From Chloroflexota bacterium (GTDB lineage: Bacteria > Chloroflexota > Anaerolineae > Aggregatilineales > Phototrophicaceae), in NCBI GenBank assembly GCA_026707745.1, contig JAPOWG010000041.1:1-64000 (forward strand): a stretch of 64,000 nucleotides of DNA, written 5' to 3'. Below the pieces are notes generated by a model, which saw nothing but the letters and a program-made list of their open reading frames with translations, did no database searches and was not told the origin of the DNA. The position numbers were made by a program, and so were the translations under genes. Of the stretch, positions 1 to 64,000 are shown piece by piece. How positions within the stretch are numbered: position 1 is the first letter of the stretch; each line of letters opens with the position of its first letter.

Positions 1-645
1 ACTATTCCGATCATCTTTGTCGGTCTTTTCTTCGCCTTGATGCTCAATCGTCCTATCAGAGGCATCGGCATCTTCCGCACGATCTTTTACCTGCCCAATA
101 TCATGGCGGTGACGGTCATCGGTCTGATATGGGCGCGCGTTTTCGCTTCGTCAGATCGCGGTCTGATCAACGCCTTCCTGGAGCAGTTCGGCGCGGGTCC
201 GATTCCTTTTCTGGATCAAGGGGATCTGGCGACGCTGGTCGTATCGTTCACCACGCTGTGGTGGACGGTCGGATTCAGCATGCTGATATTTCTGGCGGGC
301 TTGCAAGATATCTCGCAGGCGCTGTACGACGCGGCCAAAGTGGACGGCGCCAACCGCCGGCAGCAGTTCCGCCATATCACGATTCCCGGCTTGCGTCGGC
401 CTTTCGCCTTCCTTTGCATCTTGCAGGTGATCGCCTCCTTCCAGATATTTGGTCAAGTCGACGTGATGACGCGCGGCGGACCGGCCGGCAACACGCGCAC
501 CATCGTCTACAACATCTTTGAAACGACTTTCCTGTACTTCCAGGTGGGCTATGGAACGGCGATGGCGGTGATTATGTTTGCTGTGCTGCTGGTGATCTCG
601 ATTATCCAATTGATAGCCTTCCGCGATCAGGGTTTGGGGAATTAG
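1..645 (+). CDS. ABC sugar transporter permease, MalF/UgpA-type (5' end outside window)
   Basis: Inner-membrane subunit of a carbohydrate ABC importer (binding-protein-dependent permease family). The reading frame is open from base 1, so the N-terminus lies upstream; an internal ATG at 37 is not the likely start. The visible 214 residues have four or five hydrophobic segments. They carry the cytoplasmic EAA loop near bases 325-390 (DAAKVDGANRRQQF then IPG), which docks on the ATPase. The DVMTRGGP stretch before the last membrane segments is typical of MalF-type partners. The next permease starts 2 bases after the stop, and a binding-protein gene follows, so this is the middle of a permease-permease-binding protein operon. 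The transported sugar cannot be read from the sequence. The downstream GH2 enzyme suggests a beta-galactoside or beta-glucuronide, as an inference only. Confidence 0.9.
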   Translation, partial: TIPIIFVGLFFALMLNRPIRGIGIFRTIFYLPNIMAVTVIGLIWARVFASSDRGLINAFLEQFGAGPIPFLDQGDLATLVVSFTTLWWTVGFSMLIFLAGLQDISQALYDAAKVDGANRRQQFRHITIPGLRRPFAFLCILQVIASFQIFGQVDVMTRGGPAGNTRTIVYNIFETTFLYFQVGYGTAMAVIMFAVLLVISIIQLIAFRDQGLGN

Positions 646-647
646 CG

Positions 648-1514
648 ATGACCTCGGTAGGCGCAAAGCTCAAACGCGAGCGGCAGCAGCAAGAAAACCG
701 GCGTAACCGCCTGTATGTCGCCGCGGTCGCCTTGTTCGCGTTTATCTGGATGCTACCCGTGCTTTGGACAGTGGTCACGTCCTTCCGTCCCGAGGCAGCT
801 TTACAGCGCAATCTGGCGAGCCTGATTCCCCATCCCTTCACCACTGAGAACTGGAGTTTCATTCTTGGGAGCGGCCAACTGTGGAAGTGGGTGGGCAACA
901 GCGTTTTCGTATCGACCACTCATACGCTGGCGCAGTTGACGGTCTGTTCCTTAGCTGCCTATGCCTTCGCGCGGCTGGACTTTTATTTCAAGCGGATACT
1001 TTACGTGCTGGTATTGGCCGGCTTGATGGTGCCATTTGAAGCGACCTTCTTGCCCGTGTATCTCTTGTTCGCCAATTTGGATCTGCACAATACCTTGATT
1101 GCCTTGATATTGCCGGGCATTGCATCGTCTTTCGCCGTGTTCTTGCTGACGCAATTCTTCCGCGGCATTCCCTTGGAATTGGAAGAGGCGGCGATGATGG
1201 ACGGGGCGAGTCGCATGCGGATTTTTCTCACGATTATCCTGCCGCTATCGACACCGGTGATCACAGCGCTGGCGATCTTCACCTTCCTGGGCAATTGGAA
1301 CTCTTATCTCTGGCCCTTGATTTCGGCCACAACAACCGAAGTCTATACTATCGTCATTGGCTTGCGAAAGATTTCGCAAGCTTGGGGATTCGTCGACTTC
1401 TATGGGCGCAATATGGCGGCGGCGGTCTTCACCGCCATGCCGATTATTATCTTCTTTTTTGTTTTCCAACGCCGCATCATCAGCGGCATCGCCATAAACA
1501 GCGGCATCAAGTAG
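648..1514 (+). CDS. ABC sugar transporter permease, MalG-type
   Basis: Second membrane subunit (288 residues, usual length for MalG/UgpE relatives) of the importer begun upstream. A basic N-terminus (KLKRERQQQ) is followed by about six hydrophobic segments. The EAA loop is at about residues 178-200 (EEAAMMDGASRMRIF then LP), which contacts the ATP-binding subunit. Start ATG 648 lies 2 bases after the previous stop, so the two permeases are probably translationally coupled. No ATPase gene is next to it; importers of this class often use a shared MsiK/MalK-type ATPase encoded elsewhere. The binding-protein gene follows after about 80 bases. Confidence 0.93.
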   Translation: MTSVGAKLKRERQQQENRRNRLYVAAVALFAFIWMLPVLWTVVTSFRPEAALQRNLASLIPHPFTTENWSFILGSGQLWKWVGNSVFVSTTHTLAQLTVCSLAAYAFARLDFYFKRILYVLVLAGLMVPFEATFLPVYLLFANLDLHNTLIALILPGIASSFAVFLLTQFFRGIPLELEEAAMMDGASRMRIFLTIILPLSTPVITALAIFTFLGNWNSYLWPLISATTTEVYTIVIGLRKISQAWGFVDFYGRNMAAAVFTAMPIIIFFFVFQRRIISGIAINSGIK

Positions 1515-1595
1515 AAAGGAGCCGGTATCGGTCTCTCAGATTTTCGTGAACGTATCAGTCAATCTTCACCAGTCTCTATGGAAAGGATTCCCATC

Positions 1596-2900
1596 ATGTT
1601 CAAACTGAAGTTACTTGTGGTTGTGGCGCTGTTGCTTGCGCTGGTAGCGATACCGGTCGCCGCGCAAGACGCTGTTGAAATCACTTTCATGCGTTTTTTC
1701 GGCGAATGCGCCGATGAATTTGGCGAAACGACCGACTTGTCGGAGGCTTACGGCGAGTGCGGCATCATTCAGACGCTGGCTAACGCCTTTAATGCCGAAC
1801 AAGACGAGATCATCGTCAACACGATTGTAGTCGATTGGCCCGGCGTTACCGAGCTAAACGCCAACCTGGCCGCCGGCACGGCGCCGGATATCATGGTGCT
1901 GCACGGCAACCGCATTCCCAACTACGCCTCGCGCGGGCTGCTGACCCCCCTGGGCGACGCGCTGGCCGGCGCCGGCATTGATGCCAACGACTTGACCGAC
2001 AGCGCGCGCGGTTTCGTGGAATACAATGGCGAGCTCTACGGTATTCCTCTGGATTTGCATGGCCATCTCTGGCACATCAATGTCGGCCTGTGGGAGCAAG
2101 CGGGCCTGGTCAACGAAGACGGCAGTCCTGACATCCCCTATGGCATGGATGCGTTTTTGTCCCATGCCGAGCAATTCAAAGAGGCGACCGGTTTGCCCTT
2201 CACGGGCATGTGGACCAACGGTTTGAGCCGCAACTGGATGGCGCTGGTTTATCAGCAAGAAGGCGGCAGCATTGAAGGCGACGACGGATTCCCGACAATC
2301 AATACCGAACAAGGCCTGAACGCGCTTAACTTCCTCATCGGATTGCGCGACGCCGGTCATATCACCGACAACGTCGACTATGGTACAGCGCAGGAAATCT
2401 TCCTGAACGGCGAGAACGGCAGCCACATCAACGGCACCTGGGTGGTCAACTTCTACGACAACCAAGTCGCCGATCCGGAAGGCGCGCTGAAGAATTACTA
2501 CGTGCATAACTTCCCGACCATATACGATCAGCCGGCGGCCTGGGCCAACAGCCACGCCTGGATCATCCCGCAAGGCGTCGATCCCGATCCGGATCAGCTA
2601 GCGGCGACCTTGACATTCCTCGATTACCTGAACGACAACAATATCGAATGGGCGCGCACGGGACACTCCGCTGTCAACAGCTCGGTCGTCAACAGCGATG
2701 CCTACAACGCCATGTCGCACCGTAACGAGTATGCCGAGTTCGTCCCGAGCGCCGTCATTCAGCCGCGTTCCAATTGGAATACGGCCTTTGAACGCGTGCT
2801 CGATGAAGAATTGTCCGCCGCCATGATCGGCGAAAAGACGCCCGAGCAGGCGCTGAACGACGCGCAGACGCGTCTGGAAGACTTCGCGCTATTTGAGTAG
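1596..2900 (+). CDS. ABC transporter extracellular sugar-binding protein
   Basis: Secreted or anchored receptor for the upstream permeases (solute-binding family 1, MalE-like), 434 residues. I chose ATG 1596, not 1578, because a GAAAGG ribosome site at 1581-1586 is correctly spaced for it and because it gives a clean signal peptide: K-L-K, a long leucine/valine core, then AAQ. The mature protein has the WPG and LNANLAAGTAPDI stretches usual in this family. It also contains VVNFYDNQ and a C-terminal ALNDAQTRLE helix, typical of the maltose/sn-glycerol-3-phosphate receptor group. An early cysteine pair (GECADEF and YGECG) is present. A strong stem-loop terminator follows at 2957, ending the permease/receptor unit. 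Ligand unknown. Confidence 0.92.
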   Translation: MFKLKLLVVVALLLALVAIPVAAQDAVEITFMRFFGECADEFGETTDLSEAYGECGIIQTLANAFNAEQDEIIVNTIVVDWPGVTELNANLAAGTAPDIMVLHGNRIPNYASRGLLTPLGDALAGAGIDANDLTDSARGFVEYNGELYGIPLDLHGHLWHINVGLWEQAGLVNEDGSPDIPYGMDAFLSHAEQFKEATGLPFTGMWTNGLSRNWMALVYQQEGGSIEGDDGFPTINTEQGLNALNFLIGLRDAGHITDNVDYGTAQEIFLNGENGSHINGTWVVNFYDNQVADPEGALKNYYVHNFPTIYDQPAAWANSHAWIIPQGVDPDPDQLAATLTFLDYLNDNNIEWARTGHSAVNSSVVNSDAYNAMSHRNEYAEFVPSAVIQPRSNWNTAFERVLDEELSAAMIGEKTPEQALNDAQTRLEDFALFE

Positions 2901-2956
2901 CGGGACGGGACTGGCCTAGGCCTAACCGTCGAGGCAAGTCACTGGAAACAGCGAAT

Positions 2957-2990
2957 GGGGCGGGCTTTCTGGCTCGCCCCTTTAAGGTTT
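2957..2990 (+). terminator. Stem-loop terminator after the sugar-transport genes
   Basis: Inverted repeat GGGGCGGGC / GCTCGCCCC (2957-2965 and 2972-2980, one G-U pair) with a 6-base loop, followed by TTTAAGGTTT. It lies 56 bases after the binding-protein stop. It belongs to the same GGGCGA-hairpin family seen at 11729 and 49608. Confidence 0.75.
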
Positions 2991-3019
2991 GTCCGGTACT
3001 GGGTCATGCTGACGCGCTT

Positions 3020-3066
3020 TTTCTACCCCATCCCCCGGCCCCTTCCCCGAAGCATCAGGGAAGGGG
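3020..3066 (+). repeat. Dispersed 47-bp hairpin repeat, copy 1
   Basis: Near-identical to 12681-12726. It starts TTTCTACCCC, then a C-rich tract, then a stem CCCCTTCCC / GGGAAGGGG (3039-3047 and 3058-3066) around a 10-base loop. Both copies are intergenic and in the same orientation. Confidence 0.8.
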
Positions 3067-3154
3067 AGCTAAACATGGCAGTCTTCGTAATAATTTGTTG
3101 ATTTTCGCAAGGATCGGCTCCCTTTTTGTATTTTTTCGGTGTCGTTGTCGTTAT

Positions 3155-3166
3155 TCATACGTATGA
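3155..3166. promoter_or_regulatory. 12-bp perfect palindrome, candidate operator upstream of GH2 gene
   Basis: TCATACGTATGA lies about 115 bases upstream of the GH2 start in an AT-rich stretch (3120-3235) that probably holds the promoter. A perfect palindrome in this position suits a LacI- or GntR-type repressor, but no regulator gene is nearby, so this is only a candidate. Confidence 0.35.
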
Positions 3167-3279
3167 TTTGTAGTAGCGGACAAGCCTTTTATATTGTTTT
3201 GGGACGATAATTACCTAATCTTTAACCATATATGCGCTTACGGAGTAGTAGAGCAAACAGATTTGATAAGGAGATTGAT

Positions 3280-5106
3280 ATGACCGATATCCCGCGCAAC
3301 GAATACCCGCGGCCGCAATTTGTTCGCGAGGACTGGTTATGCTTGAACGGCGAATGGCAGTTCGAGATCGACCGAGGCGACAGCGGCATTCACCGCGGTC
3401 TGCTCGAAGGCGAACTGAAGGACAGGATCATTGTGCCATTTTGCCCGGAATCGGAGCTTTCCGGCATTGAGAACCATGACTACCACAAGTCCGTCTGGTA
3501 TCGTCGGGCGGCGACGATACCGGCGGACTGGGCGGGAAAGCGCGTCCTGCTACATTTTCAAGCCGTCGATTACGACAGCACGGTCTGGGTGAATGGGGTC
3601 GAGGTCGGTCGGCATCGCGGCGGGTTTACACCGTTCAGTTGCGACTTGAGCGGCGTCGCGGAAGCGGGGGACGGGATCACCATTGTGCTGCGCGCCCGGG
3701 ATGATGGACAGCGACCACAGCCGCGCGGCAAACAGGCGCGCGAGTATGGGCCGCAAGGGGCGATTTACGTGCGCACTACCGGCATCTGGCAGACGGTCTG
3801 GCTGGAGCCGGTAGCGGAGATTTCGCTGCGGCGTCCGCGCATCAGTCCGGATCTGGCGAATCAGCGTTTTCGCCTGGAGCAGCCAATCAGCGGCAATGCC
3901 AAAGGCTTGCGGCTGCGCGCGAGCTTGAGCGACGGGGACGGAGAAATCGTCAGGGCGGAATGCTCGGCCGAAGTCGATTTATCGCCACAGCTCGATCTGC
4001 CGATTCCCGATGATCGGCTCAAGCTGTGGGCAGTCGGCGAGCCGCATCTTTACGATCTGGAGATCGCGCTGATTGACGCGGACGGCAAGGCAATTGACCA
4101 AGCGACGAGCTACGCGGGCATGCGCGGCATTTCGATCCAAGGCAAGGCGATCAAGATCAACAACAAGACCGTCTTCCAGCGCCTGGTGCTGGACCAGGGC
4201 TATTACCCCGACGGCATCATGACCGCGCCGAGCGATGCCGCGCTGATCGAAGATATTGAACTGAGCATGGCCGCCGGTTTCAACGGCGCGCGCTTGCACC
4301 AGAAAGTCTTCGAAGAGCGCTTTCTTTATCATGCCGACCGGCTGGGCTATATCGTTTGGGGCGAGTTTGGCGATTGGGGCTGCAGCGGGAACGGCCCGCT
4401 GGATGGCGAGCATCAGAAGCCCGGTCCCGATTACATCACGCAATGGCTGGAATGCCTGGAGCGGGATTATTCCCATCCCAGCATCGTCGGCTGGTGCCCG
4501 CTCAACGAGACCTGGCAAACGCTGACGGACCGCATCACCATGCTCGATGACGTCACGCATGGCTTGTACCTGGCGACCAAAGCGATGGACGGTACGCGCC
4601 CCGTGCTCGACACCTCGGGGTATTCACACCGCGTGCCCCAAGCTGATGTCTACGACAGCCACGACTACACACAGGATCCCGATAGCTTCCGCGAGCGGCA
4701 TGCCGGGACGGCGGATGGCAAGCCCTACCTCAACAGCGCGGATAGCTGGGGATTGCCGGCGCGCATGGTGGGCAACATACATTGGTCGATTCCTTACCGC
4801 GGTCAGCCATATTTTGTCAGCGAATTTGGCGGCATCTGGTGGAACCCGGATGTCAAAGAGGGCGAGGATTCCTGGGGCTATGGCGAACGTCCGCGCGATC
4901 TGGAAGAATTCTATGACCGCTTCGAGAAGCTCTGCGCCATTTTGCTCGACGATGTCAGCATGTTCGGCTATTGCTATACCCAGTTGACCGATATCTATCA
5001 AGAACAGAACGGCATCTACAAATTCGATCGGGGCCAGAAATTCGACCTGGAGCGCATCCGCGCCGCGCAAGTCAAAGCGGCCGCGATTGAGCTGACGGAA
5101 GAATGA
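3280..5106 (+). CDS. Glycoside hydrolase family 2 (beta-galactosidase/beta-glucuronidase type)
   Basis: Retaining exo-glycosidase of 608 residues. Start ATG 3280 is chosen because AAGGAG sits 6 bases upstream; an in-frame ATG at 3232 has no ribosome site. Domain order: an N-terminal jelly-roll sugar-binding domain (residues about 10-185, with WYRR and LHFQAVDYDSTVWVNG), an Ig-like domain (about 186-280), and a TIM barrel to the end. The acid/base glutamate is Glu410 in PLNETWQ and the nucleophile is probably Glu515 in VSEFGG, the two GH2 signatures. There is no signal peptide, so it should act in the cytoplasm on imported oligosaccharides. Its position after the transport genes supports that. 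Specificity (galactose, glucuronate or mannose) cannot be told from these motifs. Confidence 0.9.
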   Translation: MTDIPRNEYPRPQFVREDWLCLNGEWQFEIDRGDSGIHRGLLEGELKDRIIVPFCPESELSGIENHDYHKSVWYRRAATIPADWAGKRVLLHFQAVDYDSTVWVNGVEVGRHRGGFTPFSCDLSGVAEAGDGITIVLRARDDGQRPQPRGKQAREYGPQGAIYVRTTGIWQTVWLEPVAEISLRRPRISPDLANQRFRLEQPISGNAKGLRLRASLSDGDGEIVRAECSAEVDLSPQLDLPIPDDRLKLWAVGEPHLYDLEIALIDADGKAIDQATSYAGMRGISIQGKAIKINNKTVFQRLVLDQGYYPDGIMTAPSDAALIEDIELSMAAGFNGARLHQKVFEERFLYHADRLGYIVWGEFGDWGCSGNGPLDGEHQKPGPDYITQWLECLERDYSHPSIVGWCPLNETWQTLTDRITMLDDVTHGLYLATKAMDGTRPVLDTSGYSHRVPQADVYDSHDYTQDPDSFRERHAGTADGKPYLNSADSWGLPARMVGNIHWSIPYRGQPYFVSEFGGIWWNPDVKEGEDSWGYGERPRDLEEFYDRFEKLCAILLDDVSMFGYCYTQLTDIYQEQNGIYKFDRGQKFDLERIRAAQVKAAAIELTEE

Positions 5107-5122
5107 GCGCGGGGCGGGGGCG

Positions 5123-5728
5123 CTATTCGATCAACATGCGGGCCCGCTCCAGTTCGGCCGGGGTATTCAAATTGATGAAGGAACGGGCCTCCGCGTCGTA
5201 GGGCGCGTAGTCGGCCTCGTCGAGGTAAGTGACGCGCATCTGGTTATAGAAGCGGATGATCTTGAGCCGATTTTCATCGAGTTGCGCGCGTATCGGCGCC
5301 AGGCAAGTTTTTCTGTAAATGGCGTGCAAAGCCTGGGGATAGCCGTCGACGCGCGGCACGACGATATCCGTTTCCTCGTCCAGTTGCGCGATCATGAAGC
5401 GCAGCAAGTCGGTCTTGATGAAGGGCATGTCACATGCCAGGACTAACGTCGCGGGATTGGCCGCTTGTGTCAGCGCGGTATAGATGCCGCCCAGCGAGCC
5501 CTTGTCGGGCAGAATATCGGTATACATTGGCAACCCCAGATGTCTGTATTGATCCGGCTTGTTGGCGATCAATATGGTCTCGGACTGTCCCAGATCGGCG
5601 CTCGCGGCGAGGACGCGTTCAATCAGGGTCAGCCCGCCGAGTTCGAGGAAGGCTTTGTCGCGTCCCATGCGGCTGCTCTGGCCGCCGGCGATGATGGCAA
5701 GGGAGACCGGCACCTGAGTTTCTTCCAT
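5123..5728 (-). CDS. mobA: Molybdenum cofactor guanylyltransferase MobA
   Basis: Transfers GMP from GTP to molybdopterin to make the guanine-dinucleotide cofactor used by DMSO-reductase-family enzymes such as formate dehydrogenase. The protein is 201 residues from ATG 5728 (a TTG three codons earlier is possible; neither has a clear ribosome site). The nucleotide-binding signature AGGQSSRMGRDKA is at the N-terminus. It is followed by YTDILPDKGSLGGIYTAL and the metal-binding LACDMPF, all typical of MobA. It lies 18 bases behind the hepT-like gene on the same strand and downstream of fdhA (7242-9383), so a cofactor gene and its client enzyme bracket a toxin-antitoxin block. Confidence 0.92.
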   Translation of the reverse strand: MEETQVPVSLAIIAGGQSSRMGRDKAFLELGGLTLIERVLAASADLGQSETILIANKPDQYRHLGLPMYTDILPDKGSLGGIYTALTQAANPATLVLACDMPFIKTDLLRFMIAQLDEETDIVVPRVDGYPQALHAIYRKTCLAPIRAQLDENRLKIIRFYNQMRVTYLDEADYAPYDAEARSFINLNTPAELERARMLIE

Positions 5729-5746
5729 GAAAATCAAGTTAGGAAG

Positions 5747-6094
5747 TCATTGGTTGTTTAGGATAGCTTCCAGCTGCGGTATCAATTTCGGAAGATCGTC
5801 GATTACCACTTCCCAAAGAAGATCCCGATCTAATTCATAATACCTGTGGGCGACAATCAATCTCGTTCCCTTGATGTCTTTCCATGGAATCTCGGGGGTT
5901 TCAACTTGCAATTCATCGGTAATGTGGCAGGCAGCTTCACCTACAATTTCGACAGCCCTGTCCAGCGCCAGCCGCAGTTGGTCGTCGGTATCCAAGTCAT
6001 CGCGAGTCTTTCCTTCAGCAAACTCACAAGCAAGTTTTGCATTGTCCAACATATGCTGAAGACGGGCTCGGTCATTATCACGGCTCTTTTGCAT
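5747..6094 (-). CDS. HepT-like toxin (DUF86), intact active site
   Basis: 115-residue all-helical HEPN-family protein, the toxin-type partner of MntA nucleotidyltransferases. The catalytic RX4HXY motif is present as Arg78-LIVA-His83-R-Tyr85, which in characterised HepT proteins is the RNase site and the target of AMPylation on the tyrosine. Its start overlaps the 3' end of the upstream MntA-like gene by 17 bases, the usual paired arrangement, so the two are translationally coupled. The following mobA starts 18 bases after its stop. The block appears more AT-rich than the flanking mobA and fdhA genes, which fits acquisition by transfer. Confidence 0.85.
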   Translation of the reverse strand: MQKSRDNDRARLQHMLDNAKLACEFAEGKTRDDLDTDDQLRLALDRAVEIVGEAACHITDELQVETPEIPWKDIKGTRLIVAHRYYELDRDLLWEVVIDDLPKLIPQLEAILNNQ

Positions 6095-6389
6095 AAATGG
6101 GTATGGCGCTTTCTATGACATCTTGGCGGAAGTACTTGCTTATGGACTGGGGAGTGCACAGGTCAATCCGCCGGTCGATGATCTCCATCAAGTCCACAAA
6201 ATGCCGACCCATATCAAAGTAGCTGACACGAGCATTAGGCTCGTATTCCACCAGCAAGTCTATGTCGCTCGTTGGCGTCAACTCATTACGCAGGGCTGAG
6301 CCAAACACAGACAGACGCAGTATCGGTTGGCCGGCGCAGTATTCGCGGATTTTGTCTTCGGGAAGATCGACGCGTACATAATCGCTCAC
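6078..6389 (-). CDS. MntA-like minimal nucleotidyltransferase antitoxin
   Basis: 103 residues, starting at GTG 6389 with a strong AGGAGG site 7 bases upstream. It is a stand-alone nucleotidyltransferase fold: Gly30-Ser31 followed by ten residues and Asp42-Ile-Asp44, with the third carboxylate Asp76 in RRIDLCTP. In known MntA-HepT systems this enzyme adds AMP units to the toxin tyrosine and so silences it. The gene overlaps the hepT-like gene and precedes it, as in typical pairs. All catalytic residues look intact, unlike the related domain at 6547-7212. Confidence 0.87.
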   Translation of the reverse strand: MSDYVRVDLPEDKIREYCAGQPILRLSVFGSALRNELTPTSDIDLLVEYEPNARVSYFDMGRHFVDLMEIIDRRIDLCTPQSISKYFRQDVIESAIPIYAKEP

Positions 6390-6546
6390 AGCGTATCCTC
6401 CTCTTCCTAATTAAATCATATCATGTAACTACCCATTATCAAATTGCGTTGGCATTTTGGCTACAGTATATGCTCATAGTTCAACCTAACGCGATTCTCT
6501 GCCTGCTGCCGCCTAATCGGTCCACCTAGATTGACGATGAATACTA

Positions 6547-7212
6547 TTACAGCTTCTTCTCGTACAAGCACCTGCCAATTTCGAAAGGGACTTCATACCG
6601 ACTTTGGCGCAGACCTTTTGTGGTAAACAGGCAAACTCGCTTACCTATAGTTGCGCTCAAGCCAATTTCGTGGCTCGCGATATCCAATAGGGTAATCGAA
6701 GCGTTTGGGACATAATCCACCAGCAATGCAATATCGGTATAAGGTCTGATCCACCCTTCAAAGCCTGGCGCGAATTCTGACAAGCGCTCTATCTGCTGCG
6801 ATTCACAGTAGGCGGATATCTCCTCAATGTACAAGTCGAGGCTGAATGGCTCGAATACAAACCCGAACTCTTCGCGCAGGATGCGCGCCAATTGCGTAGC
6901 CAGCAGCGAAGCTTTTTCCGTATCGGCGACCCATGGCATATCCATGTCGCTAGTCAAGAAATCACGAACGAGTTGATGGCGCATACCTGTGAATTGCGTC
7001 CAGGGAATCTCTGGATGCAGCGCCTTGCATTCATTCGAGACGTGAAAGGCTGCTTCGCTGATTATCAGAGACAGATAGCGCATCGCCAATCGAAGCACTT
7101 CATCCTCGTCATAAACTGCGCGAGACCATCTTGCGAGAATTTCACGTATCTTTTCTGTCGCCTCCGTCATTTCGCGCAAGCGAAGAAGATCATCAGGGTT
7201 TTCTTCCGGCAT
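6547..7212 (-). CDS. Degenerate HepT-MntA fusion protein (both active sites lost)
   Basis: 221 residues from ATG 7212, which has GGGAGG 8 bases upstream; the longer open frame reaching 7773 only shadows fdhA. Residues 1-115 align with the neighbouring HepT, and residues 125-221 align with the neighbouring MntA. So this is a toxin-antitoxin pair fused head to tail, in the order toxin-antitoxin. In the HepT part the RX4HXY motif reads Arg78...Arg83-x-Phe85. In the nucleotidyltransferase part Gly-Ser has become Ala-Pro (148-149), Asp-x-Asp has become Asp160-x-Ala162, and the third Asp is Cys194. Neither half should be catalytic. It starts 29 bases after the fdhA stop on the same strand. The frame has stayed open with a good ribosome site, so it is probably expressed. 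Role unknown; a decoy or binding subunit is possible. Confidence 0.8.
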   Translation of the reverse strand: MPEENPDDLLRLREMTEATEKIREILARWSRAVYDEDEVLRLAMRYLSLIISEAAFHVSNECKALHPEIPWTQFTGMRHQLVRDFLTSDMDMPWVADTEKASLLATQLARILREEFGFVFEPFSLDLYIEEISAYCESQQIERLSEFAPGFEGWIRPYTDIALLVDYVPNASITLLDIASHEIGLSATIGKRVCLFTTKGLRQSRYEVPFEIGRCLYEKKL

Positions 7213-7241
7213 ATATCTGCCTCCCGAAATCTTAGCCCGAA

Positions 7242-9383
7242 TCAATGCACATAGCGCGTGGGATCTTTGATCGCGCCCTGGCCTTCGAGAACGGTCGGCT
7301 CGCGATCCAGCTTCTCCAGCTTGACCGCCGCCATCTTGAAATCGGGGATCTTGGCGCGCGGGTCGACCTTCTCCAGCGTCAGCAGGTTGGCGGCCGCTTC
7401 GACGAAGTGGAAGGGCAAGAAGACCGTACCCGCCGGCGAGCGGCCCGTCACCATGACTTGACACTCGACGGTCCCGCGCCGCGAGGTGATGCGCAGCCAG
7501 TCGCCGGAAACGACCTGAAGCCCCCCGGCGTCGGCCGGGTGCATCTCGATGATCGGTACAGGGAAAGCCTCTTCCAGGCGGGAACTGCGGGTCATTGTGC
7601 CGCCATGCCAGTGGAATAGCACCCGTCCGGTCGTGAGGTGATAGGGATACTCCTCGTCGGGCAATTCGCTTTCCGTGCCATATTCCAGTTCCCAGAATTT
7701 GCCTTTGCCGCGGGGAAAATCGTCCTCGAACAAGTAGGGCGTGCCGGGATGATCCGGGGCCGGGCAGGGCCAATGCACGCCGCCTTCTCGCTCCAGACGG
7801 GCATAGGTGACACCGAAGAAATCGGGCGTGACGCGCCGCATCTCTTCCCAGATTTCTTCGGGATGCTGATAGTCGAAGCCGGCGCTGACGGCGACGCCGA
7901 GTTGCGCTTCCATGCGCTTGGCGAGGGCACAGACGATTTGCCAGTCGGGCAGCGACTCGCCCACTGCCGGCAGGGCTTGTCTTACGCGCTGGATGCGGCG
8001 GTCGCTATTGGTGAAGGTGCCCTCTTTTTCAGCGAAGCTGGCCGAGGGCAGGACCACGTCCGCCATCTCGCCCGTTTCGTTCATGAAGATGTCGATGCAG
8101 ACCAGCAGGTCCAGTTCTTCCAGCGCATGCTGGGCATGGGATAAATTCGGCTCGCTCATCATGGGGTTTTCGCCCATGACGATCATGGCTTTGATTTGCC
8201 CCATGAGCGCGCCATCGACCATTTCCGTGACGGTCAAGCCTGGCTGGTCGTTGAGGCTGGTACGCCATTCGCTTTCGAATTTCCGTTTGATTCCCGGATC
8301 AGCGACCGATTGATAGGCCGTGTAGACATTGGGGAGACCGCCGCTATCGGAGCAGCCTTGCACGTTGTTTTGCCCGCGCAAAGGATTGAGCCCGGTGCCC
8401 GGCTTGCCGGCGTGACCGCACATCAGCGCCAGATTGGTCAGCGAAAGGGCGTTGTCGGTGCCATGGGTACTCTGGCTGATGCCCATGCCCCAGTAAAAGG
8501 CGGCGCGCTCGGCAGTCGCGTACATGCGCGCCGCCCGCCGAATATCTTCTGCAGGCACGCCGCTGATGGCTTCCGCCCACTCGGGACTGCAATGTTCCAG
8601 CGATTCAATATAGTCTTCGAAGCCCTCGGTGCGCGCCTCGATGAATTCGGGGTTGAAGAGGTTTTCTGTGACAATGACATTCGCCATGGCCTGGAAGACC
8701 GCCACATCCGTGCCCGGTTTTTGCCGCAGCCACAGCGTCGCGAAATCTGTTAATTCGATCTGGCGCGGATCAATCACGATCAGCTTGGCGCCGTTGGCAC
8801 GCACCGCTTTTTTCAGGAACAAGCTGATGACGGGATGCGTTTCGGTGGTGTTGCTGCCGGTGACGATGAAGGTATCGAGGTTTTCCATTTCGGCGATGCT
8901 GTTACTCATGGCGCTGGAACCGATGGCCAATTGCAGGCCGGTCACACTGCCGGCATGGCAAAGGCGCGCGCAGTGATCGACATTATTGGTCTTCATCACC
9001 GCGCGTACCCACTTCTGGAAGACGTAATTGTCCTCGTTGGTGGCTTTGGCGCAGGCGTAGGTCGCGACACTGTCGCCGCCATGTTCGCGGACGATTGCCG
9101 ACAAGCGCTCGCTGACATAATCCAGCGCCTCGTCCCAGCCGGCCTCGCGGAAAAGCCCGCGCGCCCCATCGCGGATCAGCGGCCGTTTGAGTCGCCGCGG
9201 ATGTGTGGCGAAATCGAGCCCAAAGCGCCCTTTGACGCAGAGGTTGCCGTAGTTGGGCGCGCTGTCAAATGGCGCTTCGACGCGGTAGATCTGCTCATCT
9301 TTGATATGCAAGGTCATCTGACAGCCTACGCCGCAATAGGGGCAGGTGGTGCGGACAGTTGTGTCGGGTTGTAAGACGGTCAT
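7242..9383 (-). CDS. fdhA: Formate dehydrogenase catalytic (alpha) subunit, Cys type
   Basis: Molybdopterin oxidoreductase of 713 residues that oxidises formate to CO2 at a Mo(bis-MGD) centre. Start ATG 9383 is preferred over TTG 9401 because GAGG is well spaced for it. The N-terminal [4Fe-4S] ligands are Cys14, Cys17, Cys21 and Cys49. The Mo ligand is Cys142 followed by His143 in HCARLCHAGS, so this is a cysteine and not a selenocysteine enzyme. MGENPMMSEPN and the C-terminal MoPterin-binding domain (TGRVLFHWHGGTMTRSS) follow. Unlike many NAD-linked enzymes it has no NuoG-like ferredoxin domain in front. A matching separate subunit is encoded at 48054 next to a NuoE-NuoF fusion and fdhD. The HepT-MntA fusion follows 29 bases downstream. 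Confidence 0.93.
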   Translation of the reverse strand: MTVLQPDTTVRTTCPYCGVGCQMTLHIKDEQIYRVEAPFDSAPNYGNLCVKGRFGLDFATHPRRLKRPLIRDGARGLFREAGWDEALDYVSERLSAIVREHGGDSVATYACAKATNEDNYVFQKWVRAVMKTNNVDHCARLCHAGSVTGLQLAIGSSAMSNSIAEMENLDTFIVTGSNTTETHPVISLFLKKAVRANGAKLIVIDPRQIELTDFATLWLRQKPGTDVAVFQAMANVIVTENLFNPEFIEARTEGFEDYIESLEHCSPEWAEAISGVPAEDIRRAARMYATAERAAFYWGMGISQSTHGTDNALSLTNLALMCGHAGKPGTGLNPLRGQNNVQGCSDSGGLPNVYTAYQSVADPGIKRKFESEWRTSLNDQPGLTVTEMVDGALMGQIKAMIVMGENPMMSEPNLSHAQHALEELDLLVCIDIFMNETGEMADVVLPSASFAEKEGTFTNSDRRIQRVRQALPAVGESLPDWQIVCALAKRMEAQLGVAVSAGFDYQHPEEIWEEMRRVTPDFFGVTYARLEREGGVHWPCPAPDHPGTPYLFEDDFPRGKGKFWELEYGTESELPDEEYPYHLTTGRVLFHWHGGTMTRSSRLEEAFPVPIIEMHPADAGGLQVVSGDWLRITSRRGTVECQVMVTGRSPAGTVFLPFHFVEAAANLLTLEKVDPRAKIPDFKMAAVKLEKLDREPTVLEGQGAIKDPTRYVH

Positions 9384-9459
9384 CGGAACGCCTCGCTGCA
9401 ATCCTCTTTAAGTTCATTATATACAGCGGATATGCCTTTGCCAATAAAGCCCGTTTTGC

Positions 9460-9602
9460 GGTAGTGTATCGAAGTCGGTTGAAATTCATTTTAACCACCG
9501 AGGGCACCGAGTATAATTCTACAGTATTGACGCTCTCCGGGATCTTTGCGCATTTGTAGTGACATGAATTATTTTAATTTCAATCGAAATGGATACACTA
9601 CC
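9460..9602. mobile_element. MITE-like 143-bp element with terminal inverted repeats, copy 1
   Basis: The ends are GGTAGTGTATC and its exact inverse GATACACTACC. The inverted similarity continues inward (TCGGTTGAAATT against the inverse of AATTTCAATCGA). The interior begins TTAACCACCGAGG and has no coding capacity. A diverged copy lies at 17757-17900, and the interior core recurs at 34539. No clear target-site duplication was seen. It fills most of the 323-base gap between fdhA and the membrane-protein gene. Confidence 0.65.
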
Positions 9603-9706
9603 TACAATTACCCGGCAAAGAGCCGTCATATTTGTTGCTCAATCTGCAACGCAAAAGGCTTGCAGATCACAGCTATAAACTCCTGACTTTTTCAAGGAGG
9701 AAAAAG

Positions 9707-10234
9707 ATGGACATCGATAAAATGAGAAGAGGGATTATTCCGGGGATAATCGCCGGTTACGTATTCCTGGCTTATGTCGGGGCGGGCGCAGGACCGGCTA
9801 GAATGGGCGAAAATGGCAGCATAACCATCACAGCGGCAAACGGCATGATCGACATGATCGGCGGTATGATTGGGGCAGACGCTTTCGTCGGGTTCATCCT
9901 GCACATCGTGATCAGCCTAGTAATCGGCGCCTTGTATACGGGATTATTCAAAGACAATGTGTATCTTGGCAACCCGTTAATGGACATAGCTGTGGGCGGC
10001 TTGATCTACGGATTGATCTGGTGGATCCTTGGCGGGAACATTATCATGCCGCTTATTGCAGGGAGCGATATATTGCAACTGTCCATCGGCCCCAGCTTCT
10101 ACGGACACATCATATACGGCCATGTCCTGGTATTCCTCGTCGTCTTGCGCGACCAAGCTTTTGGCTTGGAGTACATTGACGGTAGGAAATACGCGGAACT
10201 ACCTAAGCGCAAGCGCCCTGGCGGTTTAGTTTAA
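9707..10234 (+). CDS. Hypothetical four-segment membrane protein
   Basis: 175 residues from ATG 9707, chosen for the strong AAGGAGG site 7 bases upstream; an open frame from 9632 adds only non-conserved-looking sequence. Hydrophobic segments lie at about residues 10-27, 60-80, 90-110 and 128-148. There are many glycines and a GNIIMPL stretch in the third segment, ending in a basic cytoplasmic tail (KRKRPGG). I do not recognise a family with certainty; small YagU-like or DUF-type membrane proteins look similar. It stands alone, about 320 bases from each neighbour. Confidence 0.7.
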   Translation: MDIDKMRRGIIPGIIAGYVFLAYVGAGAGPARMGENGSITITAANGMIDMIGGMIGADAFVGFILHIVISLVIGALYTGLFKDNVYLGNPLMDIAVGGLIYGLIWWILGGNIIMPLIAGSDILQLSIGPSFYGHIIYGHVLVFLVVLRDQAFGLEYIDGRKYAELPKRKRPGGLV

Positions 10235-10561
10235 GATGTATTCGATAAGAAGACGGGTCTCGATAAGATCGGACGAACCATAGATCCGAAACAGCACATG
10301 GGAAGCTCCGAAGTGAACATGGGAAACAACTCAGATTTACAAGCCTGATGAAGTTAGATAACGCACCCAAAGATGAGAAACGTTTGCATACGAAATACGC
10401 CTCCAGGAGAAACGGTGGCGAATAGTTCGATATGAACTAGGGGAAAGCAGATAAAAGGACTATAAACCTCGCAAGTGATCTCGCTGACTCTTTCGGCAGA
10501 AATACGAATGCGGATACTTTGCAGTTGTGATGAACTAAACAATGCAAAAAAGGAATAGCTT
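10235..10561. other. Intergenic, 327 bp, no recognised feature
   Basis: AT-richer stretch before the polyol dehydrogenase. I see no strong hairpin or RNA gene. An AAAAAAGGA ribosome site at its end serves the gene at 10562. A minus-strand open frame (10354-10608) has no ribosome site and no recognisable protein features. Confidence 0.5.
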
Positions 10562-11662
10562 ATGACGTATCTAGCGAAGGACGCGCTGCCCGAAACGATG
10601 CCCGCCATCGTCTGCCACGGACCGGAAGACTATCGCCTGGAAGAATGGCATGTGCCGCGGCCGGCGGCCGGTGAGGTCGTGATCAAGGTGCAGTCGGTCG
10701 GCATTTGCGCCAGCGATCTCAAGTGCTATCAAGGCGCGCCGCTCTTCTGGGGCGACGACAGCCGGGAAGGCTATTGCCAGCCACCCGTCATCCCCGGGCA
10801 TGAATTCGTGGGCGAAGTCGTGGCGCTGGGCGAGGGCGCCGGTGAAAAATATGGCTTGGCATTGGGCGATATCGCCGTCTCCGAGCAGATCGTGCCCTGC
10901 TGGAGTTGCCGCTTCTGCACGCGCGGGCAGTACTGGATGTGCCAGGACAAACACGATGTATACGGCTTCCGTCAAGCCACGATCGGCGCCATGGCCGAGT
11001 ACATGTTGTTCCCGGTCGGGGCCCTGAACTACAAAGTGCCGGAATCGCTGCCGGCGCATCATGCCGCTTTCATCGAGCCGCTCGGCTGTTCGATCCATGC
11101 GGTTGAGCGCGGCGAAATCGAATTGGACGACGTAGTCGTGATCGCGGGTTGCGGTCCCTTGGGCTTGGGCATGGTGGCAGCCGCGCGGCTCAAGAATCCG
11201 CGCTTGCTGATCGCCGTCGACCTGAACGACGACCGGCTGGAAATCGCGGAGCTTTGCGGCGCCGATATGAGCCTGAACCCGGGCAAGATTGACGCGGTCG
11301 ACGAGGTGCTGAAGTTGACAGAGGGCTATGGCTGCGATGTCTATATCGAAGCCACCGGCTATCCGGCCGCTGTGGAGCAAGGCTTAAATATGATCCGCAA
11401 GCTGGGCACTTTCGTCGAATTCAGCGTCATGCGAGAGCCGGTCACGGTAGATTGGACCATCATTGGCGATACCAAAGAACTGAATATCCATGGTTCGCAC
11501 TTGAGCCCGTATACTTATCCCATCGCTATCGACATGCTGGTCAAGGGCCTGCTGCCCATGGACCGCATCATGACCCACCAGTTGCCGCTCAAAAGCTTTC
11601 ATGCCGGTATGGACATGGTCGCGACGGGCAGGGAATCGGTCAAGGTCACGCTGAGTCCTTAG
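10562..11662 (+). CDS. Zinc-dependent polyol dehydrogenase, erythritol/L-threitol dehydrogenase-like
   Basis: Medium-chain dehydrogenase of 366 residues. The catalytic zinc site is indicated by GICASDLKCY and GHEFVGEV. The structural zinc ligands are the four cysteines of PCWSCRFCTRGQYWMC. The NAD-binding glycine motif is AGCGPLGLG. VCHGPEDYRLEE at the start, QPPVIPGHEFVGEVVALG, and VEFSVMREPVTVDWTIIGD near the end resemble the L-threitol/erythritol dehydrogenases of actinobacteria, as far as I recall that group. A polyol substrate also fits the four ribitol-dehydrogenase-like genes that follow. A GGGCGA stem-loop lies 67 bases after the stop. Exact substrate remains an inference. Confidence 0.82.
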   Translation: MTYLAKDALPETMPAIVCHGPEDYRLEEWHVPRPAAGEVVIKVQSVGICASDLKCYQGAPLFWGDDSREGYCQPPVIPGHEFVGEVVALGEGAGEKYGLALGDIAVSEQIVPCWSCRFCTRGQYWMCQDKHDVYGFRQATIGAMAEYMLFPVGALNYKVPESLPAHHAAFIEPLGCSIHAVERGEIELDDVVVIAGCGPLGLGMVAAARLKNPRLLIAVDLNDDRLEIAELCGADMSLNPGKIDAVDEVLKLTEGYGCDVYIEATGYPAAVEQGLNMIRKLGTFVEFSVMREPVTVDWTIIGDTKELNIHGSHLSPYTYPIAIDMLVKGLLPMDRIMTHQLPLKSFHAGMDMVATGRESVKVTLSP

Positions 11663-11728
11663 GGGGCCATGATTGGGCGTCCGGAAGCGGGCGAACCAAG
11701 GCGCGCCCAAATATGAGATGTTGATTTC

Positions 11729-11749
11729 GGGCGACTCACAGAGTCGCCC
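11729..11749 (+). terminator. Stem-loop (GGGCGA hairpin family, copy 2)
   Basis: Perfect 9-bp stem GGGCGACTC / GAGTCGCCC with a 3-base loop, followed by CTACATG. Placed after the polyol dehydrogenase stop. It has no long T-run, so it may act as a processing or partial termination site. The copy at 49608 has the same flanks but a different stem with matching compensating bases. Confidence 0.55.
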
Positions 11750-11869
11750 CTACATGATCGTCATTTTATTCGTGATTTTTGCTGTCGGAGTGGGTGGATA
11801 ATAACGAAATTCAATACAGTGTTAATTATGCCAAAATATCGAAATGCACCCAATTACTGAGGATTGAAG

Positions 11870-12601
11870 ATGCCAAATTCGCTATCAGGCAAAGTCGCCA
11901 TTATCACGGGCGCCAGTTCCGGCATTGGCGAAGCGACGGCTCGTACCCTGGCGCGGCAGGGCTGCAAGCTTGCGCTGGCCGCGCGATCCTATGAGAAACT
12001 GGAAGCGCTGGCGGCTGAGCTTGCAGTTGAGTGCCTGGCGCTACGCGCGGACATGACCCAGCCAGCCGATATATCGAACATGGTCGAGCGGACACTCGAT
12101 CAATTCGGCCGCGTCGATATCATGTTGGCCAATGCGGGGGTCTGGATTCAGGGGCAATTCGCCGATGGCGATCTCGATGATTTCTCAGCCTTGTTCAAGA
12201 TCAATGTCGATGCTGTCTTGCGCTGCGCCCATGCCGTGATTCCGGGCATGAAAGCGCGCGGGGGTGGCGATATCATCGTGACCAGTTCCGTTTCGGGGCA
12301 TCATGATCTGCACGGAGAGCCGGTCTACAGCGCCAGCAAAAACGCCGTGCAGACCATCGTACATACGCTGCGCCGACAATTGGCGCCCGCGGGCATTCGC
12401 GTCATGTCGCTGGCGCCGGGACCCGTAGCCAATCCCATGCAAGGCTTGCGCGACCCTGAAGATATCCGGCGCGTGACCGAGGTAGATCGTGATTATCTAA
12501 GTTCCGATGATTGCGCGGAGGCTATACTATTCATGCTAAGTCGGCCGCCGCATGTCACCATTCGCGATCTGGTCATGCTGCCGCAAATCGACCGTGTGTA
12601 G
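11870..12601 (+). CDS. SDR oxidoreductase, ribitol 2-dehydrogenase-like (paralogue 1)
   Basis: Classical short-chain dehydrogenase of 243 residues; ATG 11870 follows GAGGATT, and a TTG two codons earlier is less likely. Cofactor motif TGASSGIG, NAG at strand 4, and the catalytic Ser ... Tyr-x-x-x-Lys (SSVSGHHD ... YSASK). The stretches EPVYSASKNAVQ, VHTLRRQLAPAGIRV and the C-terminal HVTIRDLVMLP resemble ribitol 2-dehydrogenase of Klebsiella from memory. Where that enzyme has an Asp for NAD, this one has AARS, which suggests NADP. It is the first of four paralogues (11870, 12796, 13575, 15899) beside an erythritol/threitol-type dehydrogenase, so polyol or ketose interconversion is the likely role. 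Confidence 0.82.
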   Translation: MPNSLSGKVAIITGASSGIGEATARTLARQGCKLALAARSYEKLEALAAELAVECLALRADMTQPADISNMVERTLDQFGRVDIMLANAGVWIQGQFADGDLDDFSALFKINVDAVLRCAHAVIPGMKARGGGDIIVTSSVSGHHDLHGEPVYSASKNAVQTIVHTLRRQLAPAGIRVMSLAPGPVANPMQGLRDPEDIRRVTEVDRDYLSSDDCAEAILFMLSRPPHVTIRDLVMLPQIDRV

Positions 12602-12680
12602 CGACGAGGCGCGCAAATCATGTATCGTTCACAGGCAGATGTAGGGCCACGAAAGTGATGAGAAACGTGGAAACGCCGAA

Positions 12681-12726
12681 TTTCTACCCCGTCCCCCGCC
12701 CCTTCCCCGAATCATCAGGGAAGGGT
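12681..12726 (+). repeat. Dispersed 47-bp hairpin repeat, copy 2
   Basis: Matches 3020-3066 almost base for base: TTTCTACCCC, C-rich tract, stem CCCTTCCC / GGGAAGGG around the loop CGAATCATCA. Lies between SDR paralogues 1 and 2. Confidence 0.8.
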
Positions 12727-12795
12727 GACTCGAAGTTGAAGTTGGAATGTCCCGCGGAATTCGCACGACTAACTTGGTTCTACTGAGGTCTGAAA

Positions 12796-13527
12796 ATGGA
12801 AAAAACGTTATCGAACAAAGTGGTCATCATCACCGGCGCCAGTTCCGGGATTGGGGAAGCAGCCGCGCGGCTGCTATCCCAACAGGGCTGCAAGCTCGCG
12901 CTCGCAGCCCGCTCAGTCGACAAGCTGGAAGCGCTGGCCGCCGAGCTAGGGGCTGACTGCCTGGTCGTCCGCGCCGATATGACCGTGCCGGGAGATATCA
13001 TGGCCATGGTCGAGCGGACCCTGGATCGTTTCGGCCGCATCGACATCATGCTGGCCAATGCCGGTATCCTCATCACCGGAGAATTCGCCGATGGCGACCC
13101 CGACGCCTTCGCGGAGTTATTCTCCATCAATGTCGATGCGGTTCTGCGCTGCGCTCATGCCGTTATCCCGCAGATGAAGAAGCAGGGCGGCGGCGATATC
13201 ATCGTGACCAGTTCCGTCTCCGGTCACCACGATATTCACAGCCAGCCGATCTATAGCGCGAGCAAAAACGCTGTTCAGACTTTTGTACATACCGTGCGCC
13301 GACAATTGGCGCCGGATGGCATCCGCGTGATGTCACTGGCGCCGGGGGCCATCGCCAATCCCATGTTGAACTACCACGATGCCGAAGAGATCCGACGCGC
13401 CTCGGAGGACGACCAGGTCTATCTGACCTCGGAAGATTGCGCCGAAGCCTTGTTCTTTATGCTTTCGCGCCCGCCGCATGTCACCATACGCGACTTGGTT
13501 ATTCTTCCCCGGCACGCGGGGATTTGA
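12796..13527 (+). CDS. SDR oxidoreductase, ribitol 2-dehydrogenase-like (paralogue 2)
   Basis: 243 residues, start ATG 12796 with GAGG 9 bases upstream. It has the same motifs as paralogue 1 (TGASSGIG, LAARSVDKLEALAAEL, YSASKNAVQTFVHTVRRQL, HVTIRDLVILP) and is visibly its close relative, so this is a tandem duplication. Differences cluster around residues 92-100 (GILITGEF against GVWIQGQF) and after the VANPM/IANPM site (NYHDAEEIRRASE), regions that line the substrate pocket in SDRs. The copies may therefore have diverged in substrate. It is followed 47 bases later by paralogue 3. Confidence 0.82.
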   Translation: MEKTLSNKVVIITGASSGIGEAAARLLSQQGCKLALAARSVDKLEALAAELGADCLVVRADMTVPGDIMAMVERTLDRFGRIDIMLANAGILITGEFADGDPDAFAELFSINVDAVLRCAHAVIPQMKKQGGGDIIVTSSVSGHHDIHSQPIYSASKNAVQTFVHTVRRQLAPDGIRVMSLAPGAIANPMLNYHDAEEIRRASEDDQVYLTSEDCAEALFFMLSRPPHVTIRDLVILPRHAGI

Positions 13528-13574
13528 TCCGGGATGCCGTCGAACTGCAAGTGCTTCAAGACAAGGGATTTCAT

Positions 13575-14309
13575 ATGAGCAATAGGCTGAATGGCAAAGT
13601 AGTCATCATCACCGGCGCCAGTTCCGGCATCGGCGAGGCTTGCGCGCGGGCGCTCGCCCAAGCGGGCTGCAAGCTGACGCTGGCCGCGCGTTCCGTCGAC
13701 AAGATGGAGGCGCTCGCGGCCGAGCTGCCGACCGAATGCCTGGTGGTACGCGCCGATATGACCGCGCCGGCGGATATCAACAACATGGTTGAGCGGACGC
13801 TCGATCAATTCGGCACTGTTGATATCATGTTCGCCAATGCTGGCATCTATATCCCAGGCGAGTTCGCCGACGGCGACCCTGAGGCATTTTCGGAGTTGCT
13901 GACCATTAACATTGATGCCGTATTGCGTTGCGCCCATGCCGTTATCCCAAGCATGAAGGCGGGGGGCGGCGGCGATATCGTCGTCACCAGTTCCATTTCC
14001 GGCTTTATTGACGTGCACTGGGAACCGATCTACAGCGCGAGCAAACATGCGGTGCAAACCTTCGTGCATACGGTGCGGCGGCAGGTGGCCGGCGATGGCA
14101 TCCGGGTGATGTCCTTGGCGCCGGGCGCGGTCGCCAATGCGCTTTGGGGCTTCCATGACGCCGAGGAGATCAAGCGCGTATCGCAAGGCGAGCGGGGCTA
14201 TTTGACCTCGGCAGACTGCGCTGAAGCGCTGGTCTTCATGTTAACGAGACCCGCGCATGTCACGATCCGCGACCTGGTGATCTTGCCGCAGAATCAGGTG
14301 AATGTCTGA
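13575..14309 (+). CDS. SDR oxidoreductase, ribitol 2-dehydrogenase-like (paralogue 3)
   Basis: 244 residues from ATG 13575; the open frame from 13437 overlaps the previous gene and is not used. The cofactor motif, the NAGIYIPGEFADGDPEAF region and the catalytic YSASKHAVQTFVHTVRR are intact. In place of the HHD found in the first two copies it has SISGFIDVHWEPIYS, which is closer to what I recall for ribitol dehydrogenase (WEPVY). It is the most RbtD-like of the set. The minus-strand restriction enzyme gene converges on it 26 bases downstream, which breaks the SDR series. Confidence 0.83.
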   Translation: MSNRLNGKVVIITGASSGIGEACARALAQAGCKLTLAARSVDKMEALAAELPTECLVVRADMTAPADINNMVERTLDQFGTVDIMFANAGIYIPGEFADGDPEAFSELLTINIDAVLRCAHAVIPSMKAGGGGDIVVTSSISGFIDVHWEPIYSASKHAVQTFVHTVRRQVAGDGIRVMSLAPGAVANALWGFHDAEEIKRVSQGERGYLTSADCAEALVFMLTRPAHVTIRDLVILPQNQVNV

Positions 14310-14335
14310 CAATTCACGTCGACAGTTTACAAAGG

Positions 14336-15052
14336 CTAAAGACGTTCTTTCTTCAAATACAATCGACAGATTGTCAATGGAGAGACGCGAAACTTGGTAC
14401 CGTGATTCCGCAAACCCGCACTGCCTGGTTTGGACTGGCGGCAGTCAAAGTCAATCGCTATAGATCCCCGCAATATCTCTTGCACAAAATCCGCCAGATG
14501 GAAGGTCTCATACGCTTCCGCATACAGAAAGCGCACATTACGCTTTTTTGCTTCTCCATTGACTAGAATCAGGCGACGTAATTTGGCTCCAGCAGCTGCA
14601 ATCAATTCGTCGTAAGACCAAAAAGGCGCAGGTCCTTGCCCTTGCTTAGGCCTCACGATAATGCGTCTCGACTTATCGTCATTCTTGATCTTGAACAGGG
14701 CCGACTCTCCCTCGACCGTATAACGAAAACTTAATCGGCCGCGCTGATCTTCCCAACCGAAGGTTTGAACCATGTTGCGCATGACATTTTTGGGCCCATT
14801 TGCCTCCTTGTGGAAGAGTGTCACCAAACAGGTTCGATTACTAAACCATTTCAATTCCCAACCCACGGCGTCCGGTATATCTTTTGACCCGGCTGTCAAT
14901 CCCAATAGGTCTTCCAAGAACATGCCCGCCGCGCCTGTACCTTGGTATCGTGACCCGGCAGGCATGTTGAACACGCCTTGGTCGATGACAGATCGTATAC
15001 GGTCGAAGAGTTGTTCTTTGTTGCGCGGGGGATCAGACGGAAACTCAATCAT
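14336..15052 (-). CDS. Type II restriction endonuclease, MvaI/BcnI-like
   Basis: 238 residues. The metal-binding core is D61-x4-E66-x-K68 in the stretch PDAVGWELKWF, followed by CLVTLFHKE. This matches the MvaI/BcnI family pattern (MvaI catalytic Asp-x4-Glu-x-Lys, from memory), as does TGAAGMFLEDLLGL before it. Family members act as monomers on CCNGG-type sites (CCWGG, CCSGG); the site here is unknown. Its start overlaps the methyltransferase stop by 4 bases (ATGA), so translation of the nuclease depends on the methylase being made first. Composition looks AT-richer than the SDR genes on both sides, which suggests transfer. Confidence 0.75.
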   Translation of the reverse strand: MIEFPSDPPRNKEQLFDRIRSVIDQGVFNMPAGSRYQGTGAAGMFLEDLLGLTAGSKDIPDAVGWELKWFSNRTCLVTLFHKEANGPKNVMRNMVQTFGWEDQRGRLSFRYTVEGESALFKIKNDDKSRRIIVRPKQGQGPAPFWSYDELIAAAGAKLRRLILVNGEAKKRNVRFLYAEAYETFHLADFVQEILRGSIAIDFDCRQSKPGSAGLRNHGTKFRVSPLTICRLYLKKERL

Positions 15053-15822
15053 AGCAACATTTTGTCAATGCTGCCGATTCTCTCACGCGCCAACTCGCAG
15101 TAGGCGGCGCTGATGTCGATGCCGATCCATTGTCGCCCCGATTTTTCCGCGGCGATGGCCGTCGTGCCCGACCCGATGAAGGGATCGAGGACAATATTTG
15201 CGTTGGTCGAGTCGATACAACGTTGCGCCAGCGCCAGCGGAAAGGGTGCCGGGTGAGGATTCTTGGACTCTTGCGGAATACGCCAGACGTCGCCTTGCGC
15301 ATTGGCTTTCGCTGCCAGGCGGAATTTTGGCTTGGCGATCAAGTAAATCACTTCGTATGTTGGCAAGAAGTAGCCGGGATTGAAGTTGATGCCGCCATTT
15401 CGCTGCCAGATAATGATCTGGCGTACCGGAAAACCATCGACAATATCCGCTCGATCTTGCAGCAATCCGCCTTGCACACGCCATTTGTGATTGTAAAAGA
15501 TAGCGCCGTCCTCACTTAGCACTCGCATCATCGCTTGAAGGCAATTCCTTTGCCAGGCGACGTACGCTTCACGGGGCATGGCATCGTCGTGATCCGCATA
15601 ACCTCTGATGAGTTCCGCCTGGGGCCATTTGCCCCCGCTACCATTCTTGAGACCGTTTCCCGTGCTATTTTTGATATTGTAAGGCGGGCTGGTTACGATG
15701 AGGTCAGCAGACTCCGCGGGCATTCGATTCATCAGTTCAATGCAATCACCTTGATGCACCTTACCCAACCAAAATGTCGGGCTTCGTTCAGAGGTGTCGG
15801 CGATGGAATCTTTGAAATTCAT
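15049..15822 (-). CDS. DNA methyltransferase (N4-cytosine/N6-adenine, beta class), partner of the MvaI/BcnI-like nuclease
   Basis: 257 residues, start ATG 15822 with an AGGAG site. Catalytic motif IV is TSPPYNIK at residues 44-51 and the AdoMet motif I is DPFIGSGTTAIAA near residue 215. Catalytic before AdoMet-binding is the beta-class order. SPPY rather than DPPY favours N4-cytosine methylation, which agrees with the known partners of MvaI and BcnI nucleases. It heads a two-gene unit with the nuclease, protecting host DNA. A 14-bp palindrome sits directly before the ribosome site and may be an operator. Confidence 0.88.
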   Translation of the reverse strand: MNFKDSIADTSERSPTFWLGKVHQGDCIELMNRMPAESADLIVTSPPYNIKNSTGNGLKNGSGGKWPQAELIRGYADHDDAMPREAYVAWQRNCLQAMMRVLSEDGAIFYNHKWRVQGGLLQDRADIVDGFPVRQIIIWQRNGGINFNPGYFLPTYEVIYLIAKPKFRLAAKANAQGDVWRIPQESKNPHPAPFPLALAQRCIDSTNANIVLDPFIGSGTTAIAAEKSGRQWIGIDISAAYCELARERIGSIDKMLL

Positions 15823-15834
15823 TGCAAATTCTCC

Positions 15835-15848
15835 TAAACTTTAGTTTA
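15835..15848. promoter_or_regulatory. 14-bp palindrome before the methyltransferase gene, candidate operator
   Basis: TAAACTTTAGTTTA reads as two 6-base arms around TT (the middle is TT on one strand, AA on the other). It ends one base before the GGAG ribosome site of the methyltransferase. In type II systems a repressor or the methylase itself often binds here to keep the methylase ahead of the nuclease. No controller (C) protein gene is visible. Confidence 0.45.
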
Positions 15849-15898
15849 ATACAATCCCCTTGACATAGCTAGTTTTTTAGTAGACAGGCGCTGGCAAA

Positions 15899-16630
15899 AT
15901 GGCTGAATCGCTAACAGGCAAAGTGGTCATCGTCACCGGGGCAAGCTCGGGCATCGGCGCGGCAAGCGCGCGCCTGCTTTCCGAGCATGGCTGCCGGCTG
16001 GCGCTCGCCGCGCGGTCGGTCGACAAGCTGGAGCAGCTCGCTACAGAAATCGACGGCGAGGCGCTCGCGATTCGCGCAGATATGACGATACCGGCAGATA
16101 TCACCCGCATGGTCGAGCGCGCGCTGGAACGCTTCGGTCGGATTGACGTTCTCTTCGCCAACGCCGGCGTCTTCATCATGGGCGACTACGCCGGCGGCGA
16201 TCCAGACGCCTATACGAACTTGCTCAAGGTGAACGTCGATGGCGTCATGCGTTGTATGCACGCTGTCATCCCCGCCATGAAAGCGGGTGGGGGCGGCGAC
16301 ATCCTGGTCACAAGCTCGATCGCCGGTCACGAGGAATTGCACATGGGACCAGTCTATGGCGCCTCGAAGCACGCGATACAAACCATCGTGCATACGTTGC
16401 GGCGGCAGCTGGCGGGGGATGGCATCCGTGTCATGTCCCTGGGTCCGGGACGCGTTGCCAACGAATTGTGGGGTCTCAGCGATCCCGATGAGATTGAGCG
16501 TCTGACGCGCGTCGAGCGTGATTACCTGAAAGTGGAAGATGTCGCGGAGGCTGCGGTTTTCATGCTCTCGCGCCCGCGGCATGTCACGATACGCGACATC
16601 GTGATGCTGCCGCAGAAGCAGGATGTATGA
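15899..16630 (+). CDS. SDR oxidoreductase, ribitol 2-dehydrogenase-like (paralogue 4)
   Basis: 243 residues, fourth member of the series, separated from paralogue 3 by the restriction-modification pair. It keeps TGASSGIG, LAARSVDKLEQL, NAGVFIMGDYAGGDPDAY, YGASKHAIQTIVHTLRRQL and HVTIRDIVMLP. It is more diverged than copies 1-3: the Tyr motif is YGASK and LGPGRVANELW replaces LAPGAVAN. The ribosome site before ATG 15899 is weak. It converges with the zinc dehydrogenase gene at 16682. Confidence 0.82.
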   Translation: MAESLTGKVVIVTGASSGIGAASARLLSEHGCRLALAARSVDKLEQLATEIDGEALAIRADMTIPADITRMVERALERFGRIDVLFANAGVFIMGDYAGGDPDAYTNLLKVNVDGVMRCMHAVIPAMKAGGGGDILVTSSIAGHEELHMGPVYGASKHAIQTIVHTLRRQLAGDGIRVMSLGPGRVANELWGLSDPDEIERLTRVERDYLKVEDVAEAAVFMLSRPRHVTIRDIVMLPQKQDV

Positions 16631-16681
16631 GCGTCGGTGAAAATCGCCGTATCGCTGCTCCGGAAACACCGAAAAGGCGAT

Positions 16682-17713
16682 TTACATGCCGGGCACAAGC
16701 AGCACTTTCGAGACATCGCCCGGCGCATTGATCAGCCGCTCGAACCACTTGCCGCCTTCTTCCAGCGGTGCTTCGACGATCCAGGGATCCAGAAGGATCG
16801 CGCCCTGGCCCAGCAGATCCAGCGCGGCAGAGAAGTTCGCGGCGGTGTAAGCGAAGGAGCCGAGGGCGCGAATCTCGCGGCGGATCATATTCGCCACCGG
16901 CATGACGCTGTTCTCCTCGTGCAAGCCGCTGAGGACCAGCGCCCCCGTTGGTCGTGTCGCCGAGACGCACTGCTCGCGCGTCAAGGCGCTGCCCACCGCA
17001 TCCACCGAGACCGCTACGCCGTCGCCACCCGTCGCATCCAGCACAGTTTGCACCGTATCTGTGTCCTTGGGCTGGATGGCGATGCCGCCGAGTTCCTGGC
17101 CCATCGCCAGACGCGCCTGATCGATTTCAGCGATGAAAATGCGCGCGGCGCCGCGCAGCTTGAGCATCTGCAAGGAGAGCAAGCCGATCGGTCCCGCGCC
17201 GATGATCAGGCAATCCGAGCCCGTTACGTCGCCAGCCAGTTCGGCGATGCGCACAGCGCAGCCCACCGGCTCGGTCAACGCGCCGATGCGGCTGTCCATG
17301 GCCTCCGGCAAGGTCAAGGCAAGTTTTGCCGGCACGCTGATATATTCCGCGAAGGCGCCGGGGCGATGCGCGCCCAAGAGCCGGCGATTGCCGCATAGCT
17401 GGGTGAATCCGGCGACGCATTGCCGGCATTCGCCGCAATACCAGAGCGGATTGACCGTCACCAGACCCCCTACTTTCAGATCCGGGCGCAGGGTGGCTAC
17501 CATCGGACCGGCCGCCACAATCTCGCCGGCGAATTCGTGCCCCATGATCAGGGGCGGCACGCGCAGCGCATTGTGGCCCAGGTAACCGCTCAATTCCGAC
17601 CCGCAGATGCCGACATAATCCACCTTCACCAGGATTTCATCGGCTGGCGCTTCCGGTCGTTTTTCTTCGCGCATTAACATCGTTCGCGCCGCTTCCCATA
17701 TCAGTGCTTTCAT
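16682..17713 (-). CDS. Zinc-dependent alcohol/polyol dehydrogenase (galactitol-/threonine-dehydrogenase-like)
   Basis: 343 residues from ATG 17713, which has GAGGA upstream; the open frame extends 11 codons further without one. Catalytic zinc region GICGSEL and GHEFAGEI, structural zinc ligands in YCGECRQCVAGFTQLC, and cofactor motif GAGPIGLLSL. The family oxidises secondary alcohols of polyols or L-threonine with NAD(P). Substrate is not determined by visible motifs. A possible MITE copy lies upstream (17757-17900), between it and the divergent dehydratase gene, so it may carry or disturb the promoter. Confidence 0.85.
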   Translation of the reverse strand: MKALIWEAARTMLMREEKRPEAPADEILVKVDYVGICGSELSGYLGHNALRVPPLIMGHEFAGEIVAAGPMVATLRPDLKVGGLVTVNPLWYCGECRQCVAGFTQLCGNRRLLGAHRPGAFAEYISVPAKLALTLPEAMDSRIGALTEPVGCAVRIAELAGDVTGSDCLIIGAGPIGLLSLQMLKLRGAARIFIAEIDQARLAMGQELGGIAIQPKDTDTVQTVLDATGGDGVAVSVDAVGSALTREQCVSATRPTGALVLSGLHEENSVMPVANMIRREIRALGSFAYTAANFSAALDLLGQGAILLDPWIVEAPLEEGGKWFERLINAPGDVSKVLLVPGM

Positions 17714-17756
17714 CACTGCCCGTCCTCTTGTTCCATCACTAGTCACTCAACGATAA

Positions 17757-17900
17757 TGTGTCCATTTCGGTTGAAACAAAAAGGCTTAACCACCGAGGAC
17801 ACCGAGAGCACCGAGGATTATTTTCTATATTGTTGCTCTCCACGATCTTTGAGCATTTGCAGCGAAATGAATTATTCTAGTCTCAATTGATGCCGACACA
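17757..17900. mobile_element. MITE-like element, copy 2 (diverged)
   Basis: About 144 bp, similar to 9460-9602 through TCGGTTGAAA, TTAACCACCGAGG, GCTCTCC, GATCTTTG-GCATTTG and ATGAATTATT. The ends GTGTC / GACAC and TCGGTTGAAAC / inverse of GTCTCAATTGA keep imperfect inverted repeats. The interior has one more copy of the ACCGAG unit than copy 1. The rest of the 352-base gap (17714-18065) holds the ribosome site of the next gene and nothing else recognised. Confidence 0.6.
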
Positions 17901-18065
17901 GTACTGTCGCTCAGCTGCTCTTTGACCTGGTCTATGCGCTTGAATTATACTCCACGCAGATAGCCAAGCCATTGTCGATCACGGACTTCGCCAGCCCGCG
18001 ATTGGTTCAGCGATCGTCCGATATCGGGATCTATCAGACTCAAGTACTTGCACGAGGAAACAAAG

Positions 18066-19232
18066 ATGAAGATCAAGCATATTGAAGCAGTGCGGATCAA
18101 TCTGCCGCCGCGGCAGACCAGCGCCAAAGCCCGCCGCCAATCCTGGAACAGCACCGATGAAGTCGCCAATCCCATGTCCGGGTATCGGCATGTCAAAGCG
18201 CATCGCGACAAGTGGATCGGCACGGGATGGGAGCGCGTCTATGCCAAAGTCACGCTCGAGGACGGCACTTGGGGGCTAGGCGGGACCAGCCACGGCCGGC
18301 CGGTCGCGGCCATCATCGACGATCACCTGGCGCCGCAGTTGACAGGCCAGGACGGCTTCGCCATCGAGCGACTGGCCGATATGATGTTCCGCCTGACCAA
18401 GCCCTATGGCACAGTCGGCTTGGCTTCCTACGCCATCAGCGCTGTTGATCTGGCGCTCTGGGACGCCAAGGGCAAGGCGCTTGGAACACCCGTTTACAGC
18501 TTGATTGGCGGACTGCAAAAGGAAAAGATCTATTGTTATTCCACCGGGAACGATGTCGACTGGTATCAGGAATTGGGCTTCAGCGCGCACAAGCTGGCGC
18601 AGCCTTACGGACCCGCCGACGGGCTCGACGGTTTGCGCAAAAACGAGGCGTTCGTCGCGGGCATGCGCGAGCTGGTCGGCGACGATTGCGAACTCATGCT
18701 CGATTGCTGGATGGCCTTTGACGTCGATTACACCGTGCGGCTGGCGGAGGCGCTGCGTCCCTACAAGCTCAAGTGGATGGAAGAATGTCTGATCCCCGAA
18801 GACATGGACGCCCATGCCGAGCTGCGCGCGCGCCTGCCCTGGCAGACCTTGTCCACGGGCGAGCACTGGTACAGTCATGTGCCCTTCCAGTACGCCCTCA
18901 AGCACGGTCTGGTAGATATCTTGCAGCCGGATATCGAGTGGGTGGGCGGATTGACCACCTGTATCAAGATCGCCCATGCCGCCGATGCCGCGGGCAAGAA
19001 GGTCATCCTGCACGCCGGCGCGCGTACGCCCTACGGGCAGCACTTCTCGATGGCGATGCCGGCCGTGCCCTGGATCGAATACTTCATCGGCGAGCCGCCG
19101 GGCGTCCCGCTTAAGGACGGCACCTTGTTCCCCGATATGCCCTACGCCGTGGATGGCTGGCTGAAGATCAGCGACGCGCCCGGATTCGGCATTCAGGTTG
19201 ACGAGTCCTGGATTGAGCCTTTCTGGAGCTGA
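18066..19232 (+). CDS. Enolase-superfamily sugar-acid dehydratase, L-rhamnonate dehydratase-like
   Basis: 388 residues; ATG 18066 is chosen for the GAGGAAA site before it. Magnesium ligands of the TIM barrel are visible: Asp in MLDCWM, Glu in WMEECL and Glu in STGEHW. A histidine in VILHAGARTP follows at the general-base position. LDCWMAFDVDYTVRLAEAL and VDILQPDIEWVGGLT resemble rhamnonate dehydratase within the mandelate-racemase group. That enzyme removes water from an aldonic acid to give a 2-keto-3-deoxy acid. With the IlvD/Edd dehydratase (31380), kinase and dehydrogenases nearby, a non-phosphorylative sugar-acid route is likely. The exact sugar acid is an inference. Confidence 0.82.
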   Translation: MKIKHIEAVRINLPPRQTSAKARRQSWNSTDEVANPMSGYRHVKAHRDKWIGTGWERVYAKVTLEDGTWGLGGTSHGRPVAAIIDDHLAPQLTGQDGFAIERLADMMFRLTKPYGTVGLASYAISAVDLALWDAKGKALGTPVYSLIGGLQKEKIYCYSTGNDVDWYQELGFSAHKLAQPYGPADGLDGLRKNEAFVAGMRELVGDDCELMLDCWMAFDVDYTVRLAEALRPYKLKWMEECLIPEDMDAHAELRARLPWQTLSTGEHWYSHVPFQYALKHGLVDILQPDIEWVGGLTTCIKIAHAADAAGKKVILHAGARTPYGQHFSMAMPAVPWIEYFIGEPPGVPLKDGTLFPDMPYAVDGWLKISDAPGFGIQVDESWIEPFWS

Positions 19233-19287
19233 GGCTTTTCTAAATGTGGGCGCTGGCAATCTTAAACGTGCTTGCTGCTTGAGCCTA

Positions 19288-20790
19288 TCAACCGCGGCGC
19301 GGGGCAGACGAGGATTGCGATGACGCCCATATCGAGGACAGCCTCCAAATGTCGATTGACTTGACTCTGGCCCGGCCCCGGGCATAGACAGCGACGCCAG
19401 TGCTATCAGACCTGACAGGGTAAACCCTGCTGGCGATACAGGCGCGATCATTGGCATAGACTTCAATGACAGAACAGTCTACAAATACCCGCAAGCGCAG
19501 GTTTTCGCCCGGGGAAAGCTCGAAGTCTCCCTCCTGGACGTCATCGGCGTATCCGTCATCCCGAAGCAGCGTGGAACGGCGACGATCAACGCCCAATTGT
19601 TTACGAGGCGCGTCATAGAATATGGTTGTTTCTTCTTCGCTATCGGGCGAAAGACGAACTTTGAGGCCAGTTTCTTCAGCGTCAGCGGGATCAATCTCGG
19701 CAGCGATTTCCAGCGCATCGCCTCGCAGGTCAAGGGACAAATGACCTGAAGTGGCGGACATATCTATGTCGGTCAGCTGATGGCGCTCGCGCCGCAGAGA
19801 CTCAATCTCGGGCGCCGGGCGCATCGCCAGTAGTCCATCATCATGCAATGATAGGACCCTGGGCAAGGACATGACGCCCGACCAACCGGCAGACCGTTGA
19901 GCGTCACTTGACCGGGCCTCTCCGCTGAAGCCCCACATGATACGACGTCCTTGTGAATCCTTCATGGTGTGTGCCGCGTAAAAGTGCCGATCGCCATAGT
20001 CGAGCTTGTGTACCGCGTCTGGAACAAAGCGATGCGCGTGATAGCTGCCAGTGAAGTAGATGCTATAGAGTGGATCAGAATCCCAAACGGTAACGAGCAG
20101 AACATGCTTGTCGCCGAGCGGAAAGAATTGCGGAACCTCCCACACTGTCCCGGTCCATACAGGCGCGGAATCATGCATGTCGCCAACACACAAGGGCTGC
20201 AGGTACTCCCAGCCAAGCAGATCTTTTGACTTATACAGCAGCACCGCTCCGCCAATATCTCGAATGCCGGCCCCGATTGCCATATACCATTCCTGTTCCT
20301 CGCGCCAAACGAAGGGATCGCGGAATCCCGTAATGTTTAGACCTGGAGGAGGGTGTGCGATTATGGGGTTGCCAGCATATTTCTCCCATGAAAGCAAATC
20401 ACCTGCGCCAGTTGCCATACAGACGCGCTGGTTACGCGGTATCGCCCAATCTCCCTGAACGCCGGTGTAAAAGATCGTTGCCACGCCATTGTTGTTCACG
20501 GTACACCCGGACCAGCAACCGTCTTCATCCGGGCCGCCAGGGCTAGGGGAGAGCGCGATTGGCAGGTCAAGCCAATGCGCAAGGTCGTCACTGACGGCAT
20601 GACCCCAGTGCATATTATCCCATACGGCGTCATGTGGATTATGTTGGTAAAAGAGGTGGTATTTGCCTTCCCACTCAATGATGCCGTTAGGATCGTTCAT
20701 CCAGTTTGCCGGTGGCGTGAAGTGATAGCGCGGACGGTGCGGGTCTGCGGCCAGTTGCTGGCGTCTGGCATTTGCGGCAACTGAGTTCAT
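19288..20790 (-). CDS. Glycoside hydrolase family 32 (sucrose/fructan hydrolase)
   Basis: 500 residues from ATG 20790, five bases after the upstream permease stop; the frame continues upstream but overlaps that permease. The nucleophile is Asp33 in NWMNDPNG, the transition-state stabiliser is in FRDPF, and the acid/base Glu is in WEVPQFF (the common form is WECPD, so the Cys is replaced by Val). A five-bladed propeller is followed by a C-terminal beta-sandwich (to VDCSVIEVYANDR). No signal peptide is present, so it acts inside the cell on sucrose or short fructans brought in by the operon. It is the last gene of a binding protein-permease-permease-hydrolase operon. Confidence 0.93.
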   Translation of the reverse strand: MNSVAANARRQQLAADPHRPRYHFTPPANWMNDPNGIIEWEGKYHLFYQHNPHDAVWDNMHWGHAVSDDLAHWLDLPIALSPSPGGPDEDGCWSGCTVNNNGVATIFYTGVQGDWAIPRNQRVCMATGAGDLLSWEKYAGNPIIAHPPPGLNITGFRDPFVWREEQEWYMAIGAGIRDIGGAVLLYKSKDLLGWEYLQPLCVGDMHDSAPVWTGTVWEVPQFFPLGDKHVLLVTVWDSDPLYSIYFTGSYHAHRFVPDAVHKLDYGDRHFYAAHTMKDSQGRRIMWGFSGEARSSDAQRSAGWSGVMSLPRVLSLHDDGLLAMRPAPEIESLRRERHQLTDIDMSATSGHLSLDLRGDALEIAAEIDPADAEETGLKVRLSPDSEEETTIFYDAPRKQLGVDRRRSTLLRDDGYADDVQEGDFELSPGENLRLRVFVDCSVIEVYANDRACIASRVYPVRSDSTGVAVYARGRARVKSIDIWRLSSIWASSQSSSAPRRG

Positions 20791-20795
20791 GTCGG

Positions 20796-21710
20796 CTATC
20801 CCTTCAGCCCGGTGGCGGCGACACTTTGTACAAACCATTTCTGGAAGAGCAAAAACAGAATGAGAACCGGGATCGTGATCATAGAAGCGAAGGCCAGAAT
20901 CTGCGCCCATTTGACGTCCTGACCGTAAAACGACGTGATGCCGACAGTCAGCGGCCGGGACGCTTCACCGCGGGTGGCCATCAAGGGCCAAAGATATGAA
21001 CTCCACAAAAACAGGGCCTGCAGAATCGCGACGGTGGCGAAGACAGGACGTGACAGGGGCACAACGATCCTCCGGTAAACCGCAAAAGGGCTGCCGCCGT
21101 CGATGGTGGCCGCTTCGTCAAAATCCCGAGGGATGCCGATGAAGAATTGGTAAAAGAGAAAGATTGAGAAGGCGTCCGCTACGAAGGGGATAATCTGTAC
21201 GTGCAGGGTATCCAACCAACCTATAGAACCGTCTATCCAAGGAAACTCGTTGACGAGCACCAGCAAAGGCACAACGATGGCGTCGAGCGGCACAATGGAC
21301 AGCGCTATGACCAGTGAAAGGACGGCGGTTTTCCCCTTCCAGCGCAAGCGCGCCAGAGCAAAGGCGATCATGCTATTGACAAGCAGACCGGCGGATACTG
21401 TCGCCAAAACGATAAAGGTGGAATTGAACATGAATCGCCCAAAGGGCACCCGGCGAAAAACACTGGTGAAATTTTCCAGGGTGACTTCGCGAGGGATGAA
21501 AGCCCAGGCGATCGTTTTGAGATCGTCGAAGATCAGCTTTTCCGGTTTGAATGAAGAAACGACCATGAACACGATAGGAAACAAGAAGAACATCGCAAGC
21601 CCGATCATGATGCTGTAATCGATGACCAGGATTAGAAAGCGCCGCAGGCGACGGCGCGATTGCCCGCGGCGCGCTCGGTAATCAATCTCTCCAGCAATGT
21701 TAGCGGACAT
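20796..21710 (-). CDS. ABC sugar transporter permease, MalG-type (fructan/sucrose operon)
   Basis: 304 residues with a basic arginine-rich start (RARRGQSRRRLRR) and six predicted membrane segments. The EAA loop is FDEAATIDGGSPFAVYRRIVVP. It starts 5 bases downstream of the MalF-type gene stop and ends 5 bases before the GH32 start, so the three genes are tightly coupled. As with the other importer in this window, no ATPase gene is included. Confidence 0.93.
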   Translation of the reverse strand: MSANIAGEIDYRARRGQSRRRLRRFLILVIDYSIMIGLAMFFLFPIVFMVVSSFKPEKLIFDDLKTIAWAFIPREVTLENFTSVFRRVPFGRFMFNSTFIVLATVSAGLLVNSMIAFALARLRWKGKTAVLSLVIALSIVPLDAIVVPLLVLVNEFPWIDGSIGWLDTLHVQIIPFVADAFSIFLFYQFFIGIPRDFDEAATIDGGSPFAVYRRIVVPLSRPVFATVAILQALFLWSSYLWPLMATRGEASRPLTVGITSFYGQDVKWAQILAFASMITIPVLILFLLFQKWFVQSVAATGLKG

Positions 21711-21715
21711 TGCGC

Positions 21716-22798
21716 CTATTCCACCTCAACGTCCGATTTCAAGAGCGCGCGTTGCATCAGAGCGATCGTCACAACCAGGATGAAAAACAATACGGTGACA
21801 GCAGAGCCATAGCCGATTTTCTGTTGCCGAAAACCGGTGTCGACGGCATGGAACACAACCGTAACGGTGGCATCCTGCGGCCCGCCCTTCGTCATCACAT
21901 CGACTTGGGTGAATAACCGAAAGGCCAGGATCGTCGTGCTGATGATGACGAAAATAGTCGTATTACGAAGTTGCGGAATCGTCACGTGCCGAAATTGCTG
22001 CCAGGTATTGCCACCGTCAATCTGCGCCGCTTCGTATAATGACTGCGGGATGCCCTGCAAGCCCGCCAAAAAGATGATCATCTGGAATCCCGCCGCTTGC
22101 CAGGCGGAGAGGATAATGATTGCTACCAGGGCGGAATCGGCGCTGACTAGCCAGTCCGGCTGAAAGTTTCCAAAAGTAACGGCGCTCAGAAAGCGATTGA
22201 TCAAACCCTGATCCGGATTGTAGAGAAAGGTCCAAACGATAGCGAGTACCGCCATGGAAGTGACAACCGGGCTGAAGTAGATGGTGCGAAATACATACCT
22301 CCCTCGCAGTCGCTGGTTGACCAGCAGAGCCATGATCAGCGCCAGGCCACCTTGTCCAGGCACAATCACCAAGACAAAGACGAAGGTATTGATGAGCGAA
22401 CGCAGAAAGGTCGGATCCCTGGCAATGACCACATAGCGCCCGCCGAAAACATCGGAGGTGAACCATTCGCGGTATCCCTGGTAGGCGGGGTTGCCGCGGA
22501 CGATAGTGCGAGTGCGGGGATAGATCTTGTTGCCTTCGGCATCAATCCGGGCCTGACGCGTCGCCGGATCAATTTCAGGCTCCAGCCGAATGATTTGGAG
22601 GCCAAGCAGGTTCTGATAGTTCTGGAATCCGACGTACTTGGTCGGCAGCGGAGAGATGAGGCGCTTGTTGGTGAAACTCCAGTACAGGCCGCCAAAGAGC
22701 GGCAATGCCACGAACAAAAACAAGCCGATGAGCGCGGGCGCGCTCATCAGCCAGGCGTAGGCTGTTTCATGACCTTGGAAACGTGTCAACCGTCTCAT
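21716..22798 (-). CDS. ABC sugar transporter permease, MalF-type, with long periplasmic insert
   Basis: 360 residues, longer than the usual 290-310. The extra length is a polar stretch (about residues 55-110, including EPEIDPATRQARIDAEGNK and WFTSDVFGG) between the first two membrane segments, presumably outside the membrane. The EAA loop is LYEAAQIDGGNTWQQFRHVTIP and the late motif is DVMTKGGPQDATVT. It pairs with the MalG-type gene that follows. A stem-loop at 22873-22907 separates it from the binding-protein gene. Confidence 0.92.
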   Translation of the reverse strand: MRRLTRFQGHETAYAWLMSAPALIGLFLFVALPLFGGLYWSFTNKRLISPLPTKYVGFQNYQNLLGLQIIRLEPEIDPATRQARIDAEGNKIYPRTRTIVRGNPAYQGYREWFTSDVFGGRYVVIARDPTFLRSLINTFVFVLVIVPGQGGLALIMALLVNQRLRGRYVFRTIYFSPVVTSMAVLAIVWTFLYNPDQGLINRFLSAVTFGNFQPDWLVSADSALVAIIILSAWQAAGFQMIIFLAGLQGIPQSLYEAAQIDGGNTWQQFRHVTIPQLRNTTIFVIISTTILAFRLFTQVDVMTKGGPQDATVTVVFHAVDTGFRQQKIGYGSAVTVLFFILVVTIALMQRALLKSDVEVE

Positions 22799-22872
22799 GC
22801 AGTTACCTGCCCAAGGATGCCAAGCAGGTTATGTGTTAGATACCCTCGGTCATACTTCGCGACCGAAGCGGA

Positions 22873-22907
22873 GTAGCCGCAGCCAACTGCAATTGCGCCG
22901 CGGCTAC
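22873..22907 (-). promoter_or_regulatory. Intra-operon stem-loop between binding-protein and permease genes
   Basis: Perfect 8-bp arms GTAGCCGC / GCGGCTAC around a 19-base loop in the 135-base gap after the binding-protein stop. Stem-loops in this position commonly protect the receptor mRNA from decay and lower permease expression. That function is inferred from position. Confidence 0.5.
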
Positions 22908-22933
22908 CGGTGAGATACCGCTAGGGGCAATGC

Positions 22934-24232
22934 TCAACTCTGAACGGGATATCCGTCATTGTCGGCAATGTCCTGATCGATTTTGTCGACCGCGGCATCG
23001 AGTTCGGCCTGAATATCACCGCCCTTGATGATGTTGTCCATGGCCGTGAAGAAAGCGGAGGTGACAGCAGGGTAGCCGGGCGTAATCGGCCGCGGAATGG
23101 CAATGCCGGATTCGAGCTGCTGCACAAATATGTTCATGCGTCCACCCTCGCCGAAGAGCTCGGACATCGCAAGAGCCGAGAGGCGGCCCGGCACAGCAGC
23201 ATTGACATCTGTAATGCTCAGGATCTCTTCCGGCGTGAGCATGAACTCCATGAATGCCCAGGCAGCGTCAGGATTGTCGCACTGCGTTGTGATTGACCAG
23301 GCCCAGGATCCCATGCCAGTGGCCTGACGGGCGCCGAAATTCACTACCGGCAGGACAATCATGTCATCGCCAAAGGCTTCATAGTAGCCTGTGGCCATCC
23401 AGTGCCCAAGGAAACCCATCGCGGCGTTTCCGTTGATGAATTCGTTGTCATCCGGCGGGGTCAGCGTGGCATATCCATTGTCAAACAGGCTCTTGATCCA
23501 TTCCATGGCCGCCACCGCTTCCGGCCCGTTCAAAAGACCCTCGGCGCTTAAGGTTTCTCTGTCAATCAGATCGCCGCCAAAGCCCTGAACGACCGGGCTG
23601 AAGGCATAGGTGTACCACTCTCCGGCCCCGTAATTCATCTTCAGATCTATCGCGTACTCAACGCTGTCCAATGCCTGCAAACTCGCCAGCACATCGTTGA
23701 ATTCGTCAAGCGTCCAGGCGTCGTCGATGCTAGTCGGGATGCGCAGGCCGACTTCTTCCAGCAATGACACGCGACCCACAAGCGCCAAGCCCGAATCATA
23801 CTGCCCCATGGCGTAGATCTTGCCATTGTAGAGGCCTTGATCAATCAAGGACGGGAGGATATCAGCGCGCAATTCATCGGACATATAGTCGTCCAGCGGA
23901 GCAAGGAAGCCCGCCCAGGCGTAGTTGTACAGGTTTGGACCATCCAGATCGAGAATGCAGGGGAGGTCACCCGCCACGGCGGCGGCGTTCACGGCGTCGT
24001 TATAGCCGGTGCCGGCAACCAATGAACCGGCGAGCTCGACGAAGTTAACCTGAATCGCGTCTTGCATAGCGTTGAAGCGGTCAACTTGGGCGCGGGTCTC
24101 GTCATTCTCTTCTTGCGTGCCGCCGTGGTACCAAAGCTCAAGCTCTACCATGTCCTGAGCCAGAATGCCGGCTGGCATGAGCGTCGCCAAAGCCAGCAGA
24201 AGAACAAAAATGCTTAGGGCTTTATGTTTCAT
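22934..24232 (-). CDS. ABC transporter extracellular sugar-binding protein (fructan/sucrose operon)
   Basis: 432 residues; ATG 24232 has AAGGAGTC 8 bases upstream and opens a clean signal peptide (KHK, a leucine-rich core, cut near GILAQ). The mature protein begins with VELELWYHGGTQEE and contains the GNAAMGFLGHW and AWAFMEFMLTPEE stretches of family-1 receptors. It is the first gene of the operon with two permeases and GH32, so it most likely binds sucrose or fructo-oligosaccharides. The 993-base region upstream should hold its promoter. Confidence 0.92.
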   Translation of the reverse strand: MKHKALSIFVLLLALATLMPAGILAQDMVELELWYHGGTQEENDETRAQVDRFNAMQDAIQVNFVELAGSLVAGTGYNDAVNAAAVAGDLPCILDLDGPNLYNYAWAGFLAPLDDYMSDELRADILPSLIDQGLYNGKIYAMGQYDSGLALVGRVSLLEEVGLRIPTSIDDAWTLDEFNDVLASLQALDSVEYAIDLKMNYGAGEWYTYAFSPVVQGFGGDLIDRETLSAEGLLNGPEAVAAMEWIKSLFDNGYATLTPPDDNEFINGNAAMGFLGHWMATGYYEAFGDDMIVLPVVNFGARQATGMGSWAWSITTQCDNPDAAWAFMEFMLTPEEILSITDVNAAVPGRLSALAMSELFGEGGRMNIFVQQLESGIAIPRPITPGYPAVTSAFFTAMDNIIKGGDIQAELDAAVDKIDQDIADNDGYPVQS

Positions 24233-25225
24233 GGGTTTTGACTCCTTGTCAAACAAGTTTATTGATCTTTTTCGAAGACTTAAGGTAGGTTGGCGTATCC
24301 CGAGACTGGCATCTGCGCGCTCACTTCCGAGTATCACAGTACGCCGAAGTTCACTGCTCCACTGACGAAGTTGGCCGAAGACCTATACCTGTCACCGTCT
24401 CAACTAGAACAACACCACCTTTAGCGGATTGCCGATGGTCGCCATCGAGCCCTAAAATGACCCATCAATGTCGGCTGTTTGAGTCGATCTCGCACGAGTA
24501 TCCGCCAATGATGAGTTCGGTCTTGCCTTCTTTTGGAGCGCTAAATCCTCCTTTTTCTAACTTAATTCCCTTCTTCAAAACTCGCAGAACCTTGTCATTC
24601 ATTTTAATAGATCGCGATTTGCGGTAGCTGAGCAGGTTTATTGTTTTGTGTGAGCGCGGTAGTCCAAATACGCGGGTTACGCGCCGAGCGGCGGTAATTT
24701 GAAAGTTTCGGCATCTGTCCATTCAACTAACAGTTTTCAGAATATCTGTTTCTGACAAAGACATGGCACGATTCTCGCCATAGTTGCTGTTGCTAGAAAG
24801 CGGAAGCACAGGGTGGACTGCGCCGGTTTATGTCCGTCTGGCATCGATTCATAGCGGAGTTTGGGACGCCTCCCGGCGCAAGCATTTCGCTACGTAGGAA
24901 CTTTGCCGCGACGGGAGCCAACTTGAGCGCCGCTGGCGCGTTACGATGATATATCAGATTAAGTGAAAGGCGGCGCGCTGAATCGGCAGAAGACGCGTCC
25001 GAATCGACAAAAGTGGCTTGCCTAACTTCGAAGATCTTCGCAGGGCGAGAGCCTGGCCGATGTTTTTTCTCGGGATCAAGGCGGCTCCGCTCCAGAATCT
25101 GCGGATCTGTTTCCAAACAGCCCATAAAGAGTCTTCTTATAAATATTCATGATCATTATACGAATAATATCTGAACTTGGGCGTATCGGCAATGTTTTGC
25201 ACAACTGCGGGTATCGGCGGCGTTC
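24233..25225. other. Long intergenic region (993 bp) upstream of the fructan operon
   Basis: No convincing gene. A palindrome CGATGG-TCG-CCATCG at 24433-24447, about 200 bases upstream of the binding-protein gene, could be an operator. A 45-codon minus-strand frame (24465-24602, KMNDKVLRV...) has protein-like residues but no ribosome site. Another at 24793-25125 has no recognisable motif. AT-rich sequence at 25140-25180 (inverse TATTCGTATAATGATCATG) could include a promoter. The region may be the remains of a lost regulator gene, which I could not confirm. Confidence 0.4.
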
Positions 25226-26683
25226 TTATATACCCAATCGCTCGAATTGCTCGGCCGGGGCGTCGCTGGCGCGCATGAGGTCAGCCAGCTTCTCGACCAT
25301 ACGAGCCTCAACGGCGGCGTCTTGAATCGGGCTTAACTGTCCGGGATCGCTTTCGAGATCATAGAGCATGGTCTCGAACACTGGTACCGCCCAGGGACTG
25401 CGATGGGTGCCGATCTTCATGGTCGGGCAATCCTTGGTGAACGTAAAAGGCGCCCGCAACTCGATCTCTTGCAGTTCCTCGACCTTGAAGCGATGGCGCA
25501 TATGCGTCGGCATCAGCGTGTAATTGTAAAGCGGCAAATTGTCTTCATTCGCCGCCCCGCGCATGTAGACATAAGTCCCGTCATTCACATTCACGTGCCC
25601 GCCGTGTATGCCGTACAAGACAGCCTCGCGAATGGCTGTGTCCTTCGCGACAGTCTCGCCCAGGGGCAGTCCCTGCATATCCGGAGGCCGATCGACGCCG
25701 AAGTATTCAAGAAGCGTCGCGGGCAGGTCAATCGTCTGGACCAGGCTGCTGCGGCGCTCGTTCCTGACGCCGGCGCGCGGATCCCAGATGAAGAGCGGGA
25801 TATTCGCCAGTTCGTTGTACCAGGGCATGCGCATCTTGCCCCACCAATCGTGTTCGCTGAGCAAAAAGCCATGATCCGTGTTGACGATCAGCATGGTATC
25901 GTCCCATAGTTCCAGTTCGTCCATCAGATCGAGCACTAGCCCCAAATAATGATCGCACATGCTCATCAAAGCCGCGTATTCGCAGCGCATGTGATGGACG
26001 GCTTCCGGCGACTGATGCACGCGAGTATAAGGTGGCCAATCGAAAAGCGGACCGTCGTATTCGTGGGGATAAAGCGCTTTCCAGCGCTCTTGCGTGAAAA
26101 AGGGCTCGTGGGGATCGAAGGTCTCGATCTGCAAGTACCAGTTGTCGGCATCGGCGTTTGCCCGGATAAACTCGCTTCCCAGCGCGAAGGTCTGCGCCTG
26201 TGGCATAGCTGATTCTTCGGTGATATAGCCGCGGTTGACAAGGTCTTGTCGCACGTTAACCGGCCGTTGGTCTGGCCTAGTCTCCAACCATGGCGCATCG
26301 ACATCGCCTTTCCACAGGTCGCCTTCTTGCCCGCGCACCAGTTCATAAGTGGAAAAACGATTGTGATAGGTCGCGCCGCCATCTTCCCAATAGTGGTAAT
26401 GATCGGTGACCAGATGGGAATGGATGCCTTCTTCATTCAGGATCTGCGGCATGGAATCGTCGAAGGGCTCCAACGGTCCCCAACTGCGATGGAGGAAGTT
26501 GTAGCGCCCGGTGTGCAGTTCCCGCCGCGCCGGCATACAGGGCATGCTGCCGATAAAGGCGTTGTCGAAGGTCGCGCTCCGCTCGGACAGACGCTGGAAA
26601 TTGGGCGTATGCACCCAGTCACCGCCATAGGGCTGCAGCATGTGGCGGTTAAGCGAATCGAACATCACCATGATTGCTTTCAT
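25226..26683 (-). CDS. Sulfatase (formylglycine-dependent, alkaline phosphatase fold)
   Basis: 485 residues starting MKAIMVMFDSLN at 26683; ten more codons upstream lack a ribosome site. The sulfatase signature is Cys49-Met-Pro-Ala-Arg, whose cysteine must be oxidised to formylglycine by a separate enzyme. The first metal site begins at FDSLNRH (Asp9) and the second is NTDHGFLLSEHDWWGK. There is no signal peptide, so it would act in the cytoplasm. It could remove sulfate from imported glycans, fitting the carbohydrate-rich surroundings. Phosphonate monoester hydrolases have the same fold and cannot be excluded. Confidence 0.87.
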   Translation of the reverse strand: MKAIMVMFDSLNRHMLQPYGGDWVHTPNFQRLSERSATFDNAFIGSMPCMPARRELHTGRYNFLHRSWGPLEPFDDSMPQILNEEGIHSHLVTDHYHYWEDGGATYHNRFSTYELVRGQEGDLWKGDVDAPWLETRPDQRPVNVRQDLVNRGYITEESAMPQAQTFALGSEFIRANADADNWYLQIETFDPHEPFFTQERWKALYPHEYDGPLFDWPPYTRVHQSPEAVHHMRCEYAALMSMCDHYLGLVLDLMDELELWDDTMLIVNTDHGFLLSEHDWWGKMRMPWYNELANIPLFIWDPRAGVRNERRSSLVQTIDLPATLLEYFGVDRPPDMQGLPLGETVAKDTAIREAVLYGIHGGHVNVNDGTYVYMRGAANEDNLPLYNYTLMPTHMRHRFKVEELQEIELRAPFTFTKDCPTMKIGTHRSPWAVPVFETMLYDLESDPGQLSPIQDAAVEARMVEKLADLMRASDAPAEQFERLGI

Positions 26684-26878
26684 ATTCCGAGCAACTCCCG
26701 TTAAGCTTGACAAGACCGTATCATAGCGAAATTCATCGGTGGCGGCAACATAGTCGGAGGTCAGAGGAAATCGCTCTCATTCGATTCCCCTACGCAGGCG
26801 CAGCAACGATTTGCCTATTCAACGAGAACTTCAGTAGAATGAACGAGCAAAGGCGGCTGTCAATTGGCGGAGGCAAAG

Positions 26879-29800
26879 ATGCGACTATCACTGATAGCAA
26901 GTTTGATCGCGCTTTTGATGACAATACACGCATCACATTCGCAGAGCGATTATCCGCGCTGTTCGACCAAGTATCTGCAGGCGGTACTTGCAACTGTACC
27001 CGCTTATGAGGCCTTGCGTTCGACGGCGAGCAGCATCAACAGCCTGGAGGACGCCCTGGATTATGCCGAAGAGCAACTGAGTTACCGTTCTGCGATCTGG
27101 AATACAGCGCCACGCTGTGCGGAGTCCATAGATTTCTTCTGGCAGACGACGCGAGAAGCGGGTTACATCGCCGCGTATTGGGCAATGCACTATGGCATTC
27201 GAGAGTCCTCAAGGGGCAATCCCGACTTCAGGGAAGCCTTGAATCCCTTTATCGATCCGCTTGACGACCCCTTTTACCCGGAGAAGTACAGTCAAACGGT
27301 CAGCGACTTACGCGACCTACTACACGATGACAGTCGAGAAGAGGCGTCGACTGTGGAGGGCGTATCGTTGCCAGCTTGTTCGGAGCCGCAACTCGCGGGC
27401 CTCGCTCCTATGCTGCCGGAATACCAAGGGATCATTGCCGACTCAAAGGCGATCGCGTCAATAGATGACCTGCTGGATTTGGCTCATCGCCAATATGCCT
27501 GGCGCGAGAACTGGGCGCACGAAAGGCGACTTGATGTAGAGAACATGCAAGTCGCGCATACGCAACGCGATGGAATCGCTGATCTGCCGCCCTGTCGCGA
27601 AGCTGTCGAACTGCTATGGCTAATGTACCGAGCCGTCAACGATGTCGTAACCGGAACCGCGCTTATCTACGCTGGCTTTGCCGAGGACAAGCATCCTTAT
27701 TTCAAGGTATTCAATCGCAATGCCGACCGCGTCGACGAGCTGGCCAGGTTGATCGAGAACAGCGAGGCGGATCCTTCCGCGCCCCTCGAAGACTGGCCTA
27801 TCTGTACAGAAAAGCAACGGATTGATCCTAAGAACAGCCTGCCGGCATTCGAAGCCTTTGCCGAAGCTTTGTCGACGGCTCAATACGCTGAAGACCTTAT
27901 GACAATCGGCAAAGCAGAAATCGCCTGGCGGCAAAGCCTTTGGTCCTACGAGCCGGCTTGCGTCAAAGACATAGAAGAAATCCTGAGGCTAAGCCAAGCT
28001 GCAAGCAACATCGTCGCTTCGGTGTCATTCACAACCATAGGCGTGCCTGAAGAGGCCAACCCCTATATGGAAGAGGTGGCCTTCAGTTCGATTCACCTCG
28101 ATACGTTCCCGCTGGTGTTCAGAACGCGTTCAATAGTCGAGGAATCGCCGTTGTATCTGCAAAGTTGTTCGGATGCCGACTTTGACGCCTTGTCGAGAGT
28201 AGTGGCGCAATACCAGGTATTGGACGAGCGGATGTTCGGATTCGGCGGCATGGAACGCTTGCTGCCATTGCTCGATTATATGATTGAGTGGCGCGACAAT
28301 CTGCTAGTCAATTTGCCCGACTGTAACCTGGCATTTGAGATGGGCCTGCAAATGAGCCACATCGTGGATGACTACGCCGCGTTCATCGGGCTGGTCTATG
28401 CGGAAGCGCCGGACGATTCTATCCCTTACCTGAAGACATTTGCCGGGAACAGACTAGACTTCCACGAGAGATTTCGGGGAGGCGCAATAGACCTTGAAGC
28501 GGGTCCGCCACTTTGGCGTTATGGCGGGCAGCTTCCAGCTTGTAGCAAAGAAGAGACTTCTACCGTGTCCGCCGTACTCGGCGAATATCAGGCGCTGATC
28601 GAATCGGCGCGGCGCATTCGCGAATTGGATGACCTGCTCGACTTTGGCGCGGCGCAAGTTGAATGGCGAGAAGGCAGTTGGCGGAACTTGCCCGCCTGTG
28701 CGGAGGCCCTGGAACTCGGCTTGCTCTTGTATGGCAGCGCCGATGATTATTTTTCGCTATACGCCTTTCAAGTTCGGCAAGACTCTCTCAGCGAAACTAT
28801 CAGTGGCGGGCACAGCCTCAAAAGACGCTTGGACGAAATCTTCGCCGAGATCCCCGGCGCGGAACCGGAGCATCGGTCTTATCCGAATACAGATGGCTTG
28901 CCTCGATGCTCTGATGCGGAAACAGATCGTATTCAGGGAATAATCAGCGAGTTCCAAGCCATGCTGGAACTGGCGTCAAGTTATACCAGGTGGGGCGGTT
29001 TCAAGGAGTATATCGACAGCAGGATCGAGTTACGCGAAAAGGTCAAAGCCGACATGCCTGATTGCTTGATCGGGCTGGACCTGACACTGACGATCGCCCA
29101 GAATGTCGCGAGTTCCCTGGTTCAGCTGGTGCCCGGCGTCGGCTCAGCCGACATGGCGAATACCGTTCTGCAAGAACAATTGACCGCGCGCATCGCCAAA
29201 CTCGGGGAGGAAAGCAGCGCGGAGCATGACGCGGGTCCCTATCACAACAATTTTCCGGCGTGTTCAGAGTATCAGCTTACCGAGCTCGTCAAAAACAGCG
29301 CTCTTGACCCGGCCAAGCTGCGAGAGACGATCATTGGAATCGGCAGGGCTGAGGCTTCGTTCTGGCATATAGACAAAGAATTTGCCAAGTATGAAGATGT
29401 CTTGTCGGAGCTGCCGCGCTGTGCGGAAGCCCTGCAGATCGCGATGCTATTTCGGCAGATTCTCGGCGACGGTATTGCCTCGACAGCCCTGGAGCGGGCC
29501 GGCGCTGACGCGATCGCTGACCTGTATCCATCGCGGCAAGCAGATTTGGACGCCCTGCAAAGCCGATTCGATGACATAGCGGATGCCATTGCCCGCCGCG
29601 GACAAAGCGAAGTCCCTTCGTCACAAGAGGTCGGCCTGCCTCGCTGCACAAATGAAGAGCTGGCGACGCTTCTAGCGCTGATAAAGGAGTATCAAGTCGT
29701 AGTCCGTCTGGGAATCAACAGCGAATCGACTGACGAGTTGCTGCCCTATATCAAACCGCATCAAGAATGGCGAGCGGATTTCTGGGCGCGTTTGCCGGGA

Positions 29801-30025
29801 TGTACCGAAGCCTTCGAGGCGGGCTTGCCAACTACGCGAGCCTCGAACAATTTCGTGGCTTATGACAGCTTCGAACTCATTGGATATCCCATGCAGAGAA
29901 GTGAGTTTGGCAGGCAGATCGCCATCGATAGTTTCTTCATGTTCAATTGGCTCAACTTATTGGATAGAGCTGACCGAGACGCTATTGACGCCTTTATGAA
30001 GGCGCCGTTCAAGGAGGGAATATAG
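26879..30025 (+). CDS. Secreted protein of eight two-cysteine helical repeats, unknown function
   Basis: 1048 residues from ATG 26879 (GGAGG 6 bases upstream; the TTG at 26864 is less likely). Signal peptide at residues 1-22, then eight degenerate repeats of 118-142 residues. Each opens with a LP-x-C-S-like motif, continues with L..EYQ.L and DDLL....Q..WR, and closes its first half with LP-x-C-x-EA. The cysteines are at 28/80, 167/239, 309/361, 430/482, 555/607, 677/729, 795/848 and 923/975. All 16 are used. The spacing is 52 in six repeats, 53 in one, and 72 in repeat 2, which has a 20-residue insert. Predicted mostly helical, with one disulfide per repeat and a variable second half. No known domain is recognised. 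No anchor is seen, so it is probably released. It is divergent from the sulfatase gene. Confidence 0.85.
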   Translation: MRLSLIASLIALLMTIHASHSQSDYPRCSTKYLQAVLATVPAYEALRSTASSINSLEDALDYAEEQLSYRSAIWNTAPRCAESIDFFWQTTREAGYIAAYWAMHYGIRESSRGNPDFREALNPFIDPLDDPFYPEKYSQTVSDLRDLLHDDSREEASTVEGVSLPACSEPQLAGLAPMLPEYQGIIADSKAIASIDDLLDLAHRQYAWRENWAHERRLDVENMQVAHTQRDGIADLPPCREAVELLWLMYRAVNDVVTGTALIYAGFAEDKHPYFKVFNRNADRVDELARLIENSEADPSAPLEDWPICTEKQRIDPKNSLPAFEAFAEALSTAQYAEDLMTIGKAEIAWRQSLWSYEPACVKDIEEILRLSQAASNIVASVSFTTIGVPEEANPYMEEVAFSSIHLDTFPLVFRTRSIVEESPLYLQSCSDADFDALSRVVAQYQVLDERMFGFGGMERLLPLLDYMIEWRDNLLVNLPDCNLAFEMGLQMSHIVDDYAAFIGLVYAEAPDDSIPYLKTFAGNRLDFHERFRGGAIDLEAGPPLWRYGGQLPACSKEETSTVSAVLGEYQALIESARRIRELDDLLDFGAAQVEWREGSWRNLPACAEALELGLLLYGSADDYFSLYAFQVRQDSLSETISGGHSLKRRLDEIFAEIPGAEPEHRSYPNTDGLPRCSDAETDRIQGIISEFQAMLELASSYTRWGGFKEYIDSRIELREKVKADMPDCLIGLDLTLTIAQNVASSLVQLVPGVGSADMANTVLQEQLTARIAKLGEESSAEHDAGPYHNNFPACSEYQLTELVKNSALDPAKLRETIIGIGRAEASFWHIDKEFAKYEDVLSELPRCAEALQIAMLFRQILGDGIASTALERAGADAIADLYPSRQADLDALQSRFDDIADAIARRGQSEVPSSQEVGLPRCTNEELATLLALIKEYQVVVRLGINSESTDELLPYIKPHQEWRADFWARLPGCTEAFEAGLPTTRASNNFVAYDSFELIGYPMQRSEFGRQIAIDSFFMFNWLNLLDRADRDAIDAFMKAPFKEGI

Positions 30026-30047
30026 CGCGTTCGGCCCCACACTTATA

Positions 30048-31253
30048 TCAAGCGATCGCCCCTTTGAGAGCAGCTACCGCTTCCGCTTCCGCATCGTGTA
30101 CGTCCTTAAGGCAGCGGCGTATTTCGCCGCGCAGGTCCGCGATCTCGGTTTCCGTCATGGGGAAATCACTCTCGCTAGCGGTCTTCGCGGCTTCGATTCT
30201 CGCGTTGCAGGCGACGATCTCATCCAGTTGCGCCGCCCCTTGCTCGATGAACAGGTCCGTCTTGCGGTCGATATTGGCTCGCACATCGCTTAAGAAGGGC
30301 ACAGTCTCGGGCAAGAGCGCGCCAAGCAAAGCCCGCCAGGCCTCCCCGGCATTGCGATAGCGTAGGGCCACATTTTCGAGTGCCGGCAAGCCCAGCACAG
30401 CGACCGCTTCGTCAAGGAAATCGGCATAGACATCGCGCTCGGCAGCCATGGTCTTGCCAAAGGCCGGACCCAGGAAGGTATAGGAACTGATCAACACTGC
30501 CAGCAGCGGACGCCCGGTCGGGTAGTCGCGCGCCCAACTGCCTTTGCTAGATTTCTCGAGCATGTCTCCCCAGTGCGCCATGGCGCGCAGTCCGAAGTTC
30601 TTGGCTGATCCCTTGGGCGGTTTCTCGGTCATGAGGCGGACGCAGTCCTCCAGCCCCTGACGAACGGCGTCAGCGAGCCTGGCTTCGTCCGGATGGCCCA
30701 GCAGCAGCAGGCGGTGCTTGTCTTTCTTAATGCGGCCGCGCGCCTTGTCCAGGTCCTCCGTGCTGACGGTCAGCGGCACGCGGCTGCGGTCCGAGATGTA
30801 AGCTTCGCCCGCTTCCGGCTCATAACCAAAGATGACAAGCGGCATGGTGTACCAGTTTGCATCGTCATAGGACAAAGCATTGTAGGGCAGCAGCGATCCA
30901 TCCGGGCTGGCCACCGGCGCGTAGCCCTCTTCCAGCGCGGCCATCAAGTTTTGCCGCCCCTTGTCGGCGCTGGTCGATTGCCGCGCGTCGCGGGCGATAC
31001 CCAAGCGATCAAAGATCGTCTCCATCGGCCCGAAGGTATTGCGCGTCAGCAAGTTAACCTGCGGATCGTATCCCTTGTAATGAAAGGTGAAATAACCGAA
31101 GGCGATGCCGCCGCTAATGCCCAGCAACATAGCTTCGGTAAACGCTTCGCCGGTATGCGGCGCTTTGACGCCCTGGTAGTCCAAGGCATTGCGGATGGCA
31201 GCCGTATCCCAATAGCGTCCCTCGAATTGGCTATAGTTTTCCAGTGTTGGCAT
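30048..31253 (-). CDS. BtrH N-terminal domain / DUF4872-like protein
   Basis: 401 residues. The N-terminus (DTAAIRNALDYQGVKAPHTG then FTEAMLLGISGGIAFGYFTF) fits the BtrH family, named for the acyltransferase of butirosin biosynthesis. Residues 130-200 (YDDANWYTMPLVIFGYE, YISDRSRVPLTVSTEDL) match the downstream peptidase-C39-like part. A C-terminal helical region (about 250-400) follows. Family members without antibiotic clusters have unknown roles. It lacks a signal peptide. No carrier-protein or aminoglycoside genes are nearby, so antibiotic synthesis is not suggested. Its stop is 23 bases from the stop of the large secreted repeat protein (convergent). Confidence 0.7.
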   Translation of the reverse strand: MPTLENYSQFEGRYWDTAAIRNALDYQGVKAPHTGEAFTEAMLLGISGGIAFGYFTFHYKGYDPQVNLLTRNTFGPMETIFDRLGIARDARQSTSADKGRQNLMAALEEGYAPVASPDGSLLPYNALSYDDANWYTMPLVIFGYEPEAGEAYISDRSRVPLTVSTEDLDKARGRIKKDKHRLLLLGHPDEARLADAVRQGLEDCVRLMTEKPPKGSAKNFGLRAMAHWGDMLEKSSKGSWARDYPTGRPLLAVLISSYTFLGPAFGKTMAAERDVYADFLDEAVAVLGLPALENVALRYRNAGEAWRALLGALLPETVPFLSDVRANIDRKTDLFIEQGAAQLDEIVACNARIEAAKTASESDFPMTETEIADLRGEIRRCLKDVHDAEAEAVAALKGAIA

Positions 31254-31379
31254 GTGAATCCGCTTTCTTCCTTTCAGTGCAATTACTGTCAGTTTATGGT
31301 CTTTGACCTGGCCTTTTCCAAATCAGCGACATACTCGCCGCCGATCACTCATCTACCACTAATATTCCTAGCTTGTCGT

Positions 31380-33119
31380 TCAAGTTGCTCCCACTTTGCC
31401 TTCAGCCTGGGCCTCGGCATTGTGTATCACCTCGTGGCCGGATCCGCCGGCCAGAATGTCGAAGTCAACACCAAGATCGGCTTGTTGCACATGATCCGTG
31501 AACAAGCGGGTATATCCTCTGGGGCTATGCGCGGCGCAGGGCTGCCACCGGGCACGGCGGCGTTCCAATTCATCTTCCGAAATGTCTAGGTGCAAGCGGC
31601 GTTGGCTAACATCCAACTCGATCATATCGCCGTCGCGCACCAGGGCCAGCGCCCCGCCGATCGCCGATTCCGGAGCGATATGCAAAACGACCGTGCCATA
31701 GGCGGTGCCGCTCATGCGACCATCGGAAATGCGCAGCATATCGCCCACTCCCTTGTCCAAGAGCTTACGAGGCAGGCTCATATTGCCCACTTCGGGCATG
31801 CCGGGGAAGCCCTTGGGACCGACGTTCTGCATCACCAGTACACAATCTTCGTCGACATCCAGATCGGGATCGTCGATGCGCGCATGGAAATCGTCCAGTG
31901 ACTTGAAAACGACGGCAGGCCCGCGATGCCGCATCAGTTTTGGCGTGGCGGCGGAGGGCTTGATGACCGCGCCGTCGGGGCAGAGGTTGCCGCGCAGAAC
32001 GGCGATGCCCGCCTCTTGCTGAAAGGGCGCGTCGAGCCCGCTGATGACCGTCTCGTCGAAACAGACCGCCCCGGCCGTGTTCCGCGCATGGGACTCGCCC
32101 GTAACCGTGATCGCATCCATAGCCAGTAAATTCGCCGCCTTTTGCATCACCACGGGCAAACCACCGGCATAATAGAATTCTTCCATCAGGAAATCGCCCG
32201 CCGGCTTGAGGTTGACCAGCAGCGGCACCTGGCTGCCCAACTCATCAAAATCGTCCAGACAGAGATCGACGCCGATTCGTCGGGCGATCGCCAGCAAGTG
32301 CAGGATGACGTTGGTCGAGCCGCCGATGGCGGCGTTGATCTTGATGGCATTCTCGAAGGCGTCGCGTGTCAGTATCTTCGACGGCCTTAGCTCTTCTTTC
32401 GCCATCTCCACGATGCGATTGCCGCTGAAGTGACAGAGCCGCCGGCGGCGCGCGTCGGGCGCGGGAATCGCCGCGCCGCCGGGCAACATCAGGCCGAGAG
32501 CCTCGACCACGCAGGCCATGCTCGATGCCGTGCCCATCGTCATGCAATGCCCGTCGCTGCGGGACATGCAGGTCTCGGATTCTATATACTCCGCCGTGCT
32601 CATCTTGCCGGTACGCCAGTCGTCAGTGAAGCGCCATTTGTCCGTACCCGCGCCGATATCCCGTCCTTGAAACTTGCCATTCAGCATCGGGCCGCTGGTC
32701 ACGACAATCGTCGGCACGTCGACGCTGCAGGCGCCCATGATGGCGGCCGGCGTGGTCTTGTCGCAACCGACCAGCAGCACCACGCCATCAAGCGGATTGG
32801 CCCGGATCGATTCTTCGACATCCATGCTGGCCAGATTGCGGTAGAGCATGGTCGTCGGGCGCATCAGCGGTTCGCCCAGCGACATCACGGGGAATTCCAG
32901 CGGGAATCCGCCGGCTTCCAAGACACCTCGTTTGACGTGCTCGCAGAGGATCCGCAGGTTGGCGTTGCAGGGCGTCAGTTCCGACCAGGTATTGCAAATG
33001 CCGATGACGGGACGGCCGTCGAACATTTGCTGGGGCGTACCCTGGTTCTTCATGCGGCTGCGAGACTTGAAGCCAGCTTGCCCGTCTCGCAAGAACCAAT
33101 CGTGACTGCGCAAGGGCAT
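31380..33119 (-). CDS. IlvD/Edd-family sugar-acid dehydratase (arabinonate/xylonate dehydratase-like)
   Basis: 579 residues from ATG 33119, which has a strong AAGGAGG site; the frame extends 31 codons upstream without one. Iron-sulfur cysteines are in NTWSELTPCNANLR, GCDKTTPA and DGHCMTMGTASSM, and the LPRKLLDKGVGDMLRISDGRMSG block is C-terminal. The SHDWF start, GEPLMRPTTMLYRNLASMDVEE and FLMEEFYYAGGLP point to the pentonate dehydratase branch, not to branched-chain amino-acid synthesis. It would convert an aldonic acid to the 2-keto-3-deoxy acid. Divergent from the MFS carrier gene, which may import the substrate. Confidence 0.87.
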   Translation of the reverse strand: MPLRSHDWFLRDGQAGFKSRSRMKNQGTPQQMFDGRPVIGICNTWSELTPCNANLRILCEHVKRGVLEAGGFPLEFPVMSLGEPLMRPTTMLYRNLASMDVEESIRANPLDGVVLLVGCDKTTPAAIMGACSVDVPTIVVTSGPMLNGKFQGRDIGAGTDKWRFTDDWRTGKMSTAEYIESETCMSRSDGHCMTMGTASSMACVVEALGLMLPGGAAIPAPDARRRRLCHFSGNRIVEMAKEELRPSKILTRDAFENAIKINAAIGGSTNVILHLLAIARRIGVDLCLDDFDELGSQVPLLVNLKPAGDFLMEEFYYAGGLPVVMQKAANLLAMDAITVTGESHARNTAGAVCFDETVISGLDAPFQQEAGIAVLRGNLCPDGAVIKPSAATPKLMRHRGPAVVFKSLDDFHARIDDPDLDVDEDCVLVMQNVGPKGFPGMPEVGNMSLPRKLLDKGVGDMLRISDGRMSGTAYGTVVLHIAPESAIGGALALVRDGDMIELDVSQRRLHLDISEDELERRRARWQPCAAHSPRGYTRLFTDHVQQADLGVDFDILAGGSGHEVIHNAEAQAEGKVGAT

Positions 33120-33283
33120 GAGCCACCTCCTTTTTCCGGTAGGGTTCCGCCGCCGAGTATAGCGCAAGTGGCGATGTTCTCGCAGTGCTGTCCGCCCTCC
33201 TGCGTTTGCCACTTGCGATATGCGCCTTTGCCGATATGCTTGCGATGAAAAATGGCCTGTTTTACCCGAGCGAACCCTGTCCC

Positions 33284-34504
33284 ATGCATCGAATATTCAA
33301 GCGCGAGCCAATTTACTATGGCTGGTATATCGCCCTAGCGCTGGCCATCACCGAAACCGTCTCCTTTGGCGTAATATTCTATGCCTTTTCGGTGTTCATC
33401 ACGCCGATGGAAGCGGAATTCGGTTGGTCGCGCGGGGAGATCTCGGGCGCGTTTTCGCTGATGTGGTTGATCACGGGCATTTTCGCTTTCCCGGTCGGCT
33501 ATTGGCTGGACAAACATGGATCGCGTCTCTTGATGACGCTCGGTTCCATCGGCGCGACGGTGATGGTTCTGCTGTGGTCGCGGGTGACGACGCTGCCCGA
33601 ATTCGTGGTCGTCATGGCTTTGCTGGGTTTTTGCAGCACGGCCGTCCTTTACGAGCCCGCCTTTATCGTCATCGCCAACTGGTTCGTGAGCAAACGCGGC
33701 CGGGCACTGGCTTTTCTCACCTTTATCGCTGGTTTCGCCAGCACGATCTTCATCCCCTTGGCCGATGCGCTGCTTGTGGCGCAGGGATGGCGGCAAGCGG
33801 TATTCATACTTGGCGTCTTGCTGGGGGCGATCACGATACCGCTGCATGCCTTGGTGCTGCGCCGCCGACCAAGGGACCTGGGCCTGCAACCCGACGGCGA
33901 GTCGCAACCTGCGCAGCAAGGCAAAAGCGAATCGATCAGTCTGGGAGAGGCAGTCCGATCGCGCTTTTTCTGGATCTTGACCCTGGCCTTTGCGCTATCC
34001 AGCTTGTGTATCGTGGCCGTGCGCGTGCATTTCATTCCGCTGCTGATCGGCATGGGCATTCACTCCAGCAGCGCCGCGGTCGCCAGCGGCGCTATCGGCG
34101 TCATGCAAGTGGTCGGCAGGATGATCTTCGCGGCAGTCGAATGGCGTTTTTCCAGCAAAACCATGGCGATCGGCGTCTTCGTCCTGCTGACGCTTGCTCT
34201 GGCCACGTTACTATTGGGCACCTCGCCCTTGCTGATCGTTCTTTTTATAGCTTTCTTCGGCATGGCGATCGGCACCAATACGCTCATACGACCCCTGATC
34301 CTTGCCGACACATACGGCACGACGTTTTACGGGCGAATCACCAGTTCGATGACGTTCTTCTTGACCCTGGCCGGCACCGCGGCGCCCTTCGCCGCCGGTG
34401 TCCTCTATGATCTCTTCAACTCCTACAATCCGATGTTGGTCATCGTTACGGGCCTTAGCGTGGTATCAATCCTGCTGATTGCGCTTCTTCCGAAGAGCAG
34501 TTAG
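33284..34504 (+). CDS. MFS transporter (oxalate/formate or monocarboxylate antiporter-like)
   Basis: 406 residues from ATG 33284 (MHRIFKREPIYYGWY, a typical start for this group); ATG 33245 or 33185 are possible because no ribosome site is clear. Twelve hydrophobic segments are predicted, in two halves joined by a loop near residues 200-220 (QPAQQGKSESISLGE). LDKHGSRLLMTLG matches the conserved loop 2-3 motif. It probably carries small organic or sugar acids. Divergent from the sugar-acid dehydratase gene with about 165 bases between starts, suggesting shared control. Confidence 0.83.
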   Translation: MHRIFKREPIYYGWYIALALAITETVSFGVIFYAFSVFITPMEAEFGWSRGEISGAFSLMWLITGIFAFPVGYWLDKHGSRLLMTLGSIGATVMVLLWSRVTTLPEFVVVMALLGFCSTAVLYEPAFIVIANWFVSKRGRALAFLTFIAGFASTIFIPLADALLVAQGWRQAVFILGVLLGAITIPLHALVLRRRPRDLGLQPDGESQPAQQGKSESISLGEAVRSRFFWILTLAFALSSLCIVAVRVHFIPLLIGMGIHSSSAAVASGAIGVMQVVGRMIFAAVEWRFSSKTMAIGVFVLLTLALATLLLGTSPLLIVLFIAFFGMAIGTNTLIRPLILADTYGTTFYGRITSSMTFFLTLAGTAAPFAAGVLYDLFNSYNPMLVIVTGLSVVSILLIALLPKSS

Positions 34505-34524
34505 AGCATCGCGTCCGGGTAGTC

Positions 34525-34580
34525 GCTTCAAACTAATTCTTACCACCGAGGACACCGAGGGCACCGAGTAAAAAGTCTTT
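34525..34580. repeat. Core of the ACCGAG repeat (fragment of the MITE-like family)
   Basis: CTTACCACCGAGGACACCGAGG and following GCACCGAG match the interior of the elements at 9460 and 17757. The flanks TTCAAAC upstream and TAAAAAGTCTTTTG downstream are only weakly similar, and the terminal inverted repeats are not recognisable. Located in the convergent gap between the MFS and PfkB genes. Confidence 0.5.
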
Positions 34581-34667
34581 TGACAACTTTTCCTCGCATT
34601 CCGTCACCTGAAGACGGCAAGTTTGCCATTGCAGCGATTGCCCTGGGCAAAGCGTCGGAAAGCTTGA

Positions 34668-35768
34668 CTAAAGCGCGCGGATTGGCCAATCCCGGGAGAG
34701 ACGCGCCTCGGTTTCTTCCCAACTGCGCACGCCGCTGGTGGCGTCAGCCGCTTCGATATTGCATGCGGCCACCGCGCAGGCCCAGCGCGCGCAATCCCGA
34801 TAGTCCAGCCCGCGGATGAGCGCGGCGATCAAACCGGCGTAGGCGGCGTCGCCAGCGCCGGTTGTGCCGGCCACACCCACCTGAAAGGGCGGGCGCCAGG
34901 TCCGAATGCCGACCCAATCCGCCGGCGCTTGCCCGATTCTTGACAGGCATGCCAGGCGCCCCGCGTCCGCCGAAGCCCCCAAATAGAGTCCGCGTTCCCC
35001 GAGCTTGAATCCGGCAATGCCGACGCCCATCTCCAGCAGTTCTCCAGCCAGATCGGCCAGGTAGTCGGCTGTCATGCGCGCGATGACCTCGTCCCCCCAA
35101 CGATCATGATCGTCGCGCCGCAGCATGAACATGATCTCTTCAATGCTCGGCACAAAAATATCAACGAAGGGCAGACATCGCCGCAGAATCGCGTGCCAAT
35201 CCGCTTTTCCGCTGGGACTGTCGGGGGCAGGCAAGCTCATGTCGACGCTGGTGACGGGTCCCAAATCTTTGATAGTTTGTACCAGCTCGAGGAATCCGGC
35301 GCCCTCATTCTCATACAGTCGCGGCAGAAGCGTCGGATAGCCCAGATGAAACAGTTTGCAAGCGGCCGCCAGGTCGAGATCAATATTATCCACGCCGAAT
35401 CCGTGATAGACGCCGGTATGCGTCAACAGGGTGCGGTCGTGGTTCCCCGGCTCGATGACAATCGTATAGGCGCTGGCGGCATCGGGCAGGACGCGGATGT
35501 GATCGGCGAGAGACCTGTCGTATCCCCTCACGTAATCAATGATTGCCCGGCCCACCCAGTCCGCGCCGACGACCGCAAGCAGATCAACATCGATGCCCAA
35601 GCGGTGCAGCGCCAAGCCCGTATTGGAAACTGCGCCGCCGGTCGAATAAGAAATGCGGCCGATTTCAAAGACTTTGCCCGCGCCGATGACTTCCTCGGGC
35701 TTGAGGGTGGACATATCCGGCAAGATATCGAGCGCGATATGGCCCGCTACCATCACGTCAGAAGGCAT
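34668..35768 (-). CDS. PfkB-family carbohydrate kinase
   Basis: 366 residues, slightly longer than ribokinase-type enzymes (about 300-330). N-terminal VMVAGHIALDI and STGGAVSNTGLALHRLG form the sugar-binding lid. The C-terminal ATP/anion-hole motif is AGTTGAGDAAYAGLIAAL with the catalytic Asp. It phosphorylates a sugar or 2-keto-3-deoxy acid with ATP. Sugar-acid dehydratases in the neighbourhood make 2-keto-3-deoxygluconate-type substrates plausible, though ribokinase or fructokinase activity is equally open. Followed 55 bases upstream by the YbaK-like gene on the same strand. Confidence 0.87.
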   Translation of the reverse strand: MPSDVMVAGHIALDILPDMSTLKPEEVIGAGKVFEIGRISYSTGGAVSNTGLALHRLGIDVDLLAVVGADWVGRAIIDYVRGYDRSLADHIRVLPDAASAYTIVIEPGNHDRTLLTHTGVYHGFGVDNIDLDLAAACKLFHLGYPTLLPRLYENEGAGFLELVQTIKDLGPVTSVDMSLPAPDSPSGKADWHAILRRCLPFVDIFVPSIEEIMFMLRRDDHDRWGDEVIARMTADYLADLAGELLEMGVGIAGFKLGERGLYLGASADAGRLACLSRIGQAPADWVGIRTWRPPFQVGVAGTTGAGDAAYAGLIAALIRGLDYRDCARWACAVAACNIEAADATSGVRSWEETEARLSRDWPIRAL

Positions 35769-35843
35769 TTAGTCGATCCGCTTTCCAATCTGTCCGTAGC
35801 CCTATAGATGGCCGCGGCGGCGGAGATGTTTTCCGCCAAAGCA

Positions 35844-36338
35844 TCAGAGAAAAGAGAATACCTCGGGCTGCGCCAGGCGGCGATAATCCGCGCTGCGCAT
35901 GGCCAGAGAATAACGCCGATCGCCGGCATTGAAGACAATTCGCTCCACTTCAAAAAGTTGCGGCGTCGCGAATAAGGGCAAGTCAAACAAGTCGCCGAAG
36001 GGAGGCACGCCGCCGGGTTGAATACCGCCGGTCAGCTTCGCTACTTCGTCTTCGCTGGCGAAGCGGATGTCGCGCGCCGCGAAATAGTCTTTGACCGCTT
36101 TGACGTCGAACTTGCGATCGGCCGGGAAGACGAGCATCACAAAAAACTTGTCTCGCTTGGATCGTTTCACGCGCAGGATGATGGCTTTGGCGCCGTGACG
36201 CAAAGCGTAGCCCGGGCGCGCCGCCGCCGCTTCTTCGCTGGTGTGCACCGGCTCGTGCTCGAAGGTTTCGTACCAGCAGGCTTCAGCGTCGAGCAGCGCC
36301 TTGATACGACCGACCGCCGCATGCAAATCTTCGATCAC
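35844..36338 (-). CDS. YbaK/EbsC-type aminoacyl-tRNA deacylase
   Basis: 164 residues, the full length of a stand-alone YbaK domain. The family clears mischarged tRNA (Cys-tRNA-Pro or Ala-tRNA-Pro). Visible features are HEPVHTSEEAA, AKAIILRVK with the conserved Lys, FPADRKFDVKAVKDYF and the signature GGIQPGGVPPFG. Cytoplasmic. It precedes the PfkB kinase gene on the same strand with a 75-base gap; there is no evident functional link. Confidence 0.87.
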   Translation of the reverse strand: MIEDLHAAVGRIKALLDAEACWYETFEHEPVHTSEEAAAARPGYALRHGAKAIILRVKRSKRDKFFVMLVFPADRKFDVKAVKDYFAARDIRFASEDEVAKLTGGIQPGGVPPFGDLFDLPLFATPQLFEVERIVFNAGDRRYSLAMRSADYRRLAQPEVFSFL

Positions 36339-36399
36339 GGTTAGGCGTCCCTTCCCATCACGTCAACCAGAAGGAGCGAATCGGAGACGGGAAGGCCGT

Positions 36400-38055
36400 C
36401 TACTGTGAAGGGGGTTGATTCTCGCACTCCATCTTTTCCGGCGTGATCAAACAGCGCTGGTTGACCGCGACCCGGGTGTATTCATGGTATTCGCCATTGA
36501 GCCAACTGACGAGCACGCGGGTGATTTCGGACTTGCCCAAGCCGAAGTGCAGCGCCAGCTCGTTTCCCGCGCCCAAGCTCGAGCCGGATTTCACTTCGCG
36601 GATTTGTGACAAGCCGTCGACGGTGTCGACACGGACCCGTGTGCCAATGGCGTCCCGATCAATACCAGCGCCGCCCTGCAGGTCAAAGGCGATCCAATTG
36701 TTCATGCGCGCGGCAACATTGTCATTTTGGAACAATTTGTGACCGACGTCCCAATAGGTCAGGGCAAAATCGACGCGGCCGTCCCGGTCGTAATCGGCGG
36801 TGCTGAAGCCCATCGTCGGATGCGCGCCTTGGGTGAACAGGTCCTGATCGACCGCGGCGAAACTGCCATCCCGCTGATTATGATAGAGCATATCGGGATA
36901 CTGGAAGTGCATGCCCACGGGACCGTATTCCGGGGCCAAGCCATGGAGCAGCTGATCCGGATCATCAAGTTGCCCGCCCGAGGTAACGGAATCCGGCACC
37001 AGACCGGTCGATGCCAGGAACAAGTCCAGCCAGCCGTCATTGTCAAAATCGAGAAATGCCGTACCCCAGCCGACCGATTGCCCGGTGTCATAACCTACTC
37101 TGGCGAAGTCCGTGCTGTTGATAAAAGTGCCGTCGCCCTGGTTTTCCAACAGGACCATGGCATTCACCATATTGGAAAAATAAAAGTCCAGGTCGCCGTC
37201 GTTGTCGTAGTCGCCGGTCGCCAAGCCCATACCATGCACGACCGAATCCGTCCCGGAGGACGCCGAAACGTCGGTGAAGCACCAACCATCGCAGCCAGCG
37301 CCGTCGTTGCGCATGAGCACATTGCCCAAGGCGTTCACCACCTTGTCATTGACGACATACAAGTCGAGGTCGCGGTCGTTGTCATAATCAACCCAACTGG
37401 CCGAGAAGCCGGCGCCCAATAGCTGCTCGAAGCCCAACAAGCCGGAGACATCGGTGAAACCGCCATCGCCGTCGTTGTGGTAGAGCGCATCGCGGCTGCG
37501 GGAAAAATCCTGAAGGTCGCATTCGGGCACGCAGGACCAGTTGACGACGTAGAGATCCAAATGTCCGTCCGCGTCATAGTCGCCCCAGGCGGCTGTGGCG
37601 CCTTTGCCGATATCGCCGACGCCGGCCTCGAGCGTCACATCGGCAAAGCCCTTGCCGTTGAGGTTTCGGAACAGGCGATTCGCTCCCATGTTGAGCACAT
37701 AAAGATCGCGCCAGCCGTCATTGTCATAGTCGGCCCAGACAGCACCACCGCTCGGCACCTCCGGCAAACTTAGCGCCGCCGAGAACTCGGATACCGAGAA
37801 GCTGCCGTCGCCATTGTTGCGGTACAAGACGTTGGGATCGAGATTGCCGGTGACAAAGAGATCAACCCAGCCGTCGTTGTCATAATCGGCCCAGGCTGTC
37901 CCGGCCGCCAGATATTGCTTGCCGTACCGTCTGGGCGCGTCTTCCTCCCAGATGGCGCGGTGAGAAGCGGTTATGCCCGCCTCCAGACTGACATCGTGAA
38001 AATGAATGGTGTCGCTCATAAAGTAGAAGAAAAACAAAAATAGCGGCAAACCCAT
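36400..38055 (-). CDS. FG-GAP/VCBS propeller protein with C-terminal ASPIC/UnbV domain
   Basis: 551 residues. A short hydrophobic start (GLPLFLFFFYF) may be a signal or anchor segment, although it lacks the usual basic residue. Seven calcium-loop motifs of the type DYDNDGWxDL occur (first WADYDNDGWVDLFV, last TADYDRDGRVDFAL), consistent with a seven-bladed beta-propeller. The last about 100 residues (WIAFDLQGGAG ... LVSWLNGEYHEY) are the ASPIC/UnbV domain found in extracellular proteins of unclear role. It is the last gene, 15 bases downstream, in an operon with a MacAB-like transporter, so it may be that system's surface partner or cargo. Confidence 0.85.
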   Translation of the reverse strand: MGLPLFLFFFYFMSDTIHFHDVSLEAGITASHRAIWEEDAPRRYGKQYLAAGTAWADYDNDGWVDLFVTGNLDPNVLYRNNGDGSFSVSEFSAALSLPEVPSGGAVWADYDNDGWRDLYVLNMGANRLFRNLNGKGFADVTLEAGVGDIGKGATAAWGDYDADGHLDLYVVNWSCVPECDLQDFSRSRDALYHNDGDGGFTDVSGLLGFEQLLGAGFSASWVDYDNDRDLDLYVVNDKVVNALGNVLMRNDGAGCDGWCFTDVSASSGTDSVVHGMGLATGDYDNDGDLDFYFSNMVNAMVLLENQGDGTFINSTDFARVGYDTGQSVGWGTAFLDFDNDGWLDLFLASTGLVPDSVTSGGQLDDPDQLLHGLAPEYGPVGMHFQYPDMLYHNQRDGSFAAVDQDLFTQGAHPTMGFSTADYDRDGRVDFALTYWDVGHKLFQNDNVAARMNNWIAFDLQGGAGIDRDAIGTRVRVDTVDGLSQIREVKSGSSLGAGNELALHFGLGKSEITRVLVSWLNGEYHEYTRVAVNQRCLITPEKMECENQPPSQ

Positions 38056-38070
38056 AGCCCCGGGCCTTCC

Positions 38071-38793
38071 TTAGATCATCCCGGCCAACTGAGGCGCCGG
38101 CCTGGACTCTTCGGGGGATTCGGCGATCTGTCCGTCGCGCAGATGGATGATGCGGTCCGCGTATTCGTCGACGATCGGATCGTGACTTGACAACAGGATC
38201 GTGACGCCTTCTTCGCGCACGATACTTTGCAAAACAGCCAATATCATGTGCGTCGTCTCGCTGTCCAGTTCGCTGGTCGGTTCGTCAGCCAGGATTAAAC
38301 GCGGCGACGTGACCAAAGCGCGGGCGATGGCGATGCGCTGCTGCTGCCCGCCGGACATCTCGTAGGGTCGATGCGCGTAATAATCCTTGAGGTCTACCTG
38401 TTCCAGATTCTTGAGAATGCGCTCCTTGCGCTCGCGGCGCGGCACGCCACCCAGGCGAGCCATCAATTCAAGGTTCTCGTAGGCGGAAAAGCTGGGCATC
38501 AAACCCATCTGCTGGAAGACGAAACCAATACTCTCGCGGCGCCAGTGGGTGCGTTCCGTTTCGTCCAGCCCGGATATGTCGTCGCCATAGATCCAGATTT
38601 TGCCCCGGGTCGGGTTGTCCAATCCGCCGAGGCAATTGAGCAAGGTGGTTTTGCCGCTTCCCGAACGCCCGCGCAAGGCGACGAACTGTCCGCTTTCGAT
38701 TTCGAAGGTCACATCTTGTATCGCCGATATCTCGCCCGAACCGGATGCATATACGCGGCTGACGTCCTGCGCGACAATGGCTAGCTCAGTCAT
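38071..38793 (-). CDS. ABC transporter ATPase, LolD/MacB type
   Basis: 240 residues from ATG 38793, which overlaps the previous gene's stop (ATGA). The open frame running to 39564 is only a shadow of the other ATPase. Walker [13 protein letters not shown]-loop FVFQQMGLMP, signature MSGGQQQRIAIARAL, Walker B RLILADEPTSELD and the switch His in SSHD are all intact. The group powers FtsX/MacB permeases that move lipoproteins or peptides without crossing the membrane themselves. Second ATPase of the operon. Confidence 0.92.
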   Translation of the reverse strand: MTELAIVAQDVSRVYASGSGEISAIQDVTFEIESGQFVALRGRSGSGKTTLLNCLGGLDNPTRGKIWIYGDDISGLDETERTHWRRESIGFVFQQMGLMPSFSAYENLELMARLGGVPRRERKERILKNLEQVDLKDYYAHRPYEMSGGQQQRIAIARALVTSPRLILADEPTSELDSETTHMILAVLQSIVREEGVTILLSSHDPIVDEYADRIIHLRDGQIAESPEESRPAPQLAGMI

Positions 38794-39845
38794 TTCCGCC
38801 CCCTTCCGCGCCCGTCCGCCACCGCGGATTTGCGCAGTCCCAGCCTGGAAAGCAGGCCGCCCCCCGCGCCATTGTCGCCGGCGCGGATTTCCTGTTCGAT
38901 TTGAATCTCGCGCTGTGACGAGGTCTCTTCCAGGTTCTGTGCCGGGCGGATGAGCAATCCCCGATCCGTCACTTCCATTTCGACGCGGTTTTCGATTGCC
39001 AGTTGTTCTCGATAAGCCTTGGGGATTTGCAAGCGTCCGGCGGAATCCAGCACGATCAACTCCTCGAAATGTTCTTCCCATCCCTCTTGACCCCCTCCTG
39101 ACGTGATGGCGTCGTCTTGGGGCCGGGGTTTCCGTTTGCGCCGGCGCAGCACCGTTTCGCTGGCCAGCTTCCCGTCGCGAATCGCTACAACACGGCCGAC
39201 ATGTTGCGCGACCAGCGGATCGTGACTGACGATGCAAATCGTCAAGCCAAGATCGCGATTCAACCGTCGGAACAGGTTGTAGACCTGGTCGGAGGTCACG
39301 GAGTCGAGCTCGCCGGTGGGCTCGTCCGCCAGCAACAGTTTCGGCTCGTTGGCCAGCGCCACCGCGATCGCGACGCGCTGCTGTTCGCCGCCGGAAAGAG
39401 CGATGGGCTTGTGGCCGTAACGATCGGCGAGATCGACCAGGTCCATCAATTCGCGCGCGCGCTTGTCTACCTGCGTGCCGGTCTGGCCGGCCAGCGTCAT
39501 CGGCAATTTGATGTTGTCCAGCGCGGACAGGTAGGGAATGAGATTGCGACTGCCTTGCTGCCACACGAAACCGACGTCCACCTGCCGATAAGTCGTCAGT
39601 TCGCGATTACTCAGCTTGAGCAAGTTCTGCCCGTCGACGATCACCTGGCCGGCGGAGGGCCGCGTCAAACCGCCCAAAACGTTCATCAAGGTGGTCTTGC
39701 CACTGCCGCTCGCCCCGACGACGCCGACCATTTCCCCTTCGCGGACGGAGAGATCCAGGCCTTGCAGCGCCATCACTTCGATGTCAGCGACTTTGAATAT
39801 CTTGTATAGTTCGTTGCAAATGACAAATGGATCTTCGCTAGCCAT
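38790..39845 (-). CDS. ABC transporter ATPase with C-terminal AbrB-like domain
   Basis: 351 residues, about 110 longer than a normal LolD/MacB ATPase. Residues 1-230 are a complete ATPase: [54 protein letters not shown]. After a charged linker, residues about 260-302 ([20 protein letters not shown] then [14 protein letters not shown]) read as a SpoVT/AbrB swapped-hairpin, a fold otherwise used for DNA binding or dimerisation. A flexible tail rich in G, R and K ends the protein. It overlaps the permease stop by one base, so it is coupled to it. Confidence 0.85.
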
Positions 39846-42706
39846 CAGAGCGACTCTCCTAACTTGACCGCCTGGAAAATCCGCATGCGCCGCAGGATCA
39901 CCAGCAAGATGATCATAATCAGCAGGAAGGTGCCCAGGAAGAGGGCAACGATCTGGGCGATCTCGGTCCAGGCCATCGTGATCACATAGGGCGGCACGAC
40001 CCCTTCCAGGCTGCTGACAAATTGCATGTAGGGTATATAAAGTACGCTGACCGCCAAGCCAATGCCGACGCCGAGCGCCAAGCCCATCACGATCAAGAGA
40101 CCCAGTTCCCAGGCGACAGAAAGCATCATCGACGCCTGGGACAAGCCAATGGCGCGCAAAATGCCCAATTCAACGTAGCGACGGCGATAGGAAAAGACCG
40201 TGTAAAGCAAGAAGCCGATCATCGTCGCAAGCGACGACGTGATGAAGCCGATGGACAACAAGCCAAAGAGACCTTGCCGTTCCGGTCGCGATTGTTCGCG
40301 CTCGATGCGCGTGGTGGGCTCTTCGATGAGGACGCCGGTGGCGCCGCGGTCGAACAGGGCGCGGGTAAAGACGCGCGGGTTGAATTCCGGATCGGTGCGC
40401 GCGATCACGCGATGCGCCAGTTCTTGCTGCGCTTGTTCAAAGAGAAAGTCCAGGTTACCGACGAACAGGGGACCGTCTTCTTCGGGGTACCAACGCGGGA
40501 AGTACTCGAGGCTGCCGACAATCTGCAAATTGATCTTGAATACGTCGCCCCCGCTGCGTATGTCCAGTTCCAGTAGATCGCCGATCTCCAGACCGCGCTG
40601 TTCGAGGAATTCGCGCGAGACCACAACATTGTCCTGCTGCAGCGCCAGGGCGTTCGTCAAGTAACCCAGGCGATAGGAAGCGAAGTCGGGGCGCCAAAAG
40701 ATGACCGGACCCAGGTCGGCGCGGTCAATTCCCACGAATCTGCCTTCGACGCTGGTCATGGTCAGGCGCGCCTTGGCGGTGTACTCGCCGATGCGGGTCG
40801 CGCCGCTGACATGCGGCATCGAGGTGAACTCGGAAATGTGCATATAAGCGGGGGGCTCGTCACTGCCGCCGCCGGCGCCGGGAATGCCGCCCCCGGTCTG
40901 GCTGAAAACACGCACGGACATGTCGGCGGAGACCTTGTAATACTGCTGCTCGTAGAGATAGCGATCAATCGTGCGGGCGAAAGACGCGGTATAGATGCCC
41001 AGGCTGATGGTGGTTACCAGCAGGATCAAGGGCAAATAATAGGCGCCGGGCGAGCGCTCCAATTGTCGTGTCACGATCAGCAAGCCGACGCTGTTGCTCC
41101 ATTGGATCAGCCAGGCCATAAAGCGCAGGATCGGCGGCAAAAGGCGCAGGATAAAAAGCGTCAAAGCGAAAATCGTCAGCGGCGGCAGCAAGAATACAAA
41201 GGGTTGATTGTAGGCTTCGTCGATATTGCGCGCGCCGCCTTCCACGTCAATCAGGCCGCCTTGCTGCACAACCTGGTAATAGAAGTAGCCGATAAGCGCC
41301 AGGAGCAAGATATCAACGCCCAGGCGCTGCCACCAGGGCCGCCGCAACAAGCGCGACTTGTCCATCTTGTAGCTGACAATGGTATGGCGAGCGGCGCCGA
41401 TAGTCGGCACAACGCGGATCAAAATCGTAAAGGCCAGCGCCAGGGCGATCGTTGAGCCGATAGTCGGCGGGATCGACACGATAAAATGATGCCCCCAGCG
41501 GAAGTCCATGAAGCTGCGCGTAGTGCCGATCAGTTGCGTGAAAGCGGTCGCCATAATCATGCCGACCACCAGGGCGATGACGCCCATAATGATGCCCTCG
41601 ACAGTGGTCAAGCCCACCACCTGGAAGGGCGAAGTGCCGCGGCTGCGCATGACCGCCGTCTCGTTGCGCTGCCCGTCCACAACCAAGCCAACCAGCATGA
41701 CCAAAAATGCGATCAACAGCGCCACAATCGGGATGCTGAAGACTGTCAGGGTCAGGGTCAGAACAGTGACGATACGCTGATACGGTCTTAGCTCTTCTTC
41801 CGGCGATGCCTGGATATAGGTGCCGGGCAAATATTGATCGGCTATCTTTTCGGTGTCGTTATGGCGCTGGAGCAACTCATCGACGCGGCTGGTATTGACG
41901 CTGCTGCCATCGCTGACCAGATACCAAACCGCCAGGTTGATCTCCGAGTCGGTATGGGGCGCCAGGCGATTGACATAGGTCGCTTCGTTTATGAGCAGGA
42001 TGTCTTCAAAGACGTTGGGGCGGTAGAACCAGAATTCCGATTCATCGTCGCGCGGACGCCAGATGCCGGCGATGCGGATTGTGATGATTTGCATCGGATC
42101 GTCGTTTTCCAGCCGCCAATTATATCCGGAGTAGATCTCGCCGACCTGCATCCCATATTCGGAGGCGAAGTTCTGGTGGATCATGACATCGATAACGCTA
42201 TTGGGGTCGGGATCGGCCGGCGGCGGAAAAACGCCCTCCACCAATTCCACCTGCGCTTCAATGTTTTCCGTCGTGCCGAAGCTGACATAATCCAGCGAAC
42301 GATTCTCGTCGCGGTAGTTCGTTTCGTCAGCCGGGTACAGGCGGAAGTTTTGCGTTTCCAGGTGGCGCACGATTCTGGTCGTGCGCAAGCCCAGTTCGTC
42401 GCCGCCTTTTTCGCGCAGGTAGCGGTCCAGCCCGCCGATGTCCTCCCAATTGACCGGCTGATTCCAGGAGCCGATATAGCTAAACATGAAAGAGAAGGGC
42501 GGCCGGTTGATGCGATCCGGCCCTTCGGTGAGGCGTTCGGTCAAGATGCGGAAGGCGACCGATTCGGAATAGATCGGGATGGTCAAAACGAGCGCCACGG
42601 CGACCGTAAGACCGATGATCGTCGCCAGCGATAGCAAGGGCTGCGCCAGCAGACGTTTGAGGGCGACTATGAAGATGGCGCGGATTCGCAGGCTGCTACG
42701 CATCAT
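39845..42706 (-). CDS. Large FtsX/MacB-type ABC permease
   Basis: 953 residues. The N-terminal membrane segment (about 18-45, SLATIIGLTVAVALVL) is followed by a long extracytoplasmic region to about residue 310. A block of three membrane segments follows (about 310-450). More segments lie near 480-590, then a second large external region (about 595-830) and three terminal segments (about 845-950). Two FtsX modules with two external domains resemble LolC/LolE-like fusions and not the single-module MacB. It should extract or push out lipoproteins or exported substrates when powered by the two ATPases. Its start overlaps the adaptor gene by 4 bases. Confidence 0.88.
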   Translation of the reverse strand: MMRSSLRIRAIFIVALKRLLAQPLLSLATIIGLTVAVALVLTIPIYSESVAFRILTERLTEGPDRINRPPFSFMFSYIGSWNQPVNWEDIGGLDRYLREKGGDELGLRTTRIVRHLETQNFRLYPADETNYRDENRSLDYVSFGTTENIEAQVELVEGVFPPPADPDPNSVIDVMIHQNFASEYGMQVGEIYSGYNWRLENDDPMQIITIRIAGIWRPRDDESEFWFYRPNVFEDILLINEATYVNRLAPHTDSEINLAVWYLVSDGSSVNTSRVDELLQRHNDTEKIADQYLPGTYIQASPEEELRPYQRIVTVLTLTLTVFSIPIVALLIAFLVMLVGLVVDGQRNETAVMRSRGTSPFQVVGLTTVEGIIMGVIALVVGMIMATAFTQLIGTTRSFMDFRWGHHFIVSIPPTIGSTIALALAFTILIRVVPTIGAARHTIVSYKMDKSRLLRRPWWQRLGVDILLLALIGYFYYQVVQQGGLIDVEGGARNIDEAYNQPFVFLLPPLTIFALTLFILRLLPPILRFMAWLIQWSNSVGLLIVTRQLERSPGAYYLPLILLVTTISLGIYTASFARTIDRYLYEQQYYKVSADMSVRVFSQTGGGIPGAGGGSDEPPAYMHISEFTSMPHVSGATRIGEYTAKARLTMTSVEGRFVGIDRADLGPVIFWRPDFASYRLGYLTNALALQQDNVVVSREFLEQRGLEIGDLLELDIRSGGDVFKINLQIVGSLEYFPRWYPEEDGPLFVGNLDFLFEQAQQELAHRVIARTDPEFNPRVFTRALFDRGATGVLIEEPTTRIEREQSRPERQGLFGLLSIGFITSSLATMIGFLLYTVFSYRRRYVELGILRAIGLSQASMMLSVAWELGLLIVMGLALGVGIGLAVSVLYIPYMQFVSSLEGVVPPYVITMAWTEIAQIVALFLGTFLLIMIILLVILRRMRIFQAVKLGESL

Positions 42707-43860
42707 GGGCCGATGACCGTCTGATTCTCTTCCGCGCCTTCAAGGATCTCGACTCGGCCGTCGCCCTCCAGCCCGAGCCGTACATCGACCCGGCGCTGCA
42801 CGCCTTCGTTTTGGACGACGATGAAATTACGACCGCTGAATTGCCGGATCGCCGAGACGGGCAGCCAGAGCACGTCATCGCGCTCTTCGATTTTGACGGT
42901 GAACTCCATACGATCGCCCACTTTGTATTCATCCAGGGGCGGCTGCTCGTCGAAGGCGACATGAACATATTCATCCGTTGAAAGACCATAGGGCGAAGGC
43001 AAGCTGGCGATAGCGCCGGAATAGACGTTGCCGGGCAAGCTGGCACGCTTGATGCTCAGCGGCATGCCCTCCGCAAGTTCGCTCAGGTCGTCGGCATCCA
43101 TCTCGTCCGTGACTTCCAGTACCGAGAGATCCGCCACCACCGCGATCGGCTCGTAAGCGATCATCGGCTCGCCGGGATCGGGCGAGAAATAGACCAGCCT
43201 GCCCGACATCGGCGCGACAAGCTCGGTTTTGACGATGGCCGCCTTGACTTCGTTGACGCGCTTTTGCGCCCGCGTGACGTCGAAGCGCAACTGCGGATCG
43301 ACGCCCGATGTGAATTCGTCGAGAGAGACCTGCGCCAGATCGCGCTCGATAGTGCGCAGGCTGATATTGAGCGTGTCGTCAGCGCTTGGCGGATCGGCCG
43401 CCTGCTCGACAGCATAATCCAGGCGCAGTTGCGCCATTTCCAGGTTGAGTTGCGCGCGCTGGCTGTCGTAGCGAACCTGGCTATCGGCGCTTTCGAAGAT
43501 GGATTGGGCGATGGCGAGTTCTTCTTCGGCATTGAGCAACTGGCCTTCCAGCGCCCTCGTATCCAGGCGCGCCAGGACATCGCCTTCGTTCACAGTCGCG
43601 CCGCGCTCCACCAGCACCTCCAGAACGCGACCGTCGATCTCGAAGGCGATCTCTTCGGTGATAACCGGCGCAATGCGGCCAAAGAAACGACGCTCATAAA
43701 CGATTTTGCCGCGCTCCACCTGATACACAGGTTTGCTGGGCACTACCGGGGTTGGAATAGGTGTGGGTTCGCCTTGGGTGATCGCATCGCCGAAGGTCGC
43801 CTGCGAAGCGCAACCTGTCAGCAGCGACATGCCCAAGAGCAGAATGACAATGAATCGCAC
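42703..43860 (-). CDS. HlyD/MacA-type adaptor lipoprotein
   Basis: 385 residues. Lipobox LLTGC at residues 13-17 predicts a lipid-anchored protein. The family features follow in order: barrel-sandwich start (VYQVERGKIVYE, VLEVLVERGATVNEGDVLARLD), a coiled-coil hairpin (about 100-200, LLNAEEELAIAQS ... RVNEVKAAIVK), then SGRLVYFSPDPGE and beta-barrel domains. It should bridge the permease to an outer component or substrate. First gene of the five-gene export operon, with overlapping or abutting coding ends all along. Confidence 0.9.
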   Translation of the reverse strand: MRFIVILLLGMSLLTGCASQATFGDAITQGEPTPIPTPVVPSKPVYQVERGKIVYERRFFGRIAPVITEEIAFEIDGRVLEVLVERGATVNEGDVLARLDTRALEGQLLNAEEELAIAQSIFESADSQVRYDSQRAQLNLEMAQLRLDYAVEQAADPPSADDTLNISLRTIERDLAQVSLDEFTSGVDPQLRFDVTRAQKRVNEVKAAIVKTELVAPMSGRLVYFSPDPGEPMIAYEPIAVVADLSVLEVTDEMDADDLSELAEGMPLSIKRASLPGNVYSGAIASLPSPYGLSTDEYVHVAFDEQPPLDEYKVGDRMEFTVKIEERDDVLWLPVSAIRQFSGRNFIVVQNEGVQRRVDVRLGLEGDGRVEILEGAEENQTVIGP

Positions 43861-43901
43861 GATAATCCTTTCTTATTCCGTGATATCCGCGGGAGAAGTG
43901 C

Positions 43902-45944
43902 TCAAGCGAAGTGCTCCCTTCGCCGAAGCCATTTCTCATGAATCGCACTATTGTACAACATCTTGATGTAGACTCCACCCACGACCGAGCGCGCTTGCAT
44001 GCCCACCTGCGCGCCGCTGTCGGTATAGAACCAGTCCGTCAGCGGAACGCGGCTCTCGCTCTCGTTGAGCCAATCGAAAAGCGGCCTGACGAAATCCTCG
44101 AAATCGTCTTGGGATTCCGCCAGGGACGCGGACCAGACGGCCCAATCCAGCTTGGCGTAACTGTCCCGGTTGTCCAGTGGCAGGCCATAGCGGCCTCGCT
44201 TCGTCTTGTAAAAGGCGATCTCGGCTTGGCGCACTGCCGGCGGGAAAAGATCCAGAGCGAGCAGGCGATCCCAGACGAGGTTGTACTTCTGGCTCCAGGT
44301 GCCGGGACGATCAAAGGTCAGCCGATAGTGATTCCCATCATCGGCCATGCGCAGCCAGTCGACGACCATCCGCTCGACTCGCTGCAGGATCTGCGCGGCC
44401 CGTTCTGGCTGTCCCAAGCCCCGGCAGAGCCAGGCATAGCCGGCGATCGCGATCAGCGCTTTGACGGACAGATTGACATTATGCGCCAGGTGTCCGGCAA
44501 AATCATCGGTGCAGAGTTGGTTTTCCGGGTCGAGTCCCTTTTCCAGGAGATATTCGGCCCAGGCAGTGAGGGTCTGCCAATATTTCCGCGCATAGCTGAA
44601 GTCCGAACGGGTCTTACAAAGCGCCGTCAGCATGATCAGCATATTGCCGCATTCTTCGACCGGCATCTGCCGCCACTCGCTTTTTTCGCCGCCGCCATAA
44701 ACTTGTCCGTTGGCCAGGGGATAACGCCCGATATCGTGGGGAGCGAAAGGGAACTTCCAACGCGCGGAGCCGGCATAGTCCAGGATTGGCGTCAACATCG
44801 CCTCTAATAGTTCGGGATTAAAGAGCAAGAAAAACGGACTGGAAGGGTAGGTGACGTCGACAGTGCCCATGCAGCCATTGCTGAAATTCTCTTTCGAGAA
44901 GAACAAGGGCGTCCCGTCCAGATCGGCGACCAGTTTGTGCGCGCCCAGGCACTGTCGGAAAGCCAGCGCCGCCAGCTTGGCGTATTTCTCCCCGCCGACC
45001 GCGCGCAGATCCGCCATTAATTCCTCATCGAAAGCGCGGCATGTGGCGCGGATCGCGGCGAATTGGCGGCGAGTCGTCTTGATCAGATCAGCGGCAGTCA
45101 TGCCCTCCCGGCGCCAATACGGGCGCAGACGGCGCCGCATGTATTCCACCGAAAAGCCATCGTCATATGCCAGGATGACCTGCCAGGACGCGCCGCTTTC
45201 TTCGACTATTCCGGCATCATAATCCCAGGCCATGGCCGGGTGCGGCGGCCGGCTGTCAATGGTCCGCGGCATCTCGGTGTCGTCGCGCTCGGGCAGGCGG
45301 CCGGTATCCACAAATTGACCGCGCAGAGTCGCGTTGTCGGCTAAAGCGCCTTGCGCCGGTCCCATGGAACTGAAATACAGATAGCCCCAATCGATGCGCA
45401 GGTCATCGCCCGATTTCGCCAGCAGCGGCTGCTCCAGCGAACCCATCCATAGGGTGTCTTGATCCTCGAGGCGGTGACGCCCCCAAATGACCTTCTGCGC
45501 CGGATTGTCGACGGCCCAATGGCCCAGCACGTCAAGATATAGCGCCGCGCGATGCGCCCGCCCATCCAGCGACCGCAGGTCCATGTCAATTGTCGTCACC
45601 GGCCGCGACAGCAACTCGAGGTCATGCGGGAGCGCAGCGGTCATAAAGGTCAGGGTGAGCGCAAGGCCGGCCGCTTCGAATTCATAAATTGTACGGGTCG
45701 GCAAGACGGTGAGCGAGATTTGCCGCATGGCTGGCAGATCCAGGCCGATATAATCCAGGGGAGCGCCGATGAAACGCCAGGTCTCGTCATCGATGCGGAT
45801 CAGGCCGCAGATGGGATGCGGCTGACCGGTCCAGTGACGGGTATCGTCGTCGGTCAGCCGGTCGGCCAGCGACCAGACGCTCATATAGGGATCGTTGACG
45901 ACCAGCGGCGTGGCTGGCGGTCGCAGGGCTAAGTCCTTGGTCAT
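43902..45944 (-). CDS. Glutaminase A (GtaA)-like family protein (DUF4964/DUF5127/DUF4965/DUF1793 arrangement)
   Basis: 680 residues from ATG 45944, which has GGGAGG 9 bases upstream. N-terminal RPPATPLVVNDPYMSVWS and TRHWTGQPHPICGLIRID match the first module. AWDYDAGIVEESGASWQVILAYDD lies in the second. The (alpha/alpha)-type catalytic part carries FFSKENFSNGCMGTVDVTYPSSP, DIGRYPLANGQ and FAGHLAHNVNLSVKAL. Fungal members are described as secreted glutaminases, but bacterial members are poorly tested and their architecture resembles glycosidases. No signal peptide is seen. It sits 41 bases upstream of the export operon start on the same strand, which is too little to infer a shared role. Confidence 0.8.
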   Translation of the reverse strand: MTKDLALRPPATPLVVNDPYMSVWSLADRLTDDDTRHWTGQPHPICGLIRIDDETWRFIGAPLDYIGLDLPAMRQISLTVLPTRTIYEFEAAGLALTLTFMTAALPHDLELLSRPVTTIDMDLRSLDGRAHRAALYLDVLGHWAVDNPAQKVIWGRHRLEDQDTLWMGSLEQPLLAKSGDDLRIDWGYLYFSSMGPAQGALADNATLRGQFVDTGRLPERDDTEMPRTIDSRPPHPAMAWDYDAGIVEESGASWQVILAYDDGFSVEYMRRRLRPYWRREGMTAADLIKTTRRQFAAIRATCRAFDEELMADLRAVGGEKYAKLAALAFRQCLGAHKLVADLDGTPLFFSKENFSNGCMGTVDVTYPSSPFFLLFNPELLEAMLTPILDYAGSARWKFPFAPHDIGRYPLANGQVYGGGEKSEWRQMPVEECGNMLIMLTALCKTRSDFSYARKYWQTLTAWAEYLLEKGLDPENQLCTDDFAGHLAHNVNLSVKALIAIAGYAWLCRGLGQPERAAQILQRVERMVVDWLRMADDGNHYRLTFDRPGTWSQKYNLVWDRLLALDLFPPAVRQAEIAFYKTKRGRYGLPLDNRDSYAKLDWAVWSASLAESQDDFEDFVRPLFDWLNESESRVPLTDWFYTDSGAQVGMQARSVVGGVYIKMLYNSAIHEKWLRRREHFA

Positions 45945-46162
45945 CGCCGCTTGACCTCCCGGATTATTATGGCGGTCATGTGGACTCGACGAGCTGGATA
46001 CCAAGCCAAGAGAGTATACTGGCGTCGGGGCGCTGTGGACAGTTGGAGCTGGGGCCGGGAAAGCGCAAAATCTATCGGCCGCCCGACACCGCCTTTCAGT
46101 TTTCAGTTTTTGAGCTTTTGAACCCTTAGGAAAGAATAAGACTCAATAACTGAACCCACCCT

Positions 46163-46196
46163 CCGTTGGACAACTGATGTTGTTGTTGTCCAACGG
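46163..46196 (+). promoter_or_regulatory. 12-bp perfect stem-loop upstream of the formate dehydrogenase diaphorase operon
   Basis: CCGTTGGACAAC pairs fully with GTTGTCCAACGG around a 10-base loop (TGATGTTGTT). No T-run follows. It is about 150 bases upstream of ATG 46349 and could be an mRNA leader structure or an operator. Confidence 0.5.
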
Positions 46197-46220
46197 GAGT
46201 GTTCTTGGGCCGGGCAAGCC

Positions 46221-46241
46221 GCCGCTCGCGTGCCGAGCGGC
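46221..46241 (+). promoter_or_regulatory. Second stem-loop in the same leader
   Basis: GCCGCTCG pairs with CGAGCGGC around CGTGC. It follows the first stem-loop by 24 bases, so the two form a tandem structure in the likely leader of the operon. Confidence 0.45.
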
Positions 46242-46348
46242 TCGTCCCATGTAAGACAATTCAATTTAGGGTATGCTGTAGATACGGTAGCAAAACGCAT
46301 GATAGCGTCTGCTGAAAAACATTCGATCCCTGGACAAGTGGAGGGCGC

Positions 46349-48049
46349 ATGACCGCTGACATCGACGCCTTATTGGAGGCCTATCGCGGGCGCGGGCGCG
46401 AAGCGCTGCTGCCGGCGCTCTGGGACGTGCAGAGGGCGCATGGGCATATCAGCCCCGAAAATGTGCATCGGATATCGCATGTCTTGCGCGTGCCGGAAGC
46501 CGACATCTATGGCGTCATCGGCTTCTATACGCTCTTCCACGACGCGCCCACTGGCCGCCGCATCATTCGCGTCTGCGCCGACCCGACCTGCGCCCTGGTC
46601 GGCGCCGACGACGTGCTGCACGGTCTGCGCGACCGCTTGGGCCTCTCCGGCGATGGCACAACTGCTGACGGGGAATACACCGTTGAGCATTCCCCCTGCC
46701 TGGGCATGTGCGATTACGCGCCGGCGGCGCTGGTCAGCCAACGGGGCGAGGATGACATCGCGCTGCCAAAGGCGACGGTGGATGACCTGCTCGGCGCCTG
46801 GAATGGTACCTATTTCACGCCGGCCGGCGACGATGGATCGGTCTTGCTGGATCCCTCGTTAAGCGCAGCGCCGCAGACGCTCTCTGCATACGGCGACTAC
46901 CGCGCCTTGCGCCGGGCGATCTTCGAGCAATCGCCGGAGGAGGTGATCGCGACGGTGGAGGCTTCCGGTTTGATCGGGCGCGGCGGCGCGGCCTTCCCCA
47001 CCGGTTTGAAGTGGAAGTTCACGCGCGGCGCGGCGGGCGATATCAAGTATGTCGTTTGCAATGCCGATGAAAGCGAACCCGGCACCTTCAAAGATCGCGT
47101 CTTGATGGAGCACCGCCCGCACCTGCTGCTGGAAGGGATCGCGCTGGCCGCCTACGCCGTGGGCACGGGCAAAGCCATTATCTTCGTGCGCGGCGAATAT
47201 CCCAAAGCGACCGCCATCCTGGGTTCCGCCATTCGAGAGTCGGAAACGGCCGGCGCCCTGGGCGCGGGCATCATGGGAAGCGACTTCTCGCTGGATATTG
47301 AAATACGCCGGGGCGCCGGCGCTTATATCTGTGGCGAAGAGACCGCGCTCTTTGAAGCGATCGAGGGCAAACGCGGCTTCCCGCGCATGAAGCCGCCCTA
47401 TCCCACAACTTTCGGGCTCTTCGGGAAACCGACCGCGGTCAACAATGTCGAGACCCTGTGCGCCATCCCCGGCATCGTCAAGCAGGGCGCGGATTGGTTC
47501 AAGGGCTATGGCACGGCAGAAAGTAGCGGCACGAAGCTGGTCTCGGTCAGCGGGCATGTCGGTCGGCCGGGCGTATACGAAATCCAGCCGGGCATCACGC
47601 TGCGATCTTTCCTCGACGACTATTGCCAAGGCGTCGTCGGCGATTTACAAGCGGTGCTGATGGGCGGCGCGGCGGGCACTTTCCTCTTGCCCCATGAGAT
47701 CGACGTGCCGCTGACCTTTGAGGATTTGCGCGCGGCCGGCAGCACCTTCGGCTCGGGGGCGATCATGGTCTTTAACCGGTCGACCGACCTGCGCGATGTG
47801 CTGAGGCGGCTGGGGCTGTTCTTCCAGCACGAAAGTTGCGGCAAGTGTTTTCCCTGTCAGCTGGGCACTCAGCGGCAGGTCGAAATCCTGGAGCGGCTGG
47901 ACGCGCCGCGGGCCGGCGATCGCGAGCGGCTGCATGATATCGGCCTGACTATGAGCGAAGCCTCGATCTGCGGCTTGGGTCATACGGCGGCGCTGGCGGT
48001 GCTGAGCGCGTTGGAGCAATTCCCATCCATGTTTGACGCGGAGGAATGA
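46349..48049 (+). CDS. NuoE-NuoF fusion: NAD-linked diaphorase subunit of formate dehydrogenase
   Basis: 566 residues joining two Complex I-type subunits. Residues 1-150 are NuoE-like with [2Fe-2S] ligands Cys76, Cys81, Cys117 and Cys121. Residues 170-566 are NuoF-like, with FMN/NADH-binding GRGGAAFPTGLKW, NADESEPGTFKDR, the glycine-rich GAGAYICGEETALFEA, and [4Fe-4S] ligands in ESCGKCFPCQLG plus SICGLGH. In soluble NAD-dependent formate dehydrogenases or hydrogenases this part hands electrons to NAD. It is followed 4 bases later by an iron-sulfur subunit and then FdhD, so its client is a formate dehydrogenase, most simply the FdhA at 7242-9383. Confidence 0.92.
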   Translation: MTADIDALLEAYRGRGREALLPALWDVQRAHGHISPENVHRISHVLRVPEADIYGVIGFYTLFHDAPTGRRIIRVCADPTCALVGADDVLHGLRDRLGLSGDGTTADGEYTVEHSPCLGMCDYAPAALVSQRGEDDIALPKATVDDLLGAWNGTYFTPAGDDGSVLLDPSLSAAPQTLSAYGDYRALRRAIFEQSPEEVIATVEASGLIGRGGAAFPTGLKWKFTRGAAGDIKYVVCNADESEPGTFKDRVLMEHRPHLLLEGIALAAYAVGTGKAIIFVRGEYPKATAILGSAIRESETAGALGAGIMGSDFSLDIEIRRGAGAYICGEETALFEAIEGKRGFPRMKPPYPTTFGLFGKPTAVNNVETLCAIPGIVKQGADWFKGYGTAESSGTKLVSVSGHVGRPGVYEIQPGITLRSFLDDYCQGVVGDLQAVLMGGAAGTFLLPHEIDVPLTFEDLRAAGSTFGSGAIMVFNRSTDLRDVLRRLGLFFQHESCGKCFPCQLGTQRQVEILERLDAPRAGDRERLHDIGLTMSEASICGLGHTAALAVLSALEQFPSMFDAEE

Positions 48050-48053
48050 AGGC

Positions 48054-48758
48054 ATGACCGACGACAAGATCAAACTCACGCTGGACGGACAATCAATCAG
48101 TGTCGCCAAAGGCGCGACCCTGCTGGAAGCCGCGCGGGAAGCCGGCGTCGACATCCCGCTCATCTGCTACCACGAGGCCACCAGTCCCAACGGCCTCTGC
48201 CGCATCTGCGTGGTCGATGTGGATGGCGGGCGCGTTTTGCAGCCGGCTTGTGTGGCCGAATGCGGCGCCGATACCCGGGTGGAGACGCGCAACGAACGGG
48301 TCCAGCGCAGCCGGCGCACCATCCTGGAAATGCTGAACGCCTCGGTCAACCTCGAGCAAGCGCCGGAAATCCAGGACATGATGACGGACTACAGCGCCGA
48401 TGATGAACGCTTCCCCGATGCGCGGCGGCGCGAAAGCGAAGTGATCGACGACAATCCCTTTTACGTGCGCGATTACGAACAATGCGTTTTGTGCTGGCGC
48501 TGCGTGCAAGTCTGCGCCGAAGACGCTCAGTTCACCTTCGCGCTGACGCTGAAAAATCGCGGCCACGAGACCTCGGTGGCGACAGCTTTTGACATATCCA
48601 TGACCGAGTCGCCCTGTGTATTTTGCGGGCAATGCGTGGGCGTCTGCCCGACCGGGGCCCTGAAGCCGAAAGTGGAGTGGGGCATCGAGCAGGGCTGGAG
48701 CGACGAGGAGCTGCGGCGTCAGACCAGGCGGGGACGCAAGAAGAAGGACGCCGAATGA
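48054..48758 (+). CDS. NuoG-like iron-sulfur subunit of formate dehydrogenase
   Basis: 234 residues; ATG 48054 sits 4 bases after the NuoE-NuoF stop. Residues 1-80 are a plant-type [2Fe-2S] domain (ICYHEATSPNGLCRICVV then PACVAEC). Two [4Fe-4S] clusters follow (CVLCWRCVQVC and CVFCGQCVGVCP). The His-Cys3 cluster region that normally lies between them has no cysteines; residues about 84-135 are NERVQRSRRTILEML followed by an acidic helix. It supplies the electron wire that FdhA lacks. A highly basic tail (RRQTRRGRKKK) ends the protein. It overlaps fdhD by 4 bases. Confidence 0.9.
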   Translation: MTDDKIKLTLDGQSISVAKGATLLEAAREAGVDIPLICYHEATSPNGLCRICVVDVDGGRVLQPACVAECGADTRVETRNERVQRSRRTILEMLNASVNLEQAPEIQDMMTDYSADDERFPDARRRESEVIDDNPFYVRDYEQCVLCWRCVQVCAEDAQFTFALTLKNRGHETSVATAFDISMTESPCVFCGQCVGVCPTGALKPKVEWGIEQGWSDEELRRQTRRGRKKKDAE

Positions 48759-49555
48759 CGATTACCGGGCAAGCCAAGGAACTGGCGGGCGCCAAGCCGC
48801 TGAGCTATCAAGTCGTCGAAGGGGGCGAGGTCAGCCGCGTTGACGGCGGCGTGATCGACGAGCAACTGCTCTCGATCTATGTCAACGGGCAGTCGCTGGC
48901 GACGATGATGTGCAGTCCCCTGCAATTGGAGGCGCTGGCAGCCGGCTACTTGTACAACGAGGGCGTGATCGAAGCGGCGGAGGAGATCGCCTTGCTGCAG
49001 AGCAATATCCCGAACAGCGTGGTTGATGTATTCCTGACGCGGGACGAGGTGCAGTTGCCCCGGCGCATGATCTTGACCACGGGCTGCGGCGGCGGCATGA
49101 CCGGGCAGGAATTGACCAAGGCGCATCCGCCTTTGGAAAGCGCGTTCACGACGACGCCGGATGTCATCCTGCGCTTGATGCGCGAACTACAGGGCGCGGC
49201 GGCCCTTTACAATGCCGTGCGCGGCGTGCATACCGCGGTGCTGGGCGACGAGAGCGGCCTGCTGATCAGCGCCGAGGACGTCGGGCGGCATAACGCGGTG
49301 GACAAGGTAGCCGGGCAGGCGCTGCTGGAAAAGATCAATACGCGCGACCGCATCTTGTTGACCAGCGGACGCATCAGCTCGGAGATGTTGGGCAAGGCGC
49401 GGCGCATGCGTATTCCAATCGTCGCCAGCCGCACAGCCCCGACCAGCATCACGGTGGAATTGGCGGGGGCCTGGGATATCTGCGTGATTGGCTATGTGAG
49501 GCGCGGCGGCATGCGCGTCTATACCTGCGGCTGGCGGCTCGGTTTAAGTGAATGA
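48755..49555 (+). CDS. fdhD: Formate dehydrogenase sulfur-carrier/maturation protein FdhD
   Basis: 266 residues, ATG 48755 overlapping the previous stop (ATGA). FdhD passes sulfur from a cysteine desulfurase to the molybdenum cofactor of formate dehydrogenase. Conserved regions: CSPLQLEALAAGYLYNEGV, the loop TTGCGGGMTG, EDVGRHNAVDKVAGQAL and TSGRISSEML. The reactive loop carries one cysteine (C-G-G-G), not the C-x-x-C of E. coli FdhD, a variation I recall in other phyla. Its presence shows that the module is for a formate dehydrogenase and not a hydrogenase. Confidence 0.93.
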   Translation: MTITGQAKELAGAKPLSYQVVEGGEVSRVDGGVIDEQLLSIYVNGQSLATMMCSPLQLEALAAGYLYNEGVIEAAEEIALLQSNIPNSVVDVFLTRDEVQLPRRMILTTGCGGGMTGQELTKAHPPLESAFTTTPDVILRLMRELQGAAALYNAVRGVHTAVLGDESGLLISAEDVGRHNAVDKVAGQALLEKINTRDRILLTSGRISSEMLGKARRMRIPIVASRTAPTSITVELAGAWDICVIGYVRRGGMRVYTCGWRLGLSE

Positions 49556-49607
49556 CTGAAACAGCCAGCCTTGGTCGTCTCGCAGTTCCTCCGTTCCAAG
49601 TAAAAAA

Positions 49608-49630
49608 GGGGCGAGCTAAAAGCTCGCCTC
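49608..49630. terminator. Bidirectional stem-loop terminator (GGGCGA hairpin family, copy 3)
   Basis: GGGGCGAGCT pairs with AGCTCGCCTC around AAA (10 bp with one G-U), followed by CTACATG on one side and flanked by an A-run on the other (TAAAAAA at 49601). It lies in the convergent gap between fdhD and moeA2, so it can stop both transcripts. Confidence 0.7.
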
Positions 49631-49738
49631 TACATGTCTCCCTTTTTGGCAGGCGACAGGCTTAGTCTCTGTACGTTCTGCGCGCTCTGTGGAATCCCCT
49701 TGTACAGAGCGCGATATGCGTCCCAAATCCTTAAGCGT

Positions 49739-51658
49739 CTAAACCTCGACCACCTGTCCCGTCTCGTCGCTGCGGTAGCCGCTCTGCGCGCCCAGTTCGC
49801 GCTTGAAATCCGCGCTGCGCAGGACGCTCAGCAGGGCTTGCAGGCCCGTCGATTCCAGCGCGCGCTCCGGAATCACCAGATCAAATCGTTCCCAGGTCAG
49901 GCCAAGGAAGTCCAAGCCCATGGCTTCGGCCGCGCTCCGCAAGCCCATGCCGCAGTCGCCGATGCCGTCCGCGACGGCCGCAGCTACGCCCAGATGCGTA
50001 TATTCCTCGCGCTCATAACCCGCGATCTCTCCCGGAGATATGTGATGCCGGTCGAGCAAGTGGTCGAACAAGACGCGCGTGCCGGCGCCGCGCTGTCGAT
50101 TGACATAGCGCAGCCCGCGAATATCGGCGAACGCGCTGATGCCGCGCGGATTGCCGGGCGGCAGTATGAGTCCCTGTTCGCGCTGGGCGAATATGACAAG
50201 CTGGCAGGGTTCGTCTCGCAAGTATTTGCGGGTGAAGGGCAGGTTATAGGTCGCAGTCGCGGGATCGAAGAGATGACTGCCGGCCAGATGCGCTTCGCGG
50301 CGACGCAAGGCGATCAAGCCGCCGATGGAGCCCACATTAACCGAGATCATGCGCCGCGCCGGCGCGTATAAGCGCAGATGCGTCGCCAGCAGATCGAGCA
50401 TGGGATCGTGGCTGCCCATGACCATGATCGTGCTTTTGATCTGCGACAGCGGACGGTACAAGCTCACGCGCATTGCCTCGCCCCGATCGACGCCCTCGTG
50501 AAAACGGGGGATATGCGCCAAGCCATCCGCCTGCACCAGCGAAGTGATGACGCCGGCGCCGCGCTGCAAGGGCGTCGCCTGTATGCGACCGTCGATCTCC
50601 GCCAGCGCCACCCGCAGGAAATCGTCGTCGCCGAGGGGCGATACGATCTTGCGCGTCGAGACCGCCTCGACCGTCACAGGCGGGTCGCCCGACAAGCCCA
50701 GCCAGCCCCGAATCAAGGGCGCGATCAGCAATTCGCCGGTGAGCGCGGCGCTGACCGGATAGCCGGGCACGCCGATAATCGGCGTCGTTCCGATCATGCC
50801 GATGATGACCGGATGGCCGGGCCGAACAGCAATGCCATGAACCAGCAGATCTCCCAATTCGTCAATCGCGCCGGCCGTGAAGTCGTGGCTGCCGGCCGAT
50901 GAACCCGACAGAACCAGAATTAAATCCGGCGCGGCATCAAGCGCGTCTCCCAGAGCGCCACGTAAACCATCGAGCGAGTCATCGACAATCTCCGATGTGG
51001 TCGCCTGGCCGCCCGCCTCGCGGATCTGACCCCGCAGGATCAGGCTATTGTATTCGATGAGTTGACCGCGTTCGGGGGGACGACCGGGCGACACCAGCTC
51101 GCCCCCCGTCGGAATGATCGTGACACGCGGCTTGCGCCGTACCTCGACCGTCGTATGTCCACAGCCGGCCAGCGCGCCCAGATCGACCGGCCGCAACTGA
51201 TGATTGACTTGCAGGACGGTCTCCGTCGTCACCATATCCTCGCCCATCAGGCGCACGTGCTGCCAGGGCGCGACCGAGGCGTATATCAAGAGACGGCCAT
51301 CGTCGGTCTGATTAACATGCTCGATCATGATCACGGCGTCCGTGTTGTCCGGCAGGGGATCGCCGGTATTGACCGCATGCGCTTGCCGACCGAGCCGCAG
51401 GCTAAGGACTAGCGTTTCCCGCGCGTCCAGGGTATCGGCGGCGGCGACGGCATAGCCGTCCATGGCCGCGCAATGATAATGCGGCGAAGACAATTTGGCC
51501 CGCACCGGTCCGGCAGTGACCCGTCCCAGCGCCCGATCCAGCGCGACCGTTTCGCCCGCTAGTGGAGCCAGTCGCCCGGCAGCCATCAAAGCCGCTCGCA
51601 GCCTCGCCCGGGCCTCGTCCAGCGGCAGATCTTCCAGATAAATATGACGTTTTGACAT
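49739..51658 (-). CDS. MoeA-type molybdopterin molybdenumtransferase fused to a PBP-like domain
   Basis: 639 residues from ATG 51658; the frame continues upstream over the other moeA gene. Residues 1-405 are MoeA: SPHYHCAAMDGYAV, MIEHVNQ, the MoCF-binding LSGSSAGSHDFT and PGYPVSAALTGELL. Residues about 430-639 (IMVMGSHDPMLDLLA, HLFDPATATYNLPFTRKYL, VNRQRGAGTRVLFDHLLD) form a periplasmic-binding-protein-like domain as in the archaeal and anaerobe MoeA fusions. That part may bind an oxyanion or the cofactor. MoeA inserts molybdate into adenylated molybdopterin. It lies 16 bases after the other moeA gene. Confidence 0.9.
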   Translation of the reverse strand: MSKRHIYLEDLPLDEARARLRAALMAAGRLAPLAGETVALDRALGRVTAGPVRAKLSSPHYHCAAMDGYAVAAADTLDARETLVLSLRLGRQAHAVNTGDPLPDNTDAVIMIEHVNQTDDGRLLIYASVAPWQHVRLMGEDMVTTETVLQVNHQLRPVDLGALAGCGHTTVEVRRKPRVTIIPTGGELVSPGRPPERGQLIEYNSLILRGQIREAGGQATTSEIVDDSLDGLRGALGDALDAAPDLILVLSGSSAGSHDFTAGAIDELGDLLVHGIAVRPGHPVIIGMIGTTPIIGVPGYPVSAALTGELLIAPLIRGWLGLSGDPPVTVEAVSTRKIVSPLGDDDFLRVALAEIDGRIQATPLQRGAGVITSLVQADGLAHIPRFHEGVDRGEAMRVSLYRPLSQIKSTIMVMGSHDPMLDLLATHLRLYAPARRMISVNVGSIGGLIALRRREAHLAGSHLFDPATATYNLPFTRKYLRDEPCQLVIFAQREQGLILPPGNPRGISAFADIRGLRYVNRQRGAGTRVLFDHLLDRHHISPGEIAGYEREEYTHLGVAAAVADGIGDCGMGLRSAAEAMGLDFLGLTWERFDLVIPERALESTGLQALLSVLRSADFKRELGAQSGYRSDETGQVVEV

Positions 51659-51674
51659 CACTGTCACCGTCGAC

Positions 51675-52913
51675 TCACAAGGGCGCGACATCAACCAGGC
51701 TGCCGGCATCCAGGCCACCCGAATTGAGCGGCACGCGCAACAAGGCATCTGCGCCAACCAGCGTGAAAATCAAGTTCGACTTGCCGAATAGCGGCTCGGC
51801 CAAGGGATACTCTTCGTCGGTCGCGCGCAAGCGTACTGCCAGCCAGTCCTCGCGCCCGGTTTCAGAAGCCACGCGCAGCGCCAGGCGCGCGCGTATCAGC
51901 GGCGGCCGCTCAAGCGTCTGGCCCAGGAAGCGGGCGATCAGATGCGGCAAGATTTGCCGCGCGACCAAAAGCGCCGAGACCGGATTGCCCGGCAAACCGA
52001 TCACCGGCTTGTCCTCACAGACGGCGATGATGGTCGGTTTACCGGGCTTGGTCGCCAGCCCGTGCTGCAGCAGTCCCGGCGCGCCCAGACCGTTGATGAC
52101 ATCGCGCGTGTAATCGCGCGCGGAAACCGAACTGCCCGCGCTCAGCAGCAGGATATCGGACTCGGCAAAACCCGCCTCGGCGCGAGCCCGGTAGTCCTCG
52201 AGCGTATCGCGCGCGATGCCCAGGCGCAGCGGTTCCGCGCCCAAGGTTTGCGCCAGCGCGCTCAGCGTATAGGCATTGATATCGCGCACTTTACCCGGCG
52301 GCGGCGCGACCGCGGGCGGCAGCAATTCGTCGCCGCAACTGAGGATGCCCACGCGCGGCGGGCGCAAGACTTCAATTTGCTCGACACCAACCGCCAGCAG
52401 GCCACCGATATCGGCCGCCCGCAGCCGATGGCGCCCCGACAAGATCGCCGCGCCCGCCGCGACATCCTCACCGGCCTGGATGACATTCTCGCCCGGGGCC
52501 ACCGCTCTCATGGCTTCGATTTCCCCGCCGCCGATCACCTGCGTCGTTTCAATCATAACGGCGGCATCGGCACCCTCCGGCAGCATGCCGCCGGTGTGAA
52601 TCGCCAGCGCTTGTCCGCTGCCGATATCGCGCCCAGGGATTTCTCCCATTTTGATTTCGCCGATCACCTCGAGGAAAGCCGGCAACGCTTGGCTGGCGCC
52701 AAAGGTATCGGCGGCGCGGACGGCGTAGCCGTCCACCGTGCTTTTGCGGAAAGCCGGCACGGCCTCGGGAGAGACGACCTCAGCCGCGCTGATGCGATCC
52801 AGCGCGTCGGCAGTCGCGATGAACTCGCGCGCCGGCGTCGGTTGCCAATGCGAATCCAACAGCTTGAGCGCATCGGCGACCGGCAGTACCTGAAAGAATT
52901 CCGGTGAGGGCAT
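51675..52913 (-). CDS. moeA: Molybdopterin molybdenumtransferase MoeA
   Basis: 412 residues from ATG 52913, the usual length of MoeA. AFRKSTVDGYAVRA at the N-terminus, GGMLPEGADAAVMIE, the MoCF-type SAGSSVSARDYTRDVI and GLPGNPVSALL are intact. It ligates molybdate to the adenylated cofactor. Two MoeA paralogues in one operon are common in organisms that handle both molybdenum and tungsten, which may apply here (inference). The operon runs toward fdhD and ends in a shared terminator. Confidence 0.91.
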   Translation of the reverse strand: MPSPEFFQVLPVADALKLLDSHWQPTPAREFIATADALDRISAAEVVSPEAVPAFRKSTVDGYAVRAADTFGASQALPAFLEVIGEIKMGEIPGRDIGSGQALAIHTGGMLPEGADAAVMIETTQVIGGGEIEAMRAVAPGENVIQAGEDVAAGAAILSGRHRLRAADIGGLLAVGVEQIEVLRPPRVGILSCGDELLPPAVAPPPGKVRDINAYTLSALAQTLGAEPLRLGIARDTLEDYRARAEAGFAESDILLLSAGSSVSARDYTRDVINGLGAPGLLQHGLATKPGKPTIIAVCEDKPVIGLPGNPVSALLVARQILPHLIARFLGQTLERPPLIRARLALRVASETGREDWLAVRLRATDEEYPLAEPLFGKSNLIFTLVGADALLRVPLNSGGLDAGSLVDVAPL

Positions 52914-53019
52914 GGTATCCCCGCGGATGGCAAACAATCGTCATGGAAAGTTTACCACAGGGATTCCACAGCGATTGAAATTGAGCGGCTTGCCCGGTCG
53001 CGCCCGCGGATGCCAAGTC

Positions 53020-53823
53020 TCAAGCGTAGTCGCTGTAATCGTAGCGGTAATCGACCGCGGGGCTGCGCAGTTGCGCGTCCATGCCGCCATCGACGAAGAT
53101 GCGCGTACCGGTGATGTAAGCGGCGTCATCCGAGCAGAGAAAAGCGACCGCGGCCGCGATATCCTTCGGCGTCCCTTGCCGCGCCAGCGGGATCACTTCC
53201 GCCGGCGGGATCGGCGCGTCGCCCACGGAGATGCCATGATCGACGCGGATGCTGCCCGGTACCACGGTGTTGACGCGAATGCCAAGCGGCGCGAGATCGA
53301 GCGCCATAGCGCGGGTAGCCGCCTCGATACCGCCCTTGCTGGTATCGTAACCGAACATCTGTCGGTGCGCGCGGGAAGCGCCACCGCTGCTGACATTGAC
53401 GATCACGCCGCCTTGCCCGCGTCGCGCCATCAGCCGAGCCGCCTGCTGCGAGCAATGGAACATGCCCGACAAGTTGACGGCGAGCGTCGTTTCCCAGGCT
53501 TCGTCGCTGTAATCGAGAAAATTGGCGACCACGCCCGCTTTGTGTACGAAGGCGGCGTTGTTCACCAGGATATCGACCGCGCCAAAAGCCTCGACGCTCG
53601 CCGCGAACAATGCTTCGACCGCTTGACGCCGGGTAATGTCGCCCTCCACATAGATGACGCGGCCCGGCGCGTCGCTCAGTTCGGCAGCCAGGGATCCCCC
53701 GCCGGCGACGTCGATATCGGCGATGACCGTGTCAGCGCCTTCCGCAGCCAGACGGCGTACGCATCCCGCCCCAATGCCGTTGGCGCCGCCGGTAACGATC
53801 GCGGTTTTACCTTCCAGTCGCAT
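53020..53823 (-). CDS. SDR-family oxidoreductase (3-oxoacyl/glucose dehydrogenase-like)
   Basis: 267 residues of the classical SDR type: TGGANGIG cofactor motif, Asp (VIADID) at the end of strand 2 favouring NAD, NNAAF, the catalytic Ser (NVSSGG) and Tyr-x-x-x-Lys (YDTSKGG), and a typical C-terminus (YITGTRIFVDGGMDAQL). It is different from the RbtD-like set at 11870-16630. It follows the sarcosine-oxidase-like gene by 46 bases as the last gene of the hydantoin operon, so it may reduce or oxidise a product of that pathway. The substrate is unknown. Confidence 0.85.
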   Translation of the reverse strand: MRLEGKTAIVTGGANGIGAGCVRRLAAEGADTVIADIDVAGGGSLAAELSDAPGRVIYVEGDITRRQAVEALFAASVEAFGAVDILVNNAAFVHKAGVVANFLDYSDEAWETTLAVNLSGMFHCSQQAARLMARRGQGGVIVNVSSGGASRAHRQMFGYDTSKGGIEAATRAMALDLAPLGIRVNTVVPGSIRVDHGISVGDAPIPPAEVIPLARQGTPKDIAAAVAFLCSDDAAYITGTRIFVDGGMDAQLRSPAVDYRYDYSDYA

Positions 53824-53869
53824 AACTCTAATTCCCTTTCCAAAGTCAGTTTATTTCCGCAGATGCCTG

Positions 53870-55048
53870 TCATTCTCGAATATCCTCCAGACGCGCCAGC
53901 CCAAAGGCTGAAATATCGAATTCGCTGCCGCCATCGAGCGCCAATTGCGTCAGTGTCTCGCCGACCGCCGCCGAATGCTTGAAACCATGTCCGGAACAAG
54001 GCGAAGCGATCACGACGCGTTCCGAGCCCGGATGGAAGTCGATGACGAAGTGTTCATCGGCGGTGACCGTATACATACAGACATCGGCGTGAATCAGGTT
54101 TTCGCGCAAGCCCTTGAGACGAGGCGCGGTCAAGCGGTGGTACATGTCCGCCGTTTCCCGGGGGCTGACCTGGCGGTCTAGTGCATCGGCATGTGTGCTC
54201 GTATGGTATTGCTCCGTCACGAGTTTTACGCCGCGGGGGCCGTCCCGCGGCGCCGGAAATGTCGACCAAAAGTCTTCGAGTTTGTCGCCGATCCAGATGA
54301 CAAAGGGACAGTTTTCCGGGTAAAACGCTTCCAGGTCATCGGCCTCGAACCAATAGATGACCTGTCTGCAAACGCGAATGCAGGCGCGATAGCTCTCCGG
54401 CAAGAGATCGCCGATCCAGGCCCCTGTCGACAGAATCAACTTGTCCGCCCGCAAGCTGTCCCTGTCGGTGACCACTGTCACGCCCCCCGAGTCAGCTTCG
54501 TAGCGGATCATCCTTTCGCCCGTATGGATAGCTGCGCCGGCTTCCATTGCCAACTCGAGCTGTGCGTTGATGCAGCGTTCCGGCCGCAGGACGCCGGCGC
54601 CGGGTTCATAGTAGGCCCGGTCGACCGGCCGCGGCATCAGCATCGGGAAGCGTCGCTTGATTTCTTCCGCGCTGAGCACTTCGTGTGGGATGCCGTATTT
54701 TTCCGCAATCTCGACGGAAAGGGCGACGAAATTGCCCTGTACGTGGAAGCTCGCGGCATCGCTTTCCGGCGCTATGATGAGCCCGCCGCTTTCGAGAAAC
54801 AGTTCTTGACCCGTCGACGATTCAAGATCACGCCAGATTTCCTTAGAGCGGCGGATGAAGGGCATGTACATTTCGCCCTCGCCGATGGATTGCCGCGTGA
54901 TGCGGGTATCGCCGTGGCTCGATCCCATTGTGTGCGGCGGATCAAAGCGATCGATGCCCAGGGACCGTAAGCCGCGTTTGCTCGCTTGGTAGAGCGCTGC
55001 CGAGCCCATCGCGCCCAGACCGACCACGATCAGATCGTACTGATTCAT
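53870..55048 (-). CDS. Monomeric sarcosine oxidase / N-methyltryptophan oxidase-like flavoenzyme
   Basis: 392 residues. The FAD-binding motif is VVGLGAMGSAALYQASKRG. GSSHGDTRITR binds the flavin. The cysteine that bonds FAD covalently in monomeric sarcosine oxidase is matched by Cys324 in VCMYTVTADEHFVID. FKHSAAVGE is near the C-terminus. It oxidises an N-methyl amino acid to the free amine, formaldehyde and hydrogen peroxide. It overlaps the hydantoinase B stop by 4 bases, so a methylated amine from N-methylhydantoin breakdown, such as sarcosine, is a natural substrate. Overlap order: hyuA, hyuB, this gene, then SDR. Confidence 0.87.
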   Translation of the reverse strand: MNQYDLIVVGLGAMGSAALYQASKRGLRSLGIDRFDPPHTMGSSHGDTRITRQSIGEGEMYMPFIRRSKEIWRDLESSTGQELFLESGGLIIAPESDAASFHVQGNFVALSVEIAEKYGIPHEVLSAEEIKRRFPMLMPRPVDRAYYEPGAGVLRPERCINAQLELAMEAGAAIHTGERMIRYEADSGGVTVVTDRDSLRADKLILSTGAWIGDLLPESYRACIRVCRQVIYWFEADDLEAFYPENCPFVIWIGDKLEDFWSTFPAPRDGPRGVKLVTEQYHTSTHADALDRQVSPRETADMYHRLTAPRLKGLRENLIHADVCMYTVTADEHFVIDFHPGSERVVIASPCSGHGFKHSAAVGETLTQLALDGGSEFDISAFGLARLEDIRE

Positions 55049-56748
55049 TTTTCCGCGTCCATCTCCTTACGTCGCACTTTGCTGGCGTCGCTATCGATTG
55101 TCATCTTCTCGGCATCAATGACCACCCCGTAGTCGCGCTCTGCCGCTTCCAGCGAGACATAACCTTGCCGCAGATCTTCCAGCACGCGTTGCGGCTCGCG
55201 CAGTGTTGGCGGCCCGAATCCGCCGCCGCCGGGCAGCTTGAGCGTCACGCGCTGCCCGGGCTTCAAGACATAATGCGATTTGGGATGGGGAAAGCCCCCA
55301 TCGGAGAGCGCAACCTCGCCGGTGGCGCCGGGCTTCCCGCCCAAAAGGCCCGCCGCCGCATTGCCGGTGCGGTCATACATGCAGGAATGATTGGCGTTCA
55401 TGCCGGTGATGATTTCCATCTCCATTTCCTGCCCGAGCCCGCCACGGAATTGACCGGCGCCGCCGGAATCGGGACGCAGCTCGCGGCGGCGCATGAGCAG
55501 GGGTGCGGCCGTTTCGATCGCTTCTACCGGCACGCCGGTAATGCCGCTGGGGAAGGCGGTGGCGGAGAGACCGTCGCGGTCGTGGGCGGCGCCCATGCCG
55601 CCGGCGGAGAAGAAAACATAGGCGAATTCCTCCCCCGCCGCATCCATCCCGTCCATCATCGTGTTCCATAAGCCAGCGGAGCCATTGGCGATCACCCCCT
55701 GCGGGATCACCTGCGCCAAAGCCGTCAGCAGCGGTTGACTGACAAAGTGTCCGATCAGATGACGGGCGCTAACCGGCGCCGGCCGACGACAATTCAGTAT
55801 GGAGCCGAGCGGCGCGCGCACGTCAATGGGCCGGAAGGCGCCTTCGTTATTGGGGATACCCGGCGCCAAGGCAGCCATCAAGGTGTATGTCGTGTAGGCA
55901 TGCGTGTAATTCAGCACGACGTTGATGCCCCGATCGACTTGCGGCGAGGACCCTTCATAGTCGACCCGCAGCTCATCCTCCTGGACAGTCAAGGCACAGG
56001 CGATTTTCAGCGGCTCGTCGAAGCCGTCGATGCCGATTTCGTCTCGGTATAGGCCATCGGGCAAGGCGCTTATCGCAGCGCGCACGGCGCGCTCCGTGCG
56101 ATCGAGGATTTGCGCCGAGACCGCTTCGATATCGGACAGGGCGTACTCGTCGAGCATTTCGATCAGCTTGCGCGCGCCTACCTGGTTGCCGACTTGCTGG
56201 GCGTAGATGTCGCCGATCACTTGATCGGGCACGCGCACATTTGCGCGGATGATATCGATCAATTCTTGATTGACATCGCCGGCTTTGAATAACTTCATCA
56301 GCGGGATAGCCAGGCCCTCTTCGTAGAGCGACCGCGCGTCACCGCCCATGGTCGCGCCGCCGATATCGACCGCATGGCAAGTGCTGGCGAACCAGGCCAC
56401 GCCGCGCCCGCGATAAAAGACCGGCGAGACAATGGTCAGATCAAAGAGATGACCCGAGGCTTCCCAAGGGTCGTTGGTAATCAAGGTGTCGCCGGGGTTC
56501 AGGCTGTCGATGGGGTGCCTGGGCGCGATATACCTGCGGACACAATTCGCCATGGTGTTGATATGACCCGGCGTGCCGGTAACAGACTGGGCGATCATAT
56601 TGCCTTGGCGGTCGAAGACGCCGGCGGACAGGTCGCCGGCTTCGCGCACGACGGTCGTGAAGGAAGAATGGATCAAGGCCGCGGCTTGCTCGTCCACGAC
56701 CGAGATCAAGCGACTCCAGATTACTTCCAGCGTAATAGGATCGATCAT
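55045..56748 (-). CDS. hyuB: Hydantoinase B / oxoprolinase beta subunit (HyuB)
   Basis: 567 residues from ATG 56748, overlapping hyuA by 4 bases; more upstream codons lack a ribosome site. The N-terminus PITLEVIWSRLISVVDEQAAAL, SFTTVVREAGDLSAG, TNDPWEASGHLFDLT and the C-terminal RRELRPDSGGAGQFRGGLGQEM are family hallmarks. With HyuA it makes an ATP-dependent enzyme that opens hydantoin, N-methylhydantoin or 5-oxoproline rings. Cytoplasmic. Its partner is encoded directly upstream. Confidence 0.92.
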   Translation of the reverse strand: MIDPITLEVIWSRLISVVDEQAAALIHSSFTTVVREAGDLSAGVFDRQGNMIAQSVTGTPGHINTMANCVRRYIAPRHPIDSLNPGDTLITNDPWEASGHLFDLTIVSPVFYRGRGVAWFASTCHAVDIGGATMGGDARSLYEEGLAIPLMKLFKAGDVNQELIDIIRANVRVPDQVIGDIYAQQVGNQVGARKLIEMLDEYALSDIEAVSAQILDRTERAVRAAISALPDGLYRDEIGIDGFDEPLKIACALTVQEDELRVDYEGSSPQVDRGINVVLNYTHAYTTYTLMAALAPGIPNNEGAFRPIDVRAPLGSILNCRRPAPVSARHLIGHFVSQPLLTALAQVIPQGVIANGSAGLWNTMMDGMDAAGEEFAYVFFSAGGMGAAHDRDGLSATAFPSGITGVPVEAIETAAPLLMRRRELRPDSGGAGQFRGGLGQEMEMEIITGMNANHSCMYDRTGNAAAGLLGGKPGATGEVALSDGGFPHPKSHYVLKPGQRVTLKLPGGGGFGPPTLREPQRVLEDLRQGYVSLEAAERDYGVVIDAEKMTIDSDASKVRRKEMDAEK

Positions 56749-58838
56749 CCTTCGTCCCCCTGTAGCAGCAAGAGACATCCGCCGGCGGCAGTCTGCGCCG
56801 TCCATCCGGGCAAGACCACGGTAGTGGAAGCCGCTTCTTCAATGATCACGGGACCGTCGGCGCTCCAGTCTTCGCTCAGTTGATCGCGCCGGAAGACAGG
56901 TGTTTGGCGCGCGGGCGTATCCGCCCCAAAGCGCACCGGGCGGCAGGCTATCGGGACATCAGTGGCGGCTTCCGCAGACAGCAGGGAAAGCGCTTCGATC
57001 TGCGGTGCTGGTCCCGCGATAAGCACGCGCCAGTTGACAGCTTCAATCGGCACACCGTCCGCCAGTTGACCGTAGAAGCGCTGGTATTCCGCTTCAAAAG
57101 CGCGTTTCATGGAAGCGATGTGATCCTCGTCGAGTCGTCCCATCGTGAAGGGCACGCGCACCTCATAGCCCTGCCCGACATAGCGCATGTCGATGCTGAG
57201 TTGGGCAGAGATGTCATCCGCCGGGACGCCGGCGCCTTCGACAATCTCCCGGCCCTCCGTTTCCAGACCGCGCAAGATGCCATTGAGTTCGCTCAGGTCC
57301 AGTTCGCTCAGTTTGGCGACATAGCTGCGCGTGAAATCGAAGGCGATGGGCGCGGTCAGGAATCCAAATGCCGATCCGACGCCCGCCAGGGGTGGAATGA
57401 TGATACGCCGGATGCCCAGTCCGCCCGCCACGCCACAGGCATGTACGGGTCCGGCGCCCCCCGTTGCGACCATACTGTAGCGTCGAAGTTCCAGCCCGCG
57501 TTCCGCCGCATGCACGCGCGCGGCCGCGGCCATGTTCTCATTTACCAATTGATGCACGCCCCAAGCCAGTCGCTCGACAGACAATTCGAGCGCAGTTGCC
57601 AAGCCTTCAAACGAGCATCGCGCCAGATCGACATCCAGGGGCAGGCTGCCGCCTGCAAAGTACTCTGGGTTGAGATAGCCGAGCAGCAGATCGGCATCGG
57701 TTACAGTCGGCTCGGCGCCGCCCCGCGCATAAGCCGCCGGACCCGGGTCGGAGCCAGCGCTTTGCGGACCCACCCCCGGCAGACCTAGCCGATTCAAATG
57801 CGCGATGCTGCCTCCGCCGGCGCCGATCTCGATCATCTCGATCATCGGCACCATCAGGGGCAATCCGCTGCCGCGTTTGAAACGATGGACATGCGCCACT
57901 TCGGAATGATTGCTGACCGTCAACTCGCTATCGCGCGTGAGAACCGCTTTTGCGGTTGTGCCGCCCATATCAAAGGCCAGCACGTCGCTATCCCCCAGTT
58001 GCTTGCCCCAATAGAGCCCCGCCAGCGCGCCGCCCGCGGGTCCACTCTCCACCAGCCGCACCGGAAAGGCTCTTGCCGCGTCAACGGTGGTGGTGCCCCC
58101 GCTGCTGAGCATGATATTCAGCGGCGCTGCAATGCCGCTGCGCCGCAGCCCCTCATCCAGGCGCGCCAAATAGCGTTCGGTGATCGGTTGCACATAGGCA
58201 TTGGCGACGGTGGTGGACGTACGCGGATATTCGCGCATGCCCGGCGCGACTTGATGTGATACGGAAATAGGAGCGCCGGTCAAACGCGCCTTGACCTGCT
58301 CCAGCGCGGCTAGTTCGTGCGCCGGGTTGGTATAGGCGTGCAAGAAGCAGATAGCCAGCGCTTCGATATCTTCGGCCTCCAGTTGGGCGCAAATGTCTCC
58401 CAAGGCATCCGAATCGAGTTCTTGCAAGATTCGTCCATCGGCCAGGACACGCTCCGGGACGTCAAAGCGCAGTCGGCGCTCCACCAGGGGAGCCGGTTTG
58501 ACCAGCCCCAGGTCGTACATATCGTAGCGACCCTCGTTGCCTATTTCGAGCGCGTCGCGAAAGCCGGCAGTGGTCAGCAGAGCGGTCTTGGCGCCCTTGC
58601 GTTCGATCAAGGTATTGGTGATGAGTGTGGTGCCATGCGTCACATATCGGATAGCATCCGGCGCAATGCTCTGGGCTTCCAGCAAGCATCGTATCCCGTC
58701 AAGGACTGCGACCGACGGATCCGGGTAGGACGTCAAGAGCTTCTCCACCCATATTTGACCGCTCTGTGGGTCGAAAGCGACAATATCAGTGAAGGTGCCG
58801 CCGATATCGACCGCAAGCAGGGACTCCGACAATGTCAT
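56745..58838 (-). CDS. hyuA: Hydantoinase A / oxoprolinase alpha subunit (HyuA)
   Basis: 697 residues from ATG 58838 (GAGG 9-12 bases upstream). The actin-like ATPase phosphate loop is DIGGTFTDIVAFD, THGTTLITNTLIERKGAKTALLTTAGF follows, and later FDMGGTTAKA and ATGGAGPVHACG are present, all characteristic. It hydrolyses ATP to drive ring opening with HyuB. First gene of a four-gene operon with a sarcosine-oxidase-like flavoenzyme, which points toward N-methylhydantoin (creatinine-derived) over 5-oxoproline. No N-carbamoylsarcosine amidohydrolase gene is in the window. Confidence 0.92.
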   Translation of the reverse strand: MTLSESLLAVDIGGTFTDIVAFDPQSGQIWVEKLLTSYPDPSVAVLDGIRCLLEAQSIAPDAIRYVTHGTTLITNTLIERKGAKTALLTTAGFRDALEIGNEGRYDMYDLGLVKPAPLVERRLRFDVPERVLADGRILQELDSDALGDICAQLEAEDIEALAICFLHAYTNPAHELAALEQVKARLTGAPISVSHQVAPGMREYPRTSTTVANAYVQPITERYLARLDEGLRRSGIAAPLNIMLSSGGTTTVDAARAFPVRLVESGPAGGALAGLYWGKQLGDSDVLAFDMGGTTAKAVLTRDSELTVSNHSEVAHVHRFKRGSGLPLMVPMIEMIEIGAGGGSIAHLNRLGLPGVGPQSAGSDPGPAAYARGGAEPTVTDADLLLGYLNPEYFAGGSLPLDVDLARCSFEGLATALELSVERLAWGVHQLVNENMAAAARVHAAERGLELRRYSMVATGGAGPVHACGVAGGLGIRRIIIPPLAGVGSAFGFLTAPIAFDFTRSYVAKLSELDLSELNGILRGLETEGREIVEGAGVPADDISAQLSIDMRYVGQGYEVRVPFTMGRLDEDHIASMKRAFEAEYQRFYGQLADGVPIEAVNWRVLIAGPAPQIEALSLLSAEAATDVPIACRPVRFGADTPARQTPVFRRDQLSEDWSADGPVIIEEAASTTVVLPGWTAQTAAGGCLLLLQGDEG

Positions 58839-59120
58839 GCGAGATCTAGCCTCTCGATGAGATGCGTCAAATCGCCAGCCATCATAGTCATTGCGCGGAA
58901 CGCTGTCAAGCAAAGCGCTTGCCGCCGGGCGCATTTTAGATTGTTGGCAATTGAGCGCCGAGATCTAAGCTCTTGCGTGACAAAATGGAGTCAATGTGAG
59001 GGCATAGACGGCGGCAGTTCAAATTGAAGTGATTGCCCTGGCTGGAACAGTCACGCTTGGCAATTGAAAAGAATCGCGATAAACTGTTAGAATAAAGTAT
59101 CAATACAGGGAGTAATAAGT

Positions 59121-59558
59121 TTGTATCAGCAGACTCAACACCCTCTGACGCACATCACCGTATGGGCGGCGCTGAGTATAGGCCTGCCTTTGCTGCCGAT
59201 TTTGGTCGGCGTCCTCATTGCGTTGCTGCAACGGGCGGAAATCTCTTTTCTTAACTTGCTAGACGGCATCGAGCTTTTTCTCATAGCCTTGTGGTTGGTG
59301 ACGGCGACGAACGTAGATCTGGCGAAATTTCGTTTTTCCTGGGCAAAGCCCTTCCAATTCACCTTGATCGGGCTGGGCGTACTTAACTTGATATTCTTGA
59401 CGCTCGTATACGTCATCAACCGTGTCCGCAGCTTGGACTTTGATCCAACTACTACGCTTACCCTTGCCACAGGTATTTTTGTCGCAGTCTGTATCATTTC
59501 ACTAGCACTACAGCTCTTTATGAGCTTTACCAACCATCGTCGAGGGAACTCAACATGA
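59121..59558 (+). CDS. Small four-segment membrane protein, TTG start
   Basis: 145 residues beginning at TTG 59121, supported by GGGAG 8 bases upstream; no ATG gives a full-length protein. Hydrophobic segments at about residues 14-37, 46-62, 79-100 and 112-132 are joined by short loops (RFSWAKPFQ, NRVRSLDFDP). The family is not recognised. It overlaps by 4 bases (ATGA) the 47-residue membrane protein that follows, so the two are translated together and may form a complex. Confidence 0.65.
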   Translation: MYQQTQHPLTHITVWAALSIGLPLLPILVGVLIALLQRAEISFLNLLDGIELFLIALWLVTATNVDLAKFRFSWAKPFQFTLIGLGVLNLIFLTLVYVINRVRSLDFDPTTTLTLATGIFVAVCIISLALQLFMSFTNHRRGNST

Positions 59559-59698
59559 GCATGGAATTCGTGTTTATTGTGCTTTCTGGAATGTTCCTGA
59601 TCGCCCTGTACACCGTAGGTTATGTCGCCTATGCGATATGGTCGGACAAAGACCGCGATATCTTCATCCGAAAGAAAAGAAGGCGACAAGAAAAGTAA
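59555..59698 (+). CDS. 47-residue single-pass membrane protein, coupled to the upstream gene
   Basis: Starts at ATG 59555 inside the stop of the previous gene and ends at TAA 59696. One membrane segment (about residues 4-28, EFVFIVLSGMFLIALYTVGY) is followed by a strongly basic tail (DRDIFIRKKRRRQEK), which by the positive-inside rule is cytoplasmic. It is too short for usual gene callers. The overlap and the TM-plus-basic-tail shape argue that it is real. Function unknown. Confidence 0.6.
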   Translation: MSMEFVFIVLSGMFLIALYTVGYVAYAIWSDKDRDIFIRKKRRRQEK

Positions 59699-59719
59699 GC
59701 CGAACTAAACGGCTCTCTT

Positions 59720-59757
59720 CGGGGATACGCTCCCCGGCCCGCAAGCCTGCGCTTGCG
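59720..59757. terminator. Tandem stem-loops in a convergent gap
   Basis: Two hairpins: CGGGGA / TCCCCG around TACGC (59720-59736) and CGCAAGC / GCTTGCG around CTGC (59740-59757). They lie between the small membrane-protein operon and the end of the GH4 gene, a position suited to two-way termination. Confidence 0.5.
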
Positions 59758-59773
59758 AGGCGCAGATACCGAA

Positions 59774-61168
59774 TTAAAACGCGGCTTGCGAAAACCAGTG
59801 ATCCGGCAAGGCTTCGCGTTCGGCGGCCAGCAACTCGCGCAGGATGGCATCGGCGTCAGCGACCGAGTTGGCCAGCGGATCGGTCATCATGGCGCGGCGC
59901 AGCAGCGCATAATCTCCCTTAAGGACGGCTTCCGCTGTCAGTTCGTGGGTATCGAGAATTCCTTCCTGCATGCCGCGAATGCCGCGCGGCATTTCGCCGA
60001 CGGGACGCGGCAAGGGTCCGTCCATGTCCAAGTTGCAAAGCAATTCAAGAAAGGCGTCATCCGCCATATTGCTCACGGCGCCCCGATTGTAGGTATTGAT
60101 ATAAAAGGGTTTGCCAAGGTTCCCGACCATATTCTCGATGATGTCGGTAGCGTGGTCGGGGCCAAAGGTAGCCATGTATTGGCTGATGGGCAGCGCCCCG
60201 GTGATGAAATCGTCGACTTGCCGCCACATGGCGTCATGGCGGGCATAACGCATGTCCGTTTCCCATATCGACAGGGGTGGAATGGCGTCGCGCAAGACGC
60301 CATGTCCTTGATAGAAACGCAGGTATTCCTTGGTATGTGATACGCAGACTGGGATGACGCCAAAGATCTCAAACAGTTGATAGCCGATGACGTCGTTATG
60401 GATGGCCTTTGCGCTTCGGTCGCCATCCATTGTCTCGGTCACAACGCCGCGGCGCAGGGTCTTGGAGATTTGCGCTGTGACATCGCGCCCCTGGAATTCC
60501 GCCCGCAGCATCCAGGTGAAGTGATTGACGCCGGCGACGCGCATGTCGAAGGCGGCGTCGTATTCGGCATTCCAATCGCCCTCATCGTCAATGATGCCAG
60601 CGTACTTGGCAAAACGAATCTTCACATGCGGCATGTGCAGGGAATCGCAAAGAGCCAAGCTCTTGATGCCCGGCGCATAGCGCGCGATCGCCATGCCGTT
60701 GACAGCGCTGGGATTGATATAGTTGATCACCCAGGCATCCGGGCAAAGCCGCTCGATATCGGCAGCGCAATCCATGATCAAGGGCAACTCGCGCATAGCG
60801 CGGAAGATGCCGCCAGGACCGATAGTATCGCCGCTGCACATGCGAATGCCGTATTTTTCGCTGATCTGACAATCCAGTCCGCGGTAGCGAACGGTATCCT
60901 CGGCGAAGCTCAGTACCACGAAGTCGGCATTGGGCAGGACGTCCCTCCAGTCGCTGGCAACTTCAATGCGCAGATCGACGCCGGATTCGGCGACAACTTT
61001 TTCAGCCAGCGCTCCCATTTTCTCCATGCGCTGGGGGTCTTTGTCAACCAGCGATAGCGTACCGCGGTTCAAGTGTGGAGAATGAACCATCTGCCAAATG
61101 GCTTGACGCCCGAAGAAGAGGCTGCCCGAGCCGATGACCACTACTTTTGGATATTGGATCTTGGGCAT
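59774..61168 (-). CDS. Glycoside hydrolase family 4 (NAD/Mn-dependent alpha-glycosidase)
   Basis: 464 residues, start ATG 61168 with AGGAG 7 bases upstream, overlapping the DEAD-box stop by one base (TAATG). The NAD-binding start is VVVIGSGSLFFGRQ. YINPSAVNGMA and the metal-binding region LALCDSLH with AGVNHFTW follow. In GH4 enzymes the metal is held by a Cys and a His; both positions are present (Cys in LCDS, His in VNHF), although the usual CHS is CDS here. The family cleaves alpha-glucosides, alpha-galactosides or alpha-glucuronides by an oxidation-elimination mechanism in the cytoplasm. Which sugar is not clear. Confidence 0.88.
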   Translation of the reverse strand: MPKIQYPKVVVIGSGSLFFGRQAIWQMVHSPHLNRGTLSLVDKDPQRMEKMGALAEKVVAESGVDLRIEVASDWRDVLPNADFVVLSFAEDTVRYRGLDCQISEKYGIRMCSGDTIGPGGIFRAMRELPLIMDCAADIERLCPDAWVINYINPSAVNGMAIARYAPGIKSLALCDSLHMPHVKIRFAKYAGIIDDEGDWNAEYDAAFDMRVAGVNHFTWMLRAEFQGRDVTAQISKTLRRGVVTETMDGDRSAKAIHNDVIGYQLFEIFGVIPVCVSHTKEYLRFYQGHGVLRDAIPPLSIWETDMRYARHDAMWRQVDDFITGALPISQYMATFGPDHATDIIENMVGNLGKPFYINTYNRGAVSNMADDAFLELLCNLDMDGPLPRPVGEMPRGIRGMQEGILDTHELTAEAVLKGDYALLRRAMMTDPLANSVADADAILRELLAAEREALPDHWFSQAAF

Positions 61169-62364
61169 TATCTTCTCCTGCGGCGGCGCAGCTTGCGTGT
61201 TTTGCTGGGCAGGCTACTGGCTGGCGGCGGCGCTTTGAATTCCGATTTATAGGGATGATCCGGAATGACCGTAATGCGCTGACGGATGAGCTTTTCAATG
61301 TCCTTGAGGTAGGCGCGTTCGTCGATATCGCAGAAGGAATAAGCGATGCCGGACGCGCCCGCGCGCGCGGTACGCCCGATACGATGCACATAACTTTCGG
61401 GGATATTGGGCAGATCAAAGTTGATGACATGGGTTACATCATCGATATCGAGTCCGCGGGCCGCGATATCGGTCGCCACCAGGATTGATGTCCTCCCGGA
61501 CTTGAAGTTGGCCAGGGCGCGTGTCCGCGCTGTCTGCGACTTGTTGCCGTGAATCGCTTCGGCCGGGATACGGGCGCGGCTCAATTGTTTGGCAAGATTA
61601 TTGGCGCGATGTTTGGTGCGGGTGAAAACCAGGACGCGTTCCGAAGCGGAATCCTCCAGAATATGCTTGAGCAGCTTCCGTTTTTCGGTTCCTTCGACAA
61701 AAAATATCGATTGCGCGATCTTGTCGACGGTAGTTGCTTGCGGATCCACCTCGACCTTTACCGGCTTACTCAGGATATTCCTGCTCAAATCTTGAATCTC
61801 TTGAGGCATCGTAGCGGAAAATAGCAGGGTCTGGCGCTTCTGTGGCAGGGTGCGGATGATCCGCTTGACATCGTGGATGAAACCCATATCCAACATCCGG
61901 TCGGCTTCATCAAGGACAAAGACTTCGACACGGTTCAGGCGAATTATTTTCTGGTTCATCAAATCAAGCAAACGCCCCGGCGTCGCCACCAGAATATCGA
62001 CGCCGCGCCGAATGGCATCCACCTGCGGCTGTTGACCGACGCCGCCAAAGATCACGGCATGTTTGAGCCGGCTGCGCTGGCTGAATCTGTCAAATTCTTC
62101 ATCAATCTGTGCAGCCAGTTCACGGGTAGGCGCCAGCACGAGCACGCGAATGAATCCTTTGGCGGGATTGGCGTCCAGCGTTTGAATAATCGGCAAGACA
62201 AAGGCAGCGGTCTTCCCGGTGCCGGTTTGGGCGCAACCTACAATATCCCTTCCATCCAAGATATGCGGTATGGTCTGGGATTGTATCGGCGTCGCTTCGG
62301 TGTACCCGGCTTGCTTGATTATGCGCAGCAGGGATTTATTCACGTTCAGATTGTGAAATTGCAT
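61168..62364 (-). CDS. DEAD-box RNA helicase, RhlE/CsdA-like
   Basis: 398 residues from ATG 62364 ([14 protein letters not shown]); upstream codons lack homology-like sequence and no ribosome site is clear for either. Motifs in order: Q motif [14 protein letters not shown], Walker [10 protein letters not shown], Ia PTRELA, Ib [60 protein letters not shown] short basic tail ([11 protein letters not shown]) replaces the longer C-terminal domains of CsdA/DbpA. It unwinds RNA with ATP and is generally linked to ribosome assembly and cold growth. Coupled to the GH4 gene by a one-base overlap, which is unusual company. Confidence 0.92.
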
Positions 62365-62607
62365 AAGGGTTTGGGTTTCTCGAATCTGTATTGGGGGCAA
62401 GGACCTATTGTCGGACAAGAACATGGATAATACCAGTGCGGTCTTTTTCTCGGCGCAAGAGTAGCTTCAATCCAGCTTCGGTTCGCTTTGTCTTTTTCTG
62501 GCGGCGAGCAGTTATTTTGATCGCCCGGATTTATCACATACGCTGGGCCCCGCGCTTGGTGTATCATGCTTTTGATACCGGACAAGCACATTAAGGCAGG
62601 TAAAGAT

Positions 62608-63993
62608 ATGGGTAATCCCTACCAATACGCAAAAGACAATCAAGATCGTTTCCTGGACGAATACCAGGAACTGTTGCGCATCCGCACCATCAGCACACAA
62701 CCCCAACACGCCGGCGACGTCGCCCGCGCGGCCGAATGGCTAAAGGCGATGATGCTGAAGATCGGCATGAAGCGCGCCGAGGTCATTCTGATGCCGGCAG
62801 GGCGTTGTCCGCTGGTTTTGGGCGAATGGGACGGCGCCGGAGCAGATGCCCCGACCATCTTGATCTATTGCCATTATGATGTGCAGCCGGCGGAAGTCGC
62901 CGATGGCTGGGATACCGAGCCCTTCGAGCCGACGATCAAGGACGGGAGGCTCTATTGCCGGGGCGCCGTCGACAGCAAATTGCACGTGATGGCCAATCTC
63001 AAGGCGGTGGAGTCCTGGCTGGCTCAAGACGAGAAACCCAAGGTCAACATCAGAGTCGTTCTGGAAGGAGAGGAAGAATCCGGCTCGGAGAACATTAACG
63101 CTTTCGTCGCCCAGCATCCCGAACGGCTGGCGGCCGATATCGCCATGATCTCCGACGGCGCGATTTTGGCGCCGGATCAACCGAGCCTGACCTATGGCCT
63201 GCGCGGCGTCACTGCACTGGAATTGCACGTGAGTGCGCCCCTCAGCGACCTGCATAGCGGGCATTGGGGCGGCTCCGTGCACAATCCCATTCAAGCCCTA
63301 AGCGAGATTCTGGCGCAATTGCACGATGAAAACGGCACGGTGACGGTACCCGGCTTCTACGACGACGTCGATGATGTCACCGCCAGAGATCGCGCTTTGC
63401 TGGAAAAAGCGGAGCCATTCTTACAAGCCGAATGGGATGACGTCGTCAGCGCGCCGGCAGTCTGGGGCGAGTCGGAGTATATCTTGCCGGAAAGGCTGGG
63501 CGCGCGTCCGACGCTCGAGATCAACGGCATTCATGGCGGTTATACCGGCGCCGGCATGAAGACCGTGCTGCCAGCGCGCGCCTTCGCCAAGATCACGTGC
63601 AGGCTGGTGCCGCGGCAAGATCCCGCGCGCGTGCTGCGCTGTGTGGTGGACCACATCAAGAGCATCGCGCCGGAAACGGTCAATGTCGACTTTCAGTTCG
63701 GCGGCATGGGCGCCGAAGCGGTGCTGCTGGATGTCGATGGGCTGGCGATGCGGTCCGCCGCCGAGGCATACAGGCATGCCTGGGGCGCCGAGCCGGTCTT
63801 CGAGCGCTCCGGCGGCAGCGTGCCGATCGCCTTTGAGTGCATGAAAGTCGCGAAAGAGGTCGTGATCATGAGCTATGGGCTGAAGAGCGGCCGCGCGCAT
63901 GGACCCAACGAGAATATCTACTTGAGTAACTTCTATAACGGGATTCAGGCGACCATTAAGTTCATTGATGTGGTCGGGGAGGGTCGGAGGTAG
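62608..63993 (+). CDS. M20-family metallodipeptidase
   Basis: 461 residues from ATG 62608, preceded by AGGTAAAGAT; the frame continues 14 codons upstream without a site. Zinc ligands: His-x-Asp in YCHYDVQ, the bridging Asp in CRGAVDSKLH (usually DDKG, so the second Asp is Ser), and the catalytic Glu pair in EGEEESGS. The dimerisation domain (about 200-380) includes LSDLHSGHWGGSVHNP, and the last metal His is in SGRAHGPNENIY. It splits dipeptides such as carnosine-like or Xaa-His substrates. The next bases to 64000 hold nothing more. Confidence 0.9.
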   Translation: MGNPYQYAKDNQDRFLDEYQELLRIRTISTQPQHAGDVARAAEWLKAMMLKIGMKRAEVILMPAGRCPLVLGEWDGAGADAPTILIYCHYDVQPAEVADGWDTEPFEPTIKDGRLYCRGAVDSKLHVMANLKAVESWLAQDEKPKVNIRVVLEGEEESGSENINAFVAQHPERLAADIAMISDGAILAPDQPSLTYGLRGVTALELHVSAPLSDLHSGHWGGSVHNPIQALSEILAQLHDENGTVTVPGFYDDVDDVTARDRALLEKAEPFLQAEWDDVVSAPAVWGESEYILPERLGARPTLEINGIHGGYTGAGMKTVLPARAFAKITCRLVPRQDPARVLRCVVDHIKSIAPETVNVDFQFGGMGAEAVLLDVDGLAMRSAAEAYRHAWGAEPVFERSGGSVPIAFECMKVAKEVVIMSYGLKSGRAHGPNENIYLSNFYNGIQATIKFIDVVGEGRR

Positions 63994-64000
63994 CATCACA

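What the first reader, a model, noticed from the sequence alone, without database searches (positions are those of the whole stretch)
26879..30025. Secreted protein built of eight repeats, each with one fixed-spacing cysteine pair
All 16 cysteines pair off, 52 residues apart in six repeats (53 in repeat 7, 72 in repeat 2, which has a 20-residue insert). Each pair sits inside a repeating pattern: LP-x-C-S, EYQ, DDLL, Q-x-x-WR, LP-x-C-x-EA. The second half of each unit is variable. I know of no named domain with this pattern. Regular helical repeats with a disulfide each and a signal peptide suggest a surface or released binding scaffold, perhaps a multi-domain adhesin or receptor, as inference.
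Basis: partly seen in the sequence, partly recalled or inferred. Interest (0 to 1): 0.85.

Follow-up and report, generated by a model that had tools for sequence, protein, structure and literature searches.

The report
Secreted cysteine-pair helical repeat family
The gene encodes a secreted protein made of eight helix bundles, each probably pinned by one disulfide bond; it belongs to a large, undescribed and fast-evolving protein family found in one group of Chloroflexota bacteria that includes sponge symbionts, and it probably acts as an outward-facing binding scaffold.

Summary
ORF 26879-30025(+), 1048 aa, has a signal peptide and 16 cysteines in eight pairs (spacings 52, 72, 52, 52, 52, 52, 53, 52). 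Pfam, NCBIfam, PADLOC, PHROGs and PDB sequence searches find nothing. AlphaFold2 on units 3-4 with 144 natural unit pairs (pLDDT 87, pTM 0.87) gives one four-helix bundle per unit, with the cysteines just before helices 1 and 3. The protein belongs to a large unnamed family: 99 intact secreted proteins (412 units) read here, members in 31 of 34 genomes of its genus, plus a few one- or two-unit relatives elsewhere in its family; none in a sample of the rest of the phylum. Intact members hold only 2, 4, 6 or 8 units. Odd and even units differ, and gain or loss goes by pairs, so the module is probably a bundle pair and this protein is four of them. Many relatives end in an SH3b domain. Its dN/dS is two to three times that of its flanks, and paralogues exchange segments. 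Best reading: a diversifying, extracellular, disulfide-stapled binding scaffold. Two named relatives are Chloroflexota MAGs, at least one probably from a sponge. Ligand and function are inferred, not shown.

The parts
26879..30025 (+). Whole gene, 1048 aa plus stop, eight-unit secreted repeat protein
   Evidence: ORF and translation; orthologues at 93, 91, 70, 34 and 31% identity
26879..26944 (+). Signal peptide MRLSLIASLIALLMTIHASHSQ (22 aa, cleavage site inferred)
   Evidence: Hydrophobic core at the N-terminus; 99 of 99 intact family members have such a segment upstream of unit 1
26945..27355 (+). Unit 1 (module A, odd), Cys28-Cys80
   Evidence: Profile hit in every iteration; helical in the full model
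27356..27778 (+). Unit 2 (module A, even), Cys167-Cys239
27518..27571 (+). Insert of about 20 residues inside unit 2, low-confidence beta hairpin, present in all 8-unit orthologues
   Evidence: Spacing of 72 in six units, one per 8-unit protein; strands 216-219 and 224-227
27779..28141 (+). Unit 3 (module B, odd), Cys309-Cys361
   Evidence: AlphaFold2 four-helix bundle, pLDDT mostly above 90
28142..28516 (+). Unit 4 (module B, even), Cys430-Cys482
   Evidence: AlphaFold2 four-helix bundle, pLDDT mostly above 90
28517..28882 (+). Unit 5 (module C, odd), Cys555-Cys607, the unit closest to other family units
28883..29233 (+). Unit 6 (module C, even), Cys677-Cys729, divergent, with a VPGVGS or IPVLGA motif
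   Evidence: Weakest profile scores and low pLDDT; motif kept in orthologues
29234..29620 (+). Unit 7 (module D, odd), Cys795-Cys848, spacing 53
29621..30022 (+). Unit 8 (module D, even), Cys923-Cys975; ends without SH3b domain or membrane anchor

Best explanation
Shown by sequence and prediction: the gene makes a Sec-secreted protein of eight homologous units of about 122 aa, best read as four two-unit modules; each unit is a predicted four-helix bundle with one invariant cysteine pair. Inferred: each pair forms an intra-unit disulfide joining the N-terminal ends of helices 1 and 3, made outside the cytoplasm by the VKOR-type oxidase that the genome encodes. This gives a sturdy string of rigid bundles on flexible linkers. 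Inferred: relatives with a C-terminal SH3b domain are held at the cell wall, while this longest form, which has no recognised anchor, is released or loosely attached. Inferred: the family is an extracellular, multivalent binding scaffold that contacts host-matrix or neighbouring-cell ligands. Its surface diversifies by tandem gene duplication, gene conversion, module gain and loss in pairs, and relaxed or diversifying substitution, while the cysteines and core stay fixed.
For: Architecture: 16 of 16 cysteines paired. In 99 intact relatives, 813 of 830 repeat-region cysteines sit at the two pair positions. AlphaFold2 of units 3-4: pLDDT 87.2, pTM 0.87, eight helices, Cys8/Cys60 and Cys129/Cys181 just before helices 1 and 3 of each bundle. 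Full length: the same helix pattern along the chain, pTM 0.41, so inter-module geometry is undetermined. Modules: intact members have only 2, 4, 6 or 8 units (12, 73, 8 and 6); in held-out families odd/even assignment is 74% correct against a null mean of 50%, none of 60 nulls reaching it, and 66% for internal units only, 9 of 300 nulls reaching it. Four 2-unit genes equal units 3-4 of 4-unit paralogues at 71-87% identity. Export and anchoring: signal segment in all 99 intact members; SH3_3 (PF08239) on all 2-unit and many 4-unit members; VKOR PF07884 in the genome, E 2e-21. Diversification: tandem arrays; same-locus protein identity 70% while flanks are 85-94%, and 31-34% while flanks are 65-83%; dN/dS 0.29-0.36 against 0.10-0.21; SH3b segment converted between paralogues, 96.5% against 63%.
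Against: No ligand, localisation or expression evidence. Overall dN/dS is well below 1, so fast evolution may be mere relaxed constraint. The S-S distance was not measured. The internal-only odd/even test is modest. Flanking genes are metabolic and give no hint of host interaction. The sponge link rests on the name of one relative's MAG. Three genus members lack the family, so it is not essential.
Confidence: 0.5

Rival explanations
1. A structural protein of the cell envelope or extracellular matrix: the bundles are spacers that self-associate into a coat or sheath, with SH3b forms as wall anchors and the 6- and 8-unit forms as long fibres.
For: Beads-on-a-string architecture, length variation in fixed steps, wall-type SH3b domain on part of the family, one widespread 4-unit plus SH3b member with conserved neighbouring genes in about 19-23 genomes.
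Against: Only one or a few genes in many genomes and none in three of the genus; strong sequence divergence and paralogue exchange are unusual for a self-assembling lattice.
Confidence: 0.2
2. A secreted inhibitor or effector family: each bundle pair blocks a host or competitor protein such as a digestive protease or lysozyme, or a phagocytosis signal, and paralogue diversity tracks the targets.
For: Secreted, probably cysteine-stapled, near genus-specific, tandemly amplified and fast-evolving, a common profile of inhibitor and effector families (general knowledge).
Against: No match to any inhibitor family: PMEI and LprI appear only as one-member chance-level hits, E 0.06-0.08, among 144 scanned; long multi-module forms are not typical of inhibitors.
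Confidence: 0.2
3. A nutrient-capture scaffold that holds sulfated polysaccharide for the neighbouring sulfatase and transporters.
For: A sulfatase gene (PF00884) lies immediately beside the gene in the window and its three closest relatives, and beside the 6-unit member in G466; arylsulfatases are enriched in sponge-associated Anaerolineae and Caldilineae (PMC6306507).
Against: The sulfatase was not seen beside the divergent orthologues in G467 and G463, though those contigs end near the gene; paralogues sit in other neighbourhoods; no carbohydrate-binding module is recognised.
Confidence: 0.08

Closest known systems
Helicobacter cysteine-rich proteins (HcpB, HcpC; Sel1-like repeats)
   Same: Secreted helical repeat proteins stabilised by one disulfide per repeat, paralogous family in a host-associated bacterium (structure and disulfides: PMC3851747)
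   Different: Hcp repeats are short two-helix Sel1 units whose disulfides tie neighbouring repeats into a superhelix; here the unit is a predicted four-helix bundle of about 122 aa with cysteines 52 apart, and no Sel1 model matches
Vinculin, alpha-catenin and talin four-helix bundle proteins
   Same: Chains of four-helix bundles; best structural matches at Z about 8 over single bundles, and vinculin near the top of the full-length search
   Different: Eukaryotic and cytoplasmic, no such cysteine pair, no sequence match; Z 8 is in the range that unrelated helical bundles give, and Foldseek E-values exceed 0.1
Eukaryote-like repeat proteins of sponge symbionts (ankyrin, TPR, LRR, HEAT, WD40)
   Same: Repeat proteins enriched in sponge symbionts and postulated to mediate host contact; repeat scaffold logic (PMC8163846, PMC6306507)
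   Different: None of those Pfam repeats is present; cysteine-paired bundles with a signal peptide; confined to one bacterial family in our searches
Bacterial SH3b wall-binding proteins (SH3_3, PF08239)
   Same: C-terminal domain of 2-unit and many 4-unit relatives
   Different: Absent from this protein and from all 6- and 8-unit members; the repeat part is unrelated

Membership tests
Unnamed cysteine-pair four-helix bundle family described here | Two invariant cysteines, mostly 47-56 residues apart (72 with the insert), usually each preceded by LPx | tested here: met
   409 of 423 units have both aligned cysteines; the rest are mostly truncated alignments or broken genes; all eight window units comply
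Unnamed cysteine-pair four-helix bundle family described here | Four-helix bundle per unit | tested here: met
   AlphaFold2 on units 3-4, pLDDT 87, pTM 0.87; full length shows the same pattern, weakest in unit 6
Unnamed cysteine-pair four-helix bundle family described here | The cysteine pair forms an intra-unit disulfide | not testable with these tools
   Model coordinates are not returned; both cysteines precede helices 1 and 3; VKOR present
Unnamed cysteine-pair four-helix bundle family described here | Even unit number (2, 4, 6, 8) within the genus | tested here: met
   99 of 99 intact genus proteins; single units occur only in broken genes or in distant relatives outside the genus
Sel1-like repeat / Hcp family | Sel1 repeat sequence (PF08238), short two-helix units | tested here: not met
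   No Pfam hit on the protein and Sel1 not among hits of 144 family modules shown; unit is about 122 aa with four helices
Sel1-like repeat / Hcp family | Secreted with a disulfide per repeat | tested here: inconclusive
   Signal peptide and one cysteine pair per unit; bond itself not tested
Eukaryote-like repeat proteins (ANK, TPR, LRR, HEAT, WD40) | Recognisable repeat of one of these families | tested here: not met
   No Pfam hit on the protein at E up to 10; none among the family-wide hits shown
Vinculin / talin / catenin bundle proteins | Specific fold or sequence relationship beyond a generic four-helix bundle | tested here: inconclusive
   Z about 8 for single bundles, Foldseek E above 0.1, no sequence match
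SH3b wall-anchored proteins | SH3b domain | tested here: not met
   Window protein has none; relatives have PF08239

The most novel reading that the evidence does not exclude
An undescribed protein domain (disulfide-stapled four-helix bundle used in obligate pairs) has been amplified in one genus of Chloroflexota, at least partly sponge-associated, into a recombining, antigen-like surface repertoire that mediates host recognition, a lineage-specific counterpart of the eukaryote-like repeat proteins of other sponge symbionts.
Probability: 0.25. Interest if true: 0.75.

Novelty: new variant of a known kind. Interest (0 to 1): 0.52.

Why it matters
It defines a protein domain absent from Pfam and NCBIfam that accounts for up to about a dozen secreted genes per genome in this genus. 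Its features (export, cysteine staple, paired modules, gene conversion, fast change) make it a concrete, testable candidate for how uncultured Chloroflexota contact a host or neighbours. If the bundles are as stable as the architecture suggests, they would also be a natural modular binding scaffold of interest to protein engineers.

Tried and rejected
Known domains: Pfam, NCBIfam, PADLOC and PHROGs give no family on the whole protein; 144 family modules give only scattered weak hits in one or two members each. PDB by sequence: none; the profile's hits to designed TIM barrels and Vps45 cover 26-36 residues of helix and look compositional. Fold searches: nothing significant; second-look Z about 8 is generic for helical bundles. 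Phage or plasmid origin: no match in viral contigs, phages or plasmids. Hits outside the family in the phylum sample with the wider profile were rejected on reading the translations: G310 and G159 resemble the glutamine amidotransferase PdxT, G374 a membrane transporter, others are fragments. Gene neighbours as a functional clue: the widespread 4-unit member lies among apparently metabolic genes; nothing informative. Unit 6 as a membrane-inserting hairpin: its hydrophobic stretch peaks at 1.37 (Kyte-Doolittle, 19 residues), no higher than other units. Odd and even units as two cleanly separate sequence classes: pairwise identities hardly differ, though profiles do.

Full report
Observation. 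The ORF at 26879-30025(+) encodes 1048 aa. The 16 cysteines fall into eight pairs with spacings 52, 72, 52, 52, 52, 52, 53, 52. Random placement of 16 cysteines never gave more than four equal spacings in 20,000 trials. Over 423 family units the second half carries as much information as the first, and helices 1 and 4 are the variable parts.

No known family. Pfam, NCBIfam, PADLOC, PHROGs and the PDB sequences give no match to the protein. Scanning 144 family modules one by one against Pfam gives only isolated weak hits.

A large family in one genus. In the window's own genome there are eight further intact genes on contig C21: two near 18-22 kb, and six in tandem at 81-91 kb running up to the contig end. 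A blast-level search of 98 genomes of the same taxonomic family found it in 31 of 34 genomes of the genus and in none of the other 64. A profile from 144 modules found the same 31 plus two weak hits outside. Reading these and later hits gave five distant relatives in four other genera of the family: single-unit secreted proteins (L148, L150), a two-unit protein (L164), a single unit with LysM and LTD domains (L149) and a single unit with an SH3b domain (L152; domains). L148 and L149 were found before they were added to any profile (E 2e-7 and 3e-4); the others came from a profile that contained those two. Samples of 400 genomes across the phylum gave no convincing hit outside the family; those searches scored only about the top dozen candidates of each genome, so rare or very divergent members could be missed.

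Anatomy of the family. The fetched contigs, which yielded intact members from 29 genomes, hold 99 intact proteins with 412 units, all with a hydrophobic signal segment. In the repeat regions 813 of 830 cysteines are at the two pair positions. The consensus runs LPxC(S/T)..E(Y/F)..DDLL..WR..W..LPxC(A)EAxExG..Q..GD..A..AL..AG..NPY. Unit number is 2, 4, 6 or 8 (12, 73, 8 and 6 proteins). All 2-unit proteins and many 4-unit ones end in an SH3b domain; 6- and 8-unit ones never do.

The module is probably a pair. Assignment of units to odd or even position in held-out families is 74% correct (null mean 50%, maximum 67% of 60). For internal units only, which removes end effects, it is 66% (9 of 300 nulls reach it). 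Four 2-unit genes match units 3 and 4 of 4-unit paralogues at 71-87% identity, a clean loss or gain of one module. At the window gene's own locus, G466 has six units where five relatives and the window have eight; which pair is missing is less clear. An even number in every intact protein is partly shared descent, so the count alone is weaker evidence than it looks.

Structure. AlphaFold2 of window units 3-4 with 144 natural pairs has pLDDT 87.2 and pTM 0.87. Helices are 16-31, 36-55, 61-85, 94-114 and 131-153, 157-177, 182-206, 215-235. Cysteines 8/60 and 129/181 stand just before helices 1 and 3 of each bundle; in an up-down-up-down bundle these are at the same end, which suits a bond, but the distance was not measured. 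The full-length model (pLDDT 76, pTM 0.41) shows the same pattern along the chain, a weak unit 6 and a low-confidence beta hairpin for the unit-2 insert. PDB searches give no specific relative; matches to catenin, talin and vinculin bundles are at the level expected for generic helical bundles.

Evolution. The gene sits next to a sulfatase in the window and its three closest relatives, and next to BtrH-like, MFS and PfkB genes also in more distant ones. Against G489 it is 70% identical while flanks are 85-94%; against G467 and G463 it is 31-34% while flanks are 65-83%. dN/dS is 0.29-0.36 against 0.10-0.21 for flanks. Between the window and G487, dS in the gene is 0.11 while flanks are 0.24-0.61, and nucleotide identity steps up at the gene's edges, which suggests recent whole-gene exchange. 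In G468 the SH3b end of one paralogue is 96.5% identical to another paralogue of the array and 63% to its own orthologue, a gene conversion. The genome has a VKOR homologue for disulfide formation.

Ecology. Named records of the two closest relatives are Chloroflexota MAGs, CO36386bin_4 and COS1_bin_19; contig lengths identify them as G468 and G487. The COS1 prefix fits the Coscinoderma matthewsi sponge samples of Robbins et al. (PMC8163846); that link by name is my inference. The host of the other genus members is unknown to me.

Interpretation. Shown: export signal, cysteine pairing, predicted bundle fold, multigene family, even unit number, fast evolution and recombination. Inferred: disulfide bonding, wall attachment through SH3b in relatives, and a role as diversifying extracellular binding scaffold. 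Structural coat protein and secreted inhibitor or effector are live rivals. The nearest analogue in logic is the Hcp family of Helicobacter (PMC3851747), but membership fails on repeat type.

Noticed in passing
L065:9405-11303 and L065:5599-7488 (genome G468): The SH3b-encoding last 200 bases of one paralogue are 96.5% identical to another paralogue of the array but 63% to its own orthologue, a clear gene conversion; other blocks along the orthologues alternate between about 0.80 and 0.97 identity, a mosaic pattern.
   Followed up: partly
window:26500-30000 against L060: Nucleotide identity to G487 is mostly 0.94-0.97 over the repeat gene but mostly 0.84-0.92 on either side, with dS 0.11 against 0.24-0.61, suggesting recent whole-gene exchange between species.
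   Followed up: partly
window:27779-28141: Unit 3 has dN/dS of about 1.0 to 1.6 against two close relatives although the rest of the gene is more constrained; dS is small so this is only a hint of diversifying selection.
   Followed up: no
L149:1501-1851 and downstream (genome G432): Distant relative with a single cysteine-pair unit followed by LysM and lamin-tail domains.
   Followed up: no
L087:9749-12139 (genome G485): A six-unit member appears split by a stop into two frames, a decaying copy or sequence error.
   Followed up: no
L060:5670-8692 and L066:10897-14032: The sulfatase beside the repeat gene is present as two tandem copies (about 79% and 90-93% identical to the window's) in two relatives, but only one such gene was seen in the window at 25226-26713.
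   Followed up: no
window:36400-38055: FG-GAP / ASPIC-UnbV repeat protein, another possible surface or secreted repeat protein.
   Followed up: no
L027:12349-14463 (contig C21 end) and L065: The tandem array of paralogues reaches or nears contig ends, so gene counts per genome are minimum values.
   Followed up: no
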